NCBI GenBank assembly: GCA_017624835.1
Contig: JAGAMG010000019.1
Span: forward strand, 1-36,688
Source: Lachnospiraceae bacterium
Lineage (GTDB): Bacteria; Bacillota; Clostridia; Lachnospirales; Lachnospiraceae
Length of the DNA: 36,688 bases
Direction: 5' to 3'
How positions within the stretch are numbered: the first letter of the stretch is position 1; the number at the start of each line of letters is the position of its first letter. Below are positions 1 to 36,688 of the stretch, in pieces. The translations under genes were made by a program, and so were the position numbers. The notes under the pieces are model-generated. The model was not told where the DNA came from, searched no databases, and saw only the letters and a program-made list of their open reading frames with translations.

Positions 1-173
1 ATATTTGACGTCTCCGTCCCCAAATCAGCTACAATCTTCTACACCATTTACTACACCATTTCGGTGTGAAATTACACCAATTTGCGATAAATTACGATAC
101 ATCTGTCTTTTTGGCAAAAGCCTGCAAGCCCTTGAAAACACAGGATTCTTCGACATTTCAGGAAGTCTGGAAA
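1..173. other. Intergenic sequence at the left edge, no gene recognised
   Basis: No convincing coding frame is visible on either strand. On the plus strand the sequence TACACCA recurs around positions 40-80, and GGTGT at about 62-66 can pair with ACACC at about 73-77 to form a small hairpin. Together with the broken pyrE start next to it, this stretch looks like foreign or rearranged sequence, perhaps the end of an inserted element. No integrase or transposase gene is visible in the window, so this stays an inference. Confidence 0.35.
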
Positions 174-218
174 TCAAACAACCATAAACTCAATAAATTC
201 CTGCTTGTACTGTTCCAT
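174..218 (-). pseudogene. pyrE: 5' fragment of pyrE (orotate phosphoribosyltransferase), broken after about 13 codons
   Basis: An AGGAGG ribosome binding site at 228-233 lies nine bases before an ATG at 216-218. The frame reads MEQYKQEFIEFMVV and then stops at TGA. The first 13 residues match the usual N-terminus of clostridial PyrE as I remember it, where the protein continues with a serine/aspartate-containing segment and a KSGR motif. The remaining ~200 residues are absent. The fragment follows trpA by about 90 bases on the same strand with no strong terminator between them, so a pyr gene probably once followed the trp operon. Recombination or insertion near position 180 is inferred. A chance short frame behind a good ribosome binding site is the alternative. 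Confidence 0.5.
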
Positions 219-310
219 GCTTCTATTCCTCCTATATTTCTGGGCTTATAAGTCACTTTTCCTATTTTGTTCTATTTCGGTTTTTAGTCTAACATAAAAC
301 TTTTGTTTTT

Positions 311-1090
311 TCAATCAGTTTTAGCTTCCACCATCCCCTTCACATACTCATAAATATATTTCCCCGCATCTTCCCCATACTGTTCAATTATTTTTACAAT
401 GGCACTGCCTACAATCACACCATCTGCCATAGCAGCATACCTTGCGGCCTGCTCGGGGGTGTTAATTCCAAAGCCCACTGCCACAGGGGTATCCGTTACC
501 GCCCTGATTTCTTCTATTATTCCGCCGACGTCCGTGGTTATTTCATTGCGCACTCCGGTAACTCCCATGGAAGATACCAGATAAATATATCCCTTTGCCC
601 TGCCGGCAATCATACGGATTCGTTCCCTGCTGGTGGGGGCAATCAGGGATATGATATCCACATCGTATTTTTCTGCAATCGGCTCCAGTTCTCCCCGTTC
701 CTCAAAGGGCATATCGGGAATGATAATGCCGCTGATACCCACTTCATTACACTTTTTGCAGAAGGCTTCATAACCATACTTAAAGACAGGATTCAGATAA
801 GTAAGGAATACCAGAGGCACATCCACCTTCCGGCTGACCCTTGCAACCATATCAAATACCATATCCGTGGTACAGCCCCCCGGTGCGGACAATGCCCTTA
901 CATTGGCACTTTGAATAACCGGTCCCTCCGCAATGGGGTCGGAAAATGGGATGCCGATTTCAATTAAAGCAGCTCCTGCCCTAGCCATTTCCACAATGAA
1001 TTCTTCTGTTTTTTCCAAAGACGGATCCCCTGCCGTTAAAAATCCGATAAATGCTTTTTTATTTGTAAATGCTTCCGTTATTTTACTCAT
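311..1090 (-). CDS. trpA: Tryptophan synthase alpha subunit
   Basis: The 259-residue protein is a TIM-barrel enzyme of normal family length. It cleaves indole-3-glycerol phosphate to indole and glyceraldehyde 3-phosphate, and indole passes to TrpB through the alpha2-beta2 complex. The visible signature is [12 protein letters not shown] near the N-terminus, then [17 protein letters not shown] with the catalytic glutamate region, and the phosphate-binding GFGINTPEQ near the C-terminus. The start is taken at ATG 1090 (MSKITEAF) because GAGGAG lies nine bases upstream; an ATG 27 bases further upstream has no better site. It overlaps the trpB stop by eight bases, which suggests translational coupling. 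It is the last gene of the trp operon. Confidence 0.97.
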
Positions 1091-2267
1091 ATAAATCCAC
1101 TCCTCTATATCTTGCAATTGCTGCTACATCCTTATCTCCCCGTCCTGACAGACAGCATATGATTATCTGGTCTTTTTTCATTTTGGGAGCAATTTTCATT
1201 AAATGCGCTACCGCATGAGAGCTTTCAATTGCTGCAATAATTCCTTCTGTTCGTGCAATATATTCAAAAGCTGCAACTGCCTCCTCATCCGTCACGGGAA
1301 CATATTGTGCCCTGCCTGTATCATGCAGGTTTGCATGCTCTGGACCGATTCCCGGGTAGTCAAGTCCCGCTGAAATGGAATAAACCGGAGCAATCTGTCC
1401 GTATTTATCCTGACAAAAATAGGATTTCATACCGTGGAATACCCCTTCCGTTCCGGTAGCAATGGTAGCAGCTGTCTTTTCTGTGTCAACACCAAGTCCT
1501 GCTGCCTCACAGCCAATGAGCTTTACCGATTCATCCTGAATAAATTCATAGAACATTCCCATAGCATTGCTGCCACCGCCCACACAGGCCATTACCACAT
1601 CCGGCAGCTTCCCTTCCTTTTTCAGAATCTGTGCCCTTGCCTCCCGACTGATAACGCTCTGGAAATCCCGGACAATCATGGGGAAGGGATGGGGGCCCAT
1701 AACGGAACCTAACACATAAAGAGTATCCTCCACCCTCTTAGTCCACTCTCTCATACATTCATTTACAGCATCCTTTAAGGTCTGGGTACCGCTTTCCACA
1801 GGATGTACTTTTGCCCCCAAAAGCTCCATGCGGTACACATTTAATGCCTGCCGTATGGTATCCTCCTTTCCCATGAAAATTTCACATTCCAGACCCAAAA
1901 GAGCTGCTGCCGTAGCTGTTGCCACCCCATGCTGTCCTGCCCCTGTCTCTGCAATAATTCTGGTTTTTCCCATCTTCTTGGCAAGAAGTGCCTGCCCCAG
2001 TACATTGTTAATTTTGTGGGAACCGGTGTGATTTAAATCCTCTCGCTTAAAGTAAATCTTTGCTCCCCCCAGGTCCTTAGTCATTTTTTCCGCATAATAA
2101 AGAAGGGAAGGTCTTCCTGCATATTCCTTTAATAAAGTGTCCAGTTCCCTGTTAAAATCCGGGTCTTTTTTATAAAATTCATATGCCTCTTCCAGCTTGT
2201 TTACTTCATTCATCAGAGTTTCCGGAATATACTGTCCTCCGTGAATACCATATCTTCCTTTTGCCAT
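1083..2267 (-). CDS. trpB: Tryptophan synthase beta subunit
   Basis: The 394-residue pyridoxal phosphate enzyme condenses indole with L-serine to give L-tryptophan, in complex with TrpA. The PLP lysine lies in HTGSHKINN near residue 85-93. The motif [13 protein letters not shown], the glycine-rich phosphate loop [13 protein letters not shown] and the C-terminal [10 protein letters not shown] are all present. It is the TrpB1 type that partners TrpA rather than the longer TrpB2. A GGAGG site precedes the ATG. trpF ends 21 bases upstream. Confidence 0.98.
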
Positions 2268-2288
2268 TTCTTTGCCTCCATTATCCTT

Positions 2289-2918
2289 TTATTTTATCTT
2301 CCTTACCTTATTTACCATAGCAAGAATCTTTTCACTGTCCTTATATCCATTTGTTTCCACGGCACTGCTTACATCCACCCCAAAAGGACTGCACAGTGCC
2401 AAAGCTTTCTCCACATTCTCACAGTTAATTCCTCCTGCCAAAAAGATGGGCTTTGTTATCTTCTTCTCCACGTTCTGCAAAAGCTTCCAATCAAAACATT
2501 CTCCGGTTCCGCCGTATCCTGTTTGGGAAAAAGTATCAAAAAGCAGGTAATCTGCGGATAGCTCCTGTGCCCGGAGAATATCCTCTTCTCCTGCCACCCG
2601 GACTGCCTTGATTATAACCGCATCCTTGATAAGCGACTTTAACTGTTTTATATACTCCTCATCTTCCTCTCCGTGAAGCTGAACCATATCAATGATTCCT
2701 TCCTGCACCAATTCGGCTATTATTCTCGGAGCTTCATTTACAAAAACTCCCACTGCCGTAATGTCAGGTTTCAAAAGTGCCCGTAGCTCCTTTGCCTGTT
2801 CCTTAGTCACCCTCCGGCGACTCCCGGTAAAGACGAAACCAATGTAATCCGGCTTGCACTGATTTACATAGGCAATATCCTCTACTCTGCGAAGTCCACA
2901 AATTTTAATCTTTGCCAT
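2289..2918 (-). CDS. trpF: Phosphoribosylanthranilate isomerase
   Basis: The 209-residue TIM-barrel protein carries out the Amadori rearrangement of N-(5'-phosphoribosyl)anthranilate to CdRP. The N-terminal [10 protein letters not shown] holds the catalytic cysteine, and the GVFVNE, VQLHGEED and LAGGINCENV motifs follow the family order. The start is ATG 2918 (MAKIKICG) because CGGAGGTG lies just upstream; the frame stays open 87 bases further but reads inside the trpC end. It overlaps the 3' end of trpC by 14 bases, so the two proteins are made separately, not as the fused TrpCF of enterobacteria. Confidence 0.96.
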   Translation of the reverse strand: MAKIKICGLRRVEDIAYVNQCKPDYIGFVFTGSRRRVTKEQAKELRALLKPDITAVGVFVNEAPRIIAELVQEGIIDMVQLHGEEDEEYIKQLKSLIKDAVIIKAVRVAGEEDILRAQELSADYLLFDTFSQTGYGGTGECFDWKLLQNVEKKITKPIFLAGGINCENVEKALALCSPFGVDVSSAVETNGYKDSEKILAMVNKVRKIK

Positions 2919-3768
2919 GGCACACCTCCGTTTTCTCCGGGCACTGCCCTTTTGCGCAGTGTGCCCCACCCCGGGAGAGCGCTCCCAGCATTTTTGCTTT
3001 ATCACTGCTTCGCATCAGTGTTTCTCCGATAAGTACTGCATTAGTTCCGTTCCTCCTTAGGATTTCCACATCATCCGCTGTTTCGATTCCGCTTTCCGAG
3101 ACAAACACTATCTCTTTTGGTACGAAAGACCTTAATCTCACACTATTGTTGATATCCACAGTAAAGGTCTTCAAATCCCGGTTATTGACACCGATAATTT
3201 CTGCCCCTGCTGCCAATGCACGCTTGATTTCCTCCTCATCATGGGTTTCCACCAACGCAGACAAACCAATACTGTGTGCGATTTGCAGGAAATCCTGCAA
3301 TTTCTTATCCTCTAACAACCCACAGATGAGCAGTACTGCCGAAGCCCCCAGTAGCTTAGCTTCATAAATCTGATAGGCATCCACTATAAAATCCTTCCGA
3401 AGTACCGGTAGGGAAATACTCTCTGCAATTTTCTTCAGATACGTGTCCTTTCCCAGAAAATACTCCGGCTCCGTCAGAACGGACACTGCCGATGCTCCTG
3501 CCCTTTCGTAGTCCTTTGCAATTTCCAGATAGGGAAATTCTTCTGCTATCAAGCCCTTTGACGGAGAAGCTTTCTTTACCTCACAGATAAAATTGATACC
3601 TTCCCTTTCCAGAGCTTTCTTGAAGGGAAAGGAAAATCCACTATTTTCTTTACATTCCTTCTTAGCAAACAGCTCTGCCTGTTCTTTTATTGTTTCAAAA
3701 GGGACTTTTTGCTTTTTGGCTTCTATATCTACTCTTCGCTTTTCTGCAATTTCATTTAATATATTCAT
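2905..3768 (-). CDS. trpC: Indole-3-glycerol phosphate synthase
   Basis: The 287-residue TIM-barrel enzyme closes the indole ring of CdRP with loss of CO2 and water. The N-terminal helix with [10 protein letters not shown], then [13 protein letters not shown] with the catalytic lysines, [26 protein letters not shown] and the phosphate-binding [11 protein letters not shown] are all present. About 20 residues at the C-terminus ([22 protein letters not shown] region) are a cysteine-containing extension beyond the usual end. This part overlaps the start of trpF and may be poorly constrained. The start ATG overlaps the trpD stop in an ATGA arrangement. Confidence 0.97.
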
Positions 3769-4784
3769 ATAACTTCTCCCGACCGATTACTTAAGGCAAT
3801 AAACTTCTCCAGTTGCTTAAGCGCCCTGCCGCTGTCAATTGCCGTTCTCGCAATTTCAATGCCCTCCTGAATGGAGCACCCCTTCGCAATATGAATGGCA
3901 GCACCTGCATTTAGAATTACCGCATCCCTTTTAGGACCCTTTTCCCCCTCCAGAATCCTTCCGGCAATGGCTGCGTTTTCTTCCGGGGTTCCACCAACCA
4001 ATTCTTCCTTTTTACATCTTGTAAAGCCGTAATCCTCCGGTTTCATTTCATAGGACTTGAAGGTACCGTTTATAGCTTCACATACAAAGGTAGGTGCACT
4101 GAGGGAAATTTCATCAATGTTATCCTCCCCATACACCACCATTGCACTTTTCACTCCCAAATTTACCAGCACTCTGGCAAGAGGCTCTACCAAGTCTTTT
4201 CCATATACCCCCAAAAGCTGCATGCTGGCTCCTGCGGGATTTGCCAAAGGTCCCAGACAATTGAATAGAGTACGCACACCCATTTCCTTACGGACACCAC
4301 CCACAAATCTCATGGCGGTATGGTATTTCTGGGCAAACAGGAAGCAGATATTCAATTCCTTTAGAAGCTCTGCGCTCTCCTCCGGAGACAAATCAATTTT
4401 TACCCCCAATGCTTCCAGACAGTCCGCGGTACCGCATTTGCTGGAGGCTGCCCGATTCCCATGCTTTGCCACAGGAATGCCCACAGAAGATACCACAATG
4501 GATGCCAATGTGGAAATATTAATAGTATTAGCTCCGTCCCCTCCGGTTCCTACAATTTCCAACACATCCATGTCATTTAAAAATCGCTCACAGTGCTGTC
4601 TCATGACTCTTGCAGCAGAGGTAATTTCTTCAATGGTTTCCCCCTTCATGTTTAATGCCGTCAGGAAGGAAGCCTTTTGGGCATCCGTAGCAATCCCCTC
4701 CATAATTTCATTCATAACTGCTGTCATCATCTCATCACTTAAATTTTCTCTATTAACTACCCTTGCAATTGCCTCTTTAATCAT
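3765..4784 (-). CDS. trpD: Anthranilate phosphoribosyltransferase
   Basis: The 339-residue enzyme moves phosphoribose from PRPP to anthranilate. The PRPP-binding motif [17 protein letters not shown] is near residue 75-90, followed by [16 protein letters not shown], and the [17 protein letters not shown] and [11 protein letters not shown] blocks are intact. The best start is ATG 4784 ([10 protein letters not shown]): AAGGTGG lies eight bases upstream, and the in-frame GTG at 4796 would sit inside that site. It is unfused to trpG, as usual in clostridia. It follows trpG by 19 bases and overlaps trpC by four. Confidence 0.97.
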
Positions 4785-4803
4785 TTTCTTTTCCACCTTT
4801 TCT

Positions 4804-5391
4804 TCACAAACTTATTTTCTTATAATTAATATCCATAAAATTTTTCAGGATTTGTTTTCCATCCGGTGTCAAAATGGATTCAGGATGAAACTGTAGTCCA
4901 TACACCGGATAACGCTTATGCTCTACCGCCATAATTTCTCCATCCTGTGCTACAGCAGTTACCATTAATTCATCAGGAATCGTTTCCCGCTTTGCCGCTA
5001 GGGAATGATATCTTGCAACTCTTATGTTCTCATTCAGCCCCCAAAATAGCTTGCTATTGGTATCCACTTTCGTATGGGACTGTTTTCCGTGCATTAAAGT
5101 AGTAGCATAGGTTACGGTTGCTCCATACACCTGACAGATTGCCTGATGTCCCAAACATACACCTAATATGGGAATTGTCCCTCCCAATTCTTTTACCACC
5201 GCCTCACAGATTCCGGCTTTTTCCGGTTTGCCGGGCCCCGGTGAAAGAATGATATGAGTAGGATTTAACTGCCTGATTTGGGCAACTGTCATTTCATCAT
5301 TTCGTACCACTTTAATCTCCGGAGTAATTTCCCCCACTAATTGATAAAGGTTATAGGAAAAGCTATCATAATTATCAAGCAATAATACCAT
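4804..5391 (-). CDS. trpG: Anthranilate synthase component II (glutamine amidotransferase)
   Basis: The 195-residue class I amidotransferase releases ammonia from glutamine for TrpE. The motif ILSPGPGKP, the nucleophile in [14 protein letters not shown] and the C-terminal histidine-glutamate pair in GLQFHPES form a complete catalytic triad. In many Firmicutes this subunit is shared with folate synthesis (PabA); its place here next to trpE supports the tryptophan role. The ATG directly follows the trpE stop codon with no spacing, and its GGGGAGGAGG site lies inside the end of trpE, so the pair is probably translationally coupled. Confidence 0.97.
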
Positions 5392-6864
5392 TTACACATC
5401 CTCCTCCCCTGCCGCAAGTGCATTCATAACCGCTTGAGCCTTGTTTATGCATTCCTGATATTCCTTTTGAGGAATGCTGTCTGCCACAATCCCGGCGCCT
5501 GACCTGACAAACACTTTTCCGTTTTTTTGAAAAGCAATTCTTATGGCAATGCAGGCATCCATGTTTCCTGTAAAGTCCAGATAGCCGATTGCTCCCCCAT
5601 AAATGCCTCTCTTATTTTGTTCCAGTTCATCAATAATTTCTATTGCTCGTATCTTCGGTGCACCGGACAAGGTTCCGGCAGGCAATACCGCATCTATTGC
5701 ATCCAGTGCCGTTTTATCTTCCCGGATTTCTCCCCTCACAGTAGAACCGATATGCATTACATGGGAATATCGCTCAATTGCCATATATTTTTCCACTGCT
5801 ACAGTACCGAATTTACTGATTTTCCCCAGGTCATTTCTACCCAAGTCCACCAGCATATTGTGTTCTGCCAGCTCCTTCTCATCTGCCAACAATTCTTTTT
5901 CTAAACGGATATCCTCTTCCGTATCTTTTCCTCTTTGTCTTGTTCCCGCTAAGGGGAATGTATGAAGTGTTCCGTTTTCCAGCTTTACCAAGGTCTCCGG
6001 TGATGCCCCTGCCACCTCCAGTTCATTGGAACTAAAGTAAAACATATAGGGGGAAGGGTTGGTGATTCTAAGTATCCGATAGGCATTTAACAGACTGCCT
6101 TCAAAATCTGCATCCAATCGGTTGGATAAAACTACCTGAAAAATATCTCCTTCGTAAATATACTGCTTTGCCTTTGCAACCATGCTGCAATATTCTTCTT
6201 CCTGAAACAGCTTTCTAAATTCCGACTTAAGTCTTCCGGGACTTACGATAATGGGGTCTCCTTCTTTTATCAGGGTAATGATTCTTCTGATTTCCTCTGT
6301 TGCCTTTTGGTATTCCTTCTCCAGATTCTCCACTTTGGCATTTACAATTATCACTATCTTTTGCCTGAGATTATCAAAGGCAATTACCTTATCAAACAAC
6401 ATCAAATCTACATCCATGAAACCTTCCTCATCTTTGGCATCCAGCGTAAGAGAGGGTTCACTGTATTTTACATAATCATAAGAGAAATATCCTACCAGAC
6501 CTCCGGTAAAGGGTGGTAACCCCGGAACCTGCGGACTCCTATATGCTTCCATAATTTCCCGGATTACTTTTCCCGGATGGGAAGTTTCTGTTTGCAGGAT
6601 TTCTCTCCCGTTTTCATTGGTTGTCTTAATGGTCACAACGCCATCTGTGCAGGAAATTTCCAGGGTTGGTTCATAGCCCAAAAAAGTGTATCTGCCCCAA
6701 CGTTTTTGTTCTTCCACGCTCTCTAACATGTAACAGTGGGAGCTGACCCCTTTTAGAATTTTCAATACCTCCATGGGGGTTCTGATGTCCGCCATGATTT
6801 CCTCACTGATGGGGATGACTTTGAATCCATGGGTTAATTTTTTTGCTTGGTTTAATGTAATCAT
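5392..6864 (-). CDS. trpE: Anthranilate synthase component I
   Basis: The 490-residue chorismate-using enzyme makes anthranilate with ammonia from TrpG and is the committed step of the pathway. The N-terminal domain carries the CYMLESVEEQKRWGRYTFLG block, related to the LLES feedback site that binds tryptophan. The C-terminal chorismate-binding domain has GDIFQVVLSNR, AGASPETLVKL, PLAGTRQRG, DLGRNDLGKI and GTLSGAPKIRA. The start at ATG 6864 follows AAGGAGG; the frame extends 39 bases upstream, but that part lies in the T-box terminator. It is the first gene of the operon and is regulated by the leader at 6885-7190. Confidence 0.97.
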   Translation of the reverse strand: MITLNQAKKLTHGFKVIPISEEIMADIRTPMEVLKILKGVSSHCYMLESVEEQKRWGRYTFLGYEPTLEISCTDGVVTIKTTNENGREILQTETSHPGKVIREIMEAYRSPQVPGLPPFTGGLVGYFSYDYVKYSEPSLTLDAKDEEGFMDVDLMLFDKVIAFDNLRQKIVIIVNAKVENLEKEYQKATEEIRRIITLIKEGDPIIVSPGRLKSEFRKLFQEEEYCSMVAKAKQYIYEGDIFQVVLSNRLDADFEGSLLNAYRILRITNPSPYMFYFSSNELEVAGASPETLVKLENGTLHTFPLAGTRQRGKDTEEDIRLEKELLADEKELAEHNMLVDLGRNDLGKISKFGTVAVEKYMAIERYSHVMHIGSTVRGEIREDKTALDAIDAVLPAGTLSGAPKIRAIEIIDELEQNKRGIYGGAIGYLDFTGNMDACIAIRIAFQKNGKVFVRSGAGIVADSIPQKEYQECINKAQAVMNALAAGEEDV

Positions 6865-6884
6865 ATTTCCTCCTTTTTCCACAC

Positions 6885-6930
6885 AAAAAACCGCCCTTAA
6901 CAATAGCCTACACTATTGTCAAGGACGGTA
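6885..6930 (-). terminator. Rho-independent terminator of the trp T-box leader
   Basis: A long stem is formed by ACCGTCCTT plus ACAATAG pairing with CTATTGT plus AAGGGCGGT, followed by six U residues in the transcript (plus-strand A run 6885-6890). It lies between the T-box core and the trpE ribosome binding site, so it is the off state of the switch. Confidence 0.85.
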
Positions 6931-7190
6931 ACTATACATAAAAATATAACAGAATACCGCGGTGCCACCTTGCTTTGTGGAATCCACACTCTCATCAGAA
7001 TACTAACATATTCCCGGCAACTGACGCATACCCTCGCGTCGTAGAATACTCGGGAATTGCTTCCCTTTGACTACGCCCTCAGTGGTCCATTTAATAAATA
7101 GCATTCTGCCGGTTCTCAGCAATCCCGGCTCTCTGTAAGTGCCCTGTTTATTTTTATCTCCACTTCAACGGTTTGGCTTTATGAAATTTG
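6885..7190 (-). promoter_or_regulatory. Tryptophan-specific T-box riboswitch upstream of trpE
   Basis: The transcript carries the T-box core AGGTGGCACCGCGG (6957-6970, minus strand), which binds the NCCA end of uncharged tRNA. In stem I, AGAGAGCCGG and GAGAACCGG form the distal part. AATAAA/TTTATT and AGTGG/CCACT helices frame an internal loop holding TGG followed by A (7087-7089), the specifier codon for tRNA-Trp. A GGGAA...TTCCCG stem lies between. When tRNA-Trp is uncharged the antiterminator should form and the whole trpEGDCFBA operon is read. The order of elements and the terminator at 6885-6930 fit the family fully. Confidence 0.93.
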
Positions 7191-7195
7191 AATTT

Positions 7196-7223
7196 ATTAT
7201 ACTGCTATTATAGTATATGTCAA
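7196..7223 (-). promoter_or_regulatory. SigA-type promoter of the trp operon
   Basis: Minus-strand TTGACA (7218-7223) and TATAAT (7196-7201) are separated by 16 bases and lie just before the T-box leader. Both hexamers are perfect, so the operon probably starts strongly and is controlled mainly by attenuation. Confidence 0.85.
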
Positions 7224-7230
7224 GTGTTTT

Positions 7231-7270
7231 TTTCGGTGACCTATTATTTTTTTCGGTGACCTATTATTTT
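7231..7270. repeat. Exact 20-bp tandem duplication between nrdD and the trp promoter
   Basis: Two identical 20-base copies lie at 7231-7250 and 7251-7270, each holding CGGTGACC flanked by T/A runs. They sit between the nrdD stop and the trp -35 box. No nrdD terminator hairpin is seen here, so nrdD transcripts may read through into the trp leader. Confidence 0.95.
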
Positions 7271-7284
7271 TCTCATTAATATCT

Positions 7285-9702
7285 TTACATATTCTCCACA
7301 TACTTCTTAATATTGGAAACATTCACATATCTTTTAGGCACACCTTCGGTTACCACCACCAAAGTAGGTGCCTGCATTACACTGTAACGACTGGTCAGCT
7401 CGGGATTGTCCTCCGCATCAATCACTTCGTAATCCACATCCTGAAGATACTCCTTCGCCAGCTTGCAGTTGGGACAGGTTTTGGTAGTAAACAAATAAGT
7501 TACATTCTGAACATCTGTCGTATTTTCTGCACCATTTGCAGCGTATTCACCTGCTCCGTTTCCTGCAACATTATCTGCCGTAACCGCCGCTGCACTGTCT
7601 ATTTTCCTCTCCCCTGAACGCTTCAATTTAGAATTTTGCACATCATACTCCGTACGATTCGCATACTCCTGAAGCTTTCCGTCATTCCAATTCTGTACCG
7701 GACGATAATAGCCTGTAATACGGCTGTAAACCTCTGTCTTGGAACCACAGTGCGGACATTCCTTTACCTCTCCTGCCAAATAACCATGCTCCTTACAAAT
7801 GGAATAGGTGGGAGACAGGGTATAATAAGGCAGCTTGTAATTAGTTGCAATGGCACGAACCAAAGCTGCCGCAGCCTTCCAATCGGGAAGCTTTTCTCCT
7901 AAGAATGCATGGAATACCGTGCCGGAAGTATACAAAGTCTGCAATTCATCCTGAATATCCAAGGCATCAAAGATATCCACGGTGTAATCCACCGGCAAAT
8001 GAGAGGAATTGGTGTAATAAGGAGTATCCCCTGCCTTGCCTGCAGTCTTAATTGCCGGCCAACGTTTCCTGTCATGCTTTGCCAGACGATAGGTGGTACT
8101 CTCCGCCGGGGTAGCCTCCAAATTATATAAGTCACCATACTTCTCCTGATAATCGGAAAGACGGGTTCTCATATGATTTAAAACCTCTTTGGTAAATTCC
8201 TGAGTTTCCTTACTGCTCATGTCTGCACGAAGCCAATTTGCATTTAACCCCACCTCATTCATACCAATCAAACCAATGGTGGAAAAATGGTTATCAAAGG
8301 AGCCCAAATATCTCTTGGTATAGGGATAAAGTCCTTCATCTAAAAGCTTGGAAATCACCCCCCTCTTAATTTTCAGGGAACGGGCTGCTATATCCAGCAT
8401 ACGGTTTAATCGAGTATAAAACTCATCCTTATTGGCAGACAAATAGGCAATACGGGGCATGTTAATAGTAACTACCCCCACACTTCCGGTACTTTCACCG
8501 GAGCCAAAGAAGCCACCTGTTTTCTTGCGAAGCTCACGCAAATCCAAACGCAGACGACAGCACATACTACGCACATCACTGGGCTGCATGTCAGAATTAA
8601 TATAGTTGGAAAAATAAGGTGTCCCATATTTTGCTGTCATTTCAAACAGCAATCTGTTATTTTCCGTGTCGGACCAATCAAAATCTCTGGTAATGGAATA
8701 AGTGGGAATGGGATATTGGAACCCGCGACCATTGGAATCGCCTTCAATCATGGTTTCAATAAATGCTTTATTGACCATGTCCATTTCCTTTTTACAATCC
8801 TTATATTTAAAATCCATTTCCTTGCCGCCTACAATGGCAGGAAGCTCTGCCAAGTCATCCGGCACCGTCCAATCCAAAGTAATATTGGAAAAGGGTGCCT
8901 GAGTTCCCCAACGGCTGGGGGTATTAACACCATATATAAATGCCTCAATGCATTTCTTTACTTCGGGATAAGTTAAATTGTCCACCTTTACAAAAGGAGC
9001 AAGGTAAGTATCAAAGGAAGAAAATGCCTGTGCACCTGCCCATTCATTCTGCATAATTCCCAAAAAATTTACCATCTGATTACAAAGCACGGAAAGATGC
9101 TTTGCAGGAGCAGATGTAATCTTGCCGGTAATTCCTCCAAGTCCTTCGGTAATCAACTGCTTTAAAGACCAGCCTGCACAATAACCGGTCAGCATGGACA
9201 AATCATGAATATGAATATCTGCATTCCTATGTGCCTCTGCAATTTCCTCATCATAAATTTCAGAAAGCCAATAATTGGCAGTAACCGCACCGGAATTACT
9301 CAAAATCAAACCACCTACAGAGTAGGTAACCGTAGAATTTTCCTTTACACGCCAATCCTCAACCTTTACATAGCTGTTTACCACATCCTTATAATCAAGA
9401 ATAGTGGACTTCATAGTACGCATCTTTTCACGCTGCTTGCGGTACAGAATATAAGCCTTAGCTACCTCTTCATAGCCGGCCTGTCCCAAAACACGTTCTA
9501 CACTGTCCTGAATATCCTCCACATGAATCTCACCCTCCACCAGCTTTGACTGAAAATCAGCGGTGACACGCAGAGCCAACAAATCTACAATGTCATTATT
9601 ATAAGTCATTTCTGTAGCATTAAATGCCTTCATAATGACATCGTTGATTTTGGTCAACGTAAAATCTGTTCTTGAACCGTCTCTCTTAATTACCTGAAAC
9701 AT
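7285..9702 (-). CDS. nrdD: Anaerobic (class III) ribonucleoside-triphosphate reductase with C-terminal glutaredoxin-like domain
   Basis: The 805-residue glycyl radical enzyme reduces NTPs to dNTPs without oxygen. An N-terminal ATP-cone (about 1-90, VIKRDGSRTDF) senses ATP/dATP. The large catalytic barrel follows. A zinc-binding segment (CKEHGYLAGEVKECPHCG) precedes the glycyl radical motif RITGYYRPVQ, with the glycine near residue 664. After a low-complexity Ala/Asn/Gly linker (about 700-733), a glutaredoxin/NrdH-like domain runs from about 734 to 805 with redox motif CPNC and a cis-proline APT. That fused reductant suggests electrons come from a thiol system rather than formate. The start is ATG 9702 (MFQVIKRDG), behind GGAGG; an upstream in-frame start has no site. 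The activase gene nrdG is not adjacent. Confidence 0.96.
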   Translation of the reverse strand: MFQVIKRDGSRTDFTLTKINDVIMKAFNATEMTYNNDIVDLLALRVTADFQSKLVEGEIHVEDIQDSVERVLGQAGYEEVAKAYILYRKQREKMRTMKSTILDYKDVVNSYVKVEDWRVKENSTVTYSVGGLILSNSGAVTANYWLSEIYDEEIAEAHRNADIHIHDLSMLTGYCAGWSLKQLITEGLGGITGKITSAPAKHLSVLCNQMVNFLGIMQNEWAGAQAFSSFDTYLAPFVKVDNLTYPEVKKCIEAFIYGVNTPSRWGTQAPFSNITLDWTVPDDLAELPAIVGGKEMDFKYKDCKKEMDMVNKAFIETMIEGDSNGRGFQYPIPTYSITRDFDWSDTENNRLLFEMTAKYGTPYFSNYINSDMQPSDVRSMCCRLRLDLRELRKKTGGFFGSGESTGSVGVVTINMPRIAYLSANKDEFYTRLNRMLDIAARSLKIKRGVISKLLDEGLYPYTKRYLGSFDNHFSTIGLIGMNEVGLNANWLRADMSSKETQEFTKEVLNHMRTRLSDYQEKYGDLYNLEATPAESTTYRLAKHDRKRWPAIKTAGKAGDTPYYTNSSHLPVDYTVDIFDALDIQDELQTLYTSGTVFHAFLGEKLPDWKAAAALVRAIATNYKLPYYTLSPTYSICKEHGYLAGEVKECPHCGSKTEVYSRITGYYRPVQNWNDGKLQEYANRTEYDVQNSKLKRSGERKIDSAAAVTADNVAGNGAGEYAANGAENTTDVQNVTYLFTTKTCPNCKLAKEYLQDVDYEVIDAEDNPELTSRYSVMQAPTLVVVTEGVPKRYVNVSNIKKYVENM

Positions 9703-9793
9703 TCCGTACCTCCAAAACTTCTCTTCCGTTTCATGCTGTGAAAACACATTTGCTTTTATTTTATCATTGGCACCTCTTAAAGTCAACGAAACG

Positions 9794-9841
9794 CCACTAG
9801 ATATTGTGTTTTCTTTTTGCTATGTACATTATATCTTGTAT
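9794..9841 (-). promoter_or_regulatory. Pair of NrdR boxes over the nrdD promoter
   Basis: CCACTAGATATTGTGT (9794-9809) and ACATTATATCTTGTAT (9826-9841) match the known NrdR consensus ACACWATATATWGTGT at about 14 and 13 of 16 positions. Their starts are 32 bases apart, the three-turn spacing typical of NrdR pairs. A minus-strand TATAAT at 9828-9833 lies inside the second box and is the likely -10 of nrdD; no good -35 is visible. Binding of NrdR at high dATP would block the promoter. Confidence 0.8.
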
Positions 9842-9900
9842 ACACACAAAAATATATGGTTCTTTCATCCCACACCTTTTCTCTTTCCTGTCCCACATCA

Positions 9901-9955
9901 CGCCATTAAACCTTTTCTAAAATCAAAAAGAGCGCCATTTTAGTTATCCTAAAAT
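9901..9955. promoter_or_regulatory. Direct repeats CGCCATT-N9-CTAAAAT, candidate operator
   Basis: CGCCATT, nine variable bases and CTAAAAT occur at 9901-9923 and again at 9933-9955, 32 bases apart. The second copy also holds the dyad ATTTTAG/CTAAAAT. A looser third site (CCCCGTTTTAG) follows at about 9962-9972. They lie between nrdD and the XRE regulator, so either autoregulation of that regulator or control of nrdD is possible. The rest of the 9703-10092 gap is AT-rich with no gene. Confidence 0.45.
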
Positions 9956-10092
9956 ATCACGCCCCGTTTTAGATGTTTTTCTTTAATTTTATTGACTTTC
10001 TGAAATATTAAAACATCCCATTTCAAATACTATAAAATATGCCTGTAAAGAAGCACTCACCTTTACAAATTCAGGAAAGGATGGTTACTATA

Positions 10093-10437
10093 ATGGATTT
10101 CGGTCAAATACTTACCAATCTCCGTGAAGAAAAAGGAATCTACCAAAAAGAATTGGCAATTTATTTAAATGTAACCATCAGTACCATTTCCAATTATGAA
10201 AATGGTGTACACCTTCCCGACCTTAACACGCTCTGTCTCATCGCTGACTATTTCGGCGTTACCACAGATTATCTGTTGGGTCGTTCTTCTTATGTGTTCA
10301 ATCCCGATACCTTAGCCCGTCCTTTGAGCAAGGATTATACCGTTGCCGACTTCCTTAACACCACCTTAAGCCTGCCTCAGAGAGAAGTTCACTCCGTTTT
10401 GGATTATGTGGAATATTTGAAGTCTCGCAAGAAATAA
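10093..10437 (+). CDS. XRE-family helix-turn-helix transcriptional regulator
   Basis: The 114-residue protein has a Cro/cI-type HTH in its first ~65 residues (ILTNLREEKGIYQKELAIYL, VTISTISNYENG, LCLIADYFGVTTDYLLGR). The remaining ~45 residues (DTLARPLSKDYTVADFLNTT and following) are a short tail that could mediate dimerisation. It is a cytosolic DNA-binding protein and the target is unknown. The start is uncertain: ATG 10093 begins right at the HTH, and an in-frame ATG at 10081 lies directly after AGGAAAGG. It faces the TPR lipoprotein gene convergently and has candidate operator repeats upstream at 9901-9955. Confidence 0.85.
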   Translation: MDFGQILTNLREEKGIYQKELAIYLNVTISTISNYENGVHLPDLNTLCLIADYFGVTTDYLLGRSSYVFNPDTLARPLSKDYTVADFLNTTLSLPQREVHSVLDYVEYLKSRKK

Positions 10438-10463
10438 TTATCCAAAAATTATCTTGTGGATAA
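10438..10463. terminator. Weak hairpin between convergent genes
   Basis: TTATCC (10438-10443) pairs with GGATAA (10458-10463) just after the XRE gene stop, and is followed by AAAGTCTTTTT. It overlaps the last codons of the opposing lipoprotein gene. The short stem makes it only a possible terminator. Confidence 0.35.
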
Positions 10464-11501
10464 AAAGTCTTTTTCTCGCTTTGCCTTTTCGTCATCCGGA
10501 TAGGTCTTCAAATAGCTATCAAGTAATACAGCAGCTTTCTGGTAATCTCCCAAATGCTCATATGCCACAATTTCATTAAAGGACAAGATTTGCAGATAGC
10601 CACTGTCTTCAATCTCTTTTCCCGCTTGAAATGCCTCCAAAGCTTTTTGATATTCTCCCAGCTCCATTTCACATAAACCTAATTGATTGTAAAGCTCCGC
10701 ATTTCCCTTTTCCTTACTCAAAAAACTGTTATAAACACTGGCGGCATAATTATAGTCACCGGTAGCTTCATAAGCCTTGCCCAAATACAAATAACTTTCC
10801 GCTCCGCCCTTTTCCTTTGCTTCCTCCAAGGCTATATACGCCTTCTGATACTCTCCTAAATGATAATAAATTCGTCCGCTGTCGTAGGCATTCATTCCCT
10901 TTGCATCATTGGTCAATGCATTTTGCAAATATTCCTGCCCTACCTCTTTATAGCCATAATGCGTCAAAAGCTCGTAAATTTCTATCAGCCTTTCATAGTC
11001 CTTTGCATCCATGCTGATTACTTTGTCAAAATCTGCCTTGGCTCCCTCATAATCATTCAACGCAAGTCTTACACTCCCACGCAAAAAATAGGCATCCTCT
11101 TCCTGTGGTCTGAGGGCTAGAATTGCATCATAGGCAGCTTCCGCCTCGCTATGCTGCCCATTCTTAATATAAGCTGCTGCCAGATAATAATTCAAATCAA
11201 AATCAACGGCTTCTATCAAACCATTACTGGAAGCTAATGCCTCCTTAAAGCAACTGATTGCTTCTTCATATTCGGTAAGTCCCATATGGGCAATTCCCCT
11301 GCCCCTGGCAATCAGACGTTCATTTTCCTCTGCCTCTTGTGCCGCATCAAATACCGTTAATGCCTCGGCATAATCCAACGCCTTTACAAGCTCCATCGCT
11401 TCTTTTGTTTTTGCAGTGGCTGCACCACATCCGGTCAGCATTAAACTCGCAAAAACTCCGGCCAAAACCCCTTGCAGCTTTCTCTTATTGTTAAAAAGCA
11501 T
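10449..11501 (-). CDS. TPR-repeat lipoprotein
   Basis: The 350-residue protein begins with a lipoprotein signal peptide ending in LTGC (lipobox at about residue 22-25), so it should be anchored outside the membrane. The rest is almost entirely tetratricopeptide repeats, about seven or eight, with recurring patterns such as YEEAISCFKEAL, YEGAKADFDKVI, YQKALEAFQAG and YQKAAVLLDSYL. Such proteins act as protein-binding scaffolds; the partner is unknown. It starts 30 bases after mscL on the same strand behind a GAGAGG site, so the two may be co-transcribed. No other domain is visible. Confidence 0.85.
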   Translation of the reverse strand: MLFNNKRKLQGVLAGVFASLMLTGCGAATAKTKEAMELVKALDYAEALTVFDAAQEAEENERLIARGRGIAHMGLTEYEEAISCFKEALASSNGLIEAVDFDLNYYLAAAYIKNGQHSEAEAAYDAILALRPQEEDAYFLRGSVRLALNDYEGAKADFDKVISMDAKDYERLIEIYELLTHYGYKEVGQEYLQNALTNDAKGMNAYDSGRIYYHLGEYQKAYIALEEAKEKGGAESYLYLGKAYEATGDYNYAASVYNSFLSKEKGNAELYNQLGLCEMELGEYQKALEAFQAGKEIEDSGYLQILSFNEIVAYEHLGDYQKAAVLLDSYLKTYPDDEKAKREKDFLSTR

Positions 11502-11531
11502 AAAAAACCTCTCTTATTATTCTGAAAGTAA

Positions 11532-11966
11532 TTACTCAGAAAGATCTGATGTACAATGAGGACATTTCACTGCATCTATTGCAATCTCACTCTTACAATA
11601 CATACATTTCTTTGTAGTAGGTGCTGCCGGTTTTTCCTCTTTCTTTTTCATTTTATCACCCAATTTATTAATGAACTTCACCAGGCAGAAAATTACAAGT
11701 GCAGTAATCAGAAAATTTAATATCGCGGTAATAAAATTACCATAGGCAAGTACCGGCGCGTTTTCGCCACTTCCTAAGGTTACTGTCAAATGGGAAAAAT
11801 CCGTACCACCAAAAATTCCCAAAAGCGGGGTCAAAATATCCTGATTTAAGGAAGTTACGATAGAGGTGAATGCTCCACCTACAATAACACCCACTGCCAT
11901 ATCCATTACATTTCCGCGTAAAATAAATTTCTTGAATTCTCCGATAAATCCGTTTCCCTTGCTCAT
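11532..11966 (-). CDS. mscL: Large-conductance mechanosensitive channel with C-terminal zinc ribbon
   Basis: The 144-residue protein has the MscL N-terminus (FIGEFKKFILRGNVMDMAVGVIVGGAFTSIV), with the first pore-lining helix and the glycine-rich gate, a periplasmic-type loop, and a second membrane helix (FITAILNFLITALVIFCLVKFINKL). The channel opens under membrane tension to release solutes. After the cytoplasmic helix, a short zinc ribbon (CMYCKSEIAIDAVKCPHC) is added, which is not in the E. coli protein but is, to my knowledge, seen in some Firmicutes. The start ATG 11966 follows GGAGG; the frame extends 138 bases further upstream without a supporting site or family similarity. Confidence 0.95.
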   Translation of the reverse strand: MSKGNGFIGEFKKFILRGNVMDMAVGVIVGGAFTSIVTSLNQDILTPLLGIFGGTDFSHLTVTLGSGENAPVLAYGNFITAILNFLITALVIFCLVKFINKLGDKMKKKEEKPAAPTTKKCMYCKSEIAIDAVKCPHCTSDLSE

Positions 11967-12135
11967 CGCCTTTATCCTCCATGCATATCCTAATATATTT
12001 TTATTCCACTTGCTATCAGTTAACTTTCTCGCTAACATTATTCTCTCTAACATGAGATAGGTAGTTCTTCTCACTAAAGAACATCCCTGCATACATGATA
12101 GCATATCTTAATCATTATCGCTATAGATATTTGGT

Positions 12136-12164
12136 TTGCATTGTCAGAAAATATGTTTTATACT
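12136..12164 (+). promoter_or_regulatory. SigA-type promoter for holA
   Basis: TTGCAT (12136-12141) and TATACT (12159-12164) are spaced by 17 bases, about 70 bases before the holA start. The other side of this 268-base divergent gap should hold the mscL promoter, for which I see no clear pair. The gap also has a near-repeat (CTCGCTAACA and CTCTCTAACA, 12028-12052). Confidence 0.6.
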
Positions 12165-12234
12165 CATATGTGATAAATATGAAATCAAATATTTCTTATG
12201 CGTTTTGCACAGATTAAGGAACAGGAGTAAATAC

Positions 12235-13209
12235 ATGCAGCGTATTAATGATGACATTCGCCAGCAAAATTTTAAACAGGTTTACTTACTTTACGGTGAA
12301 GAACGGTATCTGCGTAAGCAATACACCGACCGCCTTCGTAAGGCACTTTGTCAGGAAGATGACCAAATGAATAGTCATTTCTATGAGGGAAAGGATGTTC
12401 CTGTGGGTGAAATCATTGACTTAGCCGAAACCCTTCCTTTTTTGGCAGAACGCAGAGTTATTTTTATCAGCAACAGCGGTCTTTTTAAATCCGGCGGCGA
12501 GAAGATGGCAGAATATCTTACTGCCCCTAACGAAACTACCTTTTTTGTATTTACGGAAAGTGAAGTGGACAAGCGCAGTAAGCTCTACAAAACCGTACAG
12601 TCCAAGGGATATGTTTCCGAATTTTCCATGCAGGATGAAAACACTTTAAAACGCTGGATTGCCGGTATTTTGGGCAAAGAAGGCAAGAAAATTACAGAAA
12701 ACACCGTACAACTCTTTCTTACCAAAACCGGCACGGATATGGAAAATATTCAAATGGAGCTGGAAAAGCTTATCTGCTACTGCATGGATAAAGATGTGAT
12801 TACCAATGAAGACGTGGAAACCATTTGCACTAATCGCATTACCAATCACATTTTTGATATGATTAACGCTATTGCAGACAAACAGCAACAGACAGCCTTG
12901 CAGCTTTACTATGATTTGCTGGCACTAAAGGAGCCCCCCATGCGAATCCTTTTCCTGATTGCCAGACAATGCAATATGCTCCTTCAGGTAAAGGAAATGA
13001 AAGCCCGGGGCTATGACAACAAAACCATTGGCTCCAAAATCGGTGTTCCCCCTTTCATTGCCGGCAAATATGTAACTCAGGCTGCCCGCTTTAAAACAGC
13101 TGACTTGCGAAAAGCCGTAACCCAATGCGTGGAAGCCGAAGAAGCCGTAAAAACAGGTCACATGAATGATATTATGAGTGTGGAGGTTTTGATTGTTTCC
13201 GTACTGTAA
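12235..13209 (+). CDS. holA: DNA polymerase III subunit delta
   Basis: The 324-residue protein is the clamp-loader wrench that opens the beta sliding clamp. The N-terminal AAA+-like fold begins with QVYLLYGEERYLRKQYTDRL, and the family blocks LPFLAERRVIFI and FFVFTESEVDKRSKLYK follow. The collar part contains NHIFDMINAIADKQQQTAL and EPPMRILFLIARQCNMLLQ. The start ATG 12235 follows ACAGGAG; the longer open frame to 12136 covers the promoter. In many Firmicutes holA follows comEC and precedes rpsT; here it is on the strand opposite comEC and no rpsT is seen. Confidence 0.94.
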   Translation: MQRINDDIRQQNFKQVYLLYGEERYLRKQYTDRLRKALCQEDDQMNSHFYEGKDVPVGEIIDLAETLPFLAERRVIFISNSGLFKSGGEKMAEYLTAPNETTFFVFTESEVDKRSKLYKTVQSKGYVSEFSMQDENTLKRWIAGILGKEGKKITENTVQLFLTKTGTDMENIQMELEKLICYCMDKDVITNEDVETICTNRITNHIFDMINAIADKQQQTALQLYYDLLALKEPPMRILFLIARQCNMLLQVKEMKARGYDNKTIGSKIGVPPFIAGKYVTQAARFKTADLRKAVTQCVEAEEAVKTGHMNDIMSVEVLIVSVL

Positions 13210-13238
13210 ATCTGTCTCGGGAAATTCCCTATAAAGTA

Positions 13239-13278
13239 ACGAACTCCCCTGTAAAATACTTCTTGCAGGGGAGTTAGT
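13239..13278. terminator. Bidirectional hairpin between convergent genes
   Basis: AACTCCCCTG (13242-13251) and CAGGGGAGTT (13266-13275) form a perfect 10-bp stem, extended outward by AAC/GTT. It lies between holA and the opposing PD-(D/E)XK gene. There is no long T run on either side, so termination strength is uncertain. Confidence 0.55.
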
Positions 13279-13300
13279 TGTAAGGGATGTATTCTTCTCG

Positions 13301-14104
13301 CTATTCCGCGCAAAATACCTTTTTTACCAATCCATCCAAAGCCTTGGTACTAAGCGGATATTGCTTTGTCTCATGGGTAATAAACAACTTTACTCCAAGA
13401 TAGATTCCATTTTTTTCGTATGTATTGAGCTTGAACATTGCACTATCCACATAGTCACTGTCATCCATCATTCCAAAATGTTCCAAATACACTTCCTCTC
13501 TTTCAGGCATCTTCAAAATTGTAAAATCCGGATAAATGGTTCTATTCCCTGCCAGCTTAAGAGGATACTCATATCGATATGGTATTCCCAGCAGATACAG
13601 CTTATCCGCAATAATTTTCTCTGATTTTGAGCGGACTCGTTCCCCTTTTTCTGTGAGGATTTCTTGCATGTCATCATCAAATGTTTTTCCCTGATATTCT
13701 ATCGCCTGCCATTTTTTTATATATTCCTCATCAGATATTTCTGGTGCACACACCAAATTTCTACGAAATTGATTAGTGTGCTCAAATACATGTTTTAATG
13801 ACGTTTCCTTATATTTCTTCAAAAAAATTGTAATTGCCTTTCTTCTTTCTTCTGCTTGCTTTACTACGCGCATATCATAATCTCTCTGCGCAATTCTCCT
13901 TGCCAATTCCTCTTCACTCTTTTTTAGATATCTGCCGTTCTTTAGCTTTACATCACCCCCTTTATAATAATACTCCACACCGGTTCGCTTTTTTGCAATG
14001 CGTAAATGCCCCTTAGGCGCGGACTTAAGTCGGGCATAAGCTTCAGATAAAATTATTTCAATTTGTTTCTTTTCTTCACTTAACACTGTCTCAATTGTTT
14101 TCAT
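13301..14104 (-). CDS. Predicted PD-(D/E)XK-type nuclease-fold protein of unknown function
   Basis: The 267-residue soluble protein has a charged, helical N-terminal half (about 1-140, rich in Lys/Arg/Glu). Its C-terminal half resembles the endonuclease-like core: RSKSEKIIADKL, GIPYRYEYPLKL, YPDFTI with the candidate catalytic aspartate, and a following strand with EHFGMMDD. A family of Firmicutes hypothetical proteins shows this same arrangement, as far as I recall; no substrate is known. The EHFG segment stands where a canonical (D/E)XK would be expected, so activity is not certain. The start ATG 14104 has GGAG nine bases upstream. The gene follows comEC on the same strand, with the repeat array at 14140-14500 in its leader. 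Confidence 0.7.
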   Translation of the reverse strand: MKTIETVLSEEKKQIEIILSEAYARLKSAPKGHLRIAKKRTGVEYYYKGGDVKLKNGRYLKKSEEELARRIAQRDYDMRVVKQAEERRKAITIFLKKYKETSLKHVFEHTNQFRRNLVCAPEISDEEYIKKWQAIEYQGKTFDDDMQEILTEKGERVRSKSEKIIADKLYLLGIPYRYEYPLKLAGNRTIYPDFTILKMPEREEVYLEHFGMMDDSDYVDSAMFKLNTYEKNGIYLGVKLFITHETKQYPLSTKALDGLVKKVFCAE

Positions 14105-14139
14105 ACATAAATCTCCTACTTTTCCTATTAATTCTAAAT

Positions 14140-14500
14140 CTAGTCGGGTATTTTTCAGCTTCTTAATATAATTATTTTTCTGTTTTACCCCATCTTTCTG
14201 ATTTTTTCCCCATCTAGTCGGGCTATTTCTCCTCTTACTTCCTCTAATCAACCACTTTATGCCCAACTTTTTTCACATTTCTGCTTGCCTGGTCGGGCAA
14301 CAACTCCTTTTTCTTCCTCTAAGCAGTCACTTCCTTCCCCACCTTTACTACATTTCTGACTTCTAGTCGGGCTGCGCCTCCTCTTCCCCCCTTCAACCAA
14401 TCTCTTTCAGCCCGACCTTTCACTCATTTTCGTTTATCTGGTCGGGCTAACACTTCACAACCTTTCCCAAAAGTTATTTTTTCCCCACCAACATATCTAT
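14140..14500. repeat. Degenerate tandem array with ~74.5-bp period and conserved CTRGTCGGGCT core
   Basis: The core begins at 14140, 14214, 14289, 14363 and 14438, giving steps of 74, 75, 74 and 75 bases. Cores alternate mostly between CTAGTCGGG and CTGGTCGGG. A second block lies about 30 bases before each core (for example GCCCAACTTT, CCCCACCTTT, GCCCGACCTTT), and one copy can pair perfectly with the next core (AGCCCGACC at about 14409 with GGTCGGGCT at 14440). The remaining bases are T/C-rich and only loosely conserved. A diverged half unit reaches the ribosome binding site of the PD-(D/E)XK gene. Mixed 74/75 steps and stops argue against coding. There is no gene in this 400-base gap. Confidence 0.9.
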
Positions 14501-14503
14501 CAC

Positions 14504-16858
14504 CTATTTTTTCCACCCCCACATTCTCACTTTTTCTCCAATTTCCACAGTAATTGCCCCATTCTCCGGTGTTGTAACCACCTCAACCTGTGCCTTATCA
14601 AGTCTCTCTAACACTTCCCTGTGGGGATGTCCGTAGGAATTATCACTTCCGCAGGAAATTACCGCCAGTTCAGGTCTCAACTGCTGCAATAATTCATCAC
14701 CTGTAGCATTTCTGGAGCCATGATGCGCTACCTTTAAAATACTAACCTCTTCAATCTCTTCCTCTCGCAATCGCTCCACCAGCATTTCCTCCCCTACCGC
14801 TTCTGTATCTCCGGTAAGCAAAAGTGTGACCTCCTCCTTTAGCTTAATATAAAAGCATTGTGAATAAGCATTAGCATCTGTAGCAAGCTCTCCTTTGGGC
14901 GGATGAAGACATAAAAATTTATTTCCATCCACTTCCCAATAATCCCCTGCTCCTATCACGGTGACAGGAATTTGCCCCTCCACCGCATCCAATAGTTCCT
15001 GCCACCCATTTTCTCCAACACTTCCATTCTCTACAACTTTTCCACTCTCTACAGCATTTCCATCCATTCCTTCTTTGTCATTCTTTTCATTCTTTCCACT
15101 GCCATCCTCCTCACTTACAGTTTCTGAAACAAAAATCTGCCCAATCGTAATTCTCCATTCTTCCCGATTTTGCAATAGTTCCATGATTCCATTGCAATGG
15201 TCCTTATCCGGGTGGGACAGGAACACTCCGTCAATATGATTGATGCCATAATACTTCAAATATGGTTGTAAGACATACTTCCCTATCTGCCTACGACTGG
15301 TACTTCCACAATCAAATAAGTACACTTCCCCGGATTCCAACTGCACACAAATACAATCCCCCTGACCTACATCCAAAAAAGTAATACTTGTTTTCGTCGG
15401 AAAATGAAATCCCAAGATAGCCACAGACAGCAACATTGCGAGATAAGAGCCAAACCGCGTGTTCTTCCTCTCCTGCAAGCAATTCTGTCCAAACACTATC
15501 CCAAGCCACACCAGATAATAAAGTATTACCTGCCAAGGCTCAGGTCTTCCGGGATTCCATAATGCTCCCGGAATATTTCCAAAAACATTACACAGCCACT
15601 CATATCCAGTTAAAATCAGACAATCTATGATCCCTACAACTCCCAGTCCCGGTATCAGCATTGCACACAATCCCGATAACATTACCAGGGACATAAAAGG
15701 GAGTACAAACAAATTTAAAAACATCGAGTAGATTGGTATCTCATAATAAAACCACAGCTGAATGGGTAATGTTGTAAATGTAATGGACAAGCTCGCCAGC
15801 AGGGAATCCTTAAATTTTTCAAGTCCACAATCATTTTTAACCATTCCAAACAACCAGTTCACCACTTCCACACTCTCTCCTTTTATAATCAGCCTATCCT
15901 TCCCCACAGTTCCACTCACCACCTTTACCAACGCCGGATAAAACACTCCTATTCCCAAGATAGAACCATAGGACAACAGAAAGCCTGCATTCTTTAAATT
16001 ATTGGGATTTATGCCCACCATAACTGCACCGCATACTCCCAAAGCAGTGAGCATGTCATAGGTTCTTCCGCAAATCTCTGCAAGCATCCTTATCAAAAAC
16101 ATACCAATGGCGCGACAGGCAGAAACACTCATTCCCGTCATCATTCCATATAGTATTAGCACCACCCCACCACATACTGCCGCCAGCCACACAGGACAAC
16201 CTGCTTTTCGTAGCAAACGAAACAGGCTCATGCCGATTATGGTAATATGCAGACCGGAAATGCTTAAAATATGTATAATTCCATTATCCCGATACAGCCT
16301 TTCTGTAGTCTCATCCAACTCACTTTTATCCCCCAAAAGCATAGCCGTCATAATGGATGCCTGCTTTGCCGGAAATATTTCATATAGGCGATTTCTAAAA
16401 TAGTATCTCATTTGAAAGAGTCCTTCCTGCAAATGAGAATACTGACTTTTTTCTTCCACAACGGTTATTTTCTTCAACCGCCCTCCTATCCCAAGAGTTT
16501 GATAATATCCGGCGGCATCAAACTCTCCCGGATTGGTGGCATGCAAAAAACACTGATAGCTTCCCTTTATTACTACTTCACTGCCAATCAAGGGAGCCTC
16601 TGTGTCATAATCACATATTAACTTTTGTTTGATTTGAAATTTATGCTGCTGAGTTGCAGCCTGATAAGTAATAGAAACAGAATCTAAATAAAAACTTTTT
16701 ATATCCTTGCGGTAAACATGGCCTGAAACCATAACCTCCGTGCCATCCGGTATTTCCACGGGCAGCTCTGTATCCTTTTCATACAGGCTGCCCATATAAG
16801 ATAGCACTCCAAATAGAATTACCAGACACATGCACACCGCCATAAGCGGTCTGCGCAT
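14504..16858 (-). CDS. comEC: ComEC/Rec2 family competence DNA-uptake channel
   Basis: The 784-residue polytopic membrane protein moves single-stranded DNA into the cell. An N-terminal soluble OB-like domain (about 30-170) is followed by the competence domain with many membrane helices, including LSISGLHITIIGMS and MTGMSVSACRAIGMF. A C-terminal metallo-beta-lactamase domain has FLDVGQGDCICVQ, FDCGS, SHPDKDHCNGI and VAHHGSRNATGDELL with a full set of metal ligands. An acidic Gly/Asn/Lys-rich insert (KNEKNDKEGMDGNAV and VVENGSVGENG) interrupts this domain. The ATG follows GGAGAAG. It is the last gene of the comEA operon, 14 bases after the GerMN lipoprotein. Confidence 0.95.
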   Translation of the reverse strand: MRRPLMAVCMCLVILFGVLSYMGSLYEKDTELPVEIPDGTEVMVSGHVYRKDIKSFYLDSVSITYQAATQQHKFQIKQKLICDYDTEAPLIGSEVVIKGSYQCFLHATNPGEFDAAGYYQTLGIGGRLKKITVVEEKSQYSHLQEGLFQMRYYFRNRLYEIFPAKQASIMTAMLLGDKSELDETTERLYRDNGIIHILSISGLHITIIGMSLFRLLRKAGCPVWLAAVCGGVVLILYGMMTGMSVSACRAIGMFLIRMLAEICGRTYDMLTALGVCGAVMVGINPNNLKNAGFLLSYGSILGIGVFYPALVKVVSGTVGKDRLIIKGESVEVVNWLFGMVKNDCGLEKFKDSLLASLSITFTTLPIQLWFYYEIPIYSMFLNLFVLPFMSLVMLSGLCAMLIPGLGVVGIIDCLILTGYEWLCNVFGNIPGALWNPGRPEPWQVILYYLVWLGIVFGQNCLQERKNTRFGSYLAMLLSVAILGFHFPTKTSITFLDVGQGDCICVQLESGEVYLFDCGSTSRRQIGKYVLQPYLKYYGINHIDGVFLSHPDKDHCNGIMELLQNREEWRITIGQIFVSETVSEEDGSGKNEKNDKEGMDGNAVESGKVVENGSVGENGWQELLDAVEGQIPVTVIGAGDYWEVDGNKFLCLHPPKGELATDANAYSQCFYIKLKEEVTLLLTGDTEAVGEEMLVERLREEEIEEVSILKVAHHGSRNATGDELLQQLRPELAVISCGSDNSYGHPHREVLERLDKAQVEVVTTPENGAITVEIGEKVRMWGWKK

Positions 16859-16872
16859 AATTCTTCTCCTTC

Positions 16873-17787
16873 TTATTTCTCCAGGGTAGTAACATTATCC
16901 AGATTTCTCTCAAAGGTGGAAGTACTGAAATTTGCCGGAACCTCTCCATTAATCAGTATCTGTACCTTATTGACATTGCTCAGTTCCACCAGAGAATTGA
17001 CAAGGGAATACACTGCCAACTCTGTGGAAACATTATTTACCACAGTCAGGAAACCGGAATCCAGATTCACATAGCAAATGCCATCCTTGGTCATTACATT
17101 AATAATTTTGGTCTGAGGATTTACGGAAGGATATAAGCCTGCAATCTGCCCACTTGGACCGGCTATCACTTCTTCTACCACAAAACGTTCCAAAGAAGTA
17201 TTGGTAGAATAATGCTTTTCCCTATATGCTGCAATCAGCTTGTCCCCTGTTTCATTGGCAAAATACAGCTTTACCTTAGTAAGCTCATAGGTGTTGATTG
17301 CATTTCCGTCATTATCAATAAACTGATCAGCACTCATCCAACTTACCAATTCTCCCGCTGCATCAAAAAGCTGATTTCCTTCCACAGTAATTCCCACATA
17401 ATTTACCCCCTCCACCTGAGTAAGGGTTCTCACAATCGCTGCTCTAACCAGAATTTCTGTCATGGGCGACAGGTTTTTATATGCTTTATCTACATCCAGC
17501 ATAACCTTTCCGTCCTCCCATTCCATATCCAGTACTTGAAATCCCATGGAAAATGGTGCTTTATATTCCAATTTTTCCGGCACTGTGGCAAGACAGTTCA
17601 TAAGCTCCTCAAGCACGTTTTCCGGTTCGGAAGCTTTCATCTCATAAGCATGCATCTCCACCTTGGTTTCGGAATTACTTACATAATAAACCTGATATAA
17701 ATTTTCTGTATTAGGCTCCTTGGCAGTACATCCTGCGATGCACAAAACGCCAATCAGGAGCAGCAAAATTCTGCTAAATTTTTTCAT
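16873..17787 (-). CDS. GerMN-domain lipoprotein
   Basis: The 304-residue protein begins MKKFSRILLLLIGVLCIAGC, a lipoprotein signal peptide with lipobox IAGC at about 17-20, so it should sit on the outer membrane face. Two repeats of the GerMN fold follow (about 60-160, LVRAAIVRTLTQVEGVNYVGITVEG; and about 175-300, LAVYSLVNSLVELSNVNKVQILING). This fold occurs in GerM, which is important for spore coat and cortex assembly, and in LpqB, which works with a sensor kinase. Its place directly after the histidine kinase supports an LpqB-like role as a kinase partner. The start at 17787 is behind AAAGG. Confidence 0.88.
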   Translation of the reverse strand: MKKFSRILLLLIGVLCIAGCTAKEPNTENLYQVYYVSNSETKVEMHAYEMKASEPENVLEELMNCLATVPEKLEYKAPFSMGFQVLDMEWEDGKVMLDVDKAYKNLSPMTEILVRAAIVRTLTQVEGVNYVGITVEGNQLFDAAGELVSWMSADQFIDNDGNAINTYELTKVKLYFANETGDKLIAAYREKHYSTNTSLERFVVEEVIAGPSGQIAGLYPSVNPQTKIINVMTKDGICYVNLDSGFLTVVNNVSTELAVYSLVNSLVELSNVNKVQILINGEVPANFSTSTFERNLDNVTTLEK

Positions 17788-17822
17788 ATTTTTAACCTTT
17801 ATGGGCACTTTTTATCTTGAAT

Positions 17823-19337
17823 CTAAGAGGATATATAATTCAATGGAATTTTAACCAAAAAGCTGGTTCCCTCTCCTTCCCTGCTGGTAACGGTAATGGA
17901 ACCTCTGTGCATTAACACAGCGTTTTTGGTAATGGCAAGACCCAAGCCGGTTCCTCCTATCTCACGAGAATGGGATTTATCCACTCGGTAAAATCTCTCA
18001 TAAATATGTGCCAGAGAGTCCTCCGGGATTCCGATTCCGCTATCGCTGACCTCAAAAGTAAAATATTGATGATCCGCATCCAAAAGCACCTTCACCCAGC
18101 CATGCTCCTTATTATACTTAATGGAATTTTCCACCAGATTCGTCATTACCAAGGATATCTTTACCTCATCCACCTCGGCAATAACCGGTCGGATACTCTC
18201 AAACACCACTTCCACATCTTTTTTACGGGCAATGGGGCGAAGTCTTTTTAAAATCAACTCTGCCAGCTCATTAATGTTGAGAGAAGCAATATTTAATTCC
18301 TGCGCACGTTTGTCCATTTTTACCAATGCTAATAAATCCGTAATAATCTGATTCTCACGGTCAATTTCCGAAACAATATCCTCCATAAATTCCCGATAAA
18401 GCTCTGCCGGCGCATTCTCCTGACTCAGCAATGAATCAGCCAACACTTTTATAGAAGTCATAGGGGTTTTTAGCTCATGAGACACATTGGCAACAAATTC
18501 CTGTCTGGAGTCATCCAACGCTTTCATCCGCTTAAGCAATTGGTTAAAGGCATCTACGATATGTACTGTTTCCACATAATCCGGTACGGAAATACTCTCA
18601 TCGCTATAGCCCGCCTTTACCTCATTAATTGCCTCCGTTACCCTGCTAAAAGGCTTGGTTAATACAGTGGACAGCACCCACGCACAGGCAATGATAATCA
18701 TAATCATAAGGATTTCCAAAAGAAATGCCTTACGATTCAATATCTCCATGGTTTCCACAATACTGGTGGTTGCAATACTGGTAAGCATTACTCCCTGTAT
18801 CTGGTTTGCATCCGCCTTTGCCCCCTCACCGACATTTGCGGTATTGGTGGCTACCGTATTGGTAATGGGTGTGGTCAATTCAATATATCCGAATTCCGGT
18901 GCATAATGAGCTGTATTTTGTCCTTGAAAACACTTAATTACTTCCTCTGAAATAATGGTTTTCCCTTCACTGATACCATAGGTATCCGTAACCACCTTCA
19001 GATTCTTGTTAATAATCATCACACGACCTTCGTAAAGATTGGAGAGCATTTCCAACTCTGCATCAATAACCTCTTTAGAATTACGATAGGTCTGTTCCTC
19101 AGACATATAATTCATAAGATAATTGTTGCCAATCAAATGATTGGCAAGTATCATAAGCTGGTTCTGCACCTCGGTAATACGATGCCCCACGGCTCTCTCC
19201 TCATAATTATTTACAATACCATAGCGCATTACCACACTTGGCACAATACCAACTACCAAAACAATTACAAAGATTCTCGCACGCAGGCTTCGAAGCATTA
19301 CCATCTGCTCCAGCTTTTCCCATATTTTTGTATTCAT
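17823..19337 (-). CDS. Sensor histidine kinase (WalK/VicK-like architecture)
   Basis: The 504-residue protein has membrane helix 1 at about 21-42, an extracellular sensing domain of about 160 residues, membrane helix 2 at about 205-227, a HAMP linker, and a HisKA domain with SHELKTPMTS and phosphorylated His287. The ATPase domain has NLVENSIKYN, DSGIGIPEDS and GGTGLGLAI. It probably phosphorylates the response regulator encoded 31 bases upstream. It lacks the cytoplasmic PAS of classical WalK, at least by inspection. The signal is unknown. Its position between comEA and comEC is notable. Confidence 0.93.
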   Translation of the reverse strand: MNTKIWEKLEQMVMLRSLRARIFVIVLVVGIVPSVVMRYGIVNNYEERAVGHRITEVQNQLMILANHLIGNNYLMNYMSEEQTYRNSKEVIDAELEMLSNLYEGRVMIINKNLKVVTDTYGISEGKTIISEEVIKCFQGQNTAHYAPEFGYIELTTPITNTVATNTANVGEGAKADANQIQGVMLTSIATTSIVETMEILNRKAFLLEILMIMIIIACAWVLSTVLTKPFSRVTEAINEVKAGYSDESISVPDYVETVHIVDAFNQLLKRMKALDDSRQEFVANVSHELKTPMTSIKVLADSLLSQENAPAELYREFMEDIVSEIDRENQIITDLLALVKMDKRAQELNIASLNINELAELILKRLRPIARKKDVEVVFESIRPVIAEVDEVKISLVMTNLVENSIKYNKEHGWVKVLLDADHQYFTFEVSDSGIGIPEDSLAHIYERFYRVDKSHSREIGGTGLGLAITKNAVLMHRGSITVTSREGEGTSFLVKIPLNYISS

Positions 19338-19368
19338 AGTAACCTTCCAAATCTTTCAGCGGCTTCTT

Positions 19369-20064
19369 TTATTCATTGCAAAAATAATAACCTACTCCCC
19401 ATTTTGTATGCACATATTTGGGTTCACTGGGATGAGCCTCTATCTTTTCACGCAGTCTTCTGATATGAACATCCACAGTCCGCACGTCTCCGGGGTAATC
19501 CGCTCCCCAAACCAGCTTCAAAAGACTTTCTCTGCTATAAACCTTGTTGGGATTTAACATCAAAAGCTCCAGCACCTCAAATTCCTTAGCAGTTAACCCA
19601 ATTTCCTTTCCTGCAATGAAAGCTCTTCTGCCCTCACAATCCAGACGCATATCTCCGCTTTCAATCACATTAGTAGTCTCCTTAGCATTTCCCTTAGGTT
19701 CCATACGTCGCATAATTGCTTTAATTCTTGCCTTTACCTCCAGGATATTAAAAGGCTTAGTTATGTAATCATCTGCACCATATTCCAATCCCAGAATCTT
19801 ATCCATATCCTCGCCCTTTGCGGTCAACATAATAATGGGCACATCGGAAAACTCCCGAATCTGCTGACATACCTCATATCCCGTCAGCTTAGGAAGCATC
19901 ACATCCAAAAGAATAATGTCATATTGATTGTTACGGGCAAGCTCCACTGCTTCCTCCCCGTCATATGCACAATCCACCACCATATTATCCTGCTCCAGGC
20001 TAAACCGGATACCTTTCACAATCAACTTTTCATCATCCACAACCAAAACTTTCTTTTCAGCCAT
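19369..20064 (-). CDS. OmpR/PhoB-family response regulator
   Basis: The 231-residue DNA-binding regulator has a receiver domain (VLVVDDEK, phosphoacceptor Asp54 in LLDVMLP, Thr81, Lys103 in ITKPF) and a C-terminal winged helix (about 130-230, GLTAKEFEVLELLMLNPNKV, VDVHIRRLREKIE, VHTKWGVGYYF). All phosphorylation residues are present. It is paired with the downstream histidine kinase. The ATG at 20064 has AGAGGAA very close and AAAGGG eleven bases upstream. It follows comEA by 35 bases. Confidence 0.95.
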   Translation of the reverse strand: MAEKKVLVVDDEKLIVKGIRFSLEQDNMVVDCAYDGEEAVELARNNQYDIILLDVMLPKLTGYEVCQQIREFSDVPIIMLTAKGEDMDKILGLEYGADDYITKPFNILEVKARIKAIMRRMEPKGNAKETTNVIESGDMRLDCEGRRAFIAGKEIGLTAKEFEVLELLMLNPNKVYSRESLLKLVWGADYPGDVRTVDVHIRRLREKIEAHPSEPKYVHTKWGVGYYFCNE

Positions 20065-20099
20065 TTCCTCTCTGCCCTTTCTATCTCCCTCAGTACGCT

Positions 20100-20834
20100 C
20101 TACCGTACCATAATCCTATCACTAATTTTCTCAAAAGCACTTTGTTTGATTCCGGATACCTGCATAATATCCTCTATCCTTTGAAAAGCACCATGCTCCT
20201 CACGATACGTTATAATATCCTGCGCCCTTGCTTCCCCGATTCCCGGCAAGGTACACAGAAGTGAAACATCCGCGGTATTAATATTTACTTTACCGCTCTC
20301 CTGTGCAGCATCCTGACCGCCCTGTTTCCCCGACTCCATTCCGGATAACAAGCCTCCGTTTCCGCTAAGAAGCGCCTCTACTTCCTCTATGGTGGGAAAG
20401 TAAAGCTGTTGCCCATCCTCTACTTTGGATGCAAGATTTACATAATCCTCTGCAGCACTCTCCGCAAAGCCACCGGCCGCTAAAAGTGCAGTCTCCACAC
20501 GACTTCCCCGGGGTAACTCCACCACTCCCGGAGACACCACTGCACCGCAGACATGCACATATATCATTTCCCGGACATCAGCACTGCGTTCGGACAATTC
20601 GCCGGCTACTTCCATACTTCCCGCCGAATCGTCTGTGGAAGATGCACTCAAACCATCCTCCGGCTCCGTTTCAGATTCCTTAATCTCCTGCCGGTTTTCC
20701 TGCCCCAACAACACAATTGCCTTATCTTGGGAGCCGCATCCCGCAAGTAAAAACAAATACAAAAACCCTGCGGCAATACTTACCGCTTTTGCCGCAATTT
20801 TACTATTATATATCCACTTTTTCTTTTTACTCAT
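20100..20834 (-). CDS. comEA: ComEA-like DNA-binding competence protein (lipoprotein form)
   Basis: The 244-residue protein starts with a lipoprotein signal (lipobox LLAGC at about residue 30-34) and an acidic Ser/Glu linker. A SLBB domain (about 90-160, YVHVCGAVVSPGVVELPRGS, LYFPTIEEVEALL) is followed by the C-terminal helix-hairpin-helix DNA-binding unit (about 185-244, VNINTADVSLLCTLPGIGEARAQDII). It binds incoming double-stranded DNA outside the cell and hands it to ComEC. The chosen start is ATG 20834 (MSKKKKW), six bases after AAAGGG; ATGs at 20837 and 20849 are less well placed. It is the first gene of its operon. Confidence 0.92.
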   Translation of the reverse strand: MSKKKKWIYNSKIAAKAVSIAAGFLYLFLLAGCGSQDKAIVLLGQENRQEIKESETEPEDGLSASSTDDSAGSMEVAGELSERSADVREMIYVHVCGAVVSPGVVELPRGSRVETALLAAGGFAESAAEDYVNLASKVEDGQQLYFPTIEEVEALLSGNGGLLSGMESGKQGGQDAAQESGKVNINTADVSLLCTLPGIGEARAQDIITYREEHGAFQRIEDIMQVSGIKQSAFEKISDRIMVR

Positions 20835-20850
20835 CATAGACCCTTTCATC

Positions 20851-20932
20851 GCGATAACAGTATCGCCAATAAAAAGGATTGCCTCTCTATGCCGGTAATT
20901 TTAATTGTAAAGTAATTACCCTTATTTTACAA
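20851..20932 (-). promoter_or_regulatory. comEA operon promoter and small leader hairpin
   Basis: On the minus strand TTGTAA (20927-20932) and TACAAT (20904-20909) are 17 bases apart. TTGTAAA and TTTACAA also make an inverted repeat across the promoter, a possible operator. In the leader, GCGATA (20851-20856) and TATCGC (20861-20866) form a tight hairpin just before the ribosome binding site. Confidence 0.6.
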
Positions 20933-20955
20933 GTAAGTTTCTTGAAATGGATTCC

Positions 20956-21387
20956 TTAAGATTTCTTAAAAATCACAATTCCCACAATGGCAATTGCCAT
21001 ACCTAAAGCCTTTCTCCATTCCCATGGCTGCTTCTCTGCTCCAAACATACCAAACAGCTCTATAATATATGCCACAATCAGCTGGGCTATCACTATCAGC
21101 ATAACTGCTTTGGCAGGTCCTAACAGTTCCATACTTTTGATTACCGTATAAGTAATAAAGGCTCCGATAGCGCCGCCAAGCAGCATATACTTGGGTTGTA
21201 CCTGAAATACCTGCATCAGTGAATTTTTTTCTGTCAGAAACCATGCCCCCAGACACACCAAAAGGGCTGTAAACTGTACAAATGCACTGGCAGCCCAAAT
21301 ACCGGAAGCCTTAGTTACCTGAGTATTAAAAACACCCTGAACACTCATCAACGCCCCCGAAATCAACGCAATCAAAAAACCAATCAT
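20956..21387 (-). CDS. Small DMT-superfamily transporter (YdcZ/DUF606 type)
   Basis: The 143-residue protein is nearly all membrane helices (about five: 1-20, 33-52, 66-85, 93-115, 124-142). It fits the DUF606/YdcZ half-size transporters, with an early glycine-rich helix (LISGALMSVQGVFNTQV) and GPAKAVMLIVIAQLIVAYIIE. The substrate is unknown. It is the last gene on this strand after the arginine cluster, 73 bases after the solute-binding protein. It could therefore belong to the same transcript, and export or uptake linked to arginine metabolism is only a guess. Its start codon lies in an inverted repeat with its 5' leader. Confidence 0.85.
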   Translation of the reverse strand: MIGFLIALISGALMSVQGVFNTQVTKASGIWAASAFVQFTALLVCLGAWFLTEKNSLMQVFQVQPKYMLLGGAIGAFITYTVIKSMELLGPAKAVMLIVIAQLIVAYIIELFGMFGAEKQPWEWRKALGMAIAIVGIVIFKKS

Positions 21388-21441
21388 GGAAAATACCGCC
21401 TTTCTTTTTTATCTGCTAGTATTTTATCCCATGATTGGTTT
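21377..21441 (-). promoter_or_regulatory. 13-bp inverted repeat enclosing the ribosome binding site and start of the DMT gene
   Basis: AAACCAATCATGG (21377-21389) is perfectly complementary to CCATGATTGGTTT (21429-21441). In the mRNA the leader arm pairs with the first codons, including the ATG, leaving GAAAGGCGG in a 39-base loop. The leader arm also holds a minimal ATG-GGA-TAA start-stop frame (21424-21432). Confidence 0.6.
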
Positions 21442-21460
21442 CTTATTCATTTACTATCGT

Positions 21461-22867
21461 TTACTTGGCCTCGCCTATCTGTAGAGCCATGTTATCCGCT
21501 AACTCCTGTACTAACTCAGCCACATCGCCTCCGTTCCAAACCTTGGAAAACAAAATTTCCAACTGAAGCCAGAAATTCCCGGTTTCCATCATTTTGGGCA
21601 ACGGAACACTGTCTGCATATTCTGCAAAAAAACTCTGCACCTGCGCCTGTTCCTTATTCACATTCTTATTAGCGGACATTTTTCCGGTTCTCTCATACAG
21701 AGTATTTGCATACTCGTCTACCAAATAAGCAGCAAACTGATTGGCAAGCTCCGCATGCTCCGAATAACCATTTACAACGATTCCATTGGTTACGGACATG
21801 GAACGACTTTTCAATTCCTCACTGATATCCGGCATCACGGTAATACCGTAATCAAATGCCAATATTCCTTCTTCCTTGGCTTTCGCTAATTTAGCTACCA
21901 CATCCGAGGTTCCGATGGTAAATACGGTTTTACCGTCAATAAAATCCTGTACCACAGAATCATAGGTTATGGTATCGGACTCAATGGAAAAGAATTGATT
22001 TAAGGCTTTATATACCTCTAAACACTTTATGGTTTCTTCATTGTTAATGTTGGTCTTTTCTGCTACCTCTCCGGTGTCCCCACCTACAATCATGTAATTA
22101 CCTACAATCCAGTAATTATAAAAAATGTCCGAAACATCCCATTTCATAATACCTTCCACTCCTTCCGGAACATCAAAGGTATCTGCCACGTTTAGAATTT
22201 CATCCACGGTATGGGGTACTACATCCTCTAAATATTCTACAGTCTTGGCATCCACTGCTGCCTGATCCAGATTAGCGCCTCCTATGGGTTCTCCTGTATT
22301 TTCATCAATACCGGCACTGCCCTCACTGGCGACTGCCTTTTCCGCCTGCTGCTTTGCCCAAGTTTCCAAATAAGTCTGATTATATACAAATGCACTGGTC
22401 TCATAATACATGGGATAAGCAATGTATTTTCCCTCATAGGAAACCGCATCCAATGCTGCCTTAGGGAAATTTTCCTGCGTACAGACATTTTCGCTATCCA
22501 TTATTTCCGTTGCAAGGGTTGCCAAATAAGCTTTTTCTAAGGAATCGTTACTAATCAGATAAGCATCCGGTGTCTGTTCCGAATGCATGGTAGCTTTATT
22601 GATTGCTTCCAGATACTCACTATCATCGGTCAGTACAGGTATTACCCTGACTCCCTCTTTTTCTCCAAAGGTTACCGCCGCACTGCTAATATAATTGGTT
22701 AAGGTATCGTCAGAATACCAAAAATAAATGGTTTCCTTGTCATCAAACCAAGACAACTCTGTCTCCGATTCTTCTTTACTGCTCATTTCCAAGGTACTTC
22801 CATATACCGCAGCAGCAGCCATGGCAAGCACAGCTGCTGTTGCAAAAAATCTTGATTTTAAATGCAT
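21461..22867 (-). CDS. Extracellular solute-binding protein (family 1-like), orphan
   Basis: The 468-residue protein has an N-terminal signal segment (FFATAAVLAMAAAAVYG) but no lipobox cysteine. It is therefore either secreted or held by an uncleaved helix, unlike most Gram-positive binding proteins. The body resembles sugar/oligosaccharide-binding proteins: TIYFWYSDDTLTNYISSAAVTFGEKEGVRV near the N-terminus, YYETSAFVYNQTYLETW, and VNGYSEHAELANQFAAYLV. No permease or ATPase gene is next to it. It begins four bases after the argD stop (GGAGTTAAC precedes ATG 22867), so it is almost certainly on the arg transcript. The ligand is unknown. Confidence 0.8.
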   Translation of the reverse strand: MHLKSRFFATAAVLAMAAAAVYGSTLEMSSKEESETELSWFDDKETIYFWYSDDTLTNYISSAAVTFGEKEGVRVIPVLTDDSEYLEAINKATMHSEQTPDAYLISNDSLEKAYLATLATEIMDSENVCTQENFPKAALDAVSYEGKYIAYPMYYETSAFVYNQTYLETWAKQQAEKAVASEGSAGIDENTGEPIGGANLDQAAVDAKTVEYLEDVVPHTVDEILNVADTFDVPEGVEGIMKWDVSDIFYNYWIVGNYMIVGGDTGEVAEKTNINNEETIKCLEVYKALNQFFSIESDTITYDSVVQDFIDGKTVFTIGTSDVVAKLAKAKEEGILAFDYGITVMPDISEELKSRSMSVTNGIVVNGYSEHAELANQFAAYLVDEYANTLYERTGKMSANKNVNKEQAQVQSFFAEYADSVPLPKMMETGNFWLQLEILFSKVWNGGDVAELVQELADNMALQIGEAK

Positions 22868-22871
22868 AAAG

Positions 22872-24062
22872 TTAACTCCAAATACAATCATCCAAAATGG
22901 TAATCATCTCATCCACATGCTCTTTGGTAATAATGAGAGGAGGAACAAAACGAACAATATTTGCTCCTGCATTAATCAGGATTAAGCCCTTTTCCAAAGC
23001 CTTATTGATTACCTCTGCCACAGGACGGTTAAATACCAAGCCCTGCATCAGCCCTGCACCACGACGTTCTGTAATACAGTCATACTTTGCTGCCAGTTCG
23101 TCAAGACGCTGTTCCAAATAAGGAGCCACCTCTCTCACATGTTCTATTATATGGTCCTTCTCAAATAAATCAAGAACTTTTTCTACTGCTGCTCCTGCCA
23201 AAGGATTTCCACCATAGGTGGTTCCGTGGTCTCCTGCAACCAGCGAGTTCTGTCCCACATGCTCCGTCATCAGGAAGGCTCCTACCGGCACGCCACAGCC
23301 CAAAGCCTTTGCAGTAGTCATAATATCCGGCTTCACACCATACTTCTGCCAAGCATACATATATCCTGTTCTGCCCACGCCACACTGGATTTCATCCAAA
23401 ATCAGCAGGATATCCTTTTCATCACAAAGGGCACGCACACTCTTAAGGAATTCTTCCGTTGCAGGCAGCATACCACCTTCACCCTGCACGGTTTCCATAA
23501 TAATGGCACAGGTCTTATCGGTTACATTTGCAAGTACACTGTCAAAATCATTCAAATCCGCAAACTTAATATTGCCAATCATGGGCTCAAAGGCCTCACG
23601 ATACTTAGGATTACCTGTCACGGACAAAGCTCCCATGGTTCTGCCATGGAAGGAATGATTCATGGCAATGATTTCATGGTCAGTATGCCCATCCTTCAAA
23701 TATGCATACTTTCTTGCAGCCTTAATTGCACCCTCAATTGCCTCTGCACCGGAATTGGTAAAGAAGATTCTATCCATACCGGAAGCTGCCTTCAGCTTCT
23801 TAGCCGCCTCAATGGTGGGTACATTGTAATAGTAATTAGAGGTGTGAATCAACTTATCAATCTGATTTTTCAGGGCATTGTTATATTCCTCATTGCCATA
23901 GCCCAAAGCAAATACTGCAATACCTGCACAGAAATCAAGGTATTTCTTACCATCCATGTCGTACAAATAAACGCCCTCGCCCTTATCCAGTACAATCTGA
24001 TAACGATTATAGGTATGAAGCAGAGCCTGCTCCGCTTCTTCTATGTATTCTTTCATGCTCAT
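22872..24062 (-). CDS. argD: Acetylornithine aminotransferase
   Basis: The 396-residue class III PLP aminotransferase converts N-acetylglutamate 5-semialdehyde to N-acetylornithine. Visible are FCAGIAVFALGYGN, FFTNSGAEAIEGAIKAAR, the HSFHGRTMGALSVTG block, LILDEIQCGVGRTG and the PLP lysine in TTAKALGCGVPVGAF. The start ATG 24062 (MSMKEYIEEA) has GGAG nine bases upstream; an in-frame ATG at 24077 has a poor site. It is the fourth recognisable arginine gene of the operon, 40 bases after argB. Confidence 0.95.
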   Translation of the reverse strand: MSMKEYIEEAEQALLHTYNRYQIVLDKGEGVYLYDMDGKKYLDFCAGIAVFALGYGNEEYNNALKNQIDKLIHTSNYYYNVPTIEAAKKLKAASGMDRIFFTNSGAEAIEGAIKAARKYAYLKDGHTDHEIIAMNHSFHGRTMGALSVTGNPKYREAFEPMIGNIKFADLNDFDSVLANVTDKTCAIIMETVQGEGGMLPATEEFLKSVRALCDEKDILLILDEIQCGVGRTGYMYAWQKYGVKPDIMTTAKALGCGVPVGAFLMTEHVGQNSLVAGDHGTTYGGNPLAGAAVEKVLDLFEKDHIIEHVREVAPYLEQRLDELAAKYDCITERRGAGLMQGLVFNRPVAEVINKALEKGLILINAGANIVRFVPPLIITKEHVDEMITILDDCIWS

Positions 24063-24102
24063 AGCTTTATTCTCCATTTCAAAAAATAGATTTAACCCAG
24101 GT

Positions 24103-25014
24103 TTAGAATTTGTCTCTCTGCACTCCGGTTACCAAATCATCCTCATCGGACACCATTGCTGTCCCAACCCCATGCTTGGTAAAAATCTCCAAAAGCAGGC
24201 AGTGGGGAATTCTTCCGTCCAAAATATGTACACGGCTTACACCGCTCTTAATAGCGGAGGTACAGTTGGTCAGCTTAGGAAGCATACCGCCTCCGATGTA
24301 ACCGCCATTGATTAACTCCTCCGCCTCGGATGCAGTAATTCTGGAAATAAAGGAGGATTTATCATTGATATCCTTGTATAAACCTTCAATATCTGTCAGG
24401 AATGCCAGCTTTTCAGCCTGAACAGCCTTAGCAATGGCACATGCTGCATCGTCCGCATTGATATTGTAGGTCAGGAAATTCTCATCCAGTCCGATAGGTG
24501 CAACGATGGGTAAGAAATCCTTCTCCAGCAAATCATAAAGAACCTTAGGATTTACATTGGTAATCTCACCTACAAAGCCAATATCCTGACCGTCGGAATA
24601 TTTCTTTTCCACCTGTAAGAGATTGCCATCCTTACCGCTGATACCGACAGCCTTAACGCCCAACTCTTCTACCATGGTAACCAGCTGCTTATTTACCTTA
24701 TTCAATACCATTTCTGCAATTTCCATGGTTTCTTCATCGGTAACACGCAGACCATTGATGAACTTTGCTTCCTTGCCTACCTTTCCAACCCAACGGCTGA
24801 TTTCCTTACCGCCGCCGTGAACGATAATGGGCTTGAAGCCAACCAGCTTAAGGAGCGTTACATCCTTGATAACGTTTCTCTGTAATTCCTCGTTGCTCAT
24901 AGCACTTCCGCCGTATTTTACAACGATAATCTTACGGTTAAATCTCTGTATATAAGGAAGTGCCTCGATAAGCACCTCTGCCTTCTCTAATACCTTTTCC
25001 ATATCCTTTTCCAT
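24103..25014 (-). CDS. argB: Acetylglutamate kinase
   Basis: The 303-residue amino-acid kinase phosphorylates N-acetylglutamate, often the step inhibited by arginine. The N-terminal helix ([13 protein letters not shown]) typical of arginine-sensitive enzymes is present, followed by [34 protein letters not shown] and [13 protein letters not shown]. The C-terminus has [18 protein letters not shown]. The ATG at 25014 follows GTGAGGG; the GTG at 25026 lies within that site and is less likely. It is separated from the small unknown gene by 80 bases. Confidence 0.96.
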
Positions 25015-25094
25015 GATTTCCCTCACTTTCTGATTTTTCTTATCTCAAAATCTAAATCATAAATTTCTTCTGTACTATATAATTTTAAATTATA

Positions 25095-25373
25095 TTATTG
25101 TAAGTCTTCCTTCGTAATTTCAATGGAAGGATAATGGGATGAGTTCGTCAAGTCAGTATCCAACGGCACACTATAAACCATATAATACTTTTCAGGGTTA
25201 CCCTCTGCAAGCTCCTGCATTTTCTGCTCCGCTAATACCTTATCATTGGTAGCAAATACTACTGACACCACACCAACCTTATCACCATTGGCTTCTTCCA
25301 CATTACCACACAAAATTAATTTCAAGGGGGCATCTCCATTCAGCCCCATCTGAACATAATCCTGATATTCCAA
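25095..25373 (-). CDS. Small unknown protein in the arginine operon (TTG start)
   Basis: I do not recognise this 92-residue protein. With the TTG start it begins (M)EYQDYVQMGLNGDAPLKLILCG and continues with a predicted alternation of strands and helices (VGVVSVVFATND, KVLAEQKMQELAEG, YYMVYSVPLD). It ends in an acidic tail. It has no signal peptide or membrane segment, so it is probably cytosolic. TTG 25373 is preferred because GGAGGGG lies six bases upstream; ATG 25406 has no ribosome binding site. Its place between argJ and argB suggests a role tied to arginine synthesis, for example as a regulator or subunit, but that is inference. Confidence 0.75.
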   Translation of the reverse strand: MEYQDYVQMGLNGDAPLKLILCGNVEEANGDKVGVVSVVFATNDKVLAEQKMQELAEGNPEKYYMVYSVPLDTDLTNSSHYPSIEITKEDLQ

Positions 25374-25412
25374 GTTATCCCCTCCACTATGCTTTTTCTT
25401 ATGCATTAATTA

Positions 25413-26636
25413 TTAAGAACGATAATCCGCATTAATCTTTACATAATCATAGGTCAAATCGCAGCCCCATGCAGTTGCTGACTCGCTACCCTCATGCATA
25501 TCCACAAAAATCGTGACCTCGTCAGCTTTCATAATCTTTACTGCCAATTCTTCATCAAAGACAATGGGAGTTCCCTTATCAAATACCTGTAAGCGTCCTT
25601 CCTTGCTTTCAAAGAAGAGCTCCACATCATTCTGGTCGAACTGCGCTCCGGAATATCCCATTGCGCACAAGAAACGTCCAAAATTAGCATCACAGCCATA
25701 AATTGCTGCTTTTGACAGATTACTTGCTACAATTGCGCGGGACAATGTTCTTGCATCCTCTTTACTCTTGGCATTTACTACCTTTGCCTCAAAGAGCTTG
25801 GTTGCACCTTCTCCGTCAGCTGCCATTTTCTTTGCTAAAAACTCACAGATGTAGTACAAAGCATCTACGAAAATCTGATAATTTTCTCCCTTTTCCGTAA
25901 TCATGTCATTGCCAGCCAGTCCGTTTGCCATTACCAAAAGGCTATCATTGGTGGAGGTATCGCCATCCACAGTAATCATGTTGAAGGTATCCTTAACAAT
26001 CTGACTTAAAGCCTCCTGCAACAGATTCTTTTCAATGGCAAGGTCCGTGGTCACAAAGCCCAGCATGGTACACATATTGGGATGAATCATACCGGAGCCC
26101 TTGCACATACCGCCGATGGTAACAGTCTTGCCACCGATTTCTACTTCCATTGCAATCTCTTTATGTACGGTATCGGTGGTCATAATTGCCTTTGCTGCTT
26201 CCAGACCTGCCTCTAAGGTGTCAGCCTTGGCAGCTACTAATTTTTCAATACCTGCGGTAATTCTGTCCATGGGAAGCTGCATACCGATAACACCGGTGGA
26301 TGCTACCAATACTGCCTCTGCGGGAATGCCCAAAAGCTTTCCTGCACACTTTGCTTCCTCCTCACAAATATCCATGCCCTGCTTACCGGTACATGCATTT
26401 GCCACACCGGAATTTACGACAATTGCCTGGGCAAAAGGAGATGTTTCCACTACATTTTTGTCCCAAAGTACAGGAGCTGCCTTTACTACATTAGTGGTAA
26501 AAGTTCCTGCCACCTTACAGGGCACGGTACTTGCCACAAGAGCCATGTCTTTACGATTCTGATATTTAATAGCAGCCTCTACGCCTGCTGCCATAAAGCC
26601 TTTTGCTGCGGTTACACCACCGGGTATCTGTTTCAT
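25413..26636 (-). CDS. argJ: Bifunctional ornithine acetyltransferase/N-acetylglutamate synthase
   Basis: The 407-residue precursor cleaves itself into two chains and moves the acetyl group from acetylornithine back to glutamate, so no argE is needed. The N-terminus PGGVTAAKGFMAAGV and the substrate segment TVDGDTSTNDSLLVMANG are present. The self-cleavage site reads NMCTMLGF: the nucleophilic threonine is kept, but the residue before it is cysteine rather than the usual alanine. The ATG follows AGGAGGTAC. It is placed 24 bases after the GNAT gene. Whether it also makes acetylglutamate from acetyl-CoA cannot be told from sequence alone. Confidence 0.95.
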   Translation of the reverse strand: MKQIPGGVTAAKGFMAAGVEAAIKYQNRKDMALVASTVPCKVAGTFTTNVVKAAPVLWDKNVVETSPFAQAIVVNSGVANACTGKQGMDICEEEAKCAGKLLGIPAEAVLVASTGVIGMQLPMDRITAGIEKLVAAKADTLEAGLEAAKAIMTTDTVHKEIAMEVEIGGKTVTIGGMCKGSGMIHPNMCTMLGFVTTDLAIEKNLLQEALSQIVKDTFNMITVDGDTSTNDSLLVMANGLAGNDMITEKGENYQIFVDALYYICEFLAKKMAADGEGATKLFEAKVVNAKSKEDARTLSRAIVASNLSKAAIYGCDANFGRFLCAMGYSGAQFDQNDVELFFESKEGRLQVFDKGTPIVFDEELAVKIMKADEVTIFVDMHEGSESATAWGCDLTYDYVKINADYRS

Positions 26637-26660
26637 AATATGTACCTCCTATTCACACTA

Positions 26661-27125
26661 CTATTGATTAAACGCTGTAATATTTTCCTCATTTAAGGTA
26701 AAGTCATAGTAATTCAAATCCTGGCGCTTGGTCCAGCCGATGCAGTTCCAGAATGCATTTCCCACATCATTCTTGGTAAATGCAATGAGACTTACCTTAT
26801 TAATATCCTCTGCCTTCAGAGCATTCATACAGTGAACTACCATCGCCTTACCAATTCCCATTCTTCGGTAATCCGCATGAACGCATACATGGTACAGGCA
26901 CCCTCTTCGTCCGTCATGTCCGCAGAGAATCCCTCCAACAATGGAACCGTCCTCTGCTACTGCTACCACACTGGTTTCCGGATTTCTCTTCAAAAATCTT
27001 TCCACGCCAATACGGGAATCATCAATGCTTCGGATACCAAATCCCTTAATGGTCATCCAGAGAGCACGAAGCCCATCATAATCTTCAATTGTCATGGTGC
27101 GAATGGTAAACTGTTTGTTGCTCAT
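26661..27125 (-). CDS. GNAT-family N-acetyltransferase
   Basis: The 154-residue protein has the acetyl-CoA site VHADYRRMGIGKAMV (R-x-x-G-x-G/A pattern) at about 85-98, a preceding strand GCLYHVCV, and FTKNDVGNAFWNCIGW near the C-terminus. It resembles the YpeA-like GNAT group, with MTIEDYDGLRALWMTIKGFGIRS near the start. The substrate is not identifiable. Located between argC and argJ, it might supply N-acetylglutamate as a priming enzyme or acetylate another metabolite. The ATG is preceded by AAGGAAG. Confidence 0.85.
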   Translation of the reverse strand: MSNKQFTIRTMTIEDYDGLRALWMTIKGFGIRSIDDSRIGVERFLKRNPETSVVAVAEDGSIVGGILCGHDGRRGCLYHVCVHADYRRMGIGKAMVVHCMNALKAEDINKVSLIAFTKNDVGNAFWNCIGWTKRQDLNYYDFTLNEENITAFNQ

Positions 27126-27147
27126 AATTCTTTACTTCCTTATTTCT

Positions 27148-27177
27148 TATCTTCTCTATTGATATCTTCTCTATTGA
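27148..27177. repeat. Exact 15-bp tandem duplication between argC and the GNAT gene
   Basis: TATCTTCTCTATTGA occurs at 27148-27162 and again at 27163-27177, in the 99-base gap after argC. It does not form a terminator. It looks like a slippage duplication. Confidence 0.9.
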
Positions 27178-27224
27178 TACGTTCTGTCTGTTTTCCTGTC
27201 ATTTCGTCCCTGTCAAAACTTTAT

Positions 27225-28283
27225 TTACGGGAAACAAGGCACTAACTCCAATCCTTCACTCTCTTTCAAGCCAAAGAGAATATTCATATTCTGTACTGCC
27301 TGACCTGCTGCACCCTTTACCAGATTGTCAAGGGCACCCATCATAATGATACGTCCGGTACGCTCATCAATCACAAAGTTGATATCCACATAGTTACTGC
27401 CTTCCACCCATTTGGTTTCCGGACATACACCCTTATCCAGCACACGGACAAACTTTTCTTCCTTATAATATTTATCGTAAACTGCCTTTACTTCCTCATA
27501 GGTAGGTAAACTGCCATCGGCTTTTTTCTTAAGAGTCGCATACTCTGTTGCCAGAATACCGCGATTCATGGGAACCAGATGAGGGGTAAAGTTAATGGTT
27601 ACATTACAGTTTCCAGCATAACCAAGCTGCTCCTCAATCTCAGGAGTATGACGATGACTTGCCACACCGTAAGCCTTAATATTCTCATTTACTTCACAGA
27701 ACAGATTGGGCACCTTTGCACCACGTCCTGCGCCGGAGGTTCCTGATTTTGCATCCACAATCAAGGTATCCACATCAATCAGACCTTCCTTTACCAAGGG
27801 ATATGCTGTCAAAATGGAACAGGTTGTATAACATCCGGGATTTGCAACCAGACGGGTCTTATCCGTAATCTTTCCACGGTTAACCTCACAAAGTCCGTAT
27901 ACTGCTTCCTCAATAAACTGAGGGGACTTATGCTCAATTCCATACCATTTCTCGTAGGTTGCCACGTCCTTAATACGGTAATCTGCGGACAAGTCCACAA
28001 TCTTTACCTTGGATAATATTTCTTCTGTCAAAAGACCTGCCAAAAATCCCTGGGGAGTAGCAGTGAAAATCACATCCACCTGCTCTGCCAGTTCCTGTAG
28101 ATTATCATCCTTGCAGATGTCCTCCACAATTTCAAACATATTCTGGTAAACCTCATAATACTTCTTATCTATGTAGCTTCTGGAACCGTACCATACAATC
28201 TCCGCTTCCTTATGATTCATTAAAATTCTTACAAGCTCGCCGCCGGCATATCCGGTAGCACCAATAATTCCTACCTTAATCAT
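27225..28283 (-). CDS. argC: N-acetyl-gamma-glutamyl-phosphate reductase
   Basis: The 352-residue NADPH enzyme reduces N-acetylglutamyl phosphate to the semialdehyde. The nucleotide-binding start IKVGIIGATGYAGGELVRIL, the catalytic cysteine in NPGCYTTCSIL, SGTSGAGRGAKVPNLF and HRHTPEIEEQLG are present. The start ATG 28283 has GGAGG upstream; the longer open frame has no second site. It is the first gene of the arginine operon, read from the promoter at 28388-28415. Confidence 0.97.
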   Translation of the reverse strand: MIKVGIIGATGYAGGELVRILMNHKEAEIVWYGSRSYIDKKYYEVYQNMFEIVEDICKDDNLQELAEQVDVIFTATPQGFLAGLLTEEILSKVKIVDLSADYRIKDVATYEKWYGIEHKSPQFIEEAVYGLCEVNRGKITDKTRLVANPGCYTTCSILTAYPLVKEGLIDVDTLIVDAKSGTSGAGRGAKVPNLFCEVNENIKAYGVASHRHTPEIEEQLGYAGNCNVTINFTPHLVPMNRGILATEYATLKKKADGSLPTYEEVKAVYDKYYKEEKFVRVLDKGVCPETKWVEGSNYVDINFVIDERTGRIIMMGALDNLVKGAAGQAVQNMNILFGLKESEGLELVPCFP

Positions 28284-28387
28284 ATTAATCCTCCATTCTT
28301 GCTCCCTCTCCGAAACTTGGGCGCAAGCACAAATTTTCACCTTTTCTTACTTAATAAAAACCTTGTTAAAAAAATGTATCTTTTGTA

Positions 28388-28471
28388 ATAATACCACTTT
28401 TTGCATAAATGTCCACTGTTTTTTTCATTTTTATGCAAAAATTTTTATTATGGTTGTATTTTTATGCATTT
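28388..28471 (-). promoter_or_regulatory. argC promoter with ARG-box-like sites
   Basis: On the minus strand TGGACA (28410-28415) and TATTAT (28388-28393) are 16 bases apart. Sites of the form TGCATAAAAATRNAA lie at about 28424-28440 and 28454-28471, and a TTTATGCAA copy (28401-28409) lies in the promoter spacer. They resemble the ArgR/AhrC box of Firmicutes (CATGAATAAAAATTCAA). Arginine-dependent repression is likely. The 28284-28681 gap has no gene. Confidence 0.65.
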
Positions 28472-28495
28472 TTGCATGTATAAATCGCTTATTAT

Positions 28496-28566
28496 TGTAT
28501 ATTTATTCCTTTTAGTGTATATTTACAAGTTGGTATGTTGACATCGTATATTGTATATGCTATATT
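28496..28566 (+). promoter_or_regulatory. Promoter of the PBECR gene with upstream direct repeats
   Basis: TTGACA (28538-28543) and TATATT (28561-28566) are separated by 17 bases. Upstream, TGTATATTTA occurs twice, at 28496-28505 and 28516-28525, exactly 20 bases (two helical turns) apart, as expected for a tandem operator. The leader of about 110 bases is very AT-rich with no obvious structure. Confidence 0.65.
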
Positions 28567-28681
28567 TTGATTATTAATAAAAAAACATTCAACTCGAATT
28601 ATTTTAATCAATCTATATAATTCTGTTTCAAAAATCAAAACCTAATTTCCGTTTTTTATTTTCAAATAAAGGAAGTACCCC

Positions 28682-29053
28682 ATGCAAATAATTGGATATA
28701 TTACACCACAAGTTATAAATACTTTAGGGTTAGAGTTCTGTCCCAATACTCCTATATATATTGGAGAATCAAATATAGAACATATTAAAAATCGCCATCC
28801 CTATGAATATGAAAAATATTTCTCAGAAATAGAAAATATAATAAATTCACCGGACTATGTAGGCAAAAATCCAAAGGATTCTTCTCTGCTCTTTGTAAAG
28901 CTATACAAAATAGCAAATGAATACCTTCGTGTTGCTATCAAGGTTTCAGCAAGTGGTAAATGTTTTGCTAAAACCTTGCATTTATTGAGTACATGTAATG
29001 CAGAACGTTATATAGAAAAAGGTACACTCAAAAAGATTGAAAAAAGAGATTAA
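28682..29053 (+). CDS. PBECR-type (RelE/barnase/EndoU-like fold) predicted RNase, stand-alone
   Basis: The 123-residue protein fits the PBECR domain family defined from phage and polyvalent proteins. Signs are GYITPQVINTLGLEF, IYIGESNIEHIKNRHP with the candidate catalytic histidines, YFSEIENIINSPDYVGKNPK, and a C-terminal VAIKVSASGKCFAKTLH. It fills the whole reading frame, with no signal peptide or fusion partner. AAGGAAG lies six bases before ATG 28682. Its codon use is AT-rich compared with the arg genes on either side, which suggests transfer. No protein antitoxin gene lies next to it; a structured RNA begins just downstream. Toxic RNase activity is inferred from the family, not shown. 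Confidence 0.72.
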   Translation: MQIIGYITPQVINTLGLEFCPNTPIYIGESNIEHIKNRHPYEYEKYFSEIENIINSPDYVGKNPKDSSLLFVKLYKIANEYLRVAIKVSASGKCFAKTLHLLSTCNAERYIEKGTLKKIEKRD

Positions 29054-29058
29054 AACCC

Positions 29059-29086
29059 TTGACACCATACCTAAATCATGTATAAT
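29059..29086 (+). promoter_or_regulatory. Strong promoter of the structured RNA
   Basis: TTGACA (29059-29064) and TATAAT (29081-29086) are perfect hexamers spaced by 16 bases, starting six bases after the stop of the PBECR gene. The transcript should begin near 29092. Confidence 0.85.
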
Positions 29087-29091
29087 TAGCT

Positions 29092-29228
29092 TACACCAAA
29101 CATAAAATATTTTGAATGAAATCTGAGGACGGAACAGGCGGCCGTCGCCCTTGTTAGGAGATGTGGATTGTCACCCACCTATTTCATTCAGCTATGTTGG
29201 CAGATAACTTCGGTTATCTGCCTTTTTT
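29092..29228 (+). ncRNA. Candidate ~135-nt structured small RNA, family not recognised
   Basis: A 10-bp helix (TGAATGAAAT 29113-29122 with ATTTCATTCA 29181-29190) closes a junction. Inside are a GC-rich hairpin (AACAGGCG with CGCC...TGTT) whose loop CCGTC can pair with upstream GACGG as a pseudoknot, and a second hairpin (AGG...GTGG with CCAC...CCT). A very strong terminator ends the transcript. There is no ribosome binding site followed by a plausible frame. It does not look like 6S, SRP, tmRNA, a T-box or any riboswitch I know; no arg gene is read through it because of the terminator. It may work in trans, or with the PBECR protein upstream. Confidence 0.75.
29199..29228 (+). terminator. 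Rho-independent terminator of the small RNA
   Basis: A perfect 10-bp stem (GGCAGATAAC with GTTATCTGCC) around a stable UUCG tetraloop is followed by six T residues. This is one of the clearest terminators in the window. Confidence 0.95.
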
Positions 29229-29296
29229 ATATTCTTTTGTTTTTCTTTGAATAATTTAGACATTTGTGATGAGTGCTTTGACAGTAGTTTTCTTTG

Positions 29297-29427
29297 TTTT
29301 ATGCATATTTATGCGCATGCACTTTTGTTTTATGCAAACATGTGCATATTTTAATGTTTTTTATTCATAAAAAGAAATATTTTATGCAACTTTTCTGCTT
29401 GCAATTCCTTAAAGAATGTTGTATAGT
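29297..29427 (+). promoter_or_regulatory. argG promoter and clustered ARG-box-like sites
   Basis: TTGCAA (29399-29404) and TATAGT (29422-29427) are 17 bases apart. TTTTATGCA occurs at 29297-29305, 29328-29336 and 29380-29388, each with a partner (GCATATTT or similar) as part of imperfect palindromes. ATTCATAAAAA at about 29363 matches the classic ARG half-site. The same TGCATAAAA motif flanks argC, so both units are probably under one ArgR-type regulator. Confidence 0.65.
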
Positions 29428-29483
29428 AGTTTCAGATTGAAAAAAACACATAAATATACATATTTTATATGGAGGCATTTCAC

Positions 29484-30707
29484 ATGAAAGAGAAAGTTAT
29501 TTTAGCTTATTCCGGTGGTCTTGATACTACCGCAATCATTCCTTGGTTAAAGGAAAACTTCGATTATGAAGTAATCTGTGTCTGCGTTGACTGTGGTCAG
29601 GCAGAGGAATTGGATGGTCTTGAAGAAAGAGCAAAGTTCTGTGGCGCATCCAAGCTTTACATTGAAAATGTAATTGATGAGTTCTGCGATGAATATGTTG
29701 TTCCCTGTGTACAGGCTAACGCTATTTATGAGAACAAATATCTCTTAGGTACTTCCATGGCAAGACCTTTGATTGCTAAGAAGTTAGTTGAAATCGCCAG
29801 AAAAGAAGGTGCTACTGCTATTTGCCACGGTGCTACCGGTAAGGGAAATGATCAGATTCGTTTTGAGTTAGGCATTAAGGCTCTGGCTCCTGATATTAAG
29901 ATTATTGCTGCATGGAGAAATGACAAGTGGGATATGGATTCCCGTGAGTCTGAAATTGCATACTGCCAGGCACATGGTATTAACCTTCCTTTCTCCGCTG
30001 ATACTTCCTACAGCCGTGATCGTAACATCTGGCACATCAGTCATGAAGGTCTTGAGTTGGAGGATCCTGCAAATGAGCCTAACTTTGACCATCTGTTAGT
30101 ATTGGGAACCACTCCTGAGAAGGCTCCCGAAGAAGGCGAATATGTAACCATGACCTTTGAAAAGGGTGTTCCTACTTCCGTTAACGGTAAGAAAATGAAG
30201 GTTTCTGAAATTATCAGCACTTTAAATGAGCTGGGCGGCAAGCATGGTATCGGTATCATCGATATCGTTGAAAACCGTGTTGTAGGTATGAAGTCCCGTG
30301 GTGTATACGAGACTCCCGGTGGAACCATCCTTATGGAAGCACATCAGCAGTTAGAGGAGCTTATTTTAGACCGTGACACTTACGCTTTGAAGAAGGAAAT
30401 GGGCAGCAAATTTGCAAGCCTTGTATACGAAGGAAAATGGTTCACTCCTCTTCGTGAAGCAGAGCAGGCATTCATTGAGAAGACTCAGGAATATGTAACC
30501 GGTGAAGTTAAGTTCAAGCTCTACAAAGGCAACATTATCAAGGCCGGTACTACTTCTCCTTACTCTCTGTACAATGAGAGCATTGCTTCCTTTACTACCG
30601 GTGATTTATATGATCATCATGATGCAGAAGGCTTTATCAACCTGTTTGGATTGTCCTGCAAGGTTCGTGCTATGAAGATGCAGGAGCAGGGTGAGAAGTT
30701 GATTTAA
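29484..30707 (+). CDS. argG: Argininosuccinate synthase
   Basis: The 407-residue enzyme joins citrulline and aspartate with ATP. The PP-loop [13 protein letters not shown] is near residue 10-22, followed by [17 protein letters not shown] and the aspartate/citrulline-binding blocks. The C-terminal [13 protein letters not shown] is normal. The start is ATG 29484 ([12 protein letters not shown]), preceded by GGAGG. Its codon use, rich in GGT, CGT and GTT, differs from the surrounding genes and hints at high expression. argH and argF are not in the window. Confidence 0.97.
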
Positions 30708-30715
30708 GTTTTTGT

Positions 30716-30890
30716 GTTGAATGTTCCGGGCGTCTAGCCACTATATGCTATCGCAACGCGCTTTCGCTCCGTGAAAAACGTAGCGGTACTAAGCTCGGAT
30801 GCGCCTCTTTGAGGCTGTCCTCGCTAAGTGCCGACGTTTTTCAAGGGTTGCTTATAGCATATAGCGACTAGGCGCCCTGCTTTTTTCAAC
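30716..30890. repeat. 175-bp imperfect palindromic element after argG
   Basis: GTTGAA (30716-30721) pairs with TTCAAC (30885-30890). Within it a ~24-bp stem joins 30728-30751 (GGGCGTCTAGCCACTATATG region) with 30854-30877 (CTAGGCGCCC region), with two mismatches and a wobble. Further in, GCAAC/GGTTGC, TGAAAAACGT/ACGTTTTTCA, CGGTACTAAGC/GCTAAGTGCCG and GCCTC/GAGGC pair, so nearly all of it folds into one long hairpin. A T run (30881-30886) follows on the plus strand, so it can also end argG transcription. It starts eight bases after the argG stop. The next ~150 bases to 31039 show no gene. Confidence 0.85.
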
Positions 30891-31039
30891 GGCTAAAAAA
30901 CAAGCTTAAATCAACTATTTAAAATCAAAAGGTTGTAAGCGAAGCGTGTGGAATGTAGCTTAAGGGGTGGATGCATTAGGTGTATTAAATGGCGATTTTG
31001 GCATTACTGTGATTATGGATATAATTGGAGAAAATTGGA

Positions 31040-31327
31040 ATGGATAGAATTGGTGGTATTGTTTTGGTTGTGGTAATCGGTTATTTGGTGGTAATTAATT
31101 TGATTGGGTTTGTTATTATGGGGGTTGATAAGAAAAGGGCTATTAAGGGGGCTTGGAGGATTTCGGAGGCTTCACTTTTTATGACTGCAGTGCTGGGTGG
31201 TAGTCTTGGTTGTATATTGGGAATGCAGAAATTTCGTCATAAGACGAAGCATTGGTATTTTAAGTATGGGATGCCGGGGATTTTAGGGGTGCAAATTTTG
31301 ATTGTTGCTTTTTTGTGCTTTTCGTAA
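31040..31327 (+). CDS. DUF1294 family small membrane protein
   Basis: The 95-residue protein has two or three membrane helices and the family pattern MGVDKKRAIKGAWRISEASL, AVLGGSLGCILGMQKFRHKT and KYGMPGILGVQILI. Its function is unknown; DUF1294 proteins are inner-membrane proteins often encoded alone. The start ATG 31040 has GGAG nine bases upstream; an in-frame TTG at 31025 is less likely. The gene is unusually rich in G and T on its coding strand (many TTG, GTT and GGG codons) compared with neighbours. Confidence 0.85.
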   Translation: MDRIGGIVLVVVIGYLVVINLIGFVIMGVDKKRAIKGAWRISEASLFMTAVLGGSLGCILGMQKFRHKTKHWYFKYGMPGILGVQILIVAFLCFS

Positions 31328-31348
31328 TGTAAGATTTATGGTAAAATG

Positions 31349-31394
31349 TAACTATCCAAAGGATAATTTGGCGCCTTGGGATAGTTATTTTTTT
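31349..31394 (+). terminator. Terminator-like hairpin before the LytTR regulator
   Basis: TAACTATCC (31349-31357) pairs with GGATAGTTA (31379-31387), followed by seven T residues. An internal repeat, AGGAT (31360-31364), can compete for the TATCC arm. It lies 27 bases before the next start codon, so it either ends DUF1294 transcription or acts as a leader attenuator. Confidence 0.7.
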
Positions 31395-31414
31395 ACAAAA
31401 AAAGGGATGATTTT

Positions 31415-32161
31415 ATGCATATTGCAATTTGTGATGACAATATAGCAGACAGAAAACAAATGGAGCGGTTGTTATCCAGAGAATCTGACAAAAGACTTTC
31501 CTCCACCGGCAATCTTTATATTGATTCTTACGGAAATGCCAAGGCTCTTTTAGAGGCAACTCTTACTTATGATGCTTATTATATTGATATGTGTCGGACA
31601 GAAGGAATCACTGGAATGGATATGGTTATGACACTAACTGAGAAAGGAATTGTTTCTCCTATGATTTTGTGTTGCTCTGATATTAATTATCGGGAGCAGA
31701 CACTCCCTGAAAACATTCTTTCCCAAGGGAATATCAGTTACCTCGATAAACCGATTAAGGTTCCTGAGCTTTCCGAAAGTATTGACCGTGCTTTGGAAAT
31801 CAAAAAACAAGCACCTGTTTTGATTGAGCTACGGGATGAAAAGCAAACCTATTACATCTCTGAGGAAGATTTTTTCTATGCGGTTGAAGACGAATTTCAT
31901 GTATGGGTTACTCTTACTGACGGTCGCAAAATTCAGATTGCAGACTCCGCATTAAATCTTTTTGCGCAAATTGAGGGGCATCCTGTCTTTGTGGCACCTT
32001 CCGACAAAACAATCATTAATTGTCGTCATATTTCCAAGCTGAAATTCCGCAAAGCAATTATGTCGGATGGCACCGGATTTAAAATCCATAAGGATTGCAT
32101 GCCCTATGTAAAGGAAATGTATACCCAATTGCATAATGGGTTCCAACCCCAACAAATTTAA
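31415..32161 (+). CDS. LytTR-family response regulator (AgrA/ComE type), orphan
   Basis: The 248-residue regulator has an N-terminal receiver (AICDDN, phosphoacceptor Asp58 in YYIDMC, lysine in YLDKPI) and a C-terminal LytTR DNA-binding domain (about 135-245; YYISEEDFFYAVEDEFHVWV, FVAPSDKTIINCRHI, HKDCMPYVKEM). Cytosolic; it would bind direct-repeat promoter sites. No histidine kinase or peptide gene is adjacent, so the partner lies elsewhere or regulation is unconventional. The ATG follows AAAGGGATG. It faces the large surface-protein gene convergently. Confidence 0.9.
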   Translation: MHIAICDDNIADRKQMERLLSRESDKRLSSTGNLYIDSYGNAKALLEATLTYDAYYIDMCRTEGITGMDMVMTLTEKGIVSPMILCCSDINYREQTLPENILSQGNISYLDKPIKVPELSESIDRALEIKKQAPVLIELRDEKQTYYISEEDFFYAVEDEFHVWVTLTDGRKIQIADSALNLFAQIEGHPVFVAPSDKTIINCRHISKLKFRKAIMSDGTGFKIHKDCMPYVKEMYTQLHNGFQPQQI

Positions 32162-32215
32162 TAAGTCCCTATAAACTTATTAAATCCCATAATTAAATTA
32201 ACAAACTTGACATTC

Positions 32216-32258
32216 AAAAAGGTCTGTAGCAATGATTTATTTCCTTGCTACAGACCTT
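32216..32258. terminator. Terminator between LytTR and surface-protein genes
   Basis: AAGGTCTGTAGCAA (32219-32232) and TTGCTACAGACCTT (32245-32258) form a perfect 14-bp stem with a 12-base loop. Five A residues at 32216-32220 give the minus-strand transcript a T run, so it mainly ends the surface-protein mRNA, and may also act on the plus strand. Confidence 0.9.
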
Positions 32259-32334
32259 CTCTGTTGATATCACTATCATTTTTCTGCTATGTTACTATGC
32301 ATTTATCCTTTGATAAACTTGCAACAGTTCTTGC

Positions 32335-35300
32335 CTACTTATAGTTGCCGGACTTTTTATTAAACAATATTACTACACCTACAGATAGGAGTACTATCAT
32401 AAAAGCAATCCACAGTTCTAATTGGCTGCTATCCCCTGTGTTGGGTACATTATCCTTGATTTTCCCTGTATTCTTTTCGGTATCGCTTTCTTCGGCATCA
32501 TTTTCTTCAGACTCTGTCTCCTCCTCAGCATCACCAAAACCTCCATTTCCGGAATCCGGTTTCTGAGGCTGTCCCTGCTGTGGTTCATCCTTTGGAGTTT
32601 CGTCCTCAGCTGCAATCTCTTTCCAGCCAACCATAATCGGGGACAAACCGGTTACCTGGAACTGTAATCCTGCATCCGTCTTGGTTACAACAGGATTTTC
32701 CGTTGTTCCCGGAGTTTTTCCAAAATCAGAGGTTGTAAACATATGCACCACAGTAAACTCATGGGTATCCTTTCCTGTGCCTTCCGGATAAGGAAGGAGT
32801 ACTGTCAGCTTACCACTTGCAGGCCAATGGTCTTTATCCGCTTTATCCCAGGTCTTTCCACCATCCGAACTGCATTGCAAGGTCACATCATAAACTAAAG
32901 TCTTATCTGCCACCACTTCCTGTTTCAGAATCTCCTGTTTCAATACTGTAGTGATCTTTTCCACTGTATTTAACAAAGGATTGTACTTAAAGGTTTCCGG
33001 CACAGTGGTTATTCCCTTTTCCATTTCCAGCTTGAAGTTTGCACCATTTACCTCAGTAGGTGTGGGCAGATTTTCTTTTTCTCCCTGACTGACAGTAAGA
33101 ATCAATTCTGCCACGGTATCAGACTTATAATTTTTATCAGTAGTCTTTACCGTAAGAGTAATCTGCGCTCCCGCTTTTGCATCTGCCGGTATGGTATATA
33201 CGCCTTCAAAGATACCATCTCCTTTTGCAATAAAGCTTACTCCCTCCAGGAAAATTGTTGCCGGATGGGTTGTATCTGCTGCCTGAAGTTCCTTCTTATT
33301 TTGAGCAGTCACTGTCAATTTTACCTGACTACCAGCTTTTTGCGTTACTACATTACTATTGATTGTAAGGGTTGCTTCTGCCTCTGTAATGGTAAACATG
33401 GATGCATCCTCAGCAAGCTTAATGGTATAATTACCATTTGTCAATCCACTTACATCATAGCCATAATTTCCAACCTTTTCACCCACTACTCTTTTTAAGG
33501 AACCGCTTATACTATCTCCGGTTAATAATCCCTCTGCCTGATATGCAATCGCAGGGTCAAGAGAACCATATACCTTAGTATACGTTTTATCCGGGCTAAT
33601 AGTAACATTTTTAGGTACAATTACTGCGCCAGCTCCGGAAGCTGTATCTGCAATGGTGTAATTTTCATTTACAGCTTCCCCTGCTGCCAATTTAATACCG
33701 GATGCTGTAATTGTCTTATTGGTACCTGCATTGTAATCCGCATATTGGAACACAACATTACTATTGTCTAAAACAGCTGTTTCACTTCCCACGCAACCGG
33801 AAATGATTAATTGAGGCTGTTCTGTTCCACTGACTGTAGTAGTTCTATCATATTCCTTTGTTACTCCTCTCACACTTACCTGTACCGTAAGCGCCTTGGG
33901 ATTTACTTGGAATGTGGCGGTTTTGGTTCCGATTTGTTCATCATCCTCATAAGCATACTTAACCAGATAAGTACCTGCCGGCAGATAACCGGAACTATTC
34001 TGTAATGCCTCCAATGTCTGATAAGCATCCTCACCCTGCTTTTTATAAGTAAAGACTTCTACCGGCTGCCCCTGTGCAGTTCCTGTAAGGCTACCTGCTG
34101 GTGCAGGACTCGTACCATAGGGCATATCTGCTATGGTCAATGTAAGCTTATCATCCACCACATACTTATCCACAACTTGAATTGTTACAGCCGCTGTAAT
34201 ATCTTCATGAGTATCACTGGTTACTGTAACTTCAATTTGAGCGGTATCATCCACATTTGCATTTGTCAAAGTGCCTAAGGTATAACTAATGCTTCCCGCT
34301 GTAAAGGTAACACCACTTAGGATATTATTGCTATCCGTCTTTTCTGTGGCAGCAGTAATCCTGGGATTTCCTACATTGGTCAGCAGCAGTTCTGCAAGCT
34401 GTAGCTCGCCGGTGCTTTCGGTATAACGCACCTTTTTCTCTGCTGAAATTCCGGTTAATGCTGCTGCTTTAGCAATGGTATAGGCTTGTTCTGTTACCGT
34501 ACCGGTCAAGGTATAATTCACTGCCTTTGCTCCGGTAAGTGCCACCGCCTTTGCAGTATGGGTTCCTACCGCGGTTTGATTGCCATTTTCAACGGTTACC
34601 TGCACTGCATCATTATTTAAAAGATTGGATACTGTAGCCGTAACTTCCTGCCCATCCCCATAGGTTCTGCCGGTATGTCCTGACCAGCTAAGGGTTACGG
34701 GAAGCGGATTTATAGTTAAGCTACCGGGTACTACCGTAATGTTATAGTTGGATGCCACTACATTTTCCATACTTGCAGTAATGGTATAGGTACCTGTCAC
34801 ATCACCATATTGTACATAATTGGTGGAATATACAGGTGCGCCGCTTACCACGGCATCCGTCTCTCCATTTACAAATCCGCTATATACAACACTGTTAATT
34901 AATACACTAGGGTTATCTCCATAGGTAAGAGTTTGATTCTGTACCGTTGCGGTTAAAGGTAATTGTTGAATTTCAAATTCTTTTGTACTATTTACAGTTG
35001 TTCCCAATACGGTATTTGCAGTAATTTTTACCACATATGTTCCTGCATTGCTCGGCGCAGAGGCTAATGCATTTACTAAATCAGACTTCGCATACCAAGC
35101 TACCTCCGCATTGCTGCAATCAGTAAGGGTATAAGTAATATCATTGTCAGTACCTGTGCCAATAGTTACTGCTGCACCATCATATACAATGGAATTTTTT
35201 GCAGTAATCGTAATACCTGCATCAAGGATTGTAAGTGTTCCTGGCACATAACTAATATTATAGTTTGCTGTTACATCCTCATTGTTCGCACCACGTACAA

Positions 35301-36558
35301 TCTTAGCACCGGATGCGGTTATCTTCTTTGTAGCAGTGTCCGCTGTCAAAGTAATGGCATTCAAATTATGCTCTGCTGCCGAACTATCTGCCAATGTCTC
35401 AGAATAAGTTACATTAGAAGTTCCCTGCGCAATAGCACCGCCCTTATTGATGGTCTGATCACTTGCCGTAATGGTCAAAGTGCGCTTACCAATGGCGAAG
35501 GTACCGGAAGCTGCTCCGGTATAGGTAGGATTGCTGTCCGATGCGGTAATGGTTATATTTGCAAGATTTCCTGCATCTGTATTATTGGCATAGCTGATAG
35601 AATAATCAGTGTTGTTTAATGCAATTTCATTTCCATTTAAAGTAACTGTCAAATCACTTACAGAAGGCTCCTTTGCTAATCCGTCATAGGTATAAGAAAC
35701 GCCATTCTTCAAAGCAACGGTTGCTCCTGCCAGACTCTCTTTTGCAGTGGTTACTGTCAAGTCTTCTCCACCTGACATGCTGAAACTATTTCCTGCATTG
35801 TCCTCTACTACAATCTTAAAGGTATATGTAGTATTGGGCTCCATACCAGTAACCGTAAAGGTTCCACTATCAGTTCCACCATCATTAGTAGGAACAAATG
35901 CTCCAATAATAGGAGCAGCCCCATCTGCATTGGTACAGGTTAAGGTATACTTCGCAATTCCGGACAAATCATCCGATGCTGTTACAGATAAAATCGCACT
36001 ATTATAAGTTATTTCATCAAATGCTACACTGGGTCTCTGCGGTGGTACGCTATCTGTATTTACAGTTCCGATATATGTTTTCGCTACTACACTTGAATCT
36101 GAATCTGATTTTAACCAATAAGGAATACTGGTATGTGTACCGTTTGCAATACTCACCTGGGCTGCAAAAGTTCCGTTTTCCGTATCTGAGATTGTATATC
36201 CGGTGGGTGCAACCAAATATGCCTCCTTGTACCAACCATTATTTCCCGGAGTAGCCGGATTAAGAGTTGCATCAGGAATGGTTGGCTGTGTAGGGTCTGT
36301 AACGGTGAGGGTAATGGTTTCGGTTACACTACCTTGCTCTGTGGTATCTGCTGTGATTTTTATGGTGTAGGTACCGGGGGCGATGTCGGAATGAGTTGCA
36401 TGTGGCTCAATACATTTACAGAATACTAAAACATCTATTACCTCATCCTCGGATACGTCAGCAATACTACCATAAATATTTATTCCCAAATCAGATACAC
36501 AATAATTATAGTCTATACTAGTATCTATATCTGTAGCTATATATTTCGTTTCAGTCAA
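32335..36558 (-). CDS. Large MBG/Ig-like repeat cell-wall protein, 5' end missing or replaced
   Basis: The frame holds 1407 codons. After ~50 AT-rich, atypical residues come an Ig-like part (GTYTIKITADTTEQG), a fibronectin III-like part (about 170-270, SVAFDEITYNSAILSVTA), then several MBG/YDG-type beta modules with endings such as YNISYVPGTLTI, YNITVVPGSLTI and NPKALTVQVSV. An acidic Glu/Asp linker leads to a sorting signal VPNTGD, a membrane helix and a lysine-containing tail, so sortase should anchor it to the wall. No signal peptide is present, and the only in-frame start is a TTG without a ribosome binding site; the in-frame stop upstream is at 36622-36624. It may be a silent or truncated copy. 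Confidence 0.8.
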   Translation of the reverse strand: MTETKYIATDIDTSIDYNYCVSDLGINIYGSIADVSEDEVIDVLVFCKCIEPHATHSDIAPGTYTIKITADTTEQGSVTETITLTVTDPTQPTIPDATLNPATPGNNGWYKEAYLVAPTGYTISDTENGTFAAQVSIANGTHTSIPYWLKSDSDSSVVAKTYIGTVNTDSVPPQRPSVAFDEITYNSAILSVTASDDLSGIAKYTLTCTNADGAAPIIGAFVPTNDGGTDSGTFTVTGMEPNTTYTFKIVVEDNAGNSFSMSGGEDLTVTTAKESLAGATVALKNGVSYTYDGLAKEPSVSDLTVTLNGNEIALNNTDYSISYANNTDAGNLANITITASDSNPTYTGAASGTFAIGKRTLTITASDQTINKGGAIAQGTSNVTYSETLADSSAAEHNLNAITLTADTATKKITASGAKIVRGANNEDVTANYNISYVPGTLTILDAGITITAKNSIVYDGAAVTIGTGTDNDITYTLTDCSNAEVAWYAKSDLVNALASAPSNAGTYVVKITANTVLGTTVNSTKEFEIQQLPLTATVQNQTLTYGDNPSVLINSVVYSGFVNGETDAVVSGAPVYSTNYVQYGDVTGTYTITASMENVVASNYNITVVPGSLTINPLPVTLSWSGHTGRTYGDGQEVTATVSNLLNNDAVQVTVENGNQTAVGTHTAKAVALTGAKAVNYTLTGTVTEQAYTIAKAAALTGISAEKKVRYTESTGELQLAELLLTNVGNPRITAATEKTDSNNILSGVTFTAGSISYTLGTLTNANVDDTAQIEVTVTSDTHEDITAAVTIQVVDKYVVDDKLTLTIADMPYGTSPAPAGSLTGTAQGQPVEVFTYKKQGEDAYQTLEALQNSSGYLPAGTYLVKYAYEDDEQIGTKTATFQVNPKALTVQVSVRGVTKEYDRTTTVSGTEQPQLIISGCVGSETAVLDNSNVVFQYADYNAGTNKTITASGIKLAAGEAVNENYTIADTASGAGAVIVPKNVTISPDKTYTKVYGSLDPAIAYQAEGLLTGDSISGSLKRVVGEKVGNYGYDVSGLTNGNYTIKLAEDASMFTITEAEATLTINSNVVTQKAGSQVKLTVTAQNKKELQAADTTHPATIFLEGVSFIAKGDGIFEGVYTIPADAKAGAQITLTVKTTDKNYKSDTVAELILTVSQGEKENLPTPTEVNGANFKLEMEKGITTVPETFKYNPLLNTVEKITTVLKQEILKQEVVADKTLVYDVTLQCSSDGGKTWDKADKDHWPASGKLTVLLPYPEGTGKDTHEFTVVHMFTTSDFGKTPGTTENPVVTKTDAGLQFQVTGLSPIMVGWKEIAAEDETPKDEPQQGQPQKPDSGNGGFGDAEEETESEENDAEESDTEKNTGKIKDNVPNTGDSSQLELWIAFMIVLLSVGVVILFNKKSGNYK

Positions 36559-36688
36559 GTAAAAGTTGGCACTATACCTATTTTCTCTTTTACAATGTAT
36601 TTTTTCATTTTTATCTATACACTAATTGTGTAAATTCTTTGTTATCAAAAATCTTTAGAAATGCTTTCCGGCTAAATGTCATTGCTGC
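36559..36688. other. AT-rich right edge, no gene recognised
   Basis: The sequence upstream of the surface-protein frame is AT-rich and holds only short frames (one reads MKKYIVKEKIGIVPTFT and stops). There is no ribosome binding site or promoter that could be tied to the surface protein. Confidence 0.5.

What the first reader, a model, noticed from the sequence alone, without database searches (positions are those of the whole stretch)
28682..29228. Stand-alone PBECR-type RNase paired with a structured RNA, wedged between two arginine promoters
A predicted small RNase of the PBECR family has its own promoter with tandem operator-like repeats. Six bases after its stop a perfect promoter begins a ~135-nt structured RNA with a strong terminator, in the same orientation. 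There is no protein antitoxin. Known RNA-antitoxin systems (type III) place RNA repeats before the toxin, so this order would be new. The unit is AT-rich and splits the divergent argC/argG regulatory region, as a mobile cassette might. That the RNA neutralises the protein is inference only.
Basis: partly seen in the sequence, partly recalled or inferred. Interest (0 to 1): 0.75.

Follow-up and report, generated by a model that had tools for sequence, protein, structure and literature searches.

The report
Likely RNA antidote to RNase toxin
A small gene predicted to make an RNA-cutting toxin sits next to a folded RNA of a known but unexplained family, and because nearly every examined relative of the toxin has the same RNA beside it, the RNA is probably the toxin's antidote.

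Summary
The ORF at 28682-29053 is a PBECR3-family protein (Pfam E 4.6e-24), a predicted RNase. The RNA at 29118-29185 is skipping-rope RNA, Rfam RF02924, catalogued as sRNA; my searches found no paper giving it a function. The pairing is real and widespread. In 200 family genomes 27 of 30 PBECR2/3 places have the RNA directly 3' on the same strand. It is also beside the toxin in 79 of 79 testable public-genome loci, 46 of 47 testable viral records and 14 of 14 testable plasmid or phage loci. In some plasmids the RNA is inverted, converging on the toxin gene, and many RNAs have their own promoter, so it is a separate transcript. RNAs without the toxin are common (58 of 135); toxins without the RNA are rare (3 of 30). 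That asymmetry fits an antitoxin. Toxin and RNA distances correlate (Mantel r 0.86). Five of seven phage relatives scanned are fused to MuF-type head proteins. Best explanation: a type III-like toxin-antitoxin or immunity system with another toxin family, another RNA and another gene order. Neutralisation is inferred.

The parts
28538..28566 (+). promoter-like site for the toxin gene (TTGACA-17-TATATT, 11 of 12, extended -10)
   Evidence: consensus match only
28670..28675 (+). likely ribosome-binding site AGGAAG, 6 nt before the ATG
   Evidence: read
28682..29053 (+). PBECR3-family predicted RNase toxin, 123 aa; conserved H34, H39, P57, D58, Y59, K73, K/R87, T/S98
   Evidence: Pfam; AlphaFold2 model pLDDT 94.5; conservation; best PDB folds are RNase toxins or toxin complexes but E above 0.001
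29059..29086 (+). promoter of the RNA (TTGACA-16-TATAAT, 12 of 12)
   Evidence: consensus match only
29093..29228 (+). predicted RNA transcript of about 136 nt (5' end inferred from the promoter)
   Evidence: fold z -3.9; no transcript data
29118..29185 (+). skipping-rope RNA RF02924: P1 29118-29122/29181-29185, P2 29128-29132/29142-29146, P4 29163-29166/29175-29178, loop-loop pseudoknot 29137-29139/29170-29172
   Evidence: pairs counted on 31 RNAs; window positions of the helices read off by hand
29199..29228 (+). intrinsic terminator of the RNA
28500..29400 (.). approximate extent of the DNA absent from the argC-argG gap of three genus relatives (ends not sharp)

Best explanation
The locus is a two-part toxin-antitoxin (immunity) unit. 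The PBECR protein is a small metal-independent endoribonuclease toxin. The skipping-rope RNA is a separately transcribed, folded RNA that binds the protein and blocks it, as ToxI does for ToxN. On phages the same nuclease can be fused behind a MuF-type minor head protein and may enter the next host with the DNA; there the RNA would protect the lysogen. On plasmids and in chromosomes the pair would act as an addiction or defence module. Shown here: protein family, RNA family and structure, tight and repeated linkage, separate transcription signals, orientation flips, co-divergence. Inferred: nuclease activity, toxicity, direct binding, neutralisation.
For: Linkage: 27 of 30 PBECR2/3 places in the 200 family genomes have RF02924 directly 3' on the same strand, against about 0.0004 expected by chance (assuming 2.9 Mb per genome). 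RNA beside the toxin in 79 of 79 testable public-genome loci; in 46 of 47 testable viral records; in 14 of 14 testable plasmid/phage loci. Separate RNA: best promoter match of at least 10/12 within 90 nt 5' of 80 of 135 RNAs, against 19 of 388 windows further upstream and 15 of 405 base shuffles; T-run 3' in 83 of 134 against 25 of 132; promoter wholly inside the toxin-RNA gap in 14 of 36 gaps of 40-260 nt, against 6 of 180 shuffles. Convergent orientation in G748 and five plasmids. Asymmetry: RNA without adjacent toxin 58 of 135, toxin without RNA 3 of 30. Mantel r 0.856, n 62, 0 of 2000 permutations as high. RNA structure: 20 of 21 pairs with changes on both sides, covariation 0.57 against 0.19 shuffled, loop-loop pseudoknot included. 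Several RNA copies at some sites. MuF or Phage_min_cap2 fusion in 5 of 7 phage proteins scanned.
Against: No toxicity, cleavage, binding or transcript data. G084 carries an intact-looking toxin of the same clade with no RNA found nearby or in its genome (stricter filters). 58 of 135 RNAs have no PBECR beside them, and some follow other toxin genes (YafQ, ParE, PIN), so the RNA may have other partners. A promoter of at least 10/12 is seen for 59% of RNAs overall, and for 21 of 56 orphans against 59 of 79 others. Strong linkage and co-divergence would also fit an RNA cofactor, an RNA substrate or a shared mobile unit. For MuF toxins in general 89.4% of 191 genes were reported to be followed by a small ORF taken as immunity gene (PMC5576092, passage). 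PDB fold matches are weak (best E 0.027).
Confidence: 0.75

Rival explanations
1. The RNA is a cofactor or guide that the nuclease needs, so the pair is an active ribonucleoprotein effector rather than toxin plus antitoxin.
For: Near-obligatory presence of the RNA with the protein and co-divergence fit a cofactor equally well.
Against: RNA alone is common (58 of 135) while protein alone is rare (3 of 30); a cofactor should not outlive its enzyme so often. No variable guide-like stretch stands out to me; much of the variable sequence lies in helices and kissing loops that pair within the RNA.
Confidence: 0.1
2. The RNA is a cis element of the toxin mRNA: a 3' UTR stabiliser, attenuator or cleavage target that sets toxin level.
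For: In 67 of 73 adjacent same-strand places it lies 10-86 nt after the toxin's stop codon.
Against: Inverted, convergent RNAs in G748 and in pTA1060, two B. velezensis, a Planococcus and (weak match) an Azospirillum plasmid; own promoters; copies without a toxin.
Confidence: 0.07
3. The RNA regulates something else (host or phage mRNA, a broader defence function) and merely travels with PBECR genes on mobile elements.
For: Orphan RNAs next to other toxin or defence genes; viral and plasmid contexts.
Against: The spacing and pairing are constant across viral records, plasmids and chromosomes of several phyla, and RNA and toxin subtypes change together.
Confidence: 0.06
4. The protein is a catalytically dead RNA-binding relative and the RNA its ligand; no toxicity.
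For: PBECR proteins are only predicted RNases; an inactive domain is described for the MuF protein of phage Mu (PMC5512222, passages seen).
Against: Catalytic-type residues are kept: H34 in 55 of 62 and T or S at 98 in 62 of 62 aligned proteins.
Confidence: 0.02

Closest known systems
Type III toxin-antitoxin systems (ToxIN, AbiQ, TenpNI, CptNI)
   Same: RNase toxin with a structured RNA partner; pseudoknotted RNA; extra RNA copies at some sites.
   Different: Known type III: tandem-repeat RNA before the toxin, co-transcribed, terminator between, ToxN-homologous toxin (PMC12373285, passages). Here: RNA after or convergent to the toxin, own promoter, usually one unit of about 68-116 nt, PBECR2/3 toxin.
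AbiF-RCd22 of a Clostridioides difficile prophage (PMC12373285)
   Same: Phage-borne toxic protein neutralised by a structured RNA by direct binding, in cis and in trans.
   Different: Abi_2 toxin; RNA upstream and co-transcribed; no relation seen to PBECR or skipping-rope (the word skipping does not occur in the paper's main text).
MuF polymorphic toxins of temperate phages (PMC5576092)
   Same: MuF-type head proteins with C-terminal nuclease toxin domains; five of seven phage PBECR2 proteins scanned are such fusions.
   Different: Immunity there was sought as small ORFs, found after 89.4% of 191 genes (passages); here an RNA lies in that place.
PBECR nucleases (Iyer et al. 2017, PMC5512222)
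   Same: The protein family; solo and fused forms in phages and mobile elements.
   Different: None of the ten passages seen gives it an RNA partner or antitoxin.
Skipping-rope RNA RF02924 (Rfam; PMC7779021)
   Same: The RNA family, pseudoknot included.
   Different: Catalogued as sRNA; partner and function not given in what I saw.
spbA stability locus of plasmid pHT1030 (Lereclus and Arantes 1992; title only, in a reference list)
   Same: A phage PBECR relative is annotated spbA; spbA is titled a plasmid segregational stability locus.
   Different: Whether pHT1030 SpbA is itself PBECR, with a skipping-rope RNA, was not tested; no pHT1030 record appeared among the plasmid hits.

Membership tests
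PBECR3 (PF18812) | profile match over curated cut-off | tested here: met
   85 bits against 30
PBECR3 (PF18812) | N-terminal helix histidine and C-terminal S/T of the BECR active site | tested here: met
   H34 in helix 29-38, T98 in strand 94-102; definition from passages of PMC5512222
PBECR3 (PF18812) | RNase activity | not testable with these tools
   no assay; family activity is itself a prediction
Skipping-rope RNA RF02924 | score over gathering threshold | tested here: met
   41.8 against 36.7
Skipping-rope RNA RF02924 | covarying helices plus pseudoknot | tested here: met
   20 of 21 pairs with double changes on 31 sequences, window included; the structure was drawn by me on these sequences, which favours it
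Type III toxin-antitoxin | RNA antitoxin upstream of the toxin, co-transcribed, terminator between | tested here: not met
   RNA 3' or convergent, with its own promoter-like site
Type III toxin-antitoxin | tandem-repeat antitoxin | tested here: not met
   single copy in the window; 5 of 129 RNA sites hold several copies
Type III toxin-antitoxin | ToxN/AbiQ/CptN/TenpN family toxin | tested here: not met
   only PBECR2/3 over cut-off in Pfam; none of the 50 listed fold matches is titled as a ToxN-family protein
Type III toxin-antitoxin | RNA binds and neutralises the toxin protein | not testable with these tools
   inference only
Type I toxin-antitoxin | antisense RNA pairing with toxin mRNA | tested here: not met
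   RNA lies outside the ORF on the same strand in the window and on the same strand in 73 of the 75 places with an adjacent toxin ORF
Type II toxin-antitoxin | adjacent protein antitoxin | tested here: not met
   no other ORF above 50 aa in the argC-argG gap; a protein of 50 aa or less is not excluded
MuF polymorphic toxin | N-terminal MuF/minor capsid domain | tested here: not met
   absent in the window protein; present in 5 of 7 phage relatives scanned, absent in the two shortest

The most novel reading that the evidence does not exclude
Skipping-rope RNA is a family of RNA antitoxins or immunity RNAs, found from chromosomes to plasmids and phages, for PBECR2/3 RNase toxins. On temperate phages it would be an RNA-based immunity to a virion-borne MuF polymorphic toxin, and orphan skipping-rope RNAs in bacterial genomes would be shields against such phages. 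Gene order and separate promoter would make it a distinct type of toxin-antitoxin system.
Probability: 0.6. Interest if true: 0.92.

Novelty: new variant of a known kind. Interest (0 to 1): 0.85.

Why it matters
It offers a function for a curated RNA family catalogued only as sRNA, and a partner for PBECR and MuF-PBECR nucleases; for MuF toxins immunity was sought as small proteins. It would extend RNA neutralisation of toxins beyond ToxN and AbiF to another, widespread nuclease group. It is directly testable: pairs sit on the B. subtilis plasmid pTA1060 (NC_001766.1) and on a complete chromosome of Ruminococcus bicirculans 80/3 (L275).

Tried and rejected
Considered and rejected: type I antisense (RNA does not overlap the ORF in the window); type II (no other ORF above 50 aa in the gap); attC-like recombination site (recalled idea, not tested by any search; set aside because the RNA has promoter and terminator signals and its outer helix varies while pairing is kept); 3' UTR element (inverted copies, own promoter). 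Led nowhere: sequence search of the PDB with the toxin profile (best E 0.065, ribosomal L23); NCBIfam and PADLOC (no match); the 51-sequence toxin profile could not be used for contig scans; the window's subgroup profile A3 could not be used for genome contigs, so that scan used subgroup A2 (PBECR2-like) and says less about close relatives of the window protein. Repeats across the insertion: only AT-rich imperfect repeats, no clear terminal repeat or target duplication.

Counts and dropped rows: 135 RNA places in 107 genomes come (200, 295 and 398 genomes, partly the same ones). One search found a PBECR ORF in 77 loci. I do not count G270:C60:1508 and G270:C60:6222, whose nearest toxin is 3.9 and 0.8 kb off; two truncated remnants are added. 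So 77 are adjacent (73 same-strand ORFs, 2 convergent, 2 remnants) and 58 are not; one search prints 79 and 56 because it counts the two G270 places. Tandem copies count singly. Public-genome loci: best 80 of 230 relatives; L244 ends inside the toxin and was set aside. 75 of 80 were found, L254 and L259 (filters off), L237 (same contig judged by length and position) and L260. Viral: 48 loci; L222 ends inside the toxin; L186 has its RNA 2.3 kb off behind a second toxin tail and counts as the one miss of 47; L223 has a broken toxin frame. Plasmid/phage: 15 loci fetched of the records listed (1, 1, 18, 6 and 10 records, partly the same); L342 ends at the toxin stop; L350 is weak (18.3 bits, E 8e-4); L338/L351 and L341/L352 are near-copies. 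51 of 60 deduplicated toxins went into A1; 30 of 54 selected RNAs plus the window's into A5.

Literature: all 10 paper searches used. I saw nothing in their listings that links skipping-rope or RF02924 to a toxin. The library lacks most subscription papers and holds no bioRxiv preprints; the paper that I recall as the original skipping-rope description was not held. Of PMC5512222, PMC5576092, PMC12373285, PMC7779021 and PMC9430311 I saw passages (for PMC12373285 also outline and abstract), not whole texts; the other listed papers only as listings.

Full report
What is in the window. Between divergent argC and argG lies a 123-aa ORF (28682-29053) with an 11-of-12 promoter-like site (28538-28566) and a likely ribosome-binding site. 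Five bases after the stop a 12-of-12 promoter begins, followed by a structured stretch and a 10-bp terminator hairpin with T6. The predicted transcript 29093-29228 folds far better than shuffles (z -3.9). The protein matches Pfam PBECR3 at E 4.6e-24 and PBECR2 at 6.1e-9, both over cut-off. The RNA core 29118-29185 matches Rfam RF02924, skipping-rope RNA, at 41.8 bits, over the gathering score of 36.7. It was found once in the genome, which is estimated 85% complete.

The protein. AlphaFold2 on 51 relatives gives a confident model (pLDDT 94.5, pTM 0.87): N-terminal helices, then strands 59-62, 69-75, 80-88 and 94-102 and a C-terminal helix. Residues corresponding to the BECR active site are kept: H34 in the N-terminal helix (55 of 62) and T or S at 98 (62 of 62), plus H39, P57, D58, Y59, K73 and K/R87. 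Foldseek's top three solved structures are BrnT RNase toxin, a Salmonella toxin-antitoxin complex and a contact-dependent inhibition system, but no match reaches E 0.001. RNase activity is therefore predicted, not shown; the family itself was defined by prediction (PMC5512222, passages).

The pairing across genomes. In 200 family genomes RF02924 has 51 matches in 36 genomes, PBECR3 24 in 21 and PBECR2 25 in 21; the handles are the same in the three calls. The union of toxin places is 30, and 27 have the RNA directly 3' on the same strand; about 0.0004 such pairs would be expected by chance. The misses: G177 and G135 carry proteins that by their sequence look like another PBECR subclade; G084 carries an intact-looking member of this one with no RNA. 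Of the 51 proteins of the toxin alignment 50 match PBECR2 and 48 PBECR3 at E 0.001.

Wider collections. Eighty public-genome loci chosen by toxin sequence alone (best 80 of 230) have the RNA beside the toxin in 79 of 79 testable cases. These include Blautia massiliensis, Ruminococcus bicirculans 80/3, Catonella morbi, Eubacterium aggregans and Selenomonas species. Of 48 IMG/VR records chosen the same way, 47 hold the RNA, 46 directly beside the toxin. On plasmids and phages the RNA was found in 14 of 14 testable loci. Nine have it on the same strand: two Fusobacterium polymorphum, F. nucleatum, Treponema saccharophilum, Macrococcoides, Brevibacillus, Priestia, Sporosarcina and a faecal phage. 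Five have it on the opposite strand, converging on the toxin: B. subtilis pTA1060, two B. velezensis plasmids, Planococcus and, weakly, Azospirillum.

The RNA is its own transcript. Within 90 nt 5' of the RNA a promoter match of at least 10 of 12 is present in 80 of 135 places, against 19 of 388 windows further upstream and 15 of 405 base shuffles. Part of this signal may come from conserved codons, since in several PBECR2-type loci the -35 hexamer falls in the toxin's last codons (read). Among 36 gaps of 40-260 nt, 14 have a promoter wholly inside, against 6 of 180 shuffled gaps. Inverted RNAs, in G748 with promoter and terminator signals of their own and on plasmids, exclude a simple 3' UTR role there. 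On 31 RNAs 20 of 21 pairs show changes on both sides, including the loop-loop pseudoknot; the covariation score is 0.57 against 0.19 in shuffles and at most 0.19 when slid. I drew that structure on these same sequences, which favours it. A second test without the alignment: the seven outer pairs are complete in 66% of 127 RNAs against 3% when ends are swapped between RNAs.

The asymmetry. Of 135 RNA places in 107 genomes, 77 have a PBECR gene or remnant adjacent: 73 same-strand ORFs, 2 convergent, 2 remnants; 58 have none. Orphan RNAs score as well as the others (median 55.75 and 55.0 bits), but fewer have a promoter match (21 of 56 against 59 of 79, whose groups differ by two loci from mine). 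So the toxin is rarely seen without the RNA, while the RNA is often seen without the toxin. This is the pattern of toxin and antitoxin or immunity genes and speaks against an RNA cofactor.

Co-divergence. For 62 pairs the distance matrices of toxin and RNA correlate at r 0.856; none of 2000 permutations reaches it (maximum 0.165), and r stays 0.82 for toxin pairs under 60% identity. Shared descent of a unit may explain much of this, so it shows joint inheritance and is consistent with matched specificity.

Phage context. Of seven phage proteins scanned, the five long ones (463-874 aa) carry an N-terminal Phage_Mu_F or Phage_min_cap2 domain and a C-terminal PBECR2 domain; two of 200 and 211 aa show PBECR2/3 alone. 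All seven are followed by the RNA. MuF polymorphic toxins are described as phage-encoded, with immunity sought as small downstream ORFs, present after 89.4% of 191 genes (PMC5576092, passages); how many of those were PBECR toxins I did not see. Here an RNA occupies that position. Whether the toxin is injected is not known.

The insertion. Three genus relatives (L312, L321, L322) have argC and argG divergent with 251, 289 and 204 nt between, sharing both edges with the window but lacking the unit; the window has 1200 nt. The unit was gained here or lost there. No ORF above 50 aa other than the toxin and no clear terminal repeats were found in the gap, so the means of movement is unknown.

How it most likely works. 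The RNA, made in excess from a strong promoter, binds and blocks the nuclease; loss of the unit or a stop in transcription frees the toxin. This resembles type III systems in working, but three defining features of type III (RNA upstream and co-transcribed, tandem-repeat array, ToxN-family toxin) were tested and not met, so it is not filed as a member. The closest shown mechanism that I saw is AbiF-RCd22 (PMC12373285, abstract and passages), with another toxin family and the RNA upstream.

Prior knowledge. The searches for skipping-rope, RF02924 and PBECR, and the combined searches with MuF and RNA antitoxin, showed no paper that links this RNA to a toxin; the library is incomplete. One lead: a Streptococcus phage homologue is annotated spbA, and spbA is the title locus of a 1992 paper on plasmid segregational stability (reference seen). 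If pHT1030 SpbA is the same protein family, a stabilising phenotype is already on record.

Limits. Everything is comparative. No expression, toxicity or binding data were available.

Noticed in passing
G433:C140 (L130), G210:C2 (L138), G060:C72 (L121), G557:C87 (L088), G035:C1:548032 (L111), G198:C13 (L113): Skipping-rope RNAs without PBECR follow other toxin or defence genes: YafQ, ParE, PIN, a nucleotidyltransferase of MNT type, Csm6-HEPN, Abi_2 (346 nt away). Either orphan RNAs in defence islands or other partners.
   Followed up: partly
L004 (G131:C13), ORF ending 19 nt before the RNA: A 162-aa protein of no Pfam family over cut-off (one sub-threshold acetyltransferase hit) occupies the toxin position before a high-scoring skipping-rope RNA; possibly another toxin family.
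   Followed up: partly
L040 (G084:C4): PBECR protein of the same clade with conserved residues but no skipping-rope RNA found nearby or in its genome.
   Followed up: partly
L186 (IMG/VR 2857266821_000005): Toxin tail and RNA promoter appear twice about 2.3 kb apart; the RNA follows only the second copy, as in toxin cassette arrays.
   Followed up: partly
L085 and L107 (G748:C11): Two copies of the convergent pair 50 kb apart; in one the toxin gene has lost an internal stretch while the RNA is kept with a small duplication.
   Followed up: partly
L223 (IMG/VR 3300006155_000126): The toxin frame is broken but the RNA beside it scores high.
   Followed up: no
L340 and L341, 2077-2132: Bacillus-plasmid RNA RF01691 lies about 100 nt beyond the skipping-rope RNA on pTA1060 and a B. 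velezensis plasmid.
   Followed up: no
L127 (G270:C60), L117 (G198:C70), L118 (G190:C44): Several skipping-rope RNAs close together, in G190 of two different subtypes side by side with no toxin found.
   Followed up: no
L025, L030, L184 and other PBECR2 loci: The conserved C-terminal end LYKKE-stop overlaps the -35 hexamer of the RNA promoter, so codon and promoter constraint may coincide.
   Followed up: no
L200 and L202 (viral records): Between MuF and PBECR2 domains lie sub-threshold metallopeptidase-like matches, as described for polyvalent phage proteins.
   Followed up: no
window 32335-36558 (-): Very large repetitive protein with a C-terminal PNTGD-type motif and hydrophobic stretch, looking like a cell-wall-anchored surface protein.
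   Followed up: no
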